From positions 78,880 through 142,879 of the forward strand of contig JAOZUQ010000001.1 in assembly GCA_029938635.1 (NCBI GenBank): 64,000 nucleotides of DNA, written 5' to 3'. The notes beneath the pieces are model-generated. The model was not told where the DNA came from and did no database searches. It saw nothing but the letters and a program-made list of their open reading frames with translations. This document shows, piece after piece, positions 1-64,000 of the stretch. Source of the DNA: Candidatus Aminicenantota bacterium. GTDB taxonomy: Bacteria > Acidobacteriota > Aminicenantia > UBA2199. The position numbers and the translations under genes were made by a program. Each line of letters opens with the position of its first letter. Position 1 is the first letter of the stretch.

Positions 1-636
1 TGTTTCTTTTATCCTTTTAACAGAGGAAGTGATGAAATTTTCCATATTCCAGTTCCTTTCAAGACCGGAAATATCAAACAGGTAATTGGATATTATCTTT
101 TTTCCATCCTCTGTATGAACTACTTCCGCATGGAACTGGATCCCATAAATTTTTCTTACCGAAGATTCTATAACTGCAATTTCACTATTGTCTGTTTTTC
201 CTGTTACTAAAAAATCATCGGGAAATTGGGTAATCTTATCTCCATGGCTCATCCATACCCTTCCCGCCGGTCTTACTCCTTTCAGTAATTCACTTTTCCT
301 AACCACTTTCAGATTTGCGAGGCCGTATTCCCGCTCTCTGGCAGATTCAACTTTCATCCCAGAGAAATAAGCGAGTAATTGAAGCCCGTAACAAATACCG
401 AGGATGGGTAATCCAAGATCCATTATCTCACGGGCAGGTTTCGGAGCACCTTCTTCATAAACACTTGATGGACCACCGGACAGAATCAATGCTCCAGCAT
501 CCCTGTTTTGAATTTCACTAACATCAGTATTATATGGGAGTATCTCACAATATACTCCAAGCTCTCTGACACGACGGGCAATAAGCTGAGTATACTGGGA
601 ACCAAAATCTAAAATTAATACACTTTTTCCAATCAT
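1..636 (-). CDS. guaA: GMP synthase, glutamine amidotransferase domain (truncated by window edge)
   Basis: Reverse translation from ATG at 636 reads MIGKSVLILDFGSQYTQLIARRVRELGVYCEI...GLPILGICYGLQLLAYFSG, typical of the GuaA glutaminase domain; open at the window edge. Confidence 0.93.
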   Translation of the reverse strand, partial: MIGKSVLILDFGSQYTQLIARRVRELGVYCEILPYNTDVSEIQNRDAGALILSGGPSSVYEEGAPKPAREIMDLGLPILGICYGLQLLAYFSGMKVESAREREYGLANLKVVRKSELLKGVRPAGRVWMSHGDKITQFPDDFLVTGKTDNSEIAVIESSVRKIYGIQFHAEVVHTEDGKKIISNYLFDISGLERNWNMENFITSSVKRIKET

Positions 637-665
637 TTAAATCCTTAGAAATAAAACGGGGAAGA

Positions 666-1205
666 TTATAATAACTTTAAGAGCCCGGATGTGATCATAC
701 CGAAAATAATTCTCGATGCATCAAATATGTTGATACCGGATTCATTTGATATCTCAGCTATGCTTCTTCTCCCATCGATCTTTGAGATCACCAGCCACTC
801 TAAAGTGGATAATGATATTTTCCTTCTCTCACTTTTATCTATCTCACTGAATGTAGGAACTGAATCTATCGAACCGATCTTTTTACGCAGAAGTTTCCAC
901 TCATCGATCCTTCTTGCAGAATCCATAAGAAGAGAAGTGACGGATTTAGTAATGGAAGTCTCTACATCGAAATGGGACTCCTCAAATTCAAATTCACCCT
1001 TTCCCCAGGAAATAAGGGTAAATACAGCATCTTCACCTTTGAAGTTCGATACTTCCGCATGGTTAATAGTACCCTGGTTAACATAAATATAACCCTTTTC
1101 TCCGGTGTTTTTACTGAGGACAAATCTTCCGCTCTGCCTGGAGTTAGAAACAAGCTGCATAATATCAGCCAAATTAATAGAATCTAGTGAACCTTTTAAA
1201 CTCAT
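666..1205 (-). CDS. DUF4388 (PATAN-like) domain protein
   Basis: N-terminus MSLKGSLDSINLADIMQLVSNSRQSGRFVLSKNTGEKGYIYVNQGTINHAEVSNFKGEDAVFTLISWGKGEFEFE is a DUF4388-type pattern. Confidence 0.8.
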   Translation of the reverse strand: MSLKGSLDSINLADIMQLVSNSRQSGRFVLSKNTGEKGYIYVNQGTINHAEVSNFKGEDAVFTLISWGKGEFEFEESHFDVETSITKSVTSLLMDSARRIDEWKLLRKKIGSIDSVPTFSEIDKSERRKISLSTLEWLVISKIDGRRSIAEISNESGINIFDASRIIFGMITSGLLKLL

Positions 1206-1343
1206 GATAGAATAATTATATAATCTGAAGCATTTTTGTCAATATAAAAACTAATTTTTTACTTTTTTTGATATTTTCCGGCTTCTTTTTATCTCTCGTA
1301 TCAATCGGTTGAAAAATCACACGTATTAAATTAAAATATCTAT

Positions 1344-2726
1344 ATGGAAAATAAGATGGAGAATGTCGGTGATTTTTTTATTGATAAAGAGAGCGACCTT
1401 ACAATAGAAGACAAGTGGGATAAGCTTTTTGAAAGCTGGCTTGAAAAAGTTGACAAAGAAAAACAGATGTTGAATCTGTTTGAGCTTAAACTCTGGCTGG
1501 AAAGCACTGAGGAATACATATCATCAAGTTATTTTGAAACGATAGTTTTCAAGTTCCAGCAACTTGGGAACAGAAATTATTATACATATCTCATTACTTT
1601 TTCTAAAATCCTGGGCAAGATATTAGACTTGCTAAAAGACCTTGACTTTAAAAAGGACAAACATCTTATAAATTTTGAAGAATTCATTGTTGAAAAAACA
1701 CTGGAAAAATCCAGCAAAAAAAGGTTCCCTTCACTAAGAGATGTCACTGAGCCCGAATCCTGGTTCTTTAGTTTAAGGACTTTTCTGACAAATATCAGGA
1801 TCATATCCAATGAACTTTCCAAAAGCGATATGATAACCCAGAGGACATTTTTTTCATTTACAAAACTATATCATAAAGAATTGCTGTTAAACCCAATCAT
1901 AATTTCATTACTGAACGGGAAATTTGTTCCTAAGATGGACAAAATTTACCAAAAAGACATCTCTGATATAATTTCCGGGATCAAAGATAAAAAATTGAAA
2001 AAAAATACCGGGATTCTCTATATCCTGGCTTTTCGGACCTTAAAAATAAATAATTTTATCGAATTAAACCTTAAAAAGAACAGAGAGATAAGTATTGCAA
2101 TCCCTCTGATCCTTGCATTAAAAAAGAATGTTGATTCTATTCACGATTTTTACAAAAGACATTTAAAAAATTCTTTCGTTACCCCCAAATGGACAACCAA
2201 AGATCTAAAAAACCTTGACAGGGCATTTATGGCGATGTCTCAGGAATATAAGAAAGTTTATGAAACAGAATTCAAGAATTATTTTGAAAAAGATCCTGAA
2301 AAAATCAGTAAACGTAATATGCTCAGAAACATAGTAAATATTTCTGATAACGCAATTCAGGAACTAATTGAAAATGTGTCAAGGATGTTCAAGCCTCAAT
2401 TCGAATGTTCCGCTATTTTTGAGAACTATGTATCCAGGAACCAGAAAGCAGCAGGTTTAAAAAAAAAATTAGTAAATCTTCATACAAAGATAAATGACCA
2501 CTTTGATGATCCGGCTAAACTCACCCAAAGTGATATCTTTTTTGAACTAAATCATTTCATTGAAACAGATCTGAATTTCCTGCTTTATAAAGATTGGAAT
2601 GAGTTTCTGAAACACTATGACAACCTCCAGAAATCAGATTTTTCATCAAACTTCAGATTAAATCTTAAGGATTTTCATTTATTTCTTACAAAGATTCTGG
2701 AGGAGATTGTTGATAAAAAAGGTTAG
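1344..2726 (+). CDS. Uncharacterised, predominantly helical protein
   Basis: 460-aa ORF immediately upstream of ndk; no family recognised by eye. Confidence 0.75.
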   Translation: MENKMENVGDFFIDKESDLTIEDKWDKLFESWLEKVDKEKQMLNLFELKLWLESTEEYISSSYFETIVFKFQQLGNRNYYTYLITFSKILGKILDLLKDLDFKKDKHLINFEEFIVEKTLEKSSKKRFPSLRDVTEPESWFFSLRTFLTNIRIISNELSKSDMITQRTFFSFTKLYHKELLLNPIIISLLNGKFVPKMDKIYQKDISDIISGIKDKKLKKNTGILYILAFRTLKINNFIELNLKKNREISIAIPLILALKKNVDSIHDFYKRHLKNSFVTPKWTTKDLKNLDRAFMAMSQEYKKVYETEFKNYFEKDPEKISKRNMLRNIVNISDNAIQELIENVSRMFKPQFECSAIFENYVSRNQKAAGLKKKLVNLHTKINDHFDDPAKLTQSDIFFELNHFIETDLNFLLYKDWNEFLKHYDNLQKSDFSSNFRLNLKDFHLFLTKILEEIVDKKG

Positions 2727-2731
2727 ATTAT

Positions 2732-3202
2732 ATGGAGGAAATTTTGAATATTGAACAAACTTTTGTAATGATTAAGCCTGATGGCGTTCAAAGAAAGCTG
2801 ACAGGTAAAATAATCTCAAAATTTGAAAAGAAAGGTTTAAAAATATCAGCTATGAAAATGCTGGTAATAAACAGAGAAATGGCGGAACAACACTATTCGG
2901 AACATAATGGGAAACCATTTTATGAGTCACTTATTGATTTTATAACTTCAGGGCCTGTAGTTGCATTTATACTTGAAGGGCCGGGAGCTATAAGCATTGT
3001 AAGAAAACTGGTAGGTGCTACAGATCCTGCAAATGCAGAACCCGGCTCTATCAGGGGTGATTATGTCGTTTTTACCACCTATAATATAATTCATGCATCT
3101 GATTCAACAACTTCATCCGAGCGTGAGATATCTTTATTCTTTAAAAAAGAAGAAATTTACAATTATTCTATGGAAATAGAAAAATATCTCTTTCCATCTT
3201 AA
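2732..3202 (+). CDS. ndk: Nucleoside-diphosphate kinase
   Basis: QTFVMIKPDGVQRKLTGKII...NIIHASDSTTSSEREISLFF (active-site His motif). Confidence 0.95.
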   Translation: MEEILNIEQTFVMIKPDGVQRKLTGKIISKFEKKGLKISAMKMLVINREMAEQHYSEHNGKPFYESLIDFITSGPVVAFILEGPGAISIVRKLVGATDPANAEPGSIRGDYVVFTTYNIIHASDSTTSSEREISLFFKKEEIYNYSMEIEKYLFPS

Positions 3203-3209
3203 TGCTGGC

Positions 3210-4094
3210 ATGAAAGATGAGCGGATTTTAGTAATTCTCAACCCTGCTTCAGGCGTAGTTTCTAAAGATGTTGCAGCCTCGTATATTTTCAAAAAACTGA
3301 TGCAGCATTTCAGAACCGTATCTCTCATTAATTCCAATTCTCCTGAAGATGGTTATGAAATTGCAAAAAATGCAAAAAATAATTTTGATATAATCGCAGT
3401 TTTTGGTGGCGACGGGACCATAAATTCAATAGCTTCAGCTCTGGTTGGCACGGATAAAACCCTCGGAATTCTCCCCGGTGGTTCCGGGAACGGACTAATC
3501 AGGAATCTAAATATCTCTTTATCCTGGAGGCAGGCACTCGATACACTTATACATGGAAAGGACAAATATATTGATATCGGAAGAATCAATAATTCCTATT
3601 TCTTTAATGTTGCCGGGGTTGGGCTTGACGGTATGATCTCAAAAAAATACAACACAGAGACAAAATCAAGAGGAATGGCTCCCTACATTTATTATGCACT
3701 AAAAGGGTATTTTGAAATGCCCACATTTAAAGTCAGGATCGTTAGTGAAAACACAGAACTTGAAGAGGAAGTGGCATTGATCGCTTTTGCAAATTTTCCG
3801 CAATATGGAGGAAATGCAATCATTGCTCCTTATGCTGATCCATATGATGGGATGCTGGATATCTGTATTATTAAAAAATTTCAAATTGTTAAAAGCGCTC
3901 TTATACTTAAACGTCTTTTTAACGGGAATATAGACAAATTTCCTTTTTATAAAACATTTAAATTTAAGAAGGTTTCGATTATTTCTTTAAACAAGGAAAT
4001 ACCCTCTACAATTGATGGAGAGTATGGTGGGGAAGACGGAAAAATTTTTGAAGTAGAGGTAATACCGAATAATATTAGAATCCGGGTTCCTTAG
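3210..4094 (+). CDS. Diacylglycerol kinase / YegS-family lipid kinase
   Basis: ILVILNPASG...VFGGDGTINSIASALVGTDKTLGILPGGSGNGLIRNL motifs. Confidence 0.9.
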   Translation: MKDERILVILNPASGVVSKDVAASYIFKKLMQHFRTVSLINSNSPEDGYEIAKNAKNNFDIIAVFGGDGTINSIASALVGTDKTLGILPGGSGNGLIRNLNISLSWRQALDTLIHGKDKYIDIGRINNSYFFNVAGVGLDGMISKKYNTETKSRGMAPYIYYALKGYFEMPTFKVRIVSENTELEEEVALIAFANFPQYGGNAIIAPYADPYDGMLDICIIKKFQIVKSALILKRLFNGNIDKFPFYKTFKFKKVSIISLNKEIPSTIDGEYGGEDGKIFEVEVIPNNIRIRVP

Positions 4095-4109
4095 GAAGTG
4101 AAAATATAA

Positions 4110-4143
4110 AAAATGGGAGACCAACAAGTTGGACTCCCATTTT
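4110..4143. terminator. Bidirectional intrinsic terminator
   Basis: AAAATGGGAG-A-CCAAC-AA-GTTGG-A-CTCCCATTTT hairpin between convergent genes ending at 4094 and 4164. Confidence 0.85.
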
Positions 4144-4163
4144 ATGTACTTAAATTAAATATA

Positions 4164-4589
4164 TTAGATATCTGAAGTACCTTGCTCAGTAACAAGACCT
4201 ATAACCTCGATCTCAGCATCTTTGATAAGGTTCATAATATCAACAACCTTACCATATTCGAGATTGATATCCGCTTTTAAAAGCACTTTGCTTTCAGCTT
4301 CCGGCGAATCCTCGAGGATAGCCTGTATTTTCCCGACTAGATCGGCCATATCAACAGCCTTATTGTCAAGATAAATGGTCCCATCCTGTTTTAAAGAAAC
4401 TTCTGTCATGTTACCCGGCTCAGGTTGTTCCTGATAGTTCAAAGTTTCAGGTAATTTAACATTTGCCCCTTTCTGAACCATCGGAGTGATCACCATGAAG
4501 ATGATCAAAAGGACCAGTAAAATATCACACAGGGGTACTACATTAGGTTCTGACTTTGCTGAACTTGACCCTGTTTCACCGCCACCCAT
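4164..4589 (-). CDS. exbD: Biopolymer transport protein ExbD/TolR
   Basis: SEPNVVPLCDILLVLLIIFMVITPM, typical ExbD N-terminal TM segment; adjacent to exbB and tonB. Confidence 0.92.
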   Translation of the reverse strand: MGGGETGSSSAKSEPNVVPLCDILLVLLIIFMVITPMVQKGANVKLPETLNYQEQPEPGNMTEVSLKQDGTIYLDNKAVDMADLVGKIQAILEDSPEAESKVLLKADINLEYGKVVDIMNLIKDAEIEVIGLVTEQGTSDI

Positions 4590-4591
4590 TT

Positions 4592-5272
4592 TCAGGCTCC
4601 TTTACTTTTTAATTTAATGAAGTGATCAATAAGTTCTGATGAAGCGTTTGCCATTTCACCGGTGAAGATATCAACTTTGTTCAAAAGTGAGTTGAAGAAC
4701 CAAACTGCTATAATAGCAACTCCGATTCCGACTCCTGTTGAAATAAGAGCTTCAGCGATACCAGCAGCAACAGTTCCGATTCCACCTGATCCGGAAACTG
4801 ACATACTCTGGAACGAATTGATGATTCCGAAAACAGTTCCGAACAATCCTACAAACGGGGCTGTAGAACCAACTGTAGCCAGTACGTTAAGTCCTCTCTT
4901 GAACTCATGTACTCCCTTGATAGTTGCTCTTTCAATTGCTCTCTTCGCAGATTCAACCTGTTCAATATAAGATGCTTTTGCATCTTCCTGGAACTTTAAT
5001 TCATTCAATCCTGCTACTAGAACTTTAGCAAGATGACTGTTTTTAAACTTAATATCTGATGCTAATTTAATTGATTCCTCAATTTTGCCTTCCTGCCAAA
5101 GTTTTCCAATCAGACGTAAAAGCGTATTTGACTGTTTCTTGGCCTTCTGGTAATAAATGAGTCTTTCAACACCTACAGCTATTGTCCAAACAGACATAAA
5201 TAACATGATCAGAACTACCATCTTCACGAGGAAGCCCATGTGGCTCCAAAGATAAGTTAACTCAAATGACAT
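4592..5272 (-). CDS. exbB: MotA/TolQ/ExbB proton channel family protein
   Basis: GLNVLATVGSTAPFVGLFGTVFGIINSFQSMS...GIAEALISTGVGIGVAIIAVW motif. Confidence 0.93.
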   Translation of the reverse strand: MSFELTYLWSHMGFLVKMVVLIMLFMSVWTIAVGVERLIYYQKAKKQSNTLLRLIGKLWQEGKIEESIKLASDIKFKNSHLAKVLVAGLNELKFQEDAKASYIEQVESAKRAIERATIKGVHEFKRGLNVLATVGSTAPFVGLFGTVFGIINSFQSMSVSGSGGIGTVAAGIAEALISTGVGIGVAIIAVWFFNSLLNKVDIFTGEMANASSELIDHFIKLKSKGA

Positions 5273-5297
5273 AATATACCTCCTGTATTGTGTTTAA

Positions 5298-6035
5298 TTA
5301 TTGCCTTTGCAAATTAAATTTTATTATAACCGTAAATCTAACAGGTTTCGGGATTCCGTTAAAGATATAAGGCTCGTATACCCATTGACGAATTGCGCGA
5401 ACTGCAGCTTGATTCAATAATGGATGTCCACTTACAACTCTTACATTTTTAACTCTTCCGTAAATGTCAGTAACAGCTTCAAGAACAACATTGTGCTGTA
5501 TCCTTGCCCTCAGAGCAACTGGTGGATAAAGGGGCTTGACCTTTTTGATCAGTGTGGGCTCTTTAACTCTTGTAACAGCCATACTGTTCAGGTCAGCACT
5601 TCCGGGACTCCCGAGAACTCCGCCTACAACTCCACCTTCTACTCCACCTTCTACTCCACCTTCGATTCCTTCATCAAAACCGAAATCTGTGATCTCTTCT
5701 TCTTCGATCTCATCCGGAATTTCAATAGGAGCAACCAGTCTTCCTGAAAGTATCGGTTGATTTTCTACATCTTTTTTATCTTTTTTCTTGTCAGCTTTAC
5801 TTTTAGTCTTTTTCTTGGCTGCCGGAGGTGGTGGTGGTGGCGGTGGTGGTGGTGCTGATGTCATAAAGACATTATATACCTTTACTTCAGGCAGATTTGA
5901 ATCTGCATTCATTAACGGAACAATTATTATTGCAATTATAAGTAATCCATGTCCAAATAGAGATGCAGGGAGTGTCATCCACTGCTTTGTGGCCTTCTTA
6001 GTTCCACTTGACTCAAATAATGATTCACCAAACAT
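5298..6035 (-). CDS. tonB: TonB family energy transducer
   Basis: N-terminal TM, polyproline run (P10), C-terminal YPPVALRARIQHNVVLEAVTDIYGRVKNVRVVSGHPLLNQAAVRAIRQWVYEPY. Confidence 0.92.
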   Translation of the reverse strand: MFGESLFESSGTKKATKQWMTLPASLFGHGLLIIAIIIVPLMNADSNLPEVKVYNVFMTSAPPPPPPPPPPAAKKKTKSKADKKKDKKDVENQPILSGRLVAPIEIPDEIEEEEITDFGFDEGIEGGVEGGVEGGVVGGVLGSPGSADLNSMAVTRVKEPTLIKKVKPLYPPVALRARIQHNVVLEAVTDIYGRVKNVRVVSGHPLLNQAAVRAIRQWVYEPYIFNGIPKPVRFTVIIKFNLQRQ

Positions 6036-6100
6036 TTTTTCCTCCCATACTGTAGGATTTCACGACCCAATATATAATAAAAACGGTTAAAGTTCAAGTA

Positions 6101-7273
6101 CTATTTATTTTTTTTGCCCAGAAATTGTTTCTCCCAAATTTTCAACCATGCACATGATTGAAATATCGAAGAGTAAGTACCGGTAATGACCCCGACTATC
6201 AATGTAAAAGAGAAGGCGTGAATGACTTCTCCACCAAGAAAGAACAGGGAAAGAACTGTTGCAAGTGTTGTCCCGGACGTAACTATCGTCCTGCTGAGAG
6301 TCTGATTTATACTTTTATCAAGGATATCTTCAGCCTTGTTCCGCCTCATCCCTTTCAGGTTGTCTCTGACTCTGTCAAAAATAACAATAGTGTCATTAAG
6401 AGAGTATCCGACAATTGTCAGGATCGCTGCAACTACGGAAAGGGAAAACTCAACATTAAAGAAGAGGATGAAAGACAATGCTATAAAAATATCATGTGCA
6501 AGTGTAATAACAGCAGCTAAACCGAATATAAGCCTGAATCTGAAGCCGATATAAACAAGCATTCCCATCAGAGCCCATATGGTGGCAAGAGTTGTCTGTT
6601 GCCTCAGCTTATAACCAACCTGGGAACCTACAAAATCCACACTTAAAAAAGTAAAATTCCCGAAATAGGTTTTTTCTTTTAAAAGGGTCACTACCCTTTT
6701 TTTCAATTCAAGTGTCTCAACATCTGCAATCCCGGGAATAAGTCCGGTCGAAGTCCCTTTTTTAAGAAGGTCTATCTTACCGGCACTATCAACTGCATCA
6801 TCAAGTGAAATACCGTTTGAAGCGATAAAATCCGTGATCTTTTTAATGGAACTGTTATTAATATCTATTTTGCCGGCGGAAATATTGACCTTTTCCTCTT
6901 CTGTCATGAATTGTTTTCTCATTTTGATCGTTATCTCTTCATGACGGCTGATATCCATACCTTCTTCCTGCTCTTCGCTTTCCTCAAGACTCTGGATGGT
7001 TTTAATAAAAAACTTATTCTCATCTCTGCCAACTCTGGTAATTTCAGATTTTCCCAGGCCTATATCCTGAAGAGAACTCCTGAGGTCACCAACAGATATA
7101 CTGTCCCTGAAACTGACTTCAACCATTGTTCCACCGGTGAAATCAACCCCGAGATTAAACCCTTTGGTATAGAAAGTGAAAATGCCCGCAATCATTATAA
7201 GGCCGGATATGGTAAAAGCTATCCACCTTTTATTCATAAATTTAAAATCAGGATCTTTTTTAAATATTCTCAT
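6101..7273 (-). CDS. secF: Protein translocase subunit SecF
   Basis: GVDFTGGTMVEV...VGYSLNDTIVIFDRVRDN motifs; downstream of secD. Confidence 0.95.
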   Translation of the reverse strand: MRIFKKDPDFKFMNKRWIAFTISGLIMIAGIFTFYTKGFNLGVDFTGGTMVEVSFRDSISVGDLRSSLQDIGLGKSEITRVGRDENKFFIKTIQSLEESEEQEEGMDISRHEEITIKMRKQFMTEEEKVNISAGKIDINNSSIKKITDFIASNGISLDDAVDSAGKIDLLKKGTSTGLIPGIADVETLELKKRVVTLLKEKTYFGNFTFLSVDFVGSQVGYKLRQQTTLATIWALMGMLVYIGFRFRLIFGLAAVITLAHDIFIALSFILFFNVEFSLSVVAAILTIVGYSLNDTIVIFDRVRDNLKGMRRNKAEDILDKSINQTLSRTIVTSGTTLATVLSLFFLGGEVIHAFSFTLIVGVITGTYSSIFQSCAWLKIWEKQFLGKKNK

Positions 7274-7286
7274 TATTCAACTCCAG

Positions 7287-8837
7287 TTAAATACTAATTT
7301 TTTTGATCTTTCTTTTTCCCGAATAAACAAGATCAAAGATTACTCTGGAAACAAAAACCGCCGTGAACATACTCGCTATAATACCGATCATCAATGTTAC
7401 TGAAAATCCCTGGATCGGCCCTGTTCCGAACTGAAACAGGAATACAGCGGCAATTATTGTTGTCAGGTTAGCATCAAAAATAGTCACGAATGCTTTTTTA
7501 AATCCGGAATCGATCGCCGATTTCGGAGCCTTTCCGGCCCTCAGATCTTCCTTTATCTTTTCAAAGACCAGAACATTAGCATCAACTGACATACCTATAG
7601 TCAGAATAATGCCGGCAATACCGGGGACAGTAAGTGTCGCCTCGAAGTAGGCCATTACTCCCATAAGGATGATCAGATTGAATACAAGCGCAACTACGGC
7701 GTTTATTCCAGCTCCCCTGTAAAAGAACAGCATAAACAACATGACCAGAATAAGACCGATAATTGACGCATAGATCCCTTTCCGGATAGAGTCAGCACCG
7801 AGAGATGGGCCGATCGTCCTTTCTTCAAGGTACTTCAAAGGTGCAGGTAATGCACCGGATCTTAATACAAGTGCCATATCGTTCACTTCTTCAATTGTAT
7901 ACGAACCGGTAATTATGTTGTCGTAAGAAAGCACATCGTTTATGGTTGGTGCGGTTTCGATCCTTTCATCCAGAACAACAGCCATTCTCTTCCCTATATT
8001 TGCCGAAGAAAATTTTCTTATTTTGCTGGCCCCCTGAGAATTCAGTGTGAAACTGACTGCAGGCGCACCGTAACTGTCCTGACCTCTCTTCGCACTCTTG
8101 AGATCTTTTCCACTTATAACGGTAGATGTTTTAAGTATATAATACCCTTTGTCCATCCTTCGCGGATTAGTTTTAAAAACTTTCATGTCATCAGGTAAAA
8201 CACCACCCTGATCTTTTATTGCATCTTCTTCTGTCGTGAACGGACCTGATATTACTGCCCGAAACTCCAACATGGCTGTATTCTTGATAAGGCCTTTCAC
8301 CCTTCCGGGATCATCGACACCAGGAAGTTGAACAAGGATCTTGTCCCCGCCACCGAGTCCTATCTTCTGGATGGCAGCATTTGAGACACCAAACTCATCT
8401 ATCCTGTTCCTGATTGTCTCAATTGCCTGGTCTATAGAAAGATCTCTCATCCTCATTTCAACATTAGGGATCAGAGATAACGTAATCTGTGTTCCTGCAA
8501 AAACATACTCATAATCCTTGAACTCATCATCAAGGATATCTTTAACCATTCTCTCATCATCAAGGGATATTCCATACACTTCAACTTTATTTGTCCCTAC
8601 TCTTCTTATGGTTTCGTATTTGATGCTTGACTCTTTTAGAAGGGTCTTTAATTGTTCAATACTCTGCTCAGTCTGAATCTCAATAGCTTTGTCAGCCTGG
8701 ACCTCAAGCACCAGATGCATCCCGCCTTTAAGATCAAGCCCGAGGTTGATCTTTTTGTCAGGCGGATAAAGCATCAGAATAGAGAACCCTATTACCAACA
8801 CTATCAATCCGATCTTCCACATATTTGAATTATTCAT
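7287..8837 (-). CDS. secD: Protein translocase subunit SecD
   Basis: GLDLKGGMHLVLEV...GIAGIILTIGMSVDANVLVFEKIKEDLRAGK motifs. Confidence 0.95.
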   Translation of the reverse strand: MNNSNMWKIGLIVLVIGFSILMLYPPDKKINLGLDLKGGMHLVLEVQADKAIEIQTEQSIEQLKTLLKESSIKYETIRRVGTNKVEVYGISLDDERMVKDILDDEFKDYEYVFAGTQITLSLIPNVEMRMRDLSIDQAIETIRNRIDEFGVSNAAIQKIGLGGGDKILVQLPGVDDPGRVKGLIKNTAMLEFRAVISGPFTTEEDAIKDQGGVLPDDMKVFKTNPRRMDKGYYILKTSTVISGKDLKSAKRGQDSYGAPAVSFTLNSQGASKIRKFSSANIGKRMAVVLDERIETAPTINDVLSYDNIITGSYTIEEVNDMALVLRSGALPAPLKYLEERTIGPSLGADSIRKGIYASIIGLILVMLFMLFFYRGAGINAVVALVFNLIILMGVMAYFEATLTVPGIAGIILTIGMSVDANVLVFEKIKEDLRAGKAPKSAIDSGFKKAFVTIFDANLTTIIAAVFLFQFGTGPIQGFSVTLMIGIIASMFTAVFVSRVIFDLVYSGKRKIKKISI

Positions 8838-8888
8838 TTTCTCCTCCAGAAATTAAGGATTTATTAAAACCGGGATCTATTTTCCTTT

Positions 8889-10956
<2,068 letters not shown>

Positions 10957-10979
10957 AAATATATCCTGTAATTCCCTTT

Positions 10980-11888
10980 TTAACTTCCTGTCCTTTCCAT
11001 GAACAACCTGAATGTATTATCCATCAACATTGCCACTGTCATAAGTCCGACTCCACCGGGTACAGGTGTATAAAAAGACGATTTCTTAAATGCCTCAGGA
11101 TGTATATCTCCTGTGATCGCATATCCTTTTTTTTTAAATTTTTCGATCTCCTGCGGAGTGCAGAACTCCTCTGCTTCTTCGCGGGTATCGACCCTGTTTA
11201 TCCCTACATCGATAAGAATTGCTCCATCTTTAACCATATCAGCCTTTACAAAACCGGGGCTCCCTATTGCCGAAACTATCATATCTGCCCCGGAAAGTAT
11301 ATCCGGTATGTTTTTTGTTCTTGAATGGCAGATTGTTACTGTGGCATTTCGATTGGTCAGCATACTTGCCATTGGCTTTCCAACAATATAACTCCTCCCC
11401 AGAACCACACAATTCACCCCGGAAACATCAATGTTGAATTCATCGAGCATTCTGACAACACCAGAGGGGGTACATGGATATATATTTGTCCTTCCCAGCA
11501 TAATTTTTCCCAGATTGACAGGATGAAATCTGTCGACATCCTTTTGCGGATCTATCATGTCAAGATATTTCCATGTATCGAATCCGTCAGGGAGAGGAAG
11601 CTGCACGAGTATTCCATCCGTATTATTATCTTTGTTAAGCCTGGAAATTACGGAAGTCAACTCTTCATCAGAGACTGAACTTCCGAGAGATATCACTTCA
11701 GATCTGAATCCCAGTTTTTTTGCTTTTCTCTCCTTACTTCTGACATAGATAGCTGATGCAGGATCATCTCCGACTATTACAACTGCAAGTCCCGGAGGCC
11801 TTCCCGCTTTTTCTATAAAAGATACCGATTCATTCTTAATATTTTCAAGAACCTTTGTTGAAACCATTTTGCCATCAAGCATTCCCAT
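10980..11888 (-). CDS. folD: Bifunctional methylene-THF dehydrogenase/cyclohydrolase
   Basis: GILVQLPLPDGFD...DVDRFHPVNLGKI...VVLGRSYIVGKPMASML...PVPGGVGLMTVAMLMDNT. Confidence 0.95.
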   Translation of the reverse strand: MGMLDGKMVSTKVLENIKNESVSFIEKAGRPPGLAVVIVGDDPASAIYVRSKERKAKKLGFRSEVISLGSSVSDEELTSVISRLNKDNNTDGILVQLPLPDGFDTWKYLDMIDPQKDVDRFHPVNLGKIMLGRTNIYPCTPSGVVRMLDEFNIDVSGVNCVVLGRSYIVGKPMASMLTNRNATVTICHSRTKNIPDILSGADMIVSAIGSPGFVKADMVKDGAILIDVGINRVDTREEAEEFCTPQEIEKFKKKGYAITGDIHPEAFKKSSFYTPVPGGVGLMTVAMLMDNTFRLFMERTGS

Positions 11889-11905
11889 TTTTCCTCCGGA
11901 AAAAT
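11887..11905 (-). promoter_or_regulatory. Perfect hairpin over folD SD/start codon
   Basis: On the minus strand ATTTTTCC-GGA-GGAAAAAT: 8-bp arms, 3-nt loop, spanning GGAGG and the first two bases of the ATG. Confidence 0.4.
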
Positions 11906-11976
11906 ACAGACCAATATCTTATTATATCACTGTAAAACATATCTTTGAAGCGGGTTTAAAAACATGAGTTGTTCGA

Positions 11977-12080
11977 CCCTCACCCCTAACCCACAGCCCA
12001 GGCTGCTTTCTCTTCTCCAAAGCGAATTCACCTTGTCTCCCAAGGGTAGAGGAGGAAGAGTTTTTTGTTCAGCTGTGGGC
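11977..12080. repeat. Degenerate intergenic palindromic repeat (CCCTCACCCC-type)
   Basis: CCCTCACCCCTAACCC followed by nested inverted arms CCCACAGC(11990-11997)/GCTGTGGG(12072-12079) and CTCTTCTCC/GGAGGAAGAG; a related motif recurs at 60035. Confidence 0.5.
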
Positions 12081-12100
12081 TGAATACGATGAACCTCCTA

Positions 12101-13339
12101 TCAGTCCAGCATGTGTGTTATCAGTCCGGACCTGAGTTTCGGTTCGAACCATGTACACTTCGGAGGCATGATATTGCCTGAGTCGGCAACATCGAATAAT
12201 TCCTCAATGGAAGTGGGGTATAGGGAAAAAGCCAGTTTGAATTTTTTATTATCAACAAGTTTTTCAAGTTCTTCCGTTCCTCTGATTCCACCTACGAAAT
12301 CCACCCTTTTATCCGTTCTGGGATTTGATATTCCCCAGACATAATCCAGAGCATTATTCTGAAGTATCGCAGCATCAAGAGAATCAACCGGATGTCCTGC
12401 ATCATAACTGTCCGGCCTGGCTTTCAGCAGATACCATTTCCCATCAATATACATGCAGAACTCTTTATTATTTGACGGCTCTTTCAGGTCGGTCTCTTCA
12501 TATGTGAATTTGTCGGAGAGCTTCAGAAACAGCTCGGCTTTACACATCCCGTTCATATCTTTCAGGACCCTGTTGTAAGAGAGTATCTTCATCTGGTTGT
12601 GAGGGAATATGACAGAGAGGAAAAAGTTATACTCTTCATCACCGGTATGGCCTGGATTATCTTTTTCTCTCTCAAGTTTAATATTAGTTCCCGAAGCAGA
12701 CCTGTGATGGCCGTCTGCTACATAAAGAAATTCGATTTTTTCAAAAGATCTTTTTATTGAATTGATCATTTCCCTATCTGTTACCAGGTAAAGGATGTGA
12801 TGAACCTCATCATCGGTCGTGAAATCATATTCAGGCTCCGATTCCATACATTTGTTCATAAGTCCGGAAATATTTTCCTCATCTTTGAATGTTAAAAATA
12901 CAGGCCCGGTGTTGGCATTCAGAGTTCTGATATGGCGCATCCTGTCTTTCTCTTTATCTTCCCTGGTTAATTCATGTTTTTTTATTTTGTCATCAATATA
13001 ATCCTGTGCAGATGCACCGGCAACAAGTCCGGTCTGAGTATGGCCCATCCATTCCTGTTGGTATATGTAGAAGTATCTTGCATTGTCCTGGATCAGGACA
13101 CCTTCTTTGAGAAATTTTGAAAAGTTCTCAGCCGCTTTCTCATAGACCTCATCGGAATAATGGTCGATATCTGCAGGAAGATCTATTTCAGGTTTAACAA
13201 CATGTAGAAAAGAATACTCGTTGCCTGATGCAAAATCCCTGGCTTCCTCCGAGTTCAAAACATCATACGGCGGGGATGCGACTTTCTCTGCTAACTCTTT
13301 TTTTGGTCTTACTCCTTTAAAAGGTTCAATTCTGGCCAT
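12101..13339 (-). CDS. DUF1015 family protein
   Basis: MARIEPFKGVRPKKELAEKVASPPYDVLNSEEAR...ADGHHRSAS...YNRVLKDMNG. Confidence 0.9.
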   Translation of the reverse strand: MARIEPFKGVRPKKELAEKVASPPYDVLNSEEARDFASGNEYSFLHVVKPEIDLPADIDHYSDEVYEKAAENFSKFLKEGVLIQDNARYFYIYQQEWMGHTQTGLVAGASAQDYIDDKIKKHELTREDKEKDRMRHIRTLNANTGPVFLTFKDEENISGLMNKCMESEPEYDFTTDDEVHHILYLVTDREMINSIKRSFEKIEFLYVADGHHRSASGTNIKLEREKDNPGHTGDEEYNFFLSVIFPHNQMKILSYNRVLKDMNGMCKAELFLKLSDKFTYEETDLKEPSNNKEFCMYIDGKWYLLKARPDSYDAGHPVDSLDAAILQNNALDYVWGISNPRTDKRVDFVGGIRGTEELEKLVDNKKFKLAFSLYPTSIEELFDVADSGNIMPPKCTWFEPKLRSGLITHMLD

Positions 13340-13356
13340 TTTTCCTCCAAGAAGTT

Positions 13357-13384
13357 ATTATAGTAAATCGATCATTGTTGTCAA
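13357..13384 (-). promoter_or_regulatory. Sigma70-type promoter for DUF1015 gene
   Basis: Minus strand TTGACA-N16-TATAAT: both consensus hexamers exact, just upstream of the start at 13339. Confidence 0.7.
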
Positions 13385-13424
13385 CATTTAGAAATTCAGG
13401 AAAATTTATGTGATAATTCAATAA

Positions 13425-13928
13425 ATGAAATATATTTTTTCTCTGGGAAGTAATATTGGGGACAGGTACAAATTTATCAGAAGTGGGGTTGAGTTCCTTT
13501 CCGGATTCGGGACAATTATCTCTGAATCTTTGATTTATGAAACAAGTCCGGTTGGAATGGGAGATCATGCAAGCCCGTTCCTGAATTCGATTCTTGTTCT
13601 GGAATCAGGTATAAAGCCTGATGATATGCTCAGGTCAATAAAACAATTTGAACAAAATACAGGCAGGGATCCGGCGAATTCTCATCTGCAGCCGAGAGAG
13701 ATCGATATAGATATTCTCTTCGCGGGTGATCTGATCATAAATACTTCTATTATTACAATTCCTCACACTGAAATTGAGAATCGAAAATTTGTTCTGGAAC
13801 CTATGAACGAAATAATCCCGGATTTCACACATCCGGTTTCAGGGATATCAATAAGGGAATTATTAAATAATCTTGTGTCTGATGAAAAAGTCAGTCTGTA
13901 TAAATTACAGGACAAAAAAACTATTTAA
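13425..13928 (+). CDS. folK: 2-amino-4-hydroxy-6-hydroxymethyldihydropteridine diphosphokinase
   Basis: IFSLGSNIGDRYKFI...ETSPVG...REIDIDILFAGD...PHTEIENRKFVLEPMNEIIP. Confidence 0.95.
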   Translation: MKYIFSLGSNIGDRYKFIRSGVEFLSGFGTIISESLIYETSPVGMGDHASPFLNSILVLESGIKPDDMLRSIKQFEQNTGRDPANSHLQPREIDIDILFAGDLIINTSIITIPHTEIENRKFVLEPMNEIIPDFTHPVSGISIRELLNNLVSDEKVSLYKLQDKKTI

Positions 13929-14371
13929 AATACTATTTCAAGAAAATCTTCTTCGAGTGTTTTTTTAGGATTTTCTATAATTCGCCCTATCTCTTCCCCA
14001 TCTTTAAAAAAGATAAATGTAGGTACCCGTTCAACCTTCAACTGTTCATGATAATATTTTTCACCGGGTTTTTTTCTCCCAACTGTAAAATAATTAACCA
14101 CAATACCTGATTCACCGATCTCATCAAGTATTCTCAAAAAAGGAGGGACATTATGTTCAGAATCACCACACCAGAAAGCAAAATATACATCAATAGAGTC
14201 TAATTTATCATTTTTCAATTTTAAAACATCAATTATACCGGGATCGAACAAATATTCCTCATACATCTGTTTCCACAATGGTTTTTCAAAAACAGCGTCA
14301 CGTCCGCTCTTCTCCGCAGAGATTAAAACAACGGATAACAATAATATTAATAAAATAAATTTTTTCATCAA
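13925..14371 (-). CDS. Thioredoxin-fold family protein with signal peptide
   Basis: Signal-like N-terminus; IDVYFAFWCGDSEHNVPPFLRILDE...VPTFIFFKDGEEIGRIIENP. Confidence 0.75.
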   Translation of the reverse strand: MMKKFILLILLLSVVLISAEKSGRDAVFEKPLWKQMYEEYLFDPGIIDVLKLKNDKLDSIDVYFAFWCGDSEHNVPPFLRILDEIGESGIVVNYFTVGRKKPGEKYYHEQLKVERVPTFIFFKDGEEIGRIIENPKKTLEEDFLEIVF

Positions 14372-14847
14372 AACATCCTGACGTTATGAACTATGAGTTT
14401 TACCGTCCCTTTTTTCCCAAGTGAAATAACCGCTCCATCCTCAAGTACCTGATCAATGATTTTGATCCCATTCAGGTAAATTCCGTTAGTTGAATTGTGA
14501 TCAATTATTTTCAGTTTATTCCCGGCTCTGTAGAAAGAACAATGGAGTTTCGAAATGATCGGTTCAGCTATAATGATACCTACTTTAGAAGGATCCCGCC
14601 CAACACTTATCCCCTCATCAGACACTCTGTACGAAGATATTTTCTCTCCGTTAACAAGGACATCTATCTCATTAAAAACAGCTTTTTTCTCAGAAGCCTC
14701 AGAGGGCTTTTCCACAGAAATACCTTCGACCATAGTTTCTTCCGGAAAAGAAACTGGCGTATCACCCTTGAAAAACTCTTTTTTCCTTTCATAACGTGGT
14801 TCAAACTTCTTTTTTTTGGAAAACTTCTTGAAAAATTTTTTAAACAT
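14368..14847 (-). CDS. FHA domain protein
   Basis: GISVGRDPSKVGIIIAEPIISKLHCSFYRAGNKLKIIDHNSTNGIYLNG: GR, SxxH and NG motifs. Confidence 0.88.
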   Translation of the reverse strand: MFKKFFKKFSKKKKFEPRYERKKEFFKGDTPVSFPEETMVEGISVEKPSEASEKKAVFNEIDVLVNGEKISSYRVSDEGISVGRDPSKVGIIIAEPIISKLHCSFYRAGNKLKIIDHNSTNGIYLNGIKIIDQVLEDGAVISLGKKGTVKLIVHNVRMF

Positions 14848-14849
14848 GA

Positions 14850-16685
14850 TTAAACCCCTAAGATATATTTGTTGATAAATTCCGAAATAAACTTCTCTCC
14901 TTTCCGGCTTTTCCTCCTTAAAATAAATACATGTTTTTTTACCTTCCCCTTTACATAGAAAGAGATTTCTATACCGAAGTTTCCTTTCCTCTTTTTAACA
15001 GCTTTTATCGTATCTGATGTAACAGCAAAACTATGTAAACGCTTGGTGACAGAATTGAAGATTATAAGATCTTTTTTTAGAATTATCTGACCCGAGCACC
15101 CTTTATTAAAAAAACCATGCCTGTGATAGAATCTCAAAACAACCGATCCCCCTTTATTAACAGAAGTCTTCCAATATTCCTCCGTTTCCGGGAATTTCCC
15201 CTGAATGAATTTAATCTTGCCTGCGATTGAATAAAGATCGGGATTTTTAACACCCGATTCAATAAGCTTAAAGATACTAGTATCCGCTTCTTTGAAATTA
15301 CGTTGTTCCACCAGTTTTCTCAACCTGATGAATTCTGCTTCAAGGTTGACATCAGTCAGTTTCACTTTTGATGTCAAAACATCTTTTTCCCCTGTATCTT
15401 TCCCCTCTGCCTGACTATCAGGTTCCGGATCATTTATGATCTTTTTTTCTACCGGTTTTTTTTCTTCTGTTCTGACAGGTTTTTCTATCCTCTTGCTAAT
15501 CGTTTTTCCGGGCTTTTTCTCAGGAAGATTTTCAATTACCTTTTTTTTAACCGGCTTACTCTCAATAACTTCTTTTTCTACCGGATCAGAATTTTCCTCA
15601 TTTTTTAAATCCTCACTAATTTTATCAGACCGGGCGGGATCTTTCTCTGTAATCACGACCGGAGTCACCAATTCGGTACTTTTCGGTGGTGGAGTTTTCT
15701 CTTTTAATACTAAGAAATAAAATGCTGCGCCAGCAAGACAGGCAAACAGGGCGGAAAGAGTCCCCAGGAGAAGCTTTTTCCCTTTTTTCCCTGGAATCCC
15801 AATAGCCTCGATTTTAGTAAGCTGGTTATTCCCGCTATTTGTAATAACAGTTTCAGATATTTTGTTCTCTATCTCCTCAATTGCTGCAAGCATCTCAGTT
15901 GCAGACTGAAATCTTTTTTCAGGTTTTTTCTGCAATGCCTTCAAAATGAATTTTTCTACTTTTGAACCTATTTCCGGATTGAAGATTGAGGGTCTCGGAG
16001 GTGGAGTCTCAAGATGAGCTTTCTGAACCTGGAAATCTGAATTTGTTTCCGAATCGAAAGGCACTTTTCCTGTTACCATCTCGAAGAAAGTTATCCCGAC
16101 CGAGTAAAGATCGGAACGAAAATCTATTTTCTCTCCAACAATCTGTTCCGGAGGTGTATACCAGGGAGTTCCAAGCAGCATTCCTGTCTTTGTAAGTCCC
16201 TGCTTCCCGAAAACCTTGGCTATCCCGAAGTCTGAAAGCTTTACCTGGTTTTCATTATCAATAAGTATATTTGCAGGTTTTATATCACGATGTATTATAT
16301 TTCTTGAATGGGAATATTCCAAAGCCTTGAGGATCTGCTTTAAATAATATGTTGCATCACTTATAGATAAAATATTCTGTTCCCTGAGCAGAACCTTCAA
16401 ATTCTTACCATCAACATATTCCATTGCAATAACATTCTCATCATCGATCTTGGTGAAACTGAAAACAGTAACAATGTTAGGATGATTCATCTGCCCCTGG
16501 GTCATCGCCTCAACTTTAAACCTTTCCATAAGCTGGAAATTACTTGCAAGTTCCGAGTGTATGACTTTAAGAGCAACTTCGCGGTTGAGCATTGTATCAA
16601 TAGCATAAAAGATCGTACCCATACCGCCACGCCCTATCTCAGCTTTTATTTGAAAATCACCTTGAGTTTGCCCTACTTTTATCAT
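14850..16685 (-). CDS. Serine/threonine protein kinase, membrane-anchored, with extra C-terminal region
   Basis: GRGGMGTIFYA, EVALKVI, IIHRDIKPANILID, SDFGIAK, GTPWYTPPEQ kinase subdomains; TM near LLLGTLSALFACLAGAAFYFLVL. Confidence 0.93.
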   Translation of the reverse strand: MIKVGQTQGDFQIKAEIGRGGMGTIFYAIDTMLNREVALKVIHSELASNFQLMERFKVEAMTQGQMNHPNIVTVFSFTKIDDENVIAMEYVDGKNLKVLLREQNILSISDATYYLKQILKALEYSHSRNIIHRDIKPANILIDNENQVKLSDFGIAKVFGKQGLTKTGMLLGTPWYTPPEQIVGEKIDFRSDLYSVGITFFEMVTGKVPFDSETNSDFQVQKAHLETPPPRPSIFNPEIGSKVEKFILKALQKKPEKRFQSATEMLAAIEEIENKISETVITNSGNNQLTKIEAIGIPGKKGKKLLLGTLSALFACLAGAAFYFLVLKEKTPPPKSTELVTPVVITEKDPARSDKISEDLKNEENSDPVEKEVIESKPVKKKVIENLPEKKPGKTISKRIEKPVRTEEKKPVEKKIINDPEPDSQAEGKDTGEKDVLTSKVKLTDVNLEAEFIRLRKLVEQRNFKEADTSIFKLIESGVKNPDLYSIAGKIKFIQGKFPETEEYWKTSVNKGGSVVLRFYHRHGFFNKGCSGQIILKKDLIIFNSVTKRLHSFAVTSDTIKAVKKRKGNFGIEISFYVKGKVKKHVFILRRKSRKGEKFISEFINKYILGV

Positions 16686-17893
16686 TTTTTTACCAACATT
16701 TTATAAATTTTTTTTTCATCATCAATTGCAACAAGTCCGTTTGAAGCTTTATCAAAGTAAATACTTTCCAGGCTGATCCGGGACTTCCCGAACATGTAAG
16801 TGTTCCTGAAGAGAACATTTCCATTCTCCACAGCAATGAACTCATCTTTTGAGAATATCAACGAGATTGAATCTGAAGTTTTGATCATCAATGTATTCTC
16901 GCTGATAAACTTACTTATATTATCATTGTTTACACTTCCCGGTGACTGTCTCACAAGGTCAAGTTTTTCCTTCTCTTCAAATTCCAGTGGCTTGAAACTG
17001 ATCGCCCTCAGGTCATTTGAAAATGCAGGTACTTTTTCTTTTTTTAATAATAGCGAACCGAATATCAAGAGTGTCATAAAAAGCAATGATATCATCAAAA
17101 ACAGAGACCGGCCTTTCTTTTTCCCGGGAACTTTTATCGGTTCAGTCCGGTGTTTTTTCTCCCCTCCGATCTCAATAATAATGATTGAAATATTATCAAG
17201 TCCACCATTTTTGTTACTCAATGTGATCAATTCATCAACAGCTTTTTCAGGTGGATAGGATTGACAATACTCTTTTATAACATCATCAGTGACCATATCT
17301 GTAAGTCCATCGGAACAGATCAGGAATATATCATTACTCTTTACTTCGATGCCTGTTATCTCGTCCGGATGAAAAGTTTCTCTTGCCCCGAGGGACATAT
17401 ATAGTATATTTTTCTGAGGATGCCGCCTTGCTTCTTCCGGAGTTATCCTCCCCTCTGCAACCATCTTTTCAACAAAAGTATGGTCAGTTGTGATCCTTTT
17501 AATTTTATCATCTCTGACAAGATATATTCTTGAGTCTCCGATGTGTACTATATTCGCTTTAGAATCGGAGATAAGAAGAGTACTGAAAGTCGTCCCCATA
17601 CCCCTTTTATCAAGATCAGTAGTGGCTTTTGTCAAAATAGCAGAATTTGATTTAGTTATCGATTCAAGTAATGATTCTGGAATTGAAGTCCCTTTCTTTC
17701 TGGTCATTTTGTAATGTCTTACAAAAGTTTCAACTCCAAGTTTTGATGCTACATTTCCAGCCTGATGACCACCCATACCGTCAGCGACGATGAAAAGGTG
17801 TTCACTTTCTCTTATTTGTTTTATTGCCAGGAAATCTTCATTATTGTCACGTACTTTACCGATATCAGATTTTCCGCATGAAATTATCTCCAT
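16682..17893 (-). CDS. PP2C-family serine/threonine phosphatase with C-terminal TM and extra domain
   Basis: DIGKVRDNNEDFLA, VADGMGGHQAGNVAS, VHIGDSRIY, LICSDGLTDMV motifs; TM LFLMISLLFMTLLIFGSLLL. Confidence 0.92.
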   Translation of the reverse strand: MEIISCGKSDIGKVRDNNEDFLAIKQIRESEHLFIVADGMGGHQAGNVASKLGVETFVRHYKMTRKKGTSIPESLLESITKSNSAILTKATTDLDKRGMGTTFSTLLISDSKANIVHIGDSRIYLVRDDKIKRITTDHTFVEKMVAEGRITPEEARRHPQKNILYMSLGARETFHPDEITGIEVKSNDIFLICSDGLTDMVTDDVIKEYCQSYPPEKAVDELITLSNKNGGLDNISIIIIEIGGEKKHRTEPIKVPGKKKGRSLFLMISLLFMTLLIFGSLLLKKEKVPAFSNDLRAISFKPLEFEEKEKLDLVRQSPGSVNNDNISKFISENTLMIKTSDSISLIFSKDEFIAVENGNVLFRNTYMFGKSRISLESIYFDKASNGLVAIDDEKKIYKMLVKK

Positions 17894-18007
17894 TTCGCCC
17901 TGTTTGTAAAATATATCCTCACCTCTTAGTAAAAATCTTTATCATACAGGATTTTTTTTGTCAAACTACCTTTGCTATTATATTTTCCCGATATCAGGGA
18001 TATGATT

Positions 18008-18394
18008 TCAGGAGAGGAATCTTATTACTTTTTCAATAAAGGATATTTTATCCCGGGGCAATTCAAATTCATCATTAAATATAACTTCACTAACCAGTTC
18101 TCCGATCTTATTCAAATCCGATTCATCAGAATATGTGAACAGATAATCAATATTCTCCACTGCTTCCAATATTTCCAACCTCTCTTCGACAGGTGTATAT
18201 TCCCCGGCAAACTCGACTGCAACCACCAATATATCACTTCGATCCTTTGCAAAATTGAAGAGATCTATATGATAAGGTTTCAGGAAATCAAAAACACCTC
18301 CGGTCAGAACCACCTTTTTTCCGGGGATTTTCCCAACCAGTTCTGTCACCGTTTGAATGTCGGATATTTTTGCTGACCCGGGAGTATAAGACAT
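18008..18394 (-). CDS. HldE/RfaE2-like cytidylyltransferase-fold protein with altered HxGH motif
   Basis: VVLTGGVFDFLKPYHIDLFNFAKDRSDILVVAV...PVEERLEILEAVENIDYLF aligns by eye to the RfaE C-terminal domain. Confidence 0.7.
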   Translation of the reverse strand: MSYTPGSAKISDIQTVTELVGKIPGKKVVLTGGVFDFLKPYHIDLFNFAKDRSDILVVAVEFAGEYTPVEERLEILEAVENIDYLFTYSDESDLNKIGELVSEVIFNDEFELPRDKISFIEKVIRFLS

Positions 18395-19653
18395 TATTTT
18401 TTAAGTTTGATCTTTATGTTTTCCGAAAAATCCCACTCATGAGAAACTCTGGCTATCCCTATATCCCTGTGAATTGATACTACCTTGAAAGTGTAGAGAA
18501 AATGGTGATAGTCGAAAGGGAAACCATCTCTTTTATGTACTGCCAGGTTCAGGAAATAAGTACCGTTTACAAGATTGAGAGAAGGGATGTTTATCCTGAC
18601 CTTTCCCTTGCCTGATATCTCATTTGACTTAAAATTCTCTATATGAGTGTTTGAACCGTAGCAATTTACCCCTTCATAATTTAATATGCCCATTCCGAAG
18701 ACAAAATCCTTCTCTTTCCTTTTCGAATTAACATCAAATTCGATGCTGAGGGGTTCGTCATATGAAAAAACATATTTTTCATTCCCTTTTCCATCCCTCA
18801 TTTTTACATTTGTTATCTCAACATCCCGGCTTCCCCATCTCTTCTCTTTATCCAGGCTTCCTTCAGCTTCCTTGTTCTGATGATCAGCAGAGGCCTTTTC
18901 CTCATCCTTTTTACCTATATATTCGAGATAAGCATCTGTGATCCTTTTCGGATACCCCTGCTTGAATATTTTCCCGTCTTTTATCCAAATTACTTTATCA
19001 CTTATCCTCTCAACCGTTCCGAGATCATGAGAAACGAAGATTATGGTTTTCCCCTTTCTTTTAAATTCATTGATCTTATCAAGACATTTTGGAACAAAAG
19101 AAGCATCACCAACAGCAAGGACCTCATCAATCAGCAGAATATCGGGATCGACATTTATTGCAATTGAAAATCCCAGCCTCATGTACATACCGGAAGAGTA
19201 GGTCTTGACAGGATTGTCGATAAAATCCTCAAGTTCAGCAAACTTTATTATATCTTCCAACTTTTCCTCGATCCTTTTTTTTGAAAGTCCGAGGATACTT
19301 CCGTTTATAAAAATATTTTCACGCCCGGAGATCTCCGGATGAAAACCCGCACCCAACTCTATGAGCGCACTTATTCTCCCTTCGGTTACCACCTCACCTT
19401 TTGAAGGCTTTGATATTCCTGCAAGTATTTTTAACAAAGTGCTCTTACCGGAACCATTCTCCCCAATTATACTCACGGTCTTACCTTTCTTCACATCAAA
19501 ACTAACCCCTTTCAAAGCAGCAAACACCTCATCGCTTTTAAGATCTGAGAACAATGTTTTGCTTAGGAAAGCACTCTTTAATGTCAGAAATTTGTGTTTA
19601 TTGGAGAATTTTTTATAGAATTTGTGAAGATCCTTTACAATAATATTTCCCAT
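18394..19653 (-). CDS. Wzt-type polysaccharide ABC transporter ATP-binding protein
   Basis: VSIIGENGSGKSTLLKILAGISKPSKGEV...KTYSSGMYMRLGFSIAINVDPDILLIDEVLAVGD plus C-terminal Wzt-like domain. Start set to the ATG at 19653 rather than the longest ORF at 19692. Confidence 0.92.
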   Translation of the reverse strand: MGNIIVKDLHKFYKKFSNKHKFLTLKSAFLSKTLFSDLKSDEVFAALKGVSFDVKKGKTVSIIGENGSGKSTLLKILAGISKPSKGEVVTEGRISALIELGAGFHPEISGRENIFINGSILGLSKKRIEEKLEDIIKFAELEDFIDNPVKTYSSGMYMRLGFSIAINVDPDILLIDEVLAVGDASFVPKCLDKINEFKRKGKTIIFVSHDLGTVERISDKVIWIKDGKIFKQGYPKRITDAYLEYIGKKDEEKASADHQNKEAEGSLDKEKRWGSRDVEITNVKMRDGKGNEKYVFSYDEPLSIEFDVNSKRKEKDFVFGMGILNYEGVNCYGSNTHIENFKSNEISGKGKVRINIPSLNLVNGTYFLNLAVHKRDGFPFDYHHFLYTFKVVSIHRDIGIARVSHEWDFSENIKIKLKK

Positions 19654-19654
19654 G

Positions 19655-20461
19655 TCAGACCTCTTCCACAAAAGTATCACGTAGTTTATCAAACAGTTTA
19701 TAACCTAAATAAAACAATATCAGGCCGACGATCAATGTAACAATAAGCTTTTTATAGTGGGGAAGGGTGCCGTAAAAAAACAGGTATTGGTATGCTTCAA
19801 CTATGTGGGTCATCGGATTGAGAGAGAGGAACAATTTAAGAAACTTCGAATTCTGGATCGGCTCAAAGGAGAACGGATAAATTATCGGAGTAACAAAAAA
19901 CCACAGGGTTATCAGATTTACAAGTATATCCTTAATGTCCCGAAAATGAACTGTCAGGGCGGAAATAAAAAAGGCAAGCCCCATAGTGAAAATAAATTGA
20001 ACAAACATTGCAATAGGTAGAAAAAGGACCCAGATACTCAATGATTTTCCCAATATCAGGAATGCAATAATAAGCACCGGGACACCGAGAATAAAATGGA
20101 CCATGTTTGTTATTACAACCATCATAGGAAGTATCTCTACCGGAAAATTAATTTTCTTAATCAGGGAGCCATGGGCAATAAGTACATTTGCCGACTCAAG
20201 AACAGAAGAAGAGAACCAGGTCCACGGCAGAATGCCTGTGAAGAAAAATACCGAATAGTAGATCGACTTCTCCATCTCGGCATACTTCGGTTGGAAAATG
20301 AGCCCGAAAACTATCGAGTATACAGTCACAAGGAGGATAGGGTTCATAAAACTCCAGAAAAATCCAAGTACGGTTCCTCTGTATTTTGCCTTCAGCTCCC
20401 TGGAGACCATAACAAAAAGCAACTGCCTGTACCGGTAAAGCTCTTTTATACTTTCTAACAT
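19655..20461 (-). CDS. Wzm/TagG-type ABC-2 exporter permease
   Basis: SRELKAKYRGTVLGFFWSFMNPILLVTVYSIVFG...FRDIKDILVNLITLWFFVTPIIYP. Confidence 0.92.
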   Translation of the reverse strand: MLESIKELYRYRQLLFVMVSRELKAKYRGTVLGFFWSFMNPILLVTVYSIVFGLIFQPKYAEMEKSIYYSVFFFTGILPWTWFSSSVLESANVLIAHGSLIKKINFPVEILPMMVVITNMVHFILGVPVLIIAFLILGKSLSIWVLFLPIAMFVQFIFTMGLAFFISALTVHFRDIKDILVNLITLWFFVTPIIYPFSFEPIQNSKFLKLFLSLNPMTHIVEAYQYLFFYGTLPHYKKLIVTLIVGLILFYLGYKLFDKLRDTFVEEV

Positions 20462-20462
20462 T

Positions 20463-21191
20463 TCACCTTCCTGCTAAAATAGCTTCCATTTCATCAGAAT
20501 AGACACCAACGGAATGGTAAATGATCAACGGAGAATTTTCTTTCAGATCATTTTTATAATTGGTCAATTGTATCAGAAATCTCTCCGGTTTACCATCTGT
20601 AAACGATAACACCTTCCTCAGCCTCACAGGGAATAGTCCATATTGTCCGGAAAGATCGATCAATTCTTTAAACCTGTCATAGGGAAGTATCAGGAAGAGG
20701 CTCCCCCCTTTACCCATAATTGAACTGCTCATGCCAACTATCTTTTCCAGATCTATATCAATCTCGAACTTTCCCTTTCTGACCTCCACATTCCTGCTGA
20801 GATGTCCCATACCGGTTTTCAGGTAAGGGGGGTTCGAAAAAATATTCATTATGCCTGAATATTCTGAATAAATGTCACTAAAATCTGCATTTATCACATC
20901 GAATTGATCCTGAAGAGAGTTTCCCTCAATACTCATTTTCGATAGATCAAAAAGATCCTTCTGAATTTCAATACCCGTAATGAAAGGTAGTTTCTTTCTA
21001 AACAAAAGGAGAAGGGAGATGATTCCGGATCCGGATCCTATTTCGAGCCCTTTGTATTTCGATGAAGGTATAAAATCGGCCAGAATAGGCGAATCAACAC
21101 TGAATCTGTATCCCTTCCTGTTCTGAAATATTTTGACCTGGTTTTTATAAAAATAATCGAGAGAGATTCGATCCTTATCATACTTTATCAT
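20463..21191 (-). CDS. TrmN6-like SAM-dependent methyltransferase
   Basis: GLEIGSGSGIISLLLLFR...NIFSNPPYLKTG. Confidence 0.87.
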   Translation of the reverse strand: MIKYDKDRISLDYFYKNQVKIFQNRKGYRFSVDSPILADFIPSSKYKGLEIGSGSGIISLLLLFRKKLPFITGIEIQKDLFDLSKMSIEGNSLQDQFDVINADFSDIYSEYSGIMNIFSNPPYLKTGMGHLSRNVEVRKGKFEIDIDLEKIVGMSSSIMGKGGSLFLILPYDRFKELIDLSGQYGLFPVRLRKVLSFTDGKPERFLIQLTNYKNDLKENSPLIIYHSVGVYSDEMEAILAGR

Positions 21192-22422
21192 GTTTTAAAT
21201 ATTTGAAGATCATATTCAGGCAATAGTTTATAGTCCGTATCTTTACAACTTCTCTGTCTCCGGGAAAAATTCTGTATTCACCTGTTTCTTTCTCCGGTGT
21301 GCTCATATGCATAAAAACCAATCCAACCGGTTTTTTAGAAGTGCCACCGCCGGGCCCTGCTATTCCTGTTATCGAGACGCCTATATCTGAGCCAGTCAAT
21401 TTCCTGACATTCTCAGCCATCTCCTTTGCAGCATGTTTTGAGACTGCACCATGTTTTTTCAGGGTCTCCTCTTTCACATCCAGGATTCCTGTTTTTAACT
21501 CATTTGAGTAGGGAATTACACCACCGAGGAATACCTCAGAACTGCCCGGAACATTTGTAAGAACATTCCCTAAGCCTCCACCTGTACAACTTTCCGCAAC
21601 ACTTAATGAAAGGCCGAGCCGGGTCATTTCCCTGATGATCAACTCCTCAATCCTCACATCCTCTTCTGTTATGAGATATTCACCTATTTTCTCTCTGATA
21701 TCTTCCGCCACCTGATCTGTCAATTCTTTGATCTCTTCAATATCTTTTTTTGCACGCCCCAGAAGGTGGACCTCTATAAGTCCGGGAGAAGCCAATATTG
21801 TAGTTATCGGATTTTTGTATCTCCTGTAGATCCCTGAGATCATTGAATCAGCCTCTGATTCGGTTATCCCGCCAAACTTCAGTATCCTCTTGTATATATG
21901 GAAATTTGAAAGTGGAGAGATTTTTTCCTCCAGGATCTTGTCAAAAATCGGTATCATCTCTTTTGGCGGCCCCGGAAGGAGAAGCAATCTGACCTTCCCA
22001 TCATCAAAATATTGTCCTGGTGCAGTACCTGCGGAGTTACTCAGCACTTCCGCACCATCAAGGACAAAAGCCTGCCTCTTGTTTATCTGAGGCATATCAA
22101 TTCCTCTCACACGGAACATTTCCTCAATATCTGCAACAATATCATCATTAAAAACAAGTTTTAGTTTTAATGCATCTGCAGCAGATTCCCTTGTGATATC
22201 ATCTTCTGTCGGCCCAAGGCCGCCTGACACGATCACGAGTTGAGATCTTTTACAGGCATTTTTTATTGTCCAACTAAGGTTATCCCTGTTATCACCGACA
22301 ACCATCTTCATGTCTATCAGGATCCCCTTTTCTCCAAGTTTTCTGGCAATATAAAGAGAATTTGTATCTATCTTGTCGTGGTCAAGAAGTTCACTGCCGA
22401 CTGCTATAAATATTGCTCTCAT
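21178..22422 (-). CDS. cinA: CinA family protein (nicotinamide-nucleotide amidase type)
   Basis: AIFIAVGSELLDHDKIDTNSLYIARKL...SGGLGPTEDDITRE...SVAESCTGGGLGNVLTNVPGSSEVFLGG...GIAGPGGGT. Confidence 0.95.
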   Translation of the reverse strand: MRAIFIAVGSELLDHDKIDTNSLYIARKLGEKGILIDMKMVVGDNRDNLSWTIKNACKRSQLVIVSGGLGPTEDDITRESAADALKLKLVFNDDIVADIEEMFRVRGIDMPQINKRQAFVLDGAEVLSNSAGTAPGQYFDDGKVRLLLLPGPPKEMIPIFDKILEEKISPLSNFHIYKRILKFGGITESEADSMISGIYRRYKNPITTILASPGLIEVHLLGRAKKDIEEIKELTDQVAEDIREKIGEYLITEEDVRIEELIIREMTRLGLSLSVAESCTGGGLGNVLTNVPGSSEVFLGGVIPYSNELKTGILDVKEETLKKHGAVSKHAAKEMAENVRKLTGSDIGVSITGIAGPGGGTSKKPVGLVFMHMSTPEKETGEYRIFPGDREVVKIRTINYCLNMIFKYLKHDKV

Positions 22423-22482
22423 TTCGGTAAGATATTATTTAATTCCCCTCAACATGTCAAATTAACAACAATTATTGAGATT

Positions 22483-22552
22483 GGTAATAGGTCATGGGTC
22501 AGAGGTTTAGCATAGATACCTGTAGATCACCTCTAACCACTTACCCCTTGCC
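22483..22552. repeat. Imperfect inverted repeat, GGTAAGGGGT/ACCTCT-type
   Basis: Arms GGTAATAGGTCATGGGTCAGAGGT (22483-22506) and ACCTCTAACCACTTACCCCTTGCC (22529-22552), 17/24 complementary positions. Confidence 0.55.
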
Positions 22553-22567
22553 AAGTAGCTGAAAGTT

Positions 22568-22596
22568 TTGAATATGGGTAAATAATATGTTATATT
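22568..22596 (+). promoter_or_regulatory. Sigma70-type promoter for hypC
   Basis: TTGAAT-N17-TATATT upstream of ATG 22618, with AGGAGGAG SD. Confidence 0.55.
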
Positions 22597-22617
22597 TAAA
22601 CTTTATGAGGAGGAGAC

Positions 22618-22878
22618 ATGTGTCTTGCATTTCCGGCAACAATCATCAAATTAGACGGCCCCAATGCCACCGTAGAATTCCACAATGTGAAAAGAGACAT
22701 TCGTGTTGACCTCATTGGTGATTGTCAGATCGGTGACCATGTTCTCGTTCATGCAGGCTTTGCAATAAATAAACTCGATGAAGAGGGAGCCAGGGAGACT
22801 ATGGAAACCTGGACCGAGCTTATCGAGATCATGGAAAAAGAAGATAAGAAATTAAAGAACGATCAAAGTCCCGAATAG
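22618..22878 (+). CDS. hypC: HypC/HybG/HupF family hydrogenase maturation chaperone
   Basis: MCLAFPATIIKLDGPNATVEF...LIGDCQIGDHVLVHAGFAINKLDEEGARETMETW. Confidence 0.93.
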   Translation: MCLAFPATIIKLDGPNATVEFHNVKRDIRVDLIGDCQIGDHVLVHAGFAINKLDEEGARETMETWTELIEIMEKEDKKLKNDQSPE

Positions 22879-23966
22879 GCATAGACAGCAAAAGAGCCCA
22901 GCCAGTGCTCTCCCTCATAATAACCACTCCTGATATTTTCCATTGCAGTTCTCAAGTGTAATTTTAAAGCATCTTCCAATATCCCTTTAAGTGGATCCCC
23001 ATTCGGAATAGCCTTAAGAATTGCTGAAAAACTCCAGACCCTGCTTAAGTTCAACCCGTCCAGGTGAGATAATTTCCCATCAGTTCTGTCCGAGACAATT
23101 GCGGGAATAAGAAGATTACTGTTTCTGATATCCGGGAAGAACTTTTCAAACCATTTTACAAATTCTTCATTTTCCAGGACCCTTGTCATTAGTAATATTT
23201 CCATCAGGCATGGGGAGAAAAAATCCTCACCTCCCGGTTCCCATGAATCGGGGCAATTCATATCATTCCCGAAATATCCTCTGCTCCTGGATACAACCAG
23301 TTCAAGAAGTTTCTTATTATTTAAAGTTTTTCCGTAATCATATGCGAATAAGAGTCCGAAAGCAGTGTTAGGATGAACTCCCGTTCTGATCGGATAGGTT
23401 TGCTTCGGCAGGAAATTCAGATAGTTCGAAACGATCTTATCAGCAAGTGGTAAAATGATGACATACATCGCCTTTCCGGCAGGATCATCCCATGTGTACA
23501 ATTCTTCCGTTAACTTAAGAAGCCACGACCATCCATAAGTCCGTTCAAATGATTTTCTGCTCTTCTGATTCAGATATTCCACTTCAGCAACTATTTTTTC
23601 AGGAGTGATGTTTCTTTTAAGTGCTGCAATAATTTTTTCTCTGATACTGATCTCAGGATAAATTTTCAGAACCCTGACCAGCATCCAATGGCCGTGAACT
23701 GAGGAGTGCCAGTCAAAACAACCATAAAATGCGGGATGCTGCTGCCTGGGAAGTTTAAGATCCTTCTCACCATTAAACACATGTGACGGTTTGTTCGGAT
23801 ACTCCTTCTCAATACAATTCAATGCCATCCCGGCAAATTTTAGTGCCAGCTCCTCGGAGAATTCCGGAATTTGCGGAGAACTATCATTTACCGGTGTTGA
23901 AAAAATTTTACCGCCTGTTATTAATATAATCCCAAGTATCAGAATGATTGCCACTTTAGTTTTCAT
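22863..23966 (-). CDS. DUF2891 family protein
   Basis: QQHPAFYGCFDWHSSVHGHWMLVRVLKIYP...SFERTYGWSWLLKL: DUF2891-like pattern with signal peptide. Confidence 0.85.
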   Translation of the reverse strand: MKTKVAIILILGIILITGGKIFSTPVNDSSPQIPEFSEELALKFAGMALNCIEKEYPNKPSHVFNGEKDLKLPRQQHPAFYGCFDWHSSVHGHWMLVRVLKIYPEISIREKIIAALKRNITPEKIVAEVEYLNQKSRKSFERTYGWSWLLKLTEELYTWDDPAGKAMYVIILPLADKIVSNYLNFLPKQTYPIRTGVHPNTAFGLLFAYDYGKTLNNKKLLELVVSRSRGYFGNDMNCPDSWEPGGEDFFSPCLMEILLMTRVLENEEFVKWFEKFFPDIRNSNLLIPAIVSDRTDGKLSHLDGLNLSRVWSFSAILKAIPNGDPLKGILEDALKLHLRTAMENIRSGYYEGEHWLGSFAVYAYSGL

Positions 23967-24020
23967 AATTTCTCCTTAATAAAATGATATATAATTTTCC
24001 GGCAATAATATCAAGTTAAA

Positions 24021-24044
24021 ACCTCTCACGCCTTGCCCCTTACC
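24021..24044. repeat. Second copy of the 22529-22552 repeat arm
   Basis: ACCTCTCACGCCTTGCCCCTTACC, 19/24 identical to ACCTCTAACCACTTACCCCTTGCC. Confidence 0.55.
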
Positions 24045-24062
24045 AAATGCTCCATCTCTATG

Positions 24063-24090
24063 TTGTTTTTTGAGTGTAATGATTTATAAT
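24063..24090 (+). promoter_or_regulatory. Putative sigma70-type promoter
   Basis: TTGTTT-N16-TATAAT upstream of the ORF starting at 24111. Confidence 0.5.
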
Positions 24091-24110
24091 AATAATCGGA
24101 GGAGGGGAGA

Positions 24111-24842
24111 ATGAAAAAACTAACATTATTATTTATTATTGCTGTTTTGATGGTAATCCCCGTTTCGGCAAAGGGGATGTTCGAATTCGGATTCCATTAT
24201 TCGGCCTGGAATGTAGATATGATAGCACCTATATTAGAGGATGAGATCATACCTGAGATAGAGTATTGGGATCCTGAATACGGCAGCCTCAATTTCGATT
24301 CTAACGGAAGCAATTTCGGATTTGAGTTCCGATTCTTCCCTGGTGGAAAGAACGGCTCACTTTCATTAGGGCTTTCATATGAAAGGAACAATTTCAAAAT
24401 GAAAGCCGAGGGAAGGTATGATGGATTTGATGATGACGGTGACCCTATAAAAGCAGAAGCTAAAGGCACAATAGACCTGTTCCCTCACTCGGTCAATCTC
24501 AGTATAAGATGGGAACTCTGGGCCACGAAGCGGATTCACCCGTATATCGGATTTGGTTTCGGATTCGGCGCACAGGATGCTCTTGTGAAGTTTCACTCGA
24601 GAGCAACGACTAATACAGGAGGTATTGATATTGTTGAAGAGCAGGACGAGATCTGGACCTTTGAAGATATTGTGGAAGAGTATGAAGCTGCAGAGGGAAA
24701 AAAACTGCTTGTCGGTTTCTTCCCGATTGTACATATAAATTTTGGATTTCGTGGTGAGATAGTGGACAATATATATTTTTTAGGCGAAGTCGCATTTTAT
24801 GATGGACTGATATTCAGAGGTGGTATTTCATACAGGTTCTGA
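24111..24842 (+). CDS. Outer-membrane beta-barrel protein
   Basis: Signal peptide; alternating aromatic/glycine strands; terminal aromatic (GGISYRF). Confidence 0.75.
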   Translation: MKKLTLLFIIAVLMVIPVSAKGMFEFGFHYSAWNVDMIAPILEDEIIPEIEYWDPEYGSLNFDSNGSNFGFEFRFFPGGKNGSLSLGLSYERNNFKMKAEGRYDGFDDDGDPIKAEAKGTIDLFPHSVNLSIRWELWATKRIHPYIGFGFGFGAQDALVKFHSRATTNTGGIDIVEEQDEIWTFEDIVEEYEAAEGKKLLVGFFPIVHINFGFRGEIVDNIYFLGEVAFYDGLIFRGGISYRF

Positions 24843-24878
24843 AGATATAATGAATTCAGAAACACCGGAATAACTCAA

Positions 24879-25178
24879 ATGGGAACTGAAGAAGAAGTCA
24901 AACTGTCATCTGACTATAAGACTATTACACCTGAAATGTATAAAGTCGTAATATTTAATGATGACTATACAACAATGGATTTTGTTGTAGAGGTACTTAT
25001 ATCCTTTTTCAGCAAAACAGCATCAGAGGCAACAAAAATAATGCTGGATGTTCATAAGAAGGGGAAAGGTATCTGTGGGATTTACATACTAGATATAGCT
25101 GTCACAAAGGTAAATCAGGTAAACAAATATTCAAGGGAAAATGATTTCCCTTTAAAATGCAGTTATGAGAAAACATAA
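24879..25178 (+). CDS. clpS: ATP-dependent Clp protease adaptor ClpS
   Basis: [49 protein letters not shown]; adjacent to clpA. Confidence 0.94.
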
Positions 25179-27467
25179 ATGAAAGTAAGCGAAGAATTGA
25201 ACAATATACTTATTGCTTCATTTAATGAGGCAAAAGCAAGAACACATGAATATGTGACCCCTGAGCATATTTTGTATTCATCTCTGTTTTTCAAGACAGG
25301 GACGGATATCCTGGTGAATCTTGGGGGGAATATTAATTCGATAAAAAAACAACTCGAAGAATTTTTTAATAACAATTACATCCCTGTAGCCAACGGAAAA
25401 GACCCTGTGCAGTCAGAAGGATTCATCAATCTTATTGAGAATGCAATGATACATATCTCTTCAGCCGGCAAGGAAGTCCTCAATGTTTCTGATGTGTTTG
25501 CTGCCTTTTTTTCCGATAAGAATTCTCAGATTGTTTCTTTGTTGAATAATGAAGGGCTGACAAAACTCAACCTCCTCACTTATATTTCACATGGAATGGA
25601 TGATCCGGAACTTCATTCTGTTGAAAAAGATAAAAAAGTACCTGAATCAGCAGTCGGAGAAGAGCAGGTACCTTCAAAAAAACCCGAATCAAAGAAAAAA
25701 GGAAAAAGTTTATCGTTATATGCTGTCGAACTTACCGAACTTGCCCGCAATGGAGAGCTTGATCCTGTGATCGGAAGAGAAAATGAGATAGAAAGGACAA
25801 TCCAGGTCCTCTGCAGAAGAACAAAGAACAATCCTATCCATGTTGGTGAACCCGGAGTGGGAAAAACAGCAATAACGGAAGGGTTGGCACAACTTATTGC
25901 AAAGAGCAAAGTACCGGAAGATCTCATGAACAAAAAGATCTACCGCCTGGACCTCGGAGGGCTTATTGCCGGAACAAAATACAGGGGCGATTTTGAGGAC
26001 AGGCTGAAAAAAATAATCAACGAGCTTGTTGAATCCGGAGAGAACATCCTGTTCATTGATGAGATTCACAATATAGTAGGTGCCGGAGCTGTATCAGGCG
26101 GGGCAATGGATGCATCAAACATTTTAAAGCCGGTTTTATCCGCAAGGAAACTCCAGTGTATCGGTTCTACTACCTACGAAGAATATAAAAAATATTTTGA
26201 AAAGGACAGGGCTCTCTCAAGACGGTTTCAGAAAATAGATATAAAAGAGCCCTCCATCGAAGAAACAGTCTCCATACTTAAAGGGATTAAAAATAAATTT
26301 GAAGAATTTCATAAGGTTAAATACAGTGACAATGCTCTCACCACCGCTGTTGATTTATCAGATAAATATATTAACGAGAGATTCCTTCCTGATAAAGCTA
26401 TCGATGTTATTGACGAAGCAGGAGCTCTCCTTAAGATCGAAAATGGGAAGAGGGAAAAGAAAAGCTATCGTATCGGTAAAAAAGAGATCGAGAAGGTAAT
26501 ATCTAATATATCCCGTATTCCGGAAAAAAATGTTTCAGAAAAAGACCTTTCAAAGTTGAAAAGAGTTGAGAAAGAACTCCGAAAAAGGATATTTGGACAG
26601 AACAACGCCGTATCTCTCGTGTCTGAAGCTATCAAAAGATCCAGAGCGGGTTTTGGCAAAGAGGATAAACCTGTCGCATCTTTCCTCTTTGTCGGGCCTA
26701 CAGGTGTAGGAAAAACGGAATTATCGAAAGAACTTGCATCTGTTCTGAACATTAGCTTTCACAGATTTGACATGTCCGAATACCAGGAACGTCATGCGGT
26801 TGCGCGTCTGATCGGAGCTCCCCCCGGCTACGTCGGTTTCGATCAGGGAGGATTGTTGACTGAAACTATAAGGAAGGATCCACACTGCGTATTATTACTT
26901 GATGAGATCGAAAAAGCTCACAGTGACATCTTTAACACCCTCCTTCAGATAATGGACTATGCAACTCTTACTGATAATACCGGGAGGAAAGCTGATTTCA
27001 GGAATGTAATAATTGTTATGACCTCAAACGCAGGTGCAAGAAAGATCGGAAAATCGGGAATAGGTTTTGATGATAAGATAATTAAAGATGAAGCAATTTC
27101 AAGATCGGTTGAAAAATACTTCTCTCCTGAGTTCAGGAACCGGCTCGATAAAATAGTAATATTTGAAAGACTCGATAAAAGCTCTGTTCTTAACATTGTT
27201 AAAAAAGAGATCAATGAGTTCAGAGATCAGCTGAATGTAAAGAATATTAAAATCGATCTCACTCCGGATGTTTACAAATATATTGCAAAACTTGGTTATT
27301 CAAATCTTTTCGGAGCGAGAGAGATCGCAAGAGTGGTTCAGGAACAGATCAAAGATTACTTTGTGGATGAAGTACTTTTCGGAAAACTCTCCAGGGGAGG
27401 GGAAGTATCGGGAAGAATTAATAATAATAAAATTGTTTTTGAAATAAATAAAAAGAAGGACAAATAA
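25179..27467 (+). CDS. clpA: ATP-dependent Clp protease ATP-binding subunit ClpA
   Basis: Two AAA+ modules: HVGEPGVGKTAITEGLAQ and FVGPTGVGKTELSKELA; GAPPGYVGFDQGGLLTE. Confidence 0.95.
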   Translation: MKVSEELNNILIASFNEAKARTHEYVTPEHILYSSLFFKTGTDILVNLGGNINSIKKQLEEFFNNNYIPVANGKDPVQSEGFINLIENAMIHISSAGKEVLNVSDVFAAFFSDKNSQIVSLLNNEGLTKLNLLTYISHGMDDPELHSVEKDKKVPESAVGEEQVPSKKPESKKKGKSLSLYAVELTELARNGELDPVIGRENEIERTIQVLCRRTKNNPIHVGEPGVGKTAITEGLAQLIAKSKVPEDLMNKKIYRLDLGGLIAGTKYRGDFEDRLKKIINELVESGENILFIDEIHNIVGAGAVSGGAMDASNILKPVLSARKLQCIGSTTYEEYKKYFEKDRALSRRFQKIDIKEPSIEETVSILKGIKNKFEEFHKVKYSDNALTTAVDLSDKYINERFLPDKAIDVIDEAGALLKIENGKREKKSYRIGKKEIEKVISNISRIPEKNVSEKDLSKLKRVEKELRKRIFGQNNAVSLVSEAIKRSRAGFGKEDKPVASFLFVGPTGVGKTELSKELASVLNISFHRFDMSEYQERHAVARLIGAPPGYVGFDQGGLLTETIRKDPHCVLLLDEIEKAHSDIFNTLLQIMDYATLTDNTGRKADFRNVIIVMTSNAGARKIGKSGIGFDDKIIKDEAISRSVEKYFSPEFRNRLDKIVIFERLDKSSVLNIVKKEINEFRDQLNVKNIKIDLTPDVYKYIAKLGYSNLFGAREIARVVQEQIKDYFVDEVLFGKLSRGGEVSGRINNNKIVFEINKKKDK

Positions 27468-27500
27468 GGGAGAGAGTATACCCCCCTCCCCCTTTTATCG

Positions 27501-29567
27501 CTACTTCTTCCTCACCGATCTTGACGAAGATCTTGATGATGAAGAGGATGATGAGCGTGAAGAGCTCTTCGACGATGAACTTCTGGAATAACTCCTGGAA
27601 CTGCTTCCTTTTGAATAACTTTTAGAGCTTCCGCTTCGTGAATAGCTTTTCGAATAACTTTTTGAACTCTTGGAATAGTTTTTATAGGATGATGAATTTC
27701 CAGACCCGTAATTGTAACTTTTCTTCTTGTATGTGGAAGTCCGAGGTGTGTATGATCTGTAGCTTTTATATGTACTACTCTTGCTGCTACTGTATTTTGG
27801 TTTTGAGTAAGTGTATTTATTTCCTGAAGTATAACTCTTTTTCTTGTATGAAGATGTCCCTTTTGTTGAAGAATAGTATCTCTTGTAAGTATACTTGGAT
27901 GAATTGGTATTTCCACTCCCGTATCCGGAGATCTTAGAAAGCCCCCGGGTGCTTTTTGAAGAAGGATAAATTGAGTTCCCGGAACTTTGTGATCCCGAAT
28001 ATCCCCTGTTGGAAAAAGAAGGATATCCTGAGTTCTTCTTTTTCTTTACTTTTGAACGGGTACTTGAACTTGAAGACTTTTTCACTCTTGATGTTGATTT
28101 CCCGCTGCTTTTATAACTCTTGCTCGAGATCCCTTTTACAGACTTCGTATTCCTGGATCCTGAATATTTGAAAGTGTTGCTCCTTGTGGACTTGTTACTC
28201 TTATATTTGTAAACAGCCCTTTTCTGAGAAGTACCCGAGCTTTTGTACTTGGAAGGTTTATAGTATGTGGATGATTTTATTCCACTCTCTTTGAACCTTA
28301 CTGTCCTCCCTTTGGAATTAAGGACATTCACCTGCTTATAGTTGTATTTGCCGGAAGGAGAAACACCCCTGTATGCAAGCCCCTTGTTCTTCATTTTAAT
28401 GAAAGAACCCTGTTTCAAAGCAACCTTTCTTACTGATCTTCCGAGATTTCCCTTCTTAATGAATACAGATGACTGGGATCCCCATGGAATACCGTTCCTG
28501 TATTTATAGTTTCTGAGCCATCTCTTGTTAATAACAATTACCGGCCTGTTATACCTGCTCAGAGGTGTCCAGCCGTAATATGATCCGCTATAACACCATC
28601 CTACCCATGCAGGAGACCATCTGTAACCTGGAAGCCAATGCCAGCCCCAGAAAGGATCATAGTGCCATCTGCCGTAGTGATATGTAAATGAGTTCCATGG
28701 ATCATATGAATACCAGTAATAACCGTAATGTGGAGTGTGGACCCATCTGCCGTTGTAATAAGGCCTCCAATTGTTCCCTACATTGTAGGGGATCCAGATG
28801 TTGGATCCGTAAGTCGAACTATACCTCCACCTTCCTGATCTTGATAATTCATATTCATAATCTTCATAACCTCTGTCAAGATACCTTGAAGAACTGCTTC
28901 TTGCATAGTTTACAAGATTGTGTCTCTCAGCGTTCCACAGATCAAAATTATCTTTTTCAGATGAATAGAAAAAGAAAGGCCTCTCGAGAACTGAACCATC
29001 TCTCATTACTACCTTCTGATTTTCCATAACATTTCTGCTTAAGTTTTCCCCTGCTACTTCAGCAAGTCCCTCATAAACAAAAACTTCAGTTCCACGTGTT
29101 CCGTTATAGTTGATCCTGTAAACACCCCGGTTAAGAATGAAGATTCCACAATCCGGAGTTTGAATCTCAATATCTTTCTCATAATCAAGATTGTGAAGAT
29201 CAAGATATATCCCGCCTCTCCTCACAAAAATCCTGAGGTCGGTTTTTCTCAGTTGCGGGACTTTCTGAAATTCAACTTCAGTATCATAATCAAGTCTGAG
29301 AAAATTTGACCTGCCCAGATAAATATCAAGTCTGCCGTCATTGGTCCCGGCAATATCTTTTTCAAATATGGGAATGTTAACTCCGGCTTCTTCGCGGCCC
29401 TCGTCGAAGCTTCTTGTCACATAGGTATCTCCCTGAGAGTATTTTACCTTTATGACCTTTGCATTATCGTAGTACTTAGCAACAGTCTGCTCCGGCTGGG
29501 GATAATCAGCAAAAGCTGAAACAGACACAAATATGGCAATGATTGAAAATATTATTAATTTTTTCAT
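27501..29567 (-). CDS. FecR-like/DUF6600-type protein with Ser/Tyr/Lys-rich low-complexity C-terminus
   Basis: N-terminal FecR-like region; repeated NNWRPYYNGRWVHTPHYGYYWYSYDPWNSFTYHYGRWHYDPFWGWHWLPGYRWSPAWVGW; about 330-aa Ser/Tyr/Lys-rich tail. Confidence 0.75.
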   Translation of the reverse strand: MKKLIIFSIIAIFVSVSAFADYPQPEQTVAKYYDNAKVIKVKYSQGDTYVTRSFDEGREEAGVNIPIFEKDIAGTNDGRLDIYLGRSNFLRLDYDTEVEFQKVPQLRKTDLRIFVRRGGIYLDLHNLDYEKDIEIQTPDCGIFILNRGVYRINYNGTRGTEVFVYEGLAEVAGENLSRNVMENQKVVMRDGSVLERPFFFYSSEKDNFDLWNAERHNLVNYARSSSSRYLDRGYEDYEYELSRSGRWRYSSTYGSNIWIPYNVGNNWRPYYNGRWVHTPHYGYYWYSYDPWNSFTYHYGRWHYDPFWGWHWLPGYRWSPAWVGWCYSGSYYGWTPLSRYNRPVIVINKRWLRNYKYRNGIPWGSQSSVFIKKGNLGRSVRKVALKQGSFIKMKNKGLAYRGVSPSGKYNYKQVNVLNSKGRTVRFKESGIKSSTYYKPSKYKSSGTSQKRAVYKYKSNKSTRSNTFKYSGSRNTKSVKGISSKSYKSSGKSTSRVKKSSSSSTRSKVKKKKNSGYPSFSNRGYSGSQSSGNSIYPSSKSTRGLSKISGYGSGNTNSSKYTYKRYYSSTKGTSSYKKKSYTSGNKYTYSKPKYSSSKSSTYKSYRSYTPRTSTYKKKSYNYGSGNSSSYKNYSKSSKSYSKSYSRSGSSKSYSKGSSSRSYSRSSSSKSSSRSSSSSSSRSSSRSVRKK

Positions 29568-29675
29568 TTTTACCTCCTACTTTACATTAGCATTATCGAT
29601 GCCAATAGAAACATGTTAACATTGTCCTGTTTTTATTACAAAAACAGAGGAGTTTATAGATTTAGCGGGAAATTA

Positions 29676-30500
29676 TTATTTCTTCTTCAGATTTATGGCT
29701 TTTACCGTCTCATTGGCAAGCTTGTCAATTTCCTTTATTAACAATGTCTCTTTCTTATCAATATAATAAGGAGTTTCGTTGTCTTTTTTCAATCCAACTG
29801 TATTATCGAATGGGAATTCTGCAAGAATTTTATAACCGAGAGCTTTGGTAGAATTTTTCGGATCGGAAATCGGGAACATTTCTGTTTTTTCATTACAATG
29901 AGCACAAATAAGATATTTCATATTCTCGACTATACCCAATATTTCTGTTTCTATCTTATCGGCTTTGAACATATTAATCATCTTAAGTACATCTGCAATA
30001 GATGCTTCCTGGGGTGTAGTAACAATTATTCCACCATCAAGCTTAACTTTCTGCAGAATTGACAGAGGGACATCTCCGGTTCCGGGTGGCAGATCTATAA
30101 GCATGATATCAAGCTCACCCCATTTTACATTCCGGAAGAATTGCTCGATCAATTTATTGGCAAGAGCGCCTCTCCAGATAAGTGCTTTCTCTTTATCTGT
30201 GATAAAACCGACAGACATGATCTGGATCCCGAATTTTTCAATGGGGATCATGAACTCGCCCTCTGCCCTGACCTTTACATTATCCACACCAAGCATCAGC
30301 GGCACATTAGGCCCGTAAATATCTGCATCCATAATTCCCACTTTGTAACCCTTCGAAGCAAGGGCAAGTGCCAGATTCACAGTTACAGTTGATTTCCCCA
30401 CTCCACCTTTTCCACTTGCAACAGCTATCACTTTCTCTGCGGAAACCGGTATCTTGTCGAATAGAGCCATATTATCGAATAATTTTGATTTGTCTTCCAT
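29676..30500 (-). CDS. Mrp/NBP35 family ATP-binding protein
   Basis: IAVASGKGGVGKSTVTVNLALALA...LIDLPPGTGDVPLSILQ...CAHCNEKTEMF (CxxC). Confidence 0.93.
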   Translation of the reverse strand: MEDKSKLFDNMALFDKIPVSAEKVIAVASGKGGVGKSTVTVNLALALASKGYKVGIMDADIYGPNVPLMLGVDNVKVRAEGEFMIPIEKFGIQIMSVGFITDKEKALIWRGALANKLIEQFFRNVKWGELDIMLIDLPPGTGDVPLSILQKVKLDGGIIVTTPQEASIADVLKMINMFKADKIETEILGIVENMKYLICAHCNEKTEMFPISDPKNSTKALGYKILAEFPFDNTVGLKKDNETPYYIDKKETLLIKEIDKLANETVKAINLKKK

Positions 30501-30614
30501 TTTTCACCTCTAAATTATCTTCAGAGATCACAATCACATCGTGATCCTTCAAAAATTCTGCCACAAGAAAGGCAGTAAAGTTTATTTAAATCTAAAATAA
30601 AAAATTTCGTTTTA

Positions 30615-30857
<243 letters not shown>

Positions 30858-30980
30858 TTAACTTTTTAACTACATTCTCTAATACTGTTTTCCTATTTAC
30901 TTTGATTCCGGTATAAACTAAAATTGATTTTTAATTAACCTGCAATGAATTGATGCAGATTAAAACTTATTGGAGAAAAA

Positions 30981-31862
30981 ATGAAAAAAAAATCAATGAT
31001 CATAATATTTTTTATTATATTTTCCGCAATTACTCTCTTCCCCGGTACTGAGCCTGAAGGCACTTCTCTTTTCCCGACAATGGATGATTTCTCCTTTGAT
31101 GGAAAAATAGAAACATATACGCCTGACACTCTCTTCGAATATATAAATGGGGGAGCTGACCTTTTCCTCAACTTCGATTTTGTCAAGCTTCACTCCTTAA
31201 GATATAAAAATAAAGATGGCGGTGAGATCACGGCGGATATTTATATTCACTCAAACCTTCCTAACGGATTCGGTATTTATACCCAGGAGAGGCCGACAGA
31301 GGGTGTTTTTATTGAGATAGGAACAGAAGGGTATTATGAAGAGGGCCTTTTGAATTTTTTCAAAGGCCCGGCATATGTCAAAATAAGCAGTTTTGATCTC
31401 GGGAAAAGTGAAGAATTGATACTGAAAAAACTAGCGGCAGGTATATCAGGAAGGATTCCCCAACCGAAAGGGTATCCGGCCATTTTCTCCAGGTTCCCTT
31501 CTGAAAACAAATTTCCCGGTTCGGAGAAATTTATCAATATCAATTTCCTCGGCCACTCATTCCTCAACAGGGTTTATTCGAGAGAATATTCAAACAATGA
31601 GACAATTTTAAGGCTTTTCGTTATCAAAAACGATTCAGTATCTGAATCTGAAGAAGTTCTGTCCAAATATATTGAATTCATCAAAAGGAAAAACGGTGTG
31701 ATCAAAAAGAAAGGCAACATTACAACCTTCACCGATCCTTATTATAAGAACAAGGGAAAGATGAACTTTCTGATTTCCGGTAATATTCTCATAGGAATGT
31801 TTTCTGATGATCCGGGAATATTCCTCAAGATGGCCGGACATATTATTGGAAAAACTAAATAA
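30981..31862 (+). CDS. Secreted DUF6599-like protein
   Basis: Signal peptide; TPDTLFEYINGGADLFLNFDFVKLHSLRYKNKDGGEITADIYIHSNLPNGFGIYTQERP. Confidence 0.65.
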   Translation: MKKKSMIIIFFIIFSAITLFPGTEPEGTSLFPTMDDFSFDGKIETYTPDTLFEYINGGADLFLNFDFVKLHSLRYKNKDGGEITADIYIHSNLPNGFGIYTQERPTEGVFIEIGTEGYYEEGLLNFFKGPAYVKISSFDLGKSEELILKKLAAGISGRIPQPKGYPAIFSRFPSENKFPGSEKFININFLGHSFLNRVYSREYSNNETILRLFVIKNDSVSESEEVLSKYIEFIKRKNGVIKKKGNITTFTDPYYKNKGKMNFLISGNILIGMFSDDPGIFLKMAGHIIGKTK

Positions 31863-31951
31863 AAAAGGATTGATAACAGGTTTGATTTTTTCCTGCAATT
31901 TTACTACTATCAGATATTCTGGATATGAATTAAAATTATAAAGGAGGAATA

Positions 31952-33337
31952 ATGTTTAATACAAATGTCTATAAAAAAAGAAGAGAGGTTTTAAAAAATA
32001 ATGTAGGATCAGGAGTTGTTATTTTTCCCGGCAACATAGATTCACCGATGAACTACCCTGCTAATACGTTTCATTTCAGGCAGGACAGCACATTTCTTTA
32101 CTATTTCGGCCTTAACAAACCCGGATTTTACGGAGTAATGGATATAGACAATGGAGAAGATTATCTCTTCGGGACGGATTTCACTATCGATGATATTATC
32201 TGGATGGGCCCCCAACCACTGGTTTCCACATTATCAGACAGTATCGGTGCATCAAAGTCAGGTACTATATCTGAAATGAAAGGTCTTATTGACACCGCAA
32301 TAAATACAGGACGCAAAATACATTTCCTCCCCCCTTACAGAGGTGAGAGTATAATGGATCTCTCGGTACTTCTCGGAATAAAGTCCACCATGATCAAGGG
32401 GTATTCCTCTATTGAACTGATCAATGCAGTTGTAAAACAGAGATCATATAAAGAAGAGAGGGAGATAGTCGAGATCGAGAAAGCCCTGAAGATCTCTTCT
32501 GAGATTTACGATGCTATGTTCAAATCGGTAAAACCCGGAAAATATGAGAAGGAGATGACAGGGATTATCGAGGGAATAGTTGGAAAGTACGGAGCAGTAA
32601 CTTCTTTCCCTATAATATTGTCTGTACATGGAGAAACTCTTCATAATCACGGCCATGAAAACAAGATGGAAGAGGGCGATCTTCTTATAATAGATTCAGG
32701 TGCTGAATCTCCTGAATATTATGCATCTGATATAACAAGAACCCTCCCCGTATCGGGAAAATTCTCCGATAAACAAAAGGATGTTTTCAGAATAGTGCAA
32801 AAATCAATTGAAACTACAACCGAGTTCGTACAACCCGGAAGAAAATATAAAGATATTCATATGATGGCGGCAGAGATCATTGCCAGTGGCCTCAAAGACC
32901 TCGGATTAATGAAGGGGAATGTTGAGGATGCAGTTAAAGAAGGTGCCCATGCTCTATTCTTCCCTCACGGACTCGGACATATGATGGGGCTGGACGTTCA
33001 CGACATGGAAAATCTGGGCGAAAATTATATTGGTTATACTGATGAAATGAAGAGAAGCGATCAGTTCGGCACAGCTTATCTCAGACTGGCAAGAGAACTT
33101 GAACCCGGATTCGTGCTTACGGTAGAGCCGGGAATTTACTTTATTCCCGCCCTCATTGACAAGTGGAGATCTGAAGGAAATCACAAAGATTTTATCAATT
33201 ACGACAATGTTGAAAAATACAGGGATTTTGGCGGCATCAGACTTGAGGATGATGTCCTCGTAAGAGAAAAGGGCCACAGGGTACTCGGAGAACCCATCCC
33301 GAAATCTGTTGAAGATATCGAAGATAAAATGGCTTGA
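31952..33337 (+). CDS. Aminopeptidase P family (M24) metallopeptidase
   Basis: IDSGAESPEYYASDITRTLPVSG...HGLGHMMGLDVHD...LTVEPGIYFIP metal-ligand motifs. Confidence 0.93.
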   Translation: MFNTNVYKKRREVLKNNVGSGVVIFPGNIDSPMNYPANTFHFRQDSTFLYYFGLNKPGFYGVMDIDNGEDYLFGTDFTIDDIIWMGPQPLVSTLSDSIGASKSGTISEMKGLIDTAINTGRKIHFLPPYRGESIMDLSVLLGIKSTMIKGYSSIELINAVVKQRSYKEEREIVEIEKALKISSEIYDAMFKSVKPGKYEKEMTGIIEGIVGKYGAVTSFPIILSVHGETLHNHGHENKMEEGDLLIIDSGAESPEYYASDITRTLPVSGKFSDKQKDVFRIVQKSIETTTEFVQPGRKYKDIHMMAAEIIASGLKDLGLMKGNVEDAVKEGAHALFFPHGLGHMMGLDVHDMENLGENYIGYTDEMKRSDQFGTAYLRLARELEPGFVLTVEPGIYFIPALIDKWRSEGNHKDFINYDNVEKYRDFGGIRLEDDVLVREKGHRVLGEPIPKSVEDIEDKMA

Positions 33338-33422
33338 AACTAAAAAAAGCTTATTTTTAACGATTTCCATTTTCAAATGCAGATATAATTTAATTTTTTA
33401 ACAAAATAATATCGTTAAATAC

Positions 33423-33451
33423 TTGACTTTTTCCTACCTCTGGAATATAGT
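33423..33451 (+). promoter_or_regulatory. Sigma70-type promoter for rex
   Basis: TTGACT-N17-TATAGT upstream of ATG 33482. Confidence 0.65.
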
Positions 33452-33479
33452 TAGACATTGAACAATAAAAAGAGGTAGG
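33433..33479 (+). repeat. Inverted repeat linking rex promoter spacer to rex SD
   Basis: CCTACCTCT (33433-33441) and AGAGGTAGG (33471-33479), perfect 9-bp complement. Confidence 0.6.
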
Positions 33480-33481
33480 CA

Positions 33482-34141
33482 ATGAAAAAAAAAATAAGTT
33501 TAAGGGTTATTCGTAGAATTTCCTTCTACTATGAAGCACTATTAAAACTGGACCTTCCGGGTGATGACTACATCTCATCAAAGCAGTTGGAAGAGATCAC
33601 AGGTGTCTCCTGCAACCAGGTAAGGCAGGACTTTTTCTATCTGGGAATATCTGTAGGAAAACAGAAAAAAGGATATCAGGTAAAACGCCTCTTCAAAGAA
33701 CTGAAGAAGATCCTTTCTATCGATAAGGGAGCAGAGGTTGTTGTTATAGGTGCGGGCCGTCTTGGAAGAGCTCTGTCCGAATATAAACTTTTCAGGATCA
33801 GGAATATTAATGTAAGAGCCCTGTTCGACAAAAAACCGGAGCTTGTAGGTACGATATTAGAACTTAAAGAGAAAAAGATCCCAGTACTTCATATTGACAA
33901 ATTAGGAAGCTTTCTTAAAGAAAACACCAAGATAAAAATCGCCCTTCTGTCTGTTCCCGATTCTGTTGCGCAGGAAATGCTTGACAAACTTATCGGATTC
34001 GGTATGAAAGGTATAGTAAATTTCGCACCAAGGATATTGAAGCTCCCGGAAAATGCTAAGGATGTTCAATTGATAAACGACTGCATAGGAGCTTCTTTAT
34101 ACAAAATAGTTTATCAGATTTACAATAAACAGAAAAAATAG
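33482..34141 (+). CDS. rex: Redox-sensing transcriptional repressor Rex
   Basis: Winged-helix N-terminus (SSKQLEEITGVSCNQVRQDFFYLG) and Rossmann VVVIGAGRLGRALSEYKLF...ALFDKKPELVG. Confidence 0.93.
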   Translation: MKKKISLRVIRRISFYYEALLKLDLPGDDYISSKQLEEITGVSCNQVRQDFFYLGISVGKQKKGYQVKRLFKELKKILSIDKGAEVVVIGAGRLGRALSEYKLFRIRNINVRALFDKKPELVGTILELKEKKIPVLHIDKLGSFLKENTKIKIALLSVPDSVAQEMLDKLIGFGMKGIVNFAPRILKLPENAKDVQLINDCIGASLYKIVYQIYNKQKK

Positions 34142-34184
34142 TTGAAAATCCTTTCCGGTAAATATAAAATCCGGAACGGTGTAA

Positions 34185-35432
34185 ATGATGCTTCTTTATA
34201 TATTACCTTTTGTTATGCTGGTTTTATTCAGTGCATTCTTTTCTTCTGCCGAAACCTCTCTCCTCTCTCTCAATTCCATCCGCCTCAACCATAAAGCAAA
34301 AAAAGGGGGTAAAAAGGCCCGGCTCCTCCTGTCGATCCTGAAAAACCCGGATGAGTTCTTTGCAACTATCCTTATCGGAAATAATGTTGTGAATATTGCA
34401 GCTGCATCAATTTCTACTATCTTTTTTACAAAAGTGTTCATCAATGATGATAAAATGATACTTATATCATCCACAATTTTCACCACCCTTATCATTCTTG
34501 TTTTTGCTGAAATAATTCCAAAATCATATGCTTTCAGACATGGGGATAAGCTTTCATCCATTTATGCCCTTCCGGTCAGATTTTTCTCAATTCTTTTTTA
34601 CCCTTTTGTAAAGATCTTCTCTAAGTTGTCCTCCCTTCTTATCCCGGGTAAAGAGAAAAAGAAAAAAAAGGATATTACAACCGAGGAGCTGAAACACTTC
34701 CTTGCATCTGAAGTTCAATTTTTCAAACACAATCCCCACAACCTCAAAATGATCAACGAAATACTTGACATAGGGGACAGAGATATAAAAAGTATCATGA
34801 CACCGAGAGTTGATATAATTGCCCTTGAGATCACGGAAAACATTGATAATTTTAAAAAGATCATAATCGAAAAAGAGATCACAAAAATACCTCTATACAA
34901 AGACAGCCTTGATAATATAGTTGCAATTATTTATCTGAAAAAAATATTTCCCTCTTTTATAACAAAAGGGGTCAACAAAACAAAGCTCAGTGACCTGGCC
35001 GTGAAGCCTTTTTTTATATCAGAATATTCCTCAATAAATTATATCCTCAAAGAGTTTAGAAAGAACAGTCAGGATCTGGCTGTTGTGCTTGATGAGTACG
35101 GCATAACGATTGGAGTTGTTACCCTTAATGATATTTTCAGGGAGATCCTGGGTGAGTTTGATATCGGAAAAAGCTCTATTGCCCAGCCGGAGAAAGGGCT
35201 CTTCCTGATCAGGGGTGAGCTTCCTGTTGATGAGGTTAACGATCAGTTAAATATTGAGTTGCCGATGAAAAAAGATTTCACAACCATCTCAGGACTCTTC
35301 ACCTATTTTTTCGGAAGACTCCCAAAAAAGGGAAGCAGGATAAATATCGGAAACTGTATCCTGGAAGTGGAAAAGATGGGAGACAGGAAGATTGTGGAGA
35401 TTAGTTTAAAGAAATCGTCCCCTTCAAATTAG
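34185..35432 (+). CDS. CNNM/CorC (DUF21-CBS) family protein
   Basis: SAFFSSAETSLLSLNSIRL...LIGNNVVNIAAASISTIFF...IMTPRVDIIAL...LAVVLDEYGITIGVVTLNDIFREILGE. Confidence 0.93.
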   Translation: MMLLYILPFVMLVLFSAFFSSAETSLLSLNSIRLNHKAKKGGKKARLLLSILKNPDEFFATILIGNNVVNIAAASISTIFFTKVFINDDKMILISSTIFTTLIILVFAEIIPKSYAFRHGDKLSSIYALPVRFFSILFYPFVKIFSKLSSLLIPGKEKKKKKDITTEELKHFLASEVQFFKHNPHNLKMINEILDIGDRDIKSIMTPRVDIIALEITENIDNFKKIIIEKEITKIPLYKDSLDNIVAIIYLKKIFPSFITKGVNKTKLSDLAVKPFFISEYSSINYILKEFRKNSQDLAVVLDEYGITIGVVTLNDIFREILGEFDIGKSSIAQPEKGLFLIRGELPVDEVNDQLNIELPMKKDFTTISGLFTYFFGRLPKKGSRINIGNCILEVEKMGDRKIVEISLKKSSPSN

Positions 35433-35481
35433 ATCACCCTTTACCTGCATCAGGATATCGAATATAATCAATGTCGGAATT

Positions 35482-35937
35482 ATGGAATACAAGAATATTG
35501 CGGTTAACAAAAAAGCTTTTCATGAATATGAGATCATTGAAAAGATTGAAGCCGGCATTTCTCTACTCGGAAGTGAAGTTAAATCTGCAAGAGAAGGGAA
35601 AGTAAATATAAAAGATGCTTATGTGGACCTCAGATCCGGTGAAGCGATTTTATTAAATGCTCATATCAGTATGTACACAAATGCCGGGATAAATAATCAT
35701 GAACCCCTGAGGAACAGAAAGCTGCTTTTACACCGGCAGGAATTAAAAAAATATATAAAAAAAACAACACAAAGGGGCTTTACAGTTATCCCCCTCAGAA
35801 TGTATTTCACAAAAAAAGGGCTGATCAAGGTCGAGATCGCACTTGCCAGAGGAAAACACTCCTACGATAAAAAACAACAATTGAAAGAAAGGGATCAGAA
35901 ACGTGACATGGCCCGTGAACTTAAAAATTACAAATAA
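35482..35937 (+). CDS. smpB: SsrA-binding protein
   Basis: NIAVNKKAFHEYEIIEKIEAGISLLGSEVKSAREGKVNIKDAYV...GKHSYDKKQQLKERD. Confidence 0.96.
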   Translation: MEYKNIAVNKKAFHEYEIIEKIEAGISLLGSEVKSAREGKVNIKDAYVDLRSGEAILLNAHISMYTNAGINNHEPLRNRKLLLHRQELKKYIKKTTQRGFTVIPLRMYFTKKGLIKVEIALARGKHSYDKKQQLKERDQKRDMARELKNYK

Positions 35938-35939
35938 TC

Positions 35940-36602
35940 TTAAACATAAGGAGTATTGAATCTGTTTTTGTAAGCTCCATTCTTTTTAAGCATTCCGTTC
36001 CAGTAGAGATTATTCAGCCCGATCAGCGACATAAACCTGTACACTCCTCTTGAAAATGGAGAAAGACGTTCCGGACTTGCCAGTTTCTTTAATAGTCCCG
36101 GATCCAGCGACTTTGTTCCGGCAAACTGCTCGCCGATCTGATTAAAAAGGAGCCTGGATTTTCTGGTCATCATCTGAGGCATTATTCGCAACCCCTCACT
36201 CCCCCCCTTGACTATGGTTCCCAAATAATCCGCACCCAGTTTTGCCGTTAGTTTTTTCAGATACCTTTCAACACCTCTCGAGTGGCAGGCCTCCGGGAAT
36301 CCTGAATGGACTAGAAAAAGGAGGGATTTACCCGACATTGAACCCTGATAATCCGCAAGTTTGTCAATGAATTTCTTAACAATACCCGGCATTGCATCTG
36401 TATACAACGGAAAAGCCAGAAGGACCGTTTCAGACCGTTTTAAGATTTCGATCATATCCGGATGTTTATCCTGATCCTTTATGTAATGGACATTCACATC
36501 TCCCGATGTATCTTTAAGGAAACCCTCTTTGAACCAATTGATCAGAATTTCGCTATTCCCTTTTGAACCACGGGTAGAACCGTTAAATACTGTTAATTTC
36601 AT
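35940..36602 (-). CDS. Flavodoxin-like NAD(P)H oxidoreductase
   Basis: LTVFNGSTRGSKGNSEILINWF...VLLAFPLYTDAMPGIVKKFIDKL. Confidence 0.8.
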   Translation of the reverse strand: MKLTVFNGSTRGSKGNSEILINWFKEGFLKDTSGDVNVHYIKDQDKHPDMIEILKRSETVLLAFPLYTDAMPGIVKKFIDKLADYQGSMSGKSLLFLVHSGFPEACHSRGVERYLKKLTAKLGADYLGTIVKGGSEGLRIMPQMMTRKSRLLFNQIGEQFAGTKSLDPGLLKKLASPERLSPFSRGVYRFMSLIGLNNLYWNGMLKKNGAYKNRFNTPYV

Positions 36603-37128
36603 TGACTACCTCCATGACTGTAGCAGAAGTATCTCTGAACATCTTTAATTCAGTTTTAAAATTCAGTGCATATCTCTGAAACAAATGTTCAATAATATCC
36701 CTGTCTTCCAGATCTAAATCTCCGGAATCCTCAAGGATCAATCCGAGCCAGGGATATTTCAGGTATCTCTTCTGATGATGACACTCATTCTGAACCAGCA
36801 TGATATATGGGTGGACCAGAGGAATTGTTCTGTCCATAGCCATTTTCATAGTGCCGTTCACATAACCCAAGACAGGTTTTGCAACAAATAAGGTCAGATC
36901 AGATTGGATTATCCCTTCCAGAACCCGGGCCATATCATCACGGATCAGACATTCTCCGGGGGTTTTCACCCAGCATCCCCAGCATCCGATACACGATTTG
37001 ATCTCCATTTGGGTCAGATCAAAATCTTTAAGGTGGTGCCCCTGACCGGCAAGCTGACTGCTCATTGCTTCCTTAAAGTCCCTCACTGAGGAACTCCCTG
37101 ACACCGCTGAAATTGTTGTAATTCTCAT
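36583..37128 (-). CDS. NADPH-dependent FMN reductase-like flavoprotein
   Basis: ISAVSGSSSVRDF...MEIKSCIGCWGCWVKTPGECLIRDDM...SDLTLFVAKPVLGYVNGTMKMAMDR. Confidence 0.83.
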   Translation of the reverse strand: MRITTISAVSGSSSVRDFKEAMSSQLAGQGHHLKDFDLTQMEIKSCIGCWGCWVKTPGECLIRDDMARVLEGIIQSDLTLFVAKPVLGYVNGTMKMAMDRTIPLVHPYIMLVQNECHHQKRYLKYPWLGLILEDSGDLDLEDRDIIEHLFQRYALNFKTELKMFRDTSATVMEVVNEINSI

Positions 37129-37730
37129 TTCCTTTTCCCCTCATCTATAAGTTTTTTAAATAATTCCGGATCTTTTTGATATATGGTCGAACTTATCACA
37201 TCTCCACCTGTCTTGCCCAACAGATCAATAATAAACTCATCACTCTCATTTTCGATGTATCCGGTTGAGATCAGAGTTGCCAGTCCATGGGTGAAGATCC
37301 ACATTTTCCGGAGGATATCCTTCCGTTCTTCATCATTAACCAATTGTGAGATTTGATCTTTTTTCATTTGCAGATCGGTGGAATAGTGAAACCGCTCAAG
37401 CATCTCTTTGAATTTATCCGACTCCAGAAAAAGGACCCTGTATAATTTTCGGTATTCCCGGGCAAAAAATACGATCCCGATCCCGATGTTCAGGAACAGG
37501 TTATCTGTATATTCTTTCTCTGTATAGGAGATCAGAATGTCTATTACTCTGGAGATCAGGCTGGCCTCAAGTTCCGGCATCGATCTGAAGGTGGAATACA
37601 CAGGAGTGGTTGAACAACCCAGTTCCCTTGCAATCCTTCGAACCGATAATTTATCCAATCCTTCGCGATTAGCAATACTCAGAGCTCCGTTTAATATCTC
37701 CTCACGTCCATATTTTTCTTTTGGCGGCAT
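37125..37730 (-). CDS. TetR/AcrR family transcriptional regulator
   Basis: REEILNGALSIANREGLDKLSVRRIARELGCSTTPVYSTFRSMPELEASL HTH. Confidence 0.92.
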   Translation of the reverse strand: MPPKEKYGREEILNGALSIANREGLDKLSVRRIARELGCSTTPVYSTFRSMPELEASLISRVIDILISYTEKEYTDNLFLNIGIGIVFFAREYRKLYRVLFLESDKFKEMLERFHYSTDLQMKKDQISQLVNDEERKDILRKMWIFTHGLATLISTGYIENESDEFIIDLLGKTGGDVISSTIYQKDPELFKKLIDEGKRK

Positions 37731-37748
37731 TATTCATTTCTCCACAAT

Positions 37749-37776
37749 ATAACATCTGTTATATAACAACTGTTAT
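37749..37776. promoter_or_regulatory. Tandem palindromic operator upstream of TetR gene
   Basis: ATAACATCTGTTAT (37749-37762) directly abutting ATAACAACTGTTAT (37763-37776); both perfect 6-2-6 palindromes. Confidence 0.75.
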
Positions 37777-37851
37777 TTTACTGGAATATTTACAAAAAGC
37801 AACCATTTTTATTAAATTTGTTTAAAAATATTTTTTAGTGAACCTCTTCCT

Positions 37852-38565
37852 TTAAACCATGCTCAGGAAGAGGAAGGAGAAGCCGGAGATAACAAGGGCT
37901 TTGAATATCAGGTAAATCACAGAAATAGTCATCGACTTTTTAATATCAAGTTTTGAAAAATATGCTATTCCGAGTGCAATTGCAATTGTATACCATACTG
38001 AGAAAATATCAAATCTGGATACAAATATATGGATGAATGATTTTGCATCCCCGCCTGTAAAAAAAACAGCCGGAGAAAGAATTCCCAACAATTTAACATT
38101 AAATATGAGAGAAACCGTTTCGACCATCTTGGGAAAAACTATATCAATTAGTGACGCACCTGTAGCAATAGCAAAATAATTTATATACAAACCTTCTGCT
38201 CCACCTATCCCGAAGAAAAGGTATGTGAAGAATGCACCAACCCCGATTACAATAAAAATGAATACCAGTTCGGGGATAAGGACGAACATTTTCTGACCGA
38301 ATGATAATGACTGGAAATCAAAATTCTGATCCTGGAAATAATCGGCCAGATTTGAATCCTGCAGCATTTCCGACATCTGATCCGCTGCATATGGAAATGT
38401 CACAAAACTTAGTATCATAACGGTCAGCAGGATGAAAACAAAATAGGGAATCCATTTTTTGTTTTCCATTAAATTACCAAGTGAAGGGCCGGGGGTTCTG
38501 ATTATTCCATCCAACCCGGAAAAAAGTGAATTAATTTTTTCAATCATTTTCTGATTATACCGCAT
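37852..38565 (-). CDS. Yip1 family integral membrane protein
   Basis: FSGLDGIIRTPGPSLGNLMENKKWIPYFVFILLTVMILSF and multiple TM segments. Confidence 0.7.
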   Translation of the reverse strand: MRYNQKMIEKINSLFSGLDGIIRTPGPSLGNLMENKKWIPYFVFILLTVMILSFVTFPYAADQMSEMLQDSNLADYFQDQNFDFQSLSFGQKMFVLIPELVFIFIVIGVGAFFTYLFFGIGGAEGLYINYFAIATGASLIDIVFPKMVETVSLIFNVKLLGILSPAVFFTGGDAKSFIHIFVSRFDIFSVWYTIAIALGIAYFSKLDIKKSMTISVIYLIFKALVISGFSFLFLSMV

Positions 38566-38672
38566 TTTATTTATTTATCACAATTCCCGGAATATCTTTT
38601 TTAAGCTCTTCAATGTTTCAAAATATATAGAAAAGGTGATATTATATTTCCCGGAAATAAGGAGTAATAAAA

Positions 38673-39857
38673 ATGAACAAAATAGAAGAAATTCTTAAGC
38701 TGGCTGAAAAATACAGGGATTTTACGGCTGAAAAATTGTCCGATTTAGTTAAAGCTGTATCGATGAGTGGAGATGAAAAGAAGGCTGCGGATGTCCTTGC
38801 CGGACAAATGAGGGATGCCGGCTTTGATGAAGTATCCATTGACCCACTCGGAAATGTAATAGGCAGGATCGGGTCAGGGGAAAAGATACTGGCTTTCGAT
38901 GCTCATATTGATACCGTTGATACAGGAAACAGAGACAATTGGAAATTCGATCCGTATTCAGGAGAGATTAAGGATGGTTTTGTTCATGGAAGAGGAACTG
39001 TTGATCAGAAAGGGGGAGCCGCATCATTTATAACTGCAGGAAAGATAATCAAAGAACTCGGTATCAGAGATGACCTCACTATATATTTTGTCGGCAGCGT
39101 AATGGAAGAAGATTGTGACGGACTCTGCTGGAAATATATTGTTGAAGAGGATGGAATAAAACCTGACCTGGTAATAAGTACAGAACCGACCAATCTTAAT
39201 GTTTATAGAGGGCATCGGGGAAGGATGGAGATAAATGTTAGTTTCAAAGGCGTTTCTTCCCACGGCTCAGCTCCGGAGAGAGGAAAAAATGCAATTTATA
39301 TGGGATCAAAAGTTGCATTGGAAATAGAAAAATTAAATGAAAAACTTAAAGATGACAGCTTCCTGGGAAAAGGCAGTATCACTATTTCAGAATTTATTTC
39401 GGGAAGCCCCTCATTATGCGCAGTTGCAGATTTTGCAAGGTTACACATAGACCGGAGGCTGACATGGGGAGAGACCGAAGAGATAGCTATCGCTGAGATA
39501 GAAAAAATTATTGAAGGGATGGATGCAAAAGTTACGATCCCGTTCTATGAAGGAGAAGCATATACCGGGCTTAAATATGGAATGAAAAAATATTATCCCA
39601 CCTGGATGATGCCGGAAGACAACGAAATGGTTGTTAAAGGTGTTGAAACATTCTCAGACCTCTTCGGAGAGAAACCGGAAACAGGGAGATGGACTTTCTC
39701 TACTAACGGCGTAACCATTAAAGGACTGTTCAATATACCGGTTATTGGATTCGGGCCCGGAGATGAGAAACTTGCTCACGCACCGAATGAGATGATTCCT
39801 GTAGAGGATTTAGTAAAAGCATCCGCATTCTATGCCGGATTTGCGTACAAAATGTAA
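38673..39857 (+). CDS. ygeY: M20-family YgeY-type hydrolase
   Basis: LAFDAHIDTVDTGNRDNW...HGRGTVDQKGG...EEDCDGLCW...RGHRGRMEINVSFKGVSSHGSAPERGKNAIYM; adjacent ygeW and ygfK. Confidence 0.92.
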   Translation: MNKIEEILKLAEKYRDFTAEKLSDLVKAVSMSGDEKKAADVLAGQMRDAGFDEVSIDPLGNVIGRIGSGEKILAFDAHIDTVDTGNRDNWKFDPYSGEIKDGFVHGRGTVDQKGGAASFITAGKIIKELGIRDDLTIYFVGSVMEEDCDGLCWKYIVEEDGIKPDLVISTEPTNLNVYRGHRGRMEINVSFKGVSSHGSAPERGKNAIYMGSKVALEIEKLNEKLKDDSFLGKGSITISEFISGSPSLCAVADFARLHIDRRLTWGETEEIAIAEIEKIIEGMDAKVTIPFYEGEAYTGLKYGMKKYYPTWMMPEDNEMVVKGVETFSDLFGEKPETGRWTFSTNGVTIKGLFNIPVIGFGPGDEKLAHAPNEMIPVEDLVKASAFYAGFAYKM

Positions 39858-39865
39858 ATGGAGAT

Positions 39866-41059
39866 ATGATAATGCCGGAAAAATTATTAAGAGAGATCAA
39901 AGATTTAAAGACAAAATTATACGGGAAAGATTTTCTTCTCACATGGGAGAAAGACAGGCAGGAACTTGAGCAGGTATTGCTGATGGCTGATGCTCTCAGG
40001 ATACTTCGGGGAAAAAACATATCAACAAGATGTTTTGATTCCGGACTCGCTGTTTCATTGTTCCGCGACAACTCAACCAGGACAAGGTTCTCTTTCGCTT
40101 CTGCTGCCAACCTTCTCGGGCTTGAGATCCAGGACCTGGATGAGCAAAAATCTCAAATTGCTCATGGTGAGACGGTAAGAGAAACTGCGAATATGATCTC
40201 ATTTTTGACTGAAGTGATAGGGATCAGAGATGACATTTTTCTCGGAGAAGGCAATAAATTTATGAGGGAGGTTGGAGAAGCGCTTGATGAAGGTTTTGGC
40301 AGGGAAGTACTCCCTCAACGCCCGGGTATCGTAAACCTCCAATGTGATATAGATCATCCGACCCAGTCTATGGCAGATCTCTTTCATTTAAAGAACCATT
40401 TCGGTTCACTCGATTCACTGAAAGGGAAAAAAATAGCAATGACATGGGCATACTCACCTTCGTACGGGAAACCACTATCAGTCCCGCAGGGGATAATCGG
40501 CCTTATGTCCAGATTCGGCATGGAAGTTTCGCTCGCCTTTCCCAAAGGATACGATCTTATCCCTGAAGTAGTGAAGACTGCATCGGAAAATGCAGAAAAA
40601 TCCGGTGGAAGCTTTACAATTTCGGATTCAATGGATGAAGCTTTCCGGGATGCTGATATAGTTTATCCGAAGAGCTGGGCTCCATGGACTACAATGGAGA
40701 GGAGGACAGAACTTTTAAAAAAGAGTGATTCAAAGGGGCTGGAGCTGCTCGAAAAAGAGAGCCTTGAGAATAACAGAAAATACATGGATTGGGAGTGTAA
40801 TTCCGAAAGGATAAAGAGCACGAAGGATGGAGAAGCATTATATATGCATTGCCTTCCGGCAGATATTACCGGGGTGTCATGTAAAAATGGTGAAGTTGAT
40901 GCTGAAGTTTTCGAAAAGTACAGGAAAGATACATATATAGAAGCCGGGTATAAACCCTACATAATTGCAGCAATGATAATGGCAAACAAATTCAAAGACC
41001 CGTCAGAAGTTCTTAATGGATTTATCAGAAGAGGAGCAGATAGAAGGATAGAGGGATAA
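39866..41059 (+). CDS. ygeW: YgeW-type (knotted) carbamoyltransferase
   Basis: FRDNSTRTRFSFASAANLLGLEIQDLDEQKSQIAHGETVRETANMISFL...MHCLPADI. Confidence 0.93.
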   Translation: MIMPEKLLREIKDLKTKLYGKDFLLTWEKDRQELEQVLLMADALRILRGKNISTRCFDSGLAVSLFRDNSTRTRFSFASAANLLGLEIQDLDEQKSQIAHGETVRETANMISFLTEVIGIRDDIFLGEGNKFMREVGEALDEGFGREVLPQRPGIVNLQCDIDHPTQSMADLFHLKNHFGSLDSLKGKKIAMTWAYSPSYGKPLSVPQGIIGLMSRFGMEVSLAFPKGYDLIPEVVKTASENAEKSGGSFTISDSMDEAFRDADIVYPKSWAPWTTMERRTELLKKSDSKGLELLEKESLENNRKYMDWECNSERIKSTKDGEALYMHCLPADITGVSCKNGEVDAEVFEKYRKDTYIEAGYKPYIIAAMIMANKFKDPSEVLNGFIRRGADRRIEG

Positions 41060-44000
41060 TGACAATTCCTTCCGGGAAAAGCTCAGACAGATTCACCCCT
41101 TTACCGATCGGCAAACTATATTCCTGGATAAAACATGAACTGTCTGCAGATTCAATTTTCGGTATCCCCCGCGAGTTATTCTTCCGGCCGTCAACAGAAA
41201 ACAATTTCCATTTAAGCAGATTCGGGAAATTATTAGAAACTCCGGTAGGGCTTGCAGCAGGGCCCCATACACAACTTGCACAAAATATTATTTCAGGGTG
41301 GCTTACCGGAGCCAGATATATCGAATTAAAAACAATACAGAACCTTGATCAGATAGAAGTTACCAAACCATGTATCGACATGAGAGATGAAGGATACAAT
41401 TGTGAGTGGTCACAGGAATTAAATATCGACCAGTCATTTTCAGAATATCTGAAAGCATGGATACTAATACATTTTCTTAAGAATGAATTAAACATTGGAA
41501 GTGGTGAAGAACAGGGATTTATCTTCAATATGAGTGCCGGCTACGACCTGACCGGGATCAAAGGGAAAAAGGTAAGTGGCTTCCTGGAAAAGATGAGGAA
41601 TTCTGCAGAACACAAAAAACTTCTTATTGAAGAGTTATCCGAGCACTTTCCGGACATTAGCAAACTAAAGATCCCTGATGAAATATCTGATAACATAACC
41701 ATATCGACAATGCACGGGACCCCTCCGGCAGAGATCGAAAAGATCGGAAGATATTTCATCGAAGAAGAGGGCCTGAATACAACAATAAAACTTAATCCAA
41801 CACTTCTGGGCCGGAATAAGGTAAGGGAGATAATCAATAATAACCTGGGTTACGATGTTGAGATCCCCGATTCAGCATTTGAACACGATATTGAATATAA
41901 GGATGCACTCGAGCTTGTCAGGAACCTCAAGGATATCTCAGGAAAGAGAGGATTGTTCTTCGGACTTAAATTAACAAATACACTTGAATGCATCAACCAG
42001 GGAGATATATTCCCGGAAAAAGAGAATATGGCCTACATGAGCGGTAGGGCACTCCATCCGATTTCGGTCAATATTGCTTCTAAGTTCAGAAATGACATTG
42101 AAGATATAGACATCTCATTCTCAGCAGGAGCTGATGCATTCAACATTACAGATATACTATCATGCAACCTTATGCCGGTAACCGTATCCTCCGATATTCT
42201 TAAGCCGGGAGGCTATGGCAGAATAAGACAATACATTGAGAAAATTGAGGAAGCAGTTTCCGCTTCCAAAGGCAGAACAATAGAAGATTTTATAAAAAAC
42301 AAAAGCGGGGACATCAAAAATACACCCGTGAAAGCAGCACTTATCAATTTAAACTCTTATGCAGAAAATATTGTAAGTTCAAAAGAATATAAAAAAGATG
42401 GGTTTAAGAAAAAAGACACAAAAACTATCAGAAAACTGGACTTGTTCGACTGTATTAAAGCTCCATGTACAGATTCATGCGGAACATCCCAGGATGTCCC
42501 GGAGTATTTATATCTGACCTCAAAAAGAAAATTCGATGAGGCTTTTGAAACCGTGATAAAAACTAATTCCTTTCCCAATACGACCGGGATGGTTTGTGAT
42601 CATTTATGCCAGGTGAAATGCACCCGCTCCAATTATGACAATCCACTGAAAATAAGGGAAGTGAAACGATTCCTGGCTGAAAATTACGGGAATAATATTA
42701 AGCGGACCGGGAATCTCCCACAAAAGGGGACAGGTACTATTGCAATAATAGGAGCAGGCCCGTCAGGTTTATCTTGTGCAAGATATCTTTCAGAAGCAGG
42801 TTTTCAGGTAAAAATATATGAGAAAAACGATAACCCGGGTGGGATGATAGAAAAAGTGATCCCTGATTTCAGACAGGGAAGTAATGCTCTGGCTAAGGAT
42901 ATATCCAGGATCACAGATCCGAATATAGAAATTCTATATAACAATTATATTGACCCGGAAGAATTTAAAAAATTGAGCAAAGAAAATAGTTTTGTGTATA
43001 TTTCCACCGGAGCTCCGGAAAGTATCAGGCTTGATATCGTGGGAATCGATTCTCCGGGTGTTTTAGATCCACTCCTATTCCTTTCTGAAGTGAAATCGGG
43101 AAACAAAGTTGAGATCGGGAAGAAAGTCGCAGTGATTGGCGGTGGTAATACAGCAATAGATTCAGCCAGAACCGCACTAAGAGTTGCCGGCAAAAATGCT
43201 GAAGTTACAATCCTTTACAGGAGGACAAAAAAAGAGATGCCTGCTGATAGTGCTGAAGTGATCTCTGCACTTGAGGAAGGGGTAAACCTGATCGAGCTTA
43301 TTGCACCGGAAAGTGTCATCCAAAACAGAGAAGAGAGAGCTTCTGGATTAAGGTGTTTTCGTACCCTTCTTGGGGAAGCTGACAGCAAAGGGAGAAAATA
43401 TCCTGAAAAGATAGACAATTCCGGACTGGACCTCATGTTTGACACCATCATGCCGGCAGTAGGCCAGAGGCCCGAGCCTGCTCTCTTTGATAAAGGAACT
43501 CTCGATCTGAAACGATCAGGGAGACTTTTCAGGGATGGTAACATATTTGCCGGAGGAGACGTGGGGCCGGGCACATCGACAATTGTAAATGCTGTAGGTG
43601 ACGGTAAAGCAGCAGCTGAAATTATTATTAGAGAATCAGGAATTGATCTTACGGACATTAACACTGATCAAAATAGAGAAACACCCTTAAATGAACTTCG
43701 GTTGAAAAAAGCTGTAAGGAAATTTGGTGAACCGCTTAAGGAACTTCCTCCGGAAGAAAGGCTCATAACAGGCCCGGCAATAGCAGCCATGACCCATGAT
43801 GAAGCAGTAGCAGAATCATCAAGATGTCTTCTATGCGATGAACTATGTGACATTTGTGTTTTCGTTTGCCCTAACAGAGCTAATATTTCATATAGTGGCG
43901 ATTTGTTTTCAATAAATATACCTGTATTCGGAAAAACAGCAAACGGGATAGAAGTAATCGGAAAAGAAAATTTCTCCATAAAACAGCAAAATCAGGTCAT

Positions 44001-44379
44001 GAATATTACCGACCTCTGCAACCATTGCGGAAATTGTACAACCTTTTGCCCCACTTCCGGAAGGCCCTTTATGGACAAACCGAGGATCGCTATATCAGAA
44101 GAGAGTTTCAAAGATGATAATAACGTATATTTGATCTCAAGAGAAAACAAAATAAAAAAGATCATTCACAAAAAAGATTCCGGAAAAACCTCATACCATA
44201 CTGAAAACGGGCTTTCCTTTTATTCTTCTGAAAATATTACTCTTTCATTCAAAATGGAGGAACAGGATATATCCGAAATTAGAATTAAGTATAACACCGG
44301 AGTTTTACCGGATTTTAAAAACATTATGACTTTGAAATACCTTCTGGATAACATCCCGGATCATCTGCCCATCTCCTGA
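41059..44379 (+). CDS. ygfK: YgfK-type putative selenate reductase / flavin-FeS oxidoreductase
   Basis: DHOD-like N-terminus; GltD-like CIKAPCTDSCGTSQDVPEYL and IAIIGAGPSGLSCARYLSEAGF; C-terminal CLLCDELCDICVFVCPNRA and CNHCGNCTTFCPTSGRP. Confidence 0.93.
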   Translation: MTIPSGKSSDRFTPLPIGKLYSWIKHELSADSIFGIPRELFFRPSTENNFHLSRFGKLLETPVGLAAGPHTQLAQNIISGWLTGARYIELKTIQNLDQIEVTKPCIDMRDEGYNCEWSQELNIDQSFSEYLKAWILIHFLKNELNIGSGEEQGFIFNMSAGYDLTGIKGKKVSGFLEKMRNSAEHKKLLIEELSEHFPDISKLKIPDEISDNITISTMHGTPPAEIEKIGRYFIEEEGLNTTIKLNPTLLGRNKVREIINNNLGYDVEIPDSAFEHDIEYKDALELVRNLKDISGKRGLFFGLKLTNTLECINQGDIFPEKENMAYMSGRALHPISVNIASKFRNDIEDIDISFSAGADAFNITDILSCNLMPVTVSSDILKPGGYGRIRQYIEKIEEAVSASKGRTIEDFIKNKSGDIKNTPVKAALINLNSYAENIVSSKEYKKDGFKKKDTKTIRKLDLFDCIKAPCTDSCGTSQDVPEYLYLTSKRKFDEAFETVIKTNSFPNTTGMVCDHLCQVKCTRSNYDNPLKIREVKRFLAENYGNNIKRTGNLPQKGTGTIAIIGAGPSGLSCARYLSEAGFQVKIYEKNDNPGGMIEKVIPDFRQGSNALAKDISRITDPNIEILYNNYIDPEEFKKLSKENSFVYISTGAPESIRLDIVGIDSPGVLDPLLFLSEVKSGNKVEIGKKVAVIGGGNTAIDSARTALRVAGKNAEVTILYRRTKKEMPADSAEVISALEEGVNLIELIAPESVIQNREERASGLRCFRTLLGEADSKGRKYPEKIDNSGLDLMFDTIMPAVGQRPEPALFDKGTLDLKRSGRLFRDGNIFAGGDVGPGTSTIVNAVGDGKAAAEIIIRESGIDLTDINTDQNRETPLNELRLKKAVRKFGEPLKELPPEERLITGPAIAAMTHDEAVAESSRCLLCDELCDICVFVCPNRANISYSGDLFSINIPVFGKTANGIEVIGKENFSIKQQNQVMNITDLCNHCGNCTTFCPTSGRPFMDKPRIAISEESFKDDNNVYLISRENKIKKIIHKKDSGKTSYHTENGLSFYSSENITLSFKMEEQDISEIRIKYNTGVLPDFKNIMTLKYLLDNIPDHLPIS

Positions 44380-44453
44380 TATCGACCGGAAAATAATATC
44401 TGATCGCATCTTCCCATTTTGATTTAAAGGGAATAGTGTAATAAAATTACTTT

Positions 44454-46517
44454 ATGAAGAAATCCCTGCTACAATTACTTCTTTTGTCACTTCTGATCTC
44501 ATGTGGGAATGAGATCGAACATAAACAGGTTTTCCTTCCTGACACAATTGATGGAGTGACATGCTTCCTTTTATCTGATCATACGAAGGAGGATCATTTC
44601 ACAGGGAGTTGGGAAGCTCCTTTGCTCTCAGGAAAAAAGAAAAAAAAATCCAGAAGGCCCGGCAAAAGGGCAGGTAAACTGAAATTCATTTCTCTGAAAA
44701 AAGAAAAATACATTCTCGATACAAACTTCTTCTCTCCGGACAACCAGATATCTATTTCATTAGGCAACTCCCGGATCAAACTGGAAGGACAAAAAAAGTT
44801 TTTAAGTGAAAAATTGATAAGAGAGGGAGAAAATTTCATCTCTTTTTTTCCAAAGAGAGGGATGAAATTAAATAATATATCCGTCTTTCCAAAAAGGATC
44901 CTGAGGACGAAAAACTATCAGGAGTTGATTAAAGATGAAAGAACGCTTTTTCTCCCAGGATCACTAAGATATTTTATCAAACCCGAAAATAATGAATATT
45001 TAAATTTAAAACTGGATCTGCAGGGGAGAGAGAGTACAGAGCTGAAAATCCTTTTGTCGGGTGAGAATAAAAAAAAAGAATTCAGAAAAAAAATAAAAAA
45101 CGGGGTTAATTTCACTATCAGGTTGTTACAGGGAGAATTTCAGGAGGTCCTGATCTCATTCCCGGGTCTTAAGAATGGATATTTAACAGTATCTGAAAGC
45201 TTTATTGTTCATAAAACAGATATCAAAAAAAAAGATGAGGACAGGATAAATAAGATCAGAGATCTGGTGAGAGGCAAGAACCTGCTCTTTATACTTCTGG
45301 ATGCAACAAGAAATGACCGTACAGGATATAACGGATATACCAGAAGGGCCACTCCGAATATTGATAAATTTGCGATCAACTCTCTGGTTTTCTCAAATTG
45401 TTATTCAGAAGCTTCATACACACTGGCTTCCACCGGAACTCTTCTCACAGGTCTGCCTCCTGATTATCATGGTGTAATTTCAAGTTTTTATTCATCTCTG
45501 AACAAAAGAGTAAAAACATTGGCAGAAATGTTCCTGGCAAAAGATTATTTTACAGGTGCAATTTCTGCAAACCCCAATTTCGGAAAGGCATATAAATTTG
45601 ATAAGGGATTTACAAAATTTGACGAATTGTTTTTAAATAATCCGGTTGTACAGGCAGAAGAATTTCTGGACCCGTTCAAAAAAATGCTCGACAATTCCGG
45701 AGACAATCCATTCTTTGTATATCTTCATTTACGTGAACCTCATGATCCGTTTGCAATGCCGCCTCCGTTTCTGACCAAATTCCAGAATGAGTTTCAGACA
45801 ACACCAGAAAAAATTCTTTCTATTTATATGGCTTCAGAAGGAAAATATAAGGGTAAAAAGGAGATCAGTATACTTCTCGGCAAACTTTATGACGGAAATC
45901 TTGCTTACGGCGACATGGTGTTCGGAAAGATCCTTGACATCCTGAAGCGGAGAGGTCTCACTTCAGATACAATTGTTGTTTTTCTGTCAGATCATGGAGA
46001 GGCTATAGGAGAGCACGGAGTTTATGGCCACGGGCATGTACTCTATCAGCAAAGTATGAGGATCCCTCTTGTAATAAAGATCCCGGGACTTAAAGGAGAG
46101 ACATATAATTCACAGGTAATCACATCTGATCTTGTACGAACTTTATCAGATATTTTCAAGCTCCCCTATCTTTATAAAATGAACTCTTACGGCAGGAATT
46201 TGCTGATTCAGGGAAAAAAGAGAAAACTTTTTGTCAGATCAATAAATGCGTACAATTATCCGGGATATATGGTCCAGCAATATCCGTATAAACTTATAAT
46301 ACACTTCCCATACAACGATAAAACCATGGAGCTTTTTAACATCGAGACCGATCCGGGGGAAAATCATGAAATTAAAAACAGACCCCTGATAAAAAAGACT
46401 TTATTGTTCTATTTGTTCAATCACCTGAGATTAGCTTCAAAAATAAAACAGGGAATTGTAAATCCGGAGCTTAGAAAAAAAGATATTGAATCTCTCGAAT
46501 CACTGGGATATTTATAA
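44454..46517 (+). CDS. Sulfatase/alkaline-phosphatase-superfamily lipoprotein, noncanonical active site
   Basis: Lipobox LLISC; LLDATRNDRTGYNGYTRRATPNIDKFA...FLSDHGEAIGEHGVYGHGHVLYQQSMRIPLVIKIPG. Confidence 0.85.
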   Translation: MKKSLLQLLLLSLLISCGNEIEHKQVFLPDTIDGVTCFLLSDHTKEDHFTGSWEAPLLSGKKKKKSRRPGKRAGKLKFISLKKEKYILDTNFFSPDNQISISLGNSRIKLEGQKKFLSEKLIREGENFISFFPKRGMKLNNISVFPKRILRTKNYQELIKDERTLFLPGSLRYFIKPENNEYLNLKLDLQGRESTELKILLSGENKKKEFRKKIKNGVNFTIRLLQGEFQEVLISFPGLKNGYLTVSESFIVHKTDIKKKDEDRINKIRDLVRGKNLLFILLDATRNDRTGYNGYTRRATPNIDKFAINSLVFSNCYSEASYTLASTGTLLTGLPPDYHGVISSFYSSLNKRVKTLAEMFLAKDYFTGAISANPNFGKAYKFDKGFTKFDELFLNNPVVQAEEFLDPFKKMLDNSGDNPFFVYLHLREPHDPFAMPPPFLTKFQNEFQTTPEKILSIYMASEGKYKGKKEISILLGKLYDGNLAYGDMVFGKILDILKRRGLTSDTIVVFLSDHGEAIGEHGVYGHGHVLYQQSMRIPLVIKIPGLKGETYNSQVITSDLVRTLSDIFKLPYLYKMNSYGRNLLIQGKKRKLFVRSINAYNYPGYMVQQYPYKLIIHFPYNDKTMELFNIETDPGENHEIKNRPLIKKTLLFYLFNHLRLASKIKQGIVNPELRKKDIESLESLGYL

Positions 46518-46530
46518 AGATTGAGAATAT

Positions 46531-47328
46531 ATGAAAAAAAATTTCAGGGAATACAGAACACTCGGTAAGACCGGGCTTGAAGTCAGCAGGCTTGGTATCG
46601 CTTCCGCATACGGACTGCCCACTGTAGCGATAGAGAAAGGGTTTTATGAATACGGGATAAATTATTTCCTGTGGAGCTCCCCTAAAAACAAAAAGATGGG
46701 GACAGCATTAAAGAACATATGTAAAAAGGATAGAGAAAAAGTGGTTACGGTCTTTCAATCCTACGATCATTCCGGCATCCTCACTCCCCGTTCTGTTGAG
46801 AAAGGGCTGAAGATACTGGGAACAGACTACACAGATGTGCTTCTCCTCGGCTGGTACAATTATCTTCCAAAAAGAGTGCTCGAAAAAGCTATGCTTCTGA
46901 AGAAAGAAGGGAAGATACGGTTCATAGCACTATCGGGACACAACCGCAAATTATTCGGGAAACTTGCATCCGATCCGGATTGCCCGATTGATATTTTAAT
47001 GTTCAGGTATAATGCAGTTCATACAGGCGCGGAGAGAGATATTTTCCCCAATATTCCGGAAAAAGATGCACCCGGTGTTACGATCTACACCTCAACAGCC
47101 TGGAGGAAACTTCTGAATCCAAAAAAAATGCCTTCAGGCGAATCACCTCTGACAGCTGCAGAATGTTACAAATTCGTCCTGTCTCATCCGAAAACAGATC
47201 TCTGTTTTACAGCTCCTTCTACTCAGGAACAACTCGATGAGAATATGATAGCACTTGATGATGGTCCCCTGTCTGAGGAAGAGATGAATCGGATTCGCAG
47301 GATCGGAAAATTCATATATAAAAAATAA
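46531..47328 (+). CDS. Aldo/keto reductase-fold protein, catalytic tetrad not recognisable
   Basis: EYRTLGKTGLEVSRLGIAS...YGINYFLWSSPKNKKMG...SVEKGLKILGTDYTDVLLLGWYN. Confidence 0.8.
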   Translation: MKKNFREYRTLGKTGLEVSRLGIASAYGLPTVAIEKGFYEYGINYFLWSSPKNKKMGTALKNICKKDREKVVTVFQSYDHSGILTPRSVEKGLKILGTDYTDVLLLGWYNYLPKRVLEKAMLLKKEGKIRFIALSGHNRKLFGKLASDPDCPIDILMFRYNAVHTGAERDIFPNIPEKDAPGVTIYTSTAWRKLLNPKKMPSGESPLTAAECYKFVLSHPKTDLCFTAPSTQEQLDENMIALDDGPLSEEEMNRIRRIGKFIYKK

Positions 47329-47342
47329 GGGAGATAAACCTG

Positions 47343-47762
47343 ATGTCAAAACTTATAAGATTTGGAGTTTCACTTAGTTCTGATCTGCTTAAACAATTTG
47401 ATAAACTGATCGACCTAAAAGGATATAAGAACAGATCCGAGGCTATAAGGGACCTGATAAGGGAAGAACTTATCTCGGAAGAATGGAAAGAGGAGGGGAG
47501 GGAAACCGTCGGAGTTTTCAGCCTGGTTTATGATCACCACAGGAATGATCTATCACAGGTTATAAACAATATACAGCATGATAATCTTGACATAATCCGC
47601 TCTTCAACCCATGTTCATATTGATCATAAAAACTGCCTGGAAGTAATAATTCTCAAAGGAAAAAGCAGTGAGATCAAAAAGCTGACAGACCGCCTTACAA
47701 GCACTAAAGGTATTAAGCATGGAAAGCTTATTATGACATCGACCGGATCAGATCTCACCTGA
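47343..47762 (+). CDS. nikR: Nickel-responsive transcriptional regulator NikR
   Basis: RHH N-terminus (LIRFGVSLSSDLLKQFDKLIDLKGYKNRSEAIRDLIRE) and metal ligands THVHIDHKNCLEVIILKG. Confidence 0.95.
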   Translation: MSKLIRFGVSLSSDLLKQFDKLIDLKGYKNRSEAIRDLIREELISEEWKEEGRETVGVFSLVYDHHRNDLSQVINNIQHDNLDIIRSSTHVHIDHKNCLEVIILKGKSSEIKKLTDRLTSTKGIKHGKLIMTSTGSDLT

Positions 47763-47770
47763 AATTCCTG

Positions 47771-48490
47771 TTATCTGTATATATACGGGACTTCCAGTGA
47801 ATTGCTTTCCATCAGGTTTTTATCAGAAAGTATTTTCTTCGATCCCCCTATGGCTTTGATAATACTATTATTCAGAATCATAACATTGTCACAAATCTCT
47901 CCGATCATATTCAGGTCGTGACTTACTATAAGTTTCGTCCCTTTAAAATCCTGAATTAATCCGGCCAGCTCTTTTCTCCCTCCGGGATCAAGTTCATTTG
48001 AAGGTTCATCCAGAAGAAGTATTTCCGGACTACGGGCAAATGCGGCTGCCAGACAGACTCTTTTTTTTTGACCGAGGCTCAAATGATGACTGCTTCTCAA
48101 CTCGAATCCGTCAAGCCCGGCTGAATTGAGGGACTTCTTCACGATATCATTAATTTCTTCTTCCGAGTATCCGAGCTTGTTAAGCCCGAAAGAGATGTCT
48201 TCCTCAACATGCGGCATGAAGAGTTGATCATCCGGATTTTGAAAAACAAAACTTATTTTCTTTCTGATATCATTTATATTCTTCTCTGATTTAATTTCTC
48301 CATTGATAATTATCTCACCACTATTGTTAATAAGGCCTGACAACGCAAGCAGGAGTGTCGTTTTCCCGGCTCCATTAGGCCCGATAATTCCCAGGGATTC
48401 ACCTTCTGCAACTTTAAAGGAAATATTTTTAAAAACTTCAATTCCATCAGGATATGTATAACTTATGTTCTTCACTTCTACAATCGTCAC
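47771..48490 (-). CDS. cbiO: Energy-coupling factor ATPase, Ni/Co (CbiO/NikO)
   Basis: GIIGPNGAGKTTLLLALSGLI...LSLGQKKRVCLAAAFARSPEILLLDEPSNELDP. Confidence 0.92.
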   Translation of the reverse strand: MTIVEVKNISYTYPDGIEVFKNISFKVAEGESLGIIGPNGAGKTTLLLALSGLINNSGEIIINGEIKSEKNINDIRKKISFVFQNPDDQLFMPHVEEDISFGLNKLGYSEEEINDIVKKSLNSAGLDGFELRSSHHLSLGQKKRVCLAAAFARSPEILLLDEPSNELDPGGRKELAGLIQDFKGTKLIVSHDLNMIGEICDNVMILNNSIIKAIGGSKKILSDKNLMESNSLEVPYIYR

Positions 48491-49122
48491 TGCAATCCTC
48501 CATTTCCATCATATCCTCTCATCAGCATTGCATGATATACTCTTTCAGCCCTCTCATAGCTTTTAATGAACAGGATCGCAAGTATCTGACTGTATATTTT
48601 GAATATCCCGGACCCTCCGGTGCCACCTGACCTCAGCTTCACAGCTCTTATCATTTTTTCCATCTCTCCCGTCAACAGGAAAAAATACCTGTACATAAAT
48701 GAGAGGATCATGATCATTATCCGGGGAAAATGCCATCGGGAAAGGGTTTTCATAATATCTGAAAATCTTGTGACCGATACCAGAAGCACCAGAGAAAAAA
48801 TACTTAAAAATGACCTGACCGAAAGTATCAGCGAGTGACTCAGCCCGGATTCCATAAATATAGAGTTAAGTACTATTACCGGGATGATCAGCGGCAGGAT
48901 AACAAGTGTCCTCTTTACAACATGTTTAACCGGGACACGCGAGAAAATCAAGATGATTATCAGAAGTAGTAACAGAGGGAGTGCTGAAAATGATATATAG
49001 TCACCGGGCAATATAGTAAGAATAAGAACAAGTAAGATAACAAATAAAATTTTAACACCCGGGGATAACCTGTGGACAGGAGTGTCAAGCCCGCTGAAGT
49101 GATCCCAGAATGAGTGCCTCAT
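48487..49122 (-). CDS. cbiQ: Energy-coupling factor transmembrane protein (CbiQ/NikQ)
   Basis: Polytopic; MIRAVKLRSG...SYERAERVYHAMLMRGYDG coupling motif. Confidence 0.9.
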   Translation of the reverse strand: MRHSFWDHFSGLDTPVHRLSPGVKILFVILLVLILTILPGDYISFSALPLLLLLIIILIFSRVPVKHVVKRTLVILPLIIPVIVLNSIFMESGLSHSLILSVRSFLSIFSLVLLVSVTRFSDIMKTLSRWHFPRIMIMILSFMYRYFFLLTGEMEKMIRAVKLRSGGTGGSGIFKIYSQILAILFIKSYERAERVYHAMLMRGYDGNGGLQ

Positions 49123-49739
49123 ATTTTTTTCAACTCCAACAGGCCAGGTTTTAATTTTTTGATCATACCCAGAATCAGTACAGTTATAAAACCTTCACCA
49201 ACCCCCGCAAACAAATGAGATGAAAGCATAGCTATCATCCCTGCCTTCAGCGGTATCGTTCCGGAGACTATTAATTCCACCGCACAAATTGCAGCAGCAA
49301 TAAATACTGCCGAAAATGCCGCTATAAATGCTCCTGAAATATACAACTTATTAGAAAATATCTTGAAAATATAATAACCAAGAACGGCCTGGATAACTGC
49401 AATATTCATAATATTCGCACCTGCGGTAATTATTCCTCCATGCTGAAATAGAAACGCCTGAAGCAGAACTGCTGAAGTAGTTATCAGAAATCCCGATAAA
49501 GGGCCGAGAAGTATTGATATCAAAACTGCACCTGTAAGGTGAACCGATGTCCCTCCGAAAACCGGAAAACTTAATAATTGAGCAGTGAAAACAAAAGCGG
49601 CAGACAATCCCATGAGAGGTATCCTCTCAGGTCTTATCTCTTTATCCAGTTTTTTTACCGAAATATATAAAAGAGAAGCTGATACGGCACTCGTTGATAT
49701 TAAAACAGGAAGCGAGAGGAATCCATCAGGAATGTGCAT
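49119..49739 (-). CDS. cbiM: CbiM/NikM substrate-specific component
   Basis: MHIPDGFLSLPVLIST N-terminus; GGTSVHLTGAVLISILLGPLSGFLITTSAVLLQAFLFQHGGI. Confidence 0.95.
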   Translation of the reverse strand: MHIPDGFLSLPVLISTSAVSASLLYISVKKLDKEIRPERIPLMGLSAAFVFTAQLLSFPVFGGTSVHLTGAVLISILLGPLSGFLITTSAVLLQAFLFQHGGIITAGANIMNIAVIQAVLGYYIFKIFSNKLYISGAFIAAFSAVFIAAAICAVELIVSGTIPLKAGMIAMLSSHLFAGVGEGFITVLILGMIKKLKPGLLELKKI

Positions 49740-50190
49740 CCAAGCTCCTCTTCCGGTCTCTTCTGGCTAAAGCAAAAAAGAGAACCCCTGTCAGACCGAA
49801 TATCACCATGATACCTGATAATATCTTAATTCTTCTACCCACAGGTTTTTCAATTGCCTCATCCTGAACTATAGAGGAACCATTAATAATGACATATTTT
49901 GTCCCTCCATGTCCGGTCCCGTCATTGACAACCACCTTCCATTTCCCATCCGCATCAGGGAAGAAAAGGAAACGCCCGTTCCTGTCTGTTACTCCGACCT
50001 GGAACAGCTCATAACCATTTTCAGGTGAATATATAATCACATCTGCATGTGAAATCGGGTCACCGGAATCATATCTTGCCTCGATGCCGGTCCCGCCATT
50101 TATCAATACGATATCAACTCCATGCGAAAATAGGGATAATGGAAATAAAAGAGCGGCAAAAACAATAATTGATAAGAATAATCTATTCAT
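49726..50190 (-). CDS. NikL/CbiL-type accessory component of Ni/Co ECF transporter
   Basis: Signal peptide, HGVDIVLINGGTGIEARYDSGDPISHADVIIYSPENG, C-terminal TM; first gene of the CbiMQO operon. Confidence 0.78.
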   Translation of the reverse strand: MNRLFLSIIVFAALLFPLSLFSHGVDIVLINGGTGIEARYDSGDPISHADVIIYSPENGYELFQVGVTDRNGRFLFFPDADGKWKVVVNDGTGHGGTKYVIINGSSIVQDEAIEKPVGRRIKILSGIMVIFGLTGVLFFALARRDRKRSLDAHS

Positions 50191-50209
50191 CTTTCCTCAT
50201 ACAAATCCA

Positions 50210-50236
50210 GTGTTACCATTTTTGTAATCGTAGCAC
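50210..50236 (-). promoter_or_regulatory. Putative NikR operator
   Basis: Plus strand GTGTTAC-N13-GTAGCAC, 13/14 positions of the GTGTTAC-N13/14-GTAACAC pattern reported for deltaproteobacterial NikR. Confidence 0.75.
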
Positions 50237-50255
50237 ACGAAAAACCCAAATTCAA
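50227..50255 (-). promoter_or_regulatory. Sigma70-type promoter for nickel-transporter operon
   Basis: Minus strand TTGAAT-N17-TACGAT; the -10 lies inside the putative NikR box. Confidence 0.55.
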
Positions 50256-50278
50256 CTCCCTCAAAAAATGCAACATCC

Positions 50279-50451
50279 GGGGACGGTTCCATTTTTGTGT
50301 ACAATATATTACAGGCGTAGCCATCCATCGGCTGTTGCGGCCACCTTGTATGTTAGATTATTAAATTAGTTTTACTTAATTTAATAGCTTGGGGCCGCTG
50401 ATAATATCGAAAGCCAAAACTGAGTTGTCTATAAAAAAGAGAACCGTCCCC
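50279..50451. mobile_element. MITE-like nested inverted-repeat element (noncoding)
   Basis: Outer arms GGGGACGGTTC (50279-50289)/GAACCGTCCCC (50441-50451); inner GCGGCC/GGCCGC and ATTAAATTA/TAATTTAAT inverted repeats. Confidence 0.55.
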
Positions 50452-50512
50452 AAATTATGTAGACAATATGGTATGGAAGAGGGCATGGGTTTTGTGGTAT
50501 AATTTTAAAGTT

Positions 50513-50596
50513 GCCGAAGTGGCGGAATTGGTAGACGCGCAAGTTTCAGGTATTTGTGAGAGCAATCTTGTGGGGGTTCGAGTCCCCCCTTCGGCA
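50513..50596 (+). tRNA. tRNA-Leu (anticodon CAG)
   Basis: GCCGAAG/CTTCGGC acceptor; anticodon arm CAAGT-TTCAGGT-ATTTG; long variable arm; T arm GGGGG-TTCGAGT-CCCCC. TATAAT at 50498-50503. Confidence 0.94.
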
Positions 50597-50618
50597 CACT
50601 TAATCAAATCCAGATCAT

Positions 50619-51236
50619 ATGAATACCAAAAAAGGAAAAATTGCTATTCTCCTCTCCGGCAGGGGTTCAAATTTTGAGGCCATTTATAAAAATTCAATCA
50701 TCGGGGATTCCCCTTTTGAGATCGCTGTAGTTGTGAGTGATAAGAGAAAAGCAAAGGGATTAAAAACAGCAGATGATCTCGGGATACCAGCCTATTTTAT
50801 AAGGCCCCGTGATTTTTCTTCAAAAGATGAATATGAAAAAAATCTAATTGAACTTTTCGAAAAATTCAAAATCGACCTGGTCTGCCTCGCAGGATTCATG
50901 AGGATCATTTCTCCTATTCTCATTAAAAAATATCCCAACAGAATAATCAACATCCATCCTTCACTCCTCCCTTTATTCCCGGGACTTGATGCCCAGAAAC
51001 AGGCACTCGAAGCAGGAGCTGAATTAAGCGGCTGTACAGTTCACTTCGTAGATGAAGGTGTAGATTCCGGCCCGGCCATAATGCAGGCAAGCGTGGGGAT
51101 TAAAAAAAACGATTCGGAAGAGTCCCTCAGTAAAAGAATCCTCATAGAAGAACACAGGATCTATTCTGAAGTTATAAGGCTCTATTTTCGCAATAAATTG
51201 AAAATAGAAGGGAGAAGGGTTAAAATTCTCACATGA
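50619..51236 (+). CDS. purN: Phosphoribosylglycinamide formyltransferase
   Basis: KIAILLSGRGSNFEAI...LAGFMRIISPILIKKYPNRIINIHPSLLPLFPG...GCTVHFVDEGVDSGPAIMQ. Confidence 0.96.
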   Translation: MNTKKGKIAILLSGRGSNFEAIYKNSIIGDSPFEIAVVVSDKRKAKGLKTADDLGIPAYFIRPRDFSSKDEYEKNLIELFEKFKIDLVCLAGFMRIISPILIKKYPNRIINIHPSLLPLFPGLDAQKQALEAGAELSGCTVHFVDEGVDSGPAIMQASVGIKKNDSEESLSKRILIEEHRIYSEVIRLYFRNKLKIEGRRVKILT

Positions 51237-51784
51237 AAAAATTATTGATAATATTTTTTTTAATTCCACTCTTTCTAGCCCCTGCTACAGAATTCTCACT
51301 TGAAAGGGCAAAAAGGATTGACGGATACCTGAAAAGAATATCTGCAAAAAAAACAGAAAGTGTAATCCTTAAAAATATAACATTCTCACAAAGGGACCTT
51401 AATTCCTATCTTAATCTCATTTACACCAGAAAATATGCAAGGGAAGTAAAGTATATAAAACTGGAATTCGGCAAGAACAATTATGTAGGCGGCAATATGA
51501 AAATTGTACTTAAAGGGGAAAAATATGAGAAGATCCCATCCTTCCTTAAAGATTTTGAGATAGATTTCGAAGGAAAGGTTTTCTGCAGTAATTACAGAAT
51601 GAGATATGATTTTGAAAAAGTAAGGATAAATGGAACTTCATTCTCACCTGAAATTCTTGATGAGGCTTTCGGTGCAGCTCAGACCGGTTATAAGATCAAA
51701 AAATCAATGTTCGACTGGTTCAGGCTGCTTCCGGGAATTAAAAATATAAAAACAGACCATAAGAAACTGATAATATTCTATTGA
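51233..51784 (+). CDS. Secreted/periplasmic hypothetical protein
   Basis: Signal peptide MKKLLIIFFLIPLFLAPATEFS; overlaps purN by 4 nt (ATGA) and abuts recG. Confidence 0.75.
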   Translation: MKKLLIIFFLIPLFLAPATEFSLERAKRIDGYLKRISAKKTESVILKNITFSQRDLNSYLNLIYTRKYAREVKYIKLEFGKNNYVGGNMKIVLKGEKYEKIPSFLKDFEIDFEGKVFCSNYRMRYDFEKVRINGTSFSPEILDEAFGAAQTGYKIKKSMFDWFRLLPGIKNIKTDHKKLIIFY

Positions 51785-53805
51785 TACCGTTTCTAGATTC
51801 CTCTCCCCGGATAATCAAAGGGGTAGGTGACAAATATCTCGAGATTCTTAACAGGTACAGATATAACAGTGTTTATGACCTGATCACTCATTTCCCCGAG
51901 CATTATATCGACACATCAGATACAGACAATATAATTGAAGACGGGATCGAGAAGGTCTACCTGCTAAATATTAAAAGTTCCAATCTTTACAGAAACTACC
52001 GGAGAAGGCTTTCGATCATCAATATTTCAGGAACCATCGGAGAAGTCCCTGTGGACATGGCAATATTCAACAAACCCTATATGATGGAGCTGATCAGATC
52101 CTCTGATAAATTGAGAGTGTACGGGAAAGTTCTGGTTAAAGGAATAAAGAACAAGATCGAGAATCCGAGAATATTGAAAGATGAAGAGGGGATCATTCCG
52201 GTTTATAAAAATATCGGAAGCATTAGTGGTGGAGCCGTTAAAAATTTCATTGAAAATGTTTTTATTCAAAAAGAAATTTCAGATGATATTCTGCCGGTCC
52301 ATCTTGTAAAGGAGTACGGATTCGAGCCATTTTGGGGATCACTTGAGAAGATCCATTCTCCTGATTCTGCCGAGCACAAATTTGAAAGTATCAGGGAAAG
52401 GTTCATTTATACCGAATTTCTTTTTTTTCAACTTGAGATCGCTTATATCAGAGAAAGGTCGGGAAAGATCAAAAGGGGGAGGAAGTATCTCATTCACGAT
52501 CCGGAAAAAACAATAAGGGATCATGTCAATTTTCAACTGACCTCAGACCAGAAGAAAGCTGTTGAAAATATTATGTCCGACCTGAGCGGTAATTTTACAA
52601 TGCAGAGGATCCTTCTTGGTGATGTCGGATCAGGCAAGACCATTATCTCCTTCATTTTTCTGCTATTTGCTGTACAAAACGGTTATCAGGGAGCTTTCCT
52701 TGCCCCAACCGAGATATTGATCAGCCAGCATTTCGAAAATGCTGCAGGATTCTTCAAGGGAATAAATATTGCCATTCTGACCGGAAGCACTTCATCTTCG
52801 GAAAGAAAGAAAATAATCAGTGACCTTCAAAGTGGTAAGATCCAGTTAATATTCGGCACACACTCTTTAATAAATGACAAAATAATCTTCCATAATCTTT
52901 CAGCAATAGTTATCGACGAACAGCACCGTTTCGGTGTAGCTCAAAGAGCAGCTTTATTCTACAAAGGAGAGAAAGCCGACCTGATGGTCACAACTGCCAC
53001 ACCGATCCCAAGGACCCTCCTCCTTTCTCTCTACAAGGACCTTGATGTCAGTGAGATAAGATCCATGCCTGAGGGGAGACTCCCGATCGAAACTCTTATC
53101 CTGAAGCAGGAAATCCGCGAACAATTCTATTCAGAAATAAAAAGAAGGGCAGAAGGGGGAGAAAAAGTTTTCATAGTCCTTCCCCTGATCTCCGAATCCA
53201 CCCGATTCAAAAATCTCAGATCTCTGGAAAGAGAAGCCCCTTTCTTTAAAAAAATATTCAAAGGGGTCACTTTTGGTGTGATTTCGGGAAAGGTTGACAC
53301 GGAGGAGAGGAGTTCAGTGTTTCGTAAATTTTCTGATGGGGACATAAGAATACTTATATCAACGACTGTTATAGAAGTGGGAATTGACATCCGTGATGCA
53401 ACAATAATGGTTATTGAAGATGCAGACAAGTTCGGCCTCAGCCAGCTGCATCAATTAAGAGGACGGGTTGGACGTGGGGACAAAAAGTCATTCTGTTATC
53501 TCTTCCCCTCATCCAGGATAACAAGTACCGGCAGTGAAAGGCTCAGGATCATAAAGGAGACCTCTAACGGATTTGAGATAGCGGAGAAAGACCTTGGCAT
53601 GAGGGGGGGCGGAAATATAGCAGGGACAGAACAATCCGGATATCTCGATTTCCGGATCTCAGATATCAGAGAATATCCGGAACTCTATTTCAGAGCAAGC
53701 AGAGACGCGGCAGCTCTTATAAAAAACAAAACACTTCATAATATCCATATAACAAAAAAACTTGAACTGATCGAAAAGAGGTTGAAAAAAATTAGTTTCA
53801 GTTAA
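51781..53805 (+). CDS. recG: ATP-dependent DNA helicase RecG
   Basis: RIIKGVGDKYLEIL...RILLGDVGSGKTIISFI...VIDEQHRFGVAQR...LRGRVGRGDKKSFCYL; apparent TTG start overlapping the previous stop. Confidence 0.95.
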   Translation: MIPFLDSSPRIIKGVGDKYLEILNRYRYNSVYDLITHFPEHYIDTSDTDNIIEDGIEKVYLLNIKSSNLYRNYRRRLSIINISGTIGEVPVDMAIFNKPYMMELIRSSDKLRVYGKVLVKGIKNKIENPRILKDEEGIIPVYKNIGSISGGAVKNFIENVFIQKEISDDILPVHLVKEYGFEPFWGSLEKIHSPDSAEHKFESIRERFIYTEFLFFQLEIAYIRERSGKIKRGRKYLIHDPEKTIRDHVNFQLTSDQKKAVENIMSDLSGNFTMQRILLGDVGSGKTIISFIFLLFAVQNGYQGAFLAPTEILISQHFENAAGFFKGINIAILTGSTSSSERKKIISDLQSGKIQLIFGTHSLINDKIIFHNLSAIVIDEQHRFGVAQRAALFYKGEKADLMVTTATPIPRTLLLSLYKDLDVSEIRSMPEGRLPIETLILKQEIREQFYSEIKRRAEGGEKVFIVLPLISESTRFKNLRSLEREAPFFKKIFKGVTFGVISGKVDTEERSSVFRKFSDGDIRILISTTVIEVGIDIRDATIMVIEDADKFGLSQLHQLRGRVGRGDKKSFCYLFPSSRITSTGSERLRIIKETSNGFEIAEKDLGMRGGGNIAGTEQSGYLDFRISDIREYPELYFRASRDAAALIKNKTLHNIHITKKLELIEKRLKKISFS

Positions 53806-53812
53806 AACAGGG

Positions 53813-54769
53813 CTAACTCTTTTTTATTACTACAAAACTTATGTCATCCGAAGGGTCAGCAAAATCCTGCATATCATCAAGGATCCTGTGATAGATCTCT
53901 TTTGATGAAAGTTCTTTCACTTCTCTTACGATCGTTTCCAGCCTCTCTTCAAAATAAAGGAGATCCATATCAATACCATGCTCCATAAGGCCGTCAGTGA
54001 AAAGTATCAGAATATCACCAGTCCCCATCAGGTGAATTTTATTCACCGAATATCTCTTTTTAAATCCCAGACGACTCTTACTTCTGCTGGAATCAACATC
54101 TACAACTGACGGCAGAGTCCCCACGGGAGGAAAAGACAAAGCCTTCTTTGAACAAACCTTCATAAGCTTATCAAACTTATTTGAAAAAACTACGGGCGAC
54201 GGATGCCCTGCATTTATGAAACGGAAAGTTCCGTCTGAAGAGATCTCTCCATAGATCATCGTTATAAATTTTGAAAAAGCTGAAGATTTATAGAACCTTG
54301 AATTTAATATTTCAAAAAGTTCACTTGTCACTTCTCCGAAGGTCTTCAATTCATACAAAACACCTACCATAAATGCCTGATGAAGCATAGCAGCCATTGA
54401 AGCATCGGTCAGCTTGTGTCCTGAGACATCCGCAATAAGAATTCCGGCCTTATTTTTGAGGCATTTCAATCTTTCAGCAACCTTAACTTCACCATTCTCT
54501 AAAGCATCATGTATCCTGACATCGAGATCATACCTTTTATTAAAATCGATATATATTATGTGATCTCCGCCCGCTATCCCGTTCATAGGCATGGAACCTC
54601 CGAAAATATCAATACTCTCTAACGCCGGGAGTTCACCTGAAGAAGGTTTTATCGCTCCAACGATCTCATTTAGATTTTCGAGCTCCTCCTTCATGAAAGC
54701 GAGGCTTTTTTCCGATAATATTTTCTTCCTTTTTTTACTTTTTTCAGAACTTTCACTCATCATTAACAC
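53813..54769 (-). CDS. SpoIIE/RsbU-type PP2C serine phosphatase
   Basis: GGDHIIYIDFNKRYDLD...ILIADVSGHKLTDASMAAMLH...TGDILILFTDGLMEHG. Confidence 0.88.
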   Translation of the reverse strand: MLMMSESSEKSKKRKKILSEKSLAFMKEELENLNEIVGAIKPSSGELPALESIDIFGGSMPMNGIAGGDHIIYIDFNKRYDLDVRIHDALENGEVKVAERLKCLKNKAGILIADVSGHKLTDASMAAMLHQAFMVGVLYELKTFGEVTSELFEILNSRFYKSSAFSKFITMIYGEISSDGTFRFINAGHPSPVVFSNKFDKLMKVCSKKALSFPPVGTLPSVVDVDSSRSKSRLGFKKRYSVNKIHLMGTGDILILFTDGLMEHGIDMDLLYFEERLETIVREVKELSSKEIYHRILDDMQDFADPSDDISFVVIKKS

Positions 54770-56165
54770 CTTTCATCTCTTTTTTATCATTTATCCGGAC
54801 CTTTTTCCACTTTCCAGGCAAATACCATATTAAAATAATAAAAAACGCAAAAATATTTGAGAAGAACATTCCCCACCACACCCCGTTATGGGCCCCGGGA
54901 TTCCCCGGCCCTTTGAGCATAACAAATGAGATCAAATATACGATTGGGATCCTGAACATCCATATACGAAGAATATTCGATACCATTACCGGAATTGTAT
55001 ATCCGGAACCCTGAAATGCTCCGTTAAGGACAGAACCCAGAGCAAAAAACAAAACTGATGGAGATATAATAAGAAACATGGACGAACTGATATTTTCAAC
55101 CAGCTTATCACCGGGAATAAAAAAGGCTGTAAAATATTTACCATAAAAAGTGGATAAAATAATAAAGGGGGTCAATATGAGGAGCATTAGTTTTAACCCT
55201 GTCAATACAGATAACGAGGCCCTCCTGACATCACCTGCACCAAGGCTTTGTCCGACAATAGCGGTAACCGCAGAAGCGATCGCCATTGCAGGCATTGTGT
55301 ACAAGTGGACAATCCTTGACATGATACCGTAAGCAGAGATCACAGCCGTACCGAACTGATTTACAAAACCGATCAGAACAATGAACCCGATTGATGCTCC
55401 GGCCATTCCGAAAGCAGCAGGAACCCCGGTTCGCATTATCATTCTGATTATCTTCTTATCCGGGATCAGCATTCTTAATGAGATTTTCAATCCACGTTTT
55501 CCTGAAAACAGGATATATAATCCGGCGGCCGATGCTATTGCTCTTGAGCCGACAGTCACCAGAGCTGCACCATTAACACCGAGAGCGGGAAGACCGAAGT
55601 ACCCGAAGATAAAAACAGGATCCAGAATTATATTTATTAATGCCGAGAACAATTCGATTTTCAATGGAGTTCTGGTATCTCCATACCCGTTAAAAACAGA
55701 ATAAAAAACAAAGAACGGAAAAGCTAACGGCATCCCGACAAGGGAGATACGGAAATATGAAACGGTCTGGACAAATGTGTCCTCCGGTGTTTTCAGAAGT
55801 TTGAAGATCTCATTGCTGAAAGGTAATAACAATACAACTGCGGCTATGGAGATCACACTCATGATAAAAAGGAGATTACCGGATACTTTGTTGGCGCTAT
55901 CCTTCTCCTTCGCTCCGATATATTGTGAAACGAGCGATGTACCAGCCACAGAGAAACCTATTCCAAGTCCGATCAGCAGGAATAATATGAAGAATGAGAT
56001 CACAGGCGCAGATATTGCACTCCTGCCCAACCTTCCCAGCCAATAAGTATCTGCAAGGTTATACAGCATTTGTACCGCTGAACCGATCGCAATCGGCATT
56101 CCCAGCCTGAAGATGATCTTTTTGAGATCACCTGTAAGCAGATCGATCTTATATTCTTTTTTCAT
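54753..56165 (-). CDS. MATE family efflux transporter
   Basis: Polytopic; RLGMPIAIGSAVQMLYNLADTYWLGRLG...ASAVTAIVGQSLGAGD. Confidence 0.93.
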   Translation of the reverse strand: MKKEYKIDLLTGDLKKIIFRLGMPIAIGSAVQMLYNLADTYWLGRLGRSAISAPVISFFILFLLIGLGIGFSVAGTSLVSQYIGAKEKDSANKVSGNLLFIMSVISIAAVVLLLPFSNEIFKLLKTPEDTFVQTVSYFRISLVGMPLAFPFFVFYSVFNGYGDTRTPLKIELFSALINIILDPVFIFGYFGLPALGVNGAALVTVGSRAIASAAGLYILFSGKRGLKISLRMLIPDKKIIRMIMRTGVPAAFGMAGASIGFIVLIGFVNQFGTAVISAYGIMSRIVHLYTMPAMAIASAVTAIVGQSLGAGDVRRASLSVLTGLKLMLLILTPFIILSTFYGKYFTAFFIPGDKLVENISSSMFLIISPSVLFFALGSVLNGAFQGSGYTIPVMVSNILRIWMFRIPIVYLISFVMLKGPGNPGAHNGVWWGMFFSNIFAFFIILIWYLPGKWKKVRINDKKEMKGVNDE

Positions 56166-56206
56166 ATTTTATCGTAACAGGAACATACGAATCTTATCCG
56201 GTAAAG

Positions 56207-57064
56207 TTATTGAATCTCAGAATAAGGAACCCGGATCAGCTCAAATTCACCATTTATTATTATAATCTTGAGAAAATACCTGATCAATACAAACACTTGA
56301 TAGAGTATAAACACAAAAATCATCCCTAGGAAATCTTCTGCAACACTCATGAACAATTTAAAAATAATATAAAGTACTCCGGTCGAAATAAAATAAAAGA
56401 GGAAGAGAAGGAGGATGTTTTTTTTGTTCTTAAAAACAAACCTGACCCCTTCCCTGAACGAGAAGAAAAAATTTCTTCCATCCTTAAGCCTGATTATCCG
56501 CGAATAATCATATATAGCAACAGAAAACACAAGCAGGATCATAGCAATAATGAAAAATATAACTATGAATATCCCGAATAGAGTTTCATTCAATGATCTC
56601 TCCAAAGTCATCCAGAAAGCAAAAACCAGAAACGCCATTGGGATAAGTGCGAGGGCAAAATTAATAACATTTATTAAAAACACCTTCAGAAACCTGAAAA
56701 AATTGTCAATTGATGCTGATAAAAGTGTGAAAAATGTAGCTTTTTCCTCTTCCATCATAACTGAAAATATGCCGGCAGAAATAAACACTGATGTAATGAT
56801 ATACAGGATCCCAAAATAAAAACATATAGATACAAGCAATGTAAAGCTCCCGGGGAAGTTATTAAATATATCCAGCAGAGCAGTAAATAATCCGTACATT
56901 CCAATCTTTTCTGCTATCATCGATTTCCCTGCAGAGATCACAAATACCATATAAAAACCAAAGTAGATAATAAGTGAGATCAACATATTATAAAACCATG
57001 CATATGCGGCGAGTTTTATACTCCTGAGATTAAAACCTCTTCCGATTATTTTTAATATGTTCAT
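56207..57064 (-). CDS. Polytopic membrane protein, uncharacterised
   Basis: About six hydrophobic segments; FFSFREGVRFVFKNKKNILLLFLFYFIS. Confidence 0.7.
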   Translation of the reverse strand: MNILKIIGRGFNLRSIKLAAYAWFYNMLISLIIYFGFYMVFVISAGKSMIAEKIGMYGLFTALLDIFNNFPGSFTLLVSICFYFGILYIITSVFISAGIFSVMMEEEKATFFTLLSASIDNFFRFLKVFLINVINFALALIPMAFLVFAFWMTLERSLNETLFGIFIVIFFIIAMILLVFSVAIYDYSRIIRLKDGRNFFFSFREGVRFVFKNKKNILLLFLFYFISTGVLYIIFKLFMSVAEDFLGMIFVFILYQVFVLIRYFLKIIIINGEFELIRVPYSEIQ

Positions 57065-57065
57065 T

Positions 57066-59003
57066 TTAAAGTATAAGAGAGGCTAAAACATTCTGGAAAT
57101 AGAATCCGAATTTAACCGCAAGTCTCCTTAATACACTATTCTCTTTCTTCAAAACCTTTGAATTATTAACCAGATTTATATCCAGGAGTATCTTGACTCC
57201 GGGATCAACAATAGCAAAATCCACAGGCGATTCATCAATGAATACAACCGTCTTCCATTTCTCATTCTTTTCCCAGAAAAGTTTTATCTCCTTCCCGCCC
57301 TTTAGTATGACCGAGAGCTCAACAGGCCAATAACCGCTCTTCCTCACAAAAACCACTTCATTCTTATATTTCCCACTCTTCCCGATCCGGTCAGATCTGA
57401 CAGAGTATACTGCTGTATCAAGATCCCTGTCCGTTCCGACAAACTGATCGAATGCCCAGGCATAATCTCCGTTAAAAAAATTATTGAACTCCGACTTAAA
57501 GATAACGGTATTATGATGGCTGAATTTTATTTTGTCGAAATAATAGCGTAAGAATCCCATGAACTTTTCTTCCCCGATTATATTCTTAAGACTTCTGAGT
57601 AATAGTGAAACTTTTGAATACATATTACCGACAAAAAATTTATTATTAATTATGTTCCAGGAAAGATACTTCGATCTTTCGAGAGGGGACAGATTTATAT
57701 AAGCCCTTCTTTTTATCTCCCAATCGAATATTCTTAAATATAGTGAATTGAGAAGTAAGTTCCTCTTTTCAAAATATTTGTCCATTATCTCCATCTCATA
57801 AAATACGGCAATACCTTCATCCAGCCAGGGTTCCTTAAAGCCGTCACTCCCGGCCACTCCATACCAGAACTGGCGGGAAATACCATGAATTACTGCAAGT
57901 TCAGAATATTTTAGAGATGCAGGAAGGATTTTCAGATAAGCTGCAGTCAAAATTGTGGGATATGCATGTCCGGCTGAATTGAATCCCTGAAGAGGCGGAT
58001 CAATTACTGTTAAGGTTCTGTATGGATAAGATGCAAGATTCTCTTCGAAATATTTCAATGCGAATTTTACTATATTAAGATATCTCTCCTTAGCCGATCT
58101 GTTTCGGTGTGATAAAAGAAGAATTATATCTGTATCAAAATCATTCCCTTTCAATCTTATTTTGTCCCTGACCTCAATAAAATTCGGATATGCAGCCCAC
58201 GCAAAATCCTGAACATTATCCTGTGTAAATTCAAAAACCATTAATTTATCATTAAGCCTTTCACCGGAAATCTTCTCACCTGTTGCTCCCACTATGAAAT
58301 TGTCCGGAATTGTTATTCTTACGTGATAGTTACTGAACTCCGAAAAGAACGCGGGCATTCTGTGCAATTGGTGCCCGGCCCACTCCCCGTTGCTTCGGAG
58401 AACGCATACCCTGGGATACCAGTGTGCCATGAAAATATATTTCCCGGATTGTCCGGTTTTATAAAAAATATCGGGGATCTTCAATTTAAATTCCGCTTTT
58501 ATCCAGATTGTCTGCCCCGGCTGCACAGGTTTCTTCAGGCTAAAATCAACATTAGTCCTGTCATCTGCATTTTTGTCATCCGGGCTCAGATAGGTCAGGA
58601 CACCGGTTATATTTTCATTCCTGTTTATAATTTCTATCTTTTTAACTTCAATATTTCCAAAATTATATTCTTTTAGTTTCTCTTTGGAAGCTTTGAATAT
58701 AGAGGTCTCGTTAAAGAAAGTGGATTTCGGATTACCGAAAGCATTGTAGAAAAGGTTCAATCTCAGAGAATTTACATCTATACCGGTCCTGTTGGTCCAC
58801 CTGATTATCTCGACCCCTTCCAACTCCCTTTTCCCCGGGAATATTCTTGCATTTATCTGATATTTCGTCCTGTTTTCCCCACCGGATAACTCCTGATACT
58901 CTTTCAGATCCCTGCTCTCATGATCTTCTTTTGTAACAATTTCGCCTGTAATGTGCAGAGCTGCAAAGATGTAGAATATTATAATATATTTGATATGCCT
59001 CAT
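57066..59003 (-). CDS. M1 (gluzincin)-like protein with degenerate zinc motif
   Basis: M1-type N-domain and FALKYFEENLASYPYRTLTVIDPP...ELAVIHGISRQFWYGVAGSDGFKEPWLDEGIAVFYE. Confidence 0.8.
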   Translation of the reverse strand: MRHIKYIIIFYIFAALHITGEIVTKEDHESRDLKEYQELSGGENRTKYQINARIFPGKRELEGVEIIRWTNRTGIDVNSLRLNLFYNAFGNPKSTFFNETSIFKASKEKLKEYNFGNIEVKKIEIINRNENITGVLTYLSPDDKNADDRTNVDFSLKKPVQPGQTIWIKAEFKLKIPDIFYKTGQSGKYIFMAHWYPRVCVLRSNGEWAGHQLHRMPAFFSEFSNYHVRITIPDNFIVGATGEKISGERLNDKLMVFEFTQDNVQDFAWAAYPNFIEVRDKIRLKGNDFDTDIILLLSHRNRSAKERYLNIVKFALKYFEENLASYPYRTLTVIDPPLQGFNSAGHAYPTILTAAYLKILPASLKYSELAVIHGISRQFWYGVAGSDGFKEPWLDEGIAVFYEMEIMDKYFEKRNLLLNSLYLRIFDWEIKRRAYINLSPLERSKYLSWNIINNKFFVGNMYSKVSLLLRSLKNIIGEEKFMGFLRYYFDKIKFSHHNTVIFKSEFNNFFNGDYAWAFDQFVGTDRDLDTAVYSVRSDRIGKSGKYKNEVVFVRKSGYWPVELSVILKGGKEIKLFWEKNEKWKTVVFIDESPVDFAIVDPGVKILLDINLVNNSKVLKKENSVLRRLAVKFGFYFQNVLASLIL

Positions 59004-59989
59004 TTTTCTTTAAGCTTCTTCTCCCAGTCCCAGGCATTTTTAATAATAAGCTCAAGATCATCTGATTCCGGGACCCAATTTAATTCTTCCCTTATCCTTG
59101 ATGAATCTGCTGTCAATTCCGGTGCGTCTCCTGCCCTTCTCGGAGCATCTTCCACATTAAAGTTTATGCCTGTTATCTTTTTAACAGCTTCAATAACTTC
59201 CCTGACGCTGCTCCCCTTCCCGTATCCGCAGTTCAGGATCCTGCTATCCTTTCTCTCTTTCAGAAAATCAAGTGATAAAAGATGGGCCTTAGAAAGATCA
59301 TCGACATGAATATAATCTCTGACTGCTGTCCCGTCCGCCGTATCATAATCTGTCCCGAACACTTTTAATGAAGGATTCTCACCAAGAGCAGCTCTCAGTG
59401 CAAGGGTGATCAGGTGTGTAGGTTTTTTATAATTTTGTCCTATCCTTACTTTTTTATCCGACCCGGCTACATTGAAATATCTGAGAGCAATATAGTTGAA
59501 ATTTTCATTTGCATCTGCGGTATCCTTTAACACCATTTCGGTAAACAATTTAGAATTTCCGTAAGGATTTATCGGTTTTAACGGTGAAAACTCGGTTGCA
59601 GGGATAACATCCGGCATTCCGTAGACGGCAGCAGTGGAAGAGAACACAAAGTTCTCTATCCCGCATTTAACACAATTCCTTATCAGCTTGAAAGATTTTA
59701 CAGAATTATTGTAATAATATTTTAACGGGTCACTGACCGATTCCTCTACTTGAATAAATGCAGCAAAATGGATAACACTTTTGATGTTATATTCACTTAT
59801 CACACGGGAGAGGAGTTCGTCATCCTCGATATCCCCTTCAACGAAATCACCACAGAGGATGTAATCTTTGTTCCCCATCGACAGATTGTCGACAATAACC
59901 GGGTTGTACCCGTTCTCTCCGAGGTCTCTTACTATATGACTACCAATATATCCGGCACCACCTGTAACAAGCACATTTTCTTTTCCCAT
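59000..59989 (-). CDS. galE: UDP-glucose 4-epimerase
   Basis: VLVTGGAGYIGSHIVRDLGENGYNPVIVDNLS...INPYGNSKLFTE...VRDYIHVDDLSKAH. Confidence 0.95.
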   Translation of the reverse strand: MGKENVLVTGGAGYIGSHIVRDLGENGYNPVIVDNLSMGNKDYILCGDFVEGDIEDDELLSRVISEYNIKSVIHFAAFIQVEESVSDPLKYYYNNSVKSFKLIRNCVKCGIENFVFSSTAAVYGMPDVIPATEFSPLKPINPYGNSKLFTEMVLKDTADANENFNYIALRYFNVAGSDKKVRIGQNYKKPTHLITLALRAALGENPSLKVFGTDYDTADGTAVRDYIHVDDLSKAHLLSLDFLKERKDSRILNCGYGKGSSVREVIEAVKKITGINFNVEDAPRRAGDAPELTADSSRIREELNWVPESDDLELIIKNAWDWEKKLKEK

Positions 59990-60034
59990 TGAAAGAATAT
60001 TTTACTCTAACAGGGAGCAACAATCAACCGTTTT

Positions 60035-60070
60035 CCCCTCACCCCATCCCTCTCCCAGAGGGAGAAGGAG
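60035..60070. repeat. CCCTCACCCC-type palindromic repeat
   Basis: CCCCTCACCCCATCCCTCTCCCAGAGGGAGAAGGAG with CTCCC-AGA-GGGAG hairpin; related to 11977-12080. Confidence 0.55.
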
Positions 60071-60247
60071 TTAAAATAGGATCAGCCGTGGACATGTATT
60101 GCTTTTACGGGACTGGCAGCCTGAGTCCGTCAATATCGGACGGAAGGCGGGCGTCCAGAAAAATACCAGCAGGATTTTGCGGTAGTAAAAGTAAATACGG
60201 CCAGAGGCATATCTGAACCCCTTGAACCAACGTTTACAGTGGAAATA

Positions 60248-61273
60248 CTATTTCAGGTCGTGGACATAAAGCTCCCAGACCTCTTCATCAACATCATCGA
60301 CAAGCTGGTATAGCTTTCCATCCTTTATGGTATAGGGGTAAAGATCTCTTGCTGTTGCTTCCGGAATCTGAAGATAGATATTATCCTTAAGAAGCTTCCA
60401 GTTAAGGTCATACACTTCAAACTCTGTCTTACCGTCCGGCCCCGGATATCCATTAACATAAAGTTTTTCATCAACAACATCCATACCCCTGATGACCGGA
60501 AAGGTTGATGGAAACTGGAATTGAGCTTTAACTGCTTCATAAAAATTCTTAGTCTGAGGATCTGTTCTGAAATATTCGTGATACCTCTTTATATCCGAGT
60601 CTCTGACCTTCAGTTTTTTCAATCCGCATTTAAGTTCTTTCTTAATATCTCCATTATGATCAAAGATCAGCACATATCCTTCCCTCTCTCCGGTTATGAA
60701 TATTTGATTTTTATATAATCTGAACCATGCTCCCCATGTCCTCAGAGGATTAAGTTTTCTCCCCTGCTGAAAGAACTGAGGCTCTTTATATACCTGTTTG
60801 ATCTTTTTCATTTCAGAATCATAAAGTTCAACAGTTGAATAATTTATTTTCTTCTTTTTGTCCTGGTAACCACTATAAGAAACAAATTTTTCTCCGAAAG
60901 GTTTATAAACATTTGCAAGTCCGGCACCTTTCGGCCTCTTCTCACTTAAAAACTTTCCATTCCTAGTATAATAGGAAATCTTCATATGACTTCCGATGAC
61001 TATCTTGTCAGGATTTTCCGGATCTTTCTGGATCCTGATGTATTGCGAGAACTCCTGCGGCCCATCTCCCTTTTTTCCGAATTTGGTTATTAAACTGAAA
61101 TCTTTTTGTGAATAAACATAAACGGTCGGGAACTCAGTAATAAGGATCTGCCCGCCATCAACTACAATATTTCCGGGCTTATTGATCTCAGCCAGTTCTA
61201 CACCATTTTCTCCTCCGGAAATAAATGGTGATAACAGAGTTAAAGAGAATAAAACGATCAGATGTTTTTTCAT
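60248..61273 (-). CDS. Secreted 6-bladed beta-propeller-like protein
   Basis: Signal peptide; repeated VYSQKDFSLITKFGKKGDGPQEF, ISYYTRNGKFLSEKR, VLIFDHNGDIKKEL blades. Confidence 0.75.
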   Translation of the reverse strand: MKKHLIVLFSLTLLSPFISGGENGVELAEINKPGNIVVDGGQILITEFPTVYVYSQKDFSLITKFGKKGDGPQEFSQYIRIQKDPENPDKIVIGSHMKISYYTRNGKFLSEKRPKGAGLANVYKPFGEKFVSYSGYQDKKKKINYSTVELYDSEMKKIKQVYKEPQFFQQGRKLNPLRTWGAWFRLYKNQIFITGEREGYVLIFDHNGDIKKELKCGLKKLKVRDSDIKRYHEYFRTDPQTKNFYEAVKAQFQFPSTFPVIRGMDVVDEKLYVNGYPGPDGKTEFEVYDLNWKLLKDNIYLQIPEATARDLYPYTIKDGKLYQLVDDVDEEVWELYVHDLK

Positions 61274-61323
61274 AAAATCCTCCTTACAATATAACTAACG
61301 TATAGAAAAGAAATTTGTTTAGA

Positions 61324-62031
61324 TCAGATAGAATTTTCTACTATTTTCACCTTCAGGCGGGAGAGATATTCCGTTATCTTGATATCCTTGGGACATGCTT
61401 CCATACAATTGAAAATAGTATGACATCTCCATATCCCATTCTTATCATTTACTATATCCATCCTGTCATTTGCCCCGTCATCCCTGGTATCAAAGATGAA
61501 TCTATACGCCCTGAGCAAAGCTGCGGGTCCCAGATAATCTTCATTCCCCCACAGGCTCGGGCAGGATGAGGTACAGGCTCCACAGAGAATACACGTCACC
61601 GATTCTCTGATGTGTTCAAATTCCTCTGGAGATTGTGTAAATTCCTTGTCCGGAAGAGGTTTGTCAACAATCAGATAAGGTTTCACCTTTTTTAATTTTT
61701 CAAAGAAAAGATCCATATCAACTACCAGATCTTTAATTATTGAAAATCCGGGAAGCGGTTCGATCTTTATTTTCCCTTTGAACTTGTGAATAGGTGTCTC
61801 ACATGCAAGAATATTCTGGCCGTTCACCTTCATTGCGCAGGAACCGCAAATTGCGCTTCTGCAAGATCTCCGGTATGCTAGCGAACCATCAATCTTCCAG
61901 TGGATTTCATTCAGAACATCGAGAATTGTGGAATCAGAATCATATTCACCTGTATAATCAACCCAATGCGGTTTTTTATCATTTGCTGGATCGTATCTTA
62001 AAATTTTTATTACTCTTTTCTCTTTTGACAT
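61324..62031 (-). CDS. sdhB: Succinate dehydrogenase/fumarate reductase iron-sulfur subunit
   Basis: CRSAICGSCAMKVNGQNILAC...CILCGACTSSCPS...CHTIFNCMEACPKDI. Confidence 0.95.
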   Translation of the reverse strand: MSKEKRVIKILRYDPANDKKPHWVDYTGEYDSDSTILDVLNEIHWKIDGSLAYRRSCRSAICGSCAMKVNGQNILACETPIHKFKGKIKIEPLPGFSIIKDLVVDMDLFFEKLKKVKPYLIVDKPLPDKEFTQSPEEFEHIRESVTCILCGACTSSCPSLWGNEDYLGPAALLRAYRFIFDTRDDGANDRMDIVNDKNGIWRCHTIFNCMEACPKDIKITEYLSRLKVKIVENSI

Positions 62032-62042
62032 CTGATAGCTCC

Positions 62043-63779
62043 TTAATATTTTCTTTCAAGCGGCGGGAATCTGTCCATGTAAATGATCGCTTTTCTTGTA
62101 TGATCAAGCTTTACACCCTTAGCTGTTTTCCATGCAAAAGTATGCTTCATCCATTTCTTGTCATCACGTTTCGGATGATCTGTCCTGAAGTGAGCGCCTC
62201 TCGATTCTTTCCTCGCAATTGCTCCTTCGATCATAACCTCTGAAAAACTCAAAAGATTTCCGACCTCGAATGCTTCGAAAAGATCCATATTGTAAGCATC
62301 ACCCTTATCATCAATTGTAACCTTTTTATATCTTGCCTGAAGCTCTTTGATGACCTTCATGAGTTTCTTCATATCCTTCTCATTCCTGTAAACTCCGGCA
62401 TACTTAGTCATATTCTCCTGAAGTTCTTCTTTGAGAACTGAATGGCGCTCCTTCCCCTTTCCTTCCATTAATGCCGATACTTTCCCTCTGGCATTATCGG
62501 TTTCATTTGCAGGAAGATTTTCCAGCCCGTTATTTTTCACGAATTCAGACATTGAGGTCCCTGCGACTCTTCCGAATGTCGCTGCTTCCTGTAGAGAATT
62601 TGTCCCGAGTCTGTTTGCACCATGAAGAGACAGGCATGAGGTCTCGCCTGCAGTATAAAGGCCGACAACAATGTCACCCTTCGGATTTTTCAAAACTTCG
62701 GTGTTTATATTTGCCGGAATTCCGCCCATCGAATAGTGTGCTGTCGGTTGAATGGGAACCGGCTCATTGATCATATCAACCTTAAGATAGTTAATAGCAA
62801 GATCTCTTACCTGAGGTAATCTTTTTATGATCTTCTCTTCACCAAGATGCCTCATGTCGAGGTAAACGTAATCATCTCCATTACCCCCACGGCCTTCATT
62901 TATTTCCGTCTGTTCAGATCTGGAGACAACATCTCTCGGTGCGAGCTCCATTTTTTCTTTTGCATATTTTTCCATGAACCTTTCGCCTTTTCCGTTAGTA
63001 AGATAACCACCTTCTCCACGACAGGCCTCAGACATCAATATTCCATGTTTAAAAAGACCGGTAGGATGGAATTGGACAAACTCCATATCTTCGAGAGGAA
63101 GTCCGTTCTCAAGGATCAGGCCGAGGCTGTCTCCTGTATTGGCATGGGCATTGGAAGTAACCTTAAATGCCCTTCCGTATCCCCCGGTAGCAAGAAGGAC
63201 AGCTTTTGCATGAAACGTATGGAGCCCTCCGTTTCTGATATCCCAGGCAACAACCCCTCTTGAAATATTCTTTTCCACCAGTAGTGAGAAAACCTGGAAC
63301 TCATTATAAAAATGGACATTGTATTTGAGACATTGTTCATATAATGTGTGAAGGAGAACATGCCCGGTTATATCTGCCGAAAAGCATGCCCTCGGCTTCT
63401 GATGGCCACCGAAAGCCCTCTGGTTTATCCTTCCATCCTCGGTTCTGGAGAAAGGAACACCCATATGTTCAAATTCATAAACAGTTTTTTTTGCTTCACT
63501 GACGAAAAATTCGATTATATTCTGATCACCGAGCCAGTCACTCCCCTTTACTGTATCAAACATATGTAATTCTTCTGAATCATCTGTAGTATTTGCCAGG
63601 GATGCCGCAATCCCTCCCTGAGCCGCACCCGAATGTGACCTTGTCGGATACACTTTTGTAAGAACAGCTACTTCATGTCCATCCCTTGCAAGTTCCAGAG
63701 CTGCTCTCAGACCAGCCAGTCCGGCACCAACAACAATTGCATCCATCCTGTGATATTTTTTTGCTTCTTCTATGTTCAT
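62043..63779 (-). CDS. sdhA: Succinate dehydrogenase/fumarate reductase flavoprotein subunit
   Basis: [16 protein letters not shown]...[17 protein letters not shown]...HLLHTLYEQ-type and [15 protein letters not shown] motifs. Confidence 0.95.
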
Positions 63780-64000
63780 AATTTCGCTCCAGCTTTAAAA
63801 ATGGTAAGCATCCCGACGAACATCAGGATGACTCCGAGCATTACCAGAACAGAAAACACAAATATCCTGGTGCCCTTCTTCTTCATATAATCTTCCGCAA
63901 CCATCCATATCCCGTTGATCCCGTGATACAAAGCCGTTAAAAGAAAGAGAAATTGTATCAGATTGAACCAGGGTGCTTTCATCTTTTCAATTATATCTAC
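63776..64000 (-). CDS. Succinate dehydrogenase membrane anchor subunit (truncated by window edge)
   Basis: [32 protein letters not shown] plus second TM; reading frame open to the window end; overlaps the sdhA start. Confidence 0.75.

Follow-up and report, generated by a model that had tools for sequence, protein, structure and literature searches.

A probable NikR operator fused with the core promoter of the nikLMQO nickel-uptake operon in an Aminicenantia bacterium

Introduction

The NikR consensus GTGTTAC-[N13/14]-GTAACAC was derived by comparative genomics in metal-reducing delta-proteobacteria (PMC545781). The E. coli NikR operator at nikABCDE, as cited in the same paper, is GTATGAT-[N13/14]-ATCATAC. 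In Caldithrix abyssi, a NikR-like motif is reported at nikR, TonB receptors, and nik/cbiMNQO (PMC5317091), and the NikR of Helicobacter pylori controls the outer-membrane receptors FrpB4 and FecA3, as cited in PMC11247825. Our literature search found no description of nickel control or nickel uptake for the widespread uncultured Aminicenantia.

Here we describe a NikR-type box upstream of a nikLMQO operon in a 64,000-nt stretch of DNA (the window) from an Aminicenantia MAG (G000), a 3.05 Mb draft that is 92.7% complete. The locus resembles the delta-proteobacterial regulon in its consensus, spacing, and transporter family, and the presence of a separate nikK with its own site is shared with Desulfovibrio vulgaris (PMC545781). 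The host differs from that regulon in belonging to the Aminicenantia and in carrying the half-site variant GTGCTAC, while the class as a whole differs in its promoter-embedded geometry and in having TonB receptors and other ECF subunits among the targets. Caldithrix abyssi is comparable at the level of the motif type, since in both cases a NikR-type motif stands ahead of TonB receptors and of ECF transporters for nickel in a non-proteobacterial host; it belongs to another phylum, and the account in PMC5317091, as far as it goes, mentions no nikLMQO accompanied by a separate nikK. The E. coli operator is likewise a 27-28 bp inverted repeat for NikR, whose binding in our host is predicted, but the half-site and the transporter are different according to the account in PMC545781. 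Outer-membrane receptors stand behind NikR boxes both in Helicobacter pylori, as summarized in PMC11247825, and in Aminicenantia relatives, whereas the boxed outer-membrane gene of the host genus encodes a 16-stranded porin-like barrel and not a TonB receptor.

Results

The box GTGTTAC-N13-GTAGCAC lies at positions 50210-50236 of the window (plus strand, GTGTTACCATTTTTGTAATCGTAGCAC). Read on the operon strand, it becomes GTGCTAC-N13-GTAACAC, with one mismatch in 14 half-site positions to GTGTTAC-N13/14-GTAACAC and with half-site starts 20 bp apart. Towards nikL, the minus strand carries in order the -35 hexamer TTGAAT (50255-50250), a 17-nt spacer, the -10 hexamer TACGAT (50232-50227) with the box (50236-50210), the ribosome-binding site GAGGA (50198-50194), and the ATG at 50190, which is 19 nt from the end of the box. 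The extended -10, TGC-TACGAT (50235-50227), is mostly the left half-site of the box. A preliminary description of this DNA had reported the box over the -10 of a TTGAAT-N17-TACGAT promoter, and this proved accurate: the sequence is present, TACGAT lies inside the box, the range 50210-50255 takes in the box plus the -35, and the consensus given there agrees with PMC545781. Its reading of the box as an operator was essentially right and is supported here, while the second site at nikK, the phylum of the host, and the class-wide extended -10 role of the half-site had been missed.

The nikL promoter matches the consensus at 8 of 12 bases only, which explains its absence from the list of our consensus scan, and it is credible because it is conserved in sister species. 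In the window, the box is the sole match at zero or one mismatch. Matches with three mismatches numbered six against 2.7 expected, which is no better than chance. Between the promoter and a tRNA-Leu gene (50513-50597), inverted GGGGACGGTTC arms surround about 150 bp (50279-50451); the arms are kept in two relatives (G001 and G002) with different interiors, and the whole resembles a small element of the mobile or repeat type.

The operon comprises four overlapping genes on the minus strand. The first, nikL (49726-50190, 154 aa), encodes a probable NikL-family ECF accessory subunit (NCBIfam NF058648, E=2.8e-14, under the curated cut-off). It is followed by nikM (49119-49739, 206 aa), a CbiM family S component (PF01891, E=5.3e-57), by nikQ (48487-49122, 211 aa), a CbiQ family T component (PF02361, E=2.2e-31), and by nikO (47771-48490, 239 aa), an ECF ATPase (PF00005) whose best NCBIfam matches are ECF ATPases under the cut-off. 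Thus the M, Q, and O components of a NikKMLQO-type ECF transporter are all present; no NikN was noticed in the nikLMQO operon, and a separate contig encodes a NikK-like DUF4198 protein behind a box of its own. As the preliminary description had stated, nikR (47343-47762, plus strand, 139 aa) is in the window and convergent with the operon, 8 bp from nikO. Its product has an N-terminal ribbon-helix-helix domain (PF01402) and a C-terminal NikR_C domain (PF08753), scores 200.5 bits against a cut-off of 105 for NF003381, and has 2bj1 as its best PDB match (E=2.6e-43). Named records near this NikR include Candidatus Aminicenantes MAGs. The residues H79, H90, H92, and C98 are invariant among 16 aligned NikRs, and by assignment via E. 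coli NikR we take these three histidines and one cysteine to be the high-affinity nickel ligands.

The host has two [NiFe]-hydrogenase genes, one for a full-length large subunit and a second that is more distant. A search of the host for CO dehydrogenase, another possible user of nickel, found none. The genome has no CbiM other than nikM and no CbiB. No B12 riboswitch was found at the nikLMQO operon, and one cobalamin riboswitch is present on another contig of the host.

The exact box pattern occurs at two places only in the 3.05 Mb genome, both beside nik-type genes. The second is a perfect palindrome (C36:6322-6348) situated 10 nt before the NikK-like DUF4198 gene. Genes for a 372-aa porin-like outer-membrane barrel (L044:5146-6264, minus strand) and a 152-aa secreted protein (L044:4635-5093, minus strand) diverge from nikK across this box. 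Control of the porin-like gene by the box is a candidate only, because the recognized promoter points towards nikK; no box was found at the homologues of the porin-like protein outside the genus. We also considered whether this protein might be a dedicated nickel channel, but its predicted fold is a 16-strand barrel of the general-porin type, and together with the unboxed homologues this leaves a nickel role as no more than a candidate.

At up to one mismatch, the genome gave 4+2 matches against 0+0 for the reversed-pattern control, whereas at up to three mismatches there was no excess (101+108 against 145+133). Only near-exact matches carry weight since loose matches are at background, and further regulon members proposed from three-mismatch scans of the host were dropped for their chance-level counts. 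The one-mismatch matches C48:40928 and C73:29935 were also rejected as sites, as both are within long ORFs. In the host, the N14 spacing gave only two-mismatch matches, fewer than the control.

The genus is represented by two further genomes, G001 and G002, and both retain the box, the -35, and the -10 upstream of nikL; the preliminary description had named absence of the box from relatives' operons as evidence against an operator. In both, the box reads GTGTCAC-N13-GTAGCAC on the plus strand of the window, with a T-to-C change in one half-site, and the promoter has the same TACGAT with TTGAAA at 17 nt. The 13-nt spacer between the half-sites and the flanks has diverged from the host. Conservation alone is moderate evidence, because G001 and G002 are close relatives, and the nikLMQO version of the box was found in these three related genomes only. 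At nikK, G002 has a perfect box, while G001 has a change in one half-site but retains TTGACT-N17-TACAAA. In G002, the box and nikK are separated by a gene for a 251-aa protein (HHAMEY...; L113:5484-6239); a related start occurs in G003 (L140:5923-6177), a remnant is left in G001, and the protein is absent in G000.

To survey the class, we collected 22 near-exact boxes from 41 genomes. We selected them for similarity to the box and for a nickel-type context, and not by promoter; the set includes the altered nikK site of G001, taken in by homology. Three of them precede nikLMQO, four precede nikK or its preceding gene, 12 precede TonB-dependent receptors, two directly precede an ECF S component, and one precedes a NiCoT/UreH-like permease (G026, L133:6863-7576), a label given from sequence with a weak Pfam match. 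At 17 of the 22 sites, a hexamer that matches TTGACA in at least five of its six positions is located 16-18 nt upstream of the left half-site TAC, at exactly 17 nt in 14 of these; the window site, whose -35 scores 4/6, was left out of this count. With shuffled upstream DNA, the count averaged 0.37 and never exceeded 4 in 2000 shuffles, and the opposite orientation gave 0. The half-site GTGTTAC thus supplies the TGn-TAC of an extended -10, so that binding by NikR and binding by RNA polymerase should be mutually exclusive. Two sites (G040 C4 and G026 C1) are arranged differently: there the box follows closely on a promoter of the TTGACA/TATAAT type and so covers the start point. Both the embedded and the start-point layouts would suit repression by blocking of the polymerase.

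A 173-aa ECF S component (PF12822, not CbiM; L049:11934-12455, L139:4643-5167, and L246-L258) follows NikR-boxed TonB receptors ahead of CbiQ/CbiO, and in G006 and G020 it stands directly after the box. The genomes with this box-linked protein are mostly without CbiM, and it is a candidate for a new importer of nickel or a nickel chelate.

For a view of other phyla, we scanned 80 NikR loci from named genomes at up to one mismatch and found 10 boxes. Most stand 34-89 nt ahead of the start of nikR, and the genomes concerned belong to Calditrichota, Omnitrophota, Nitrospirota, KSB1, and other groups, with a Bacteroidota MAG among them. Several of the 10 boxes share the -35 spacing. The same 80 loci gave no match to any of four control palindromes or to the E. 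coli-type box.

Not every genome pairs the gene with the box. We found no nikR in either G002 (63% complete) or G003 (89% complete), both of which have boxes at nik-type genes, and it is present with no recognizable box nearby in several relatives, e.g., G004, G027, G035, G037, and G038. In G011, nikR (L046:1677-2093, minus strand) contains one in-frame TAG, which reflects either a broken gene or an assembly error.

Discussion

Our results make us confident that the nikLMQO nickel-uptake operon has its NikR operator at 50210-50236 and that this operator is fused with the core promoter. When cytoplasmic nickel is sufficient, the Ni-loaded NikR tetramer would bind both half-sites through its ribbon-helix-helix domains and so lie over the -10 and the start point expected near 50220, shutting out RNA polymerase. 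Bound NikR is expected to exclude the polymerase because the left half-site is at the same time the TGn-TAC of the extended -10. When nickel falls, NikR would leave and the TTGAAT-N17-TACGAT promoter would be free; NikL, NikM, NikQ, and NikO would then be made and would import nickel for the [NiFe]-hydrogenases. The perfect box on C36 would control the NikK-like periplasmic subunit likewise.

If the resemblance were due to chance, a promoter and its spacer would have no operator role, and the three-mismatch motif, which is no commoner than the controls, agrees with this. The exact matches, however, are rare and both at nik-type genes, and the box is conserved in sister species despite a diverged spacer and recurs class-wide, which makes chance extremely unlikely. 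The palindrome might also be the operator of another regulator, with the nearby nikR a coincidence; this could account for boxes without a detected nikR in G003, and in G002 as assembled, and for the several nikR genomes without a nearby box. Yet both of those assemblies are incomplete, the same palindrome stands directly upstream of nikR in several phyla, and it was derived for NikR by comparative genomics (PMC545781), so we consider another regulator very unlikely.

The sign of regulation and the metal also have to be weighed. Since NikR can activate some genes of Helicobacter pylori, it might activate rather than repress from the site at 50210-50236, but a box over the -10 and the expected start suits blocking of the polymerase, and genes for uptake would be expected to be silent when nickel is plentiful; activation is very improbable indeed at this operon. 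A real NikR site could also serve an operon that mainly imports cobalt, or nickel and cobalt together. The families CbiM, CbiQ, and CbiO are named for cobalt, the host has one cobalamin riboswitch elsewhere, and NikKMLQO systems beside B12 genes or B12 riboswitches exist (PMC2667541). Against this stand the NikR box, the NikL subunit, the neighbouring nikR, the lack of a B12 riboswitch at the operon and of CbiB in the genome, the two [NiFe]-hydrogenase genes, and the lack of a second CbiM. A mainly cobalt or mixed importer is unlikely, and the operon context, together with the NikR ligands, favours nickel over cobalt, as the preliminary description had proposed. The context is not proof, because CbiM-type transporters can carry cobalt as well as nickel.

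Judging from the genomes compared, this is very probably a NikR switch of a known kind in a lineage for which we found no earlier report of it, built class-wide into the promoter itself. Beyond the preliminary description, we add the class of the host, a second site, a regulon that spans the class, and the rule that the half-site is the extended -10. These data would assign nickel control and uptake in a widespread uncultured class and extend the GTGTTAC NikR box well beyond the delta-proteobacteria, and the rule makes NikR boxes easy to recognize. Among the genes behind the boxes, outer-membrane receptors and an ECF S component emerge as candidates for nickel import. We tentatively propose, with confidence a little short of evenly balanced, that the GTGTTAC half-site has a dual use as operator and extended -10 in the Aminicenantia and several other phyla and that the boxes mark a new importer of nickel or a nickel chelate. 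Where one half-site serves both functions, neither the operator nor the target promoter would be free to diverge without the other. If true, this dual use could explain why the half-site has persisted across phyla while that of the enterobacterial NikR differs.
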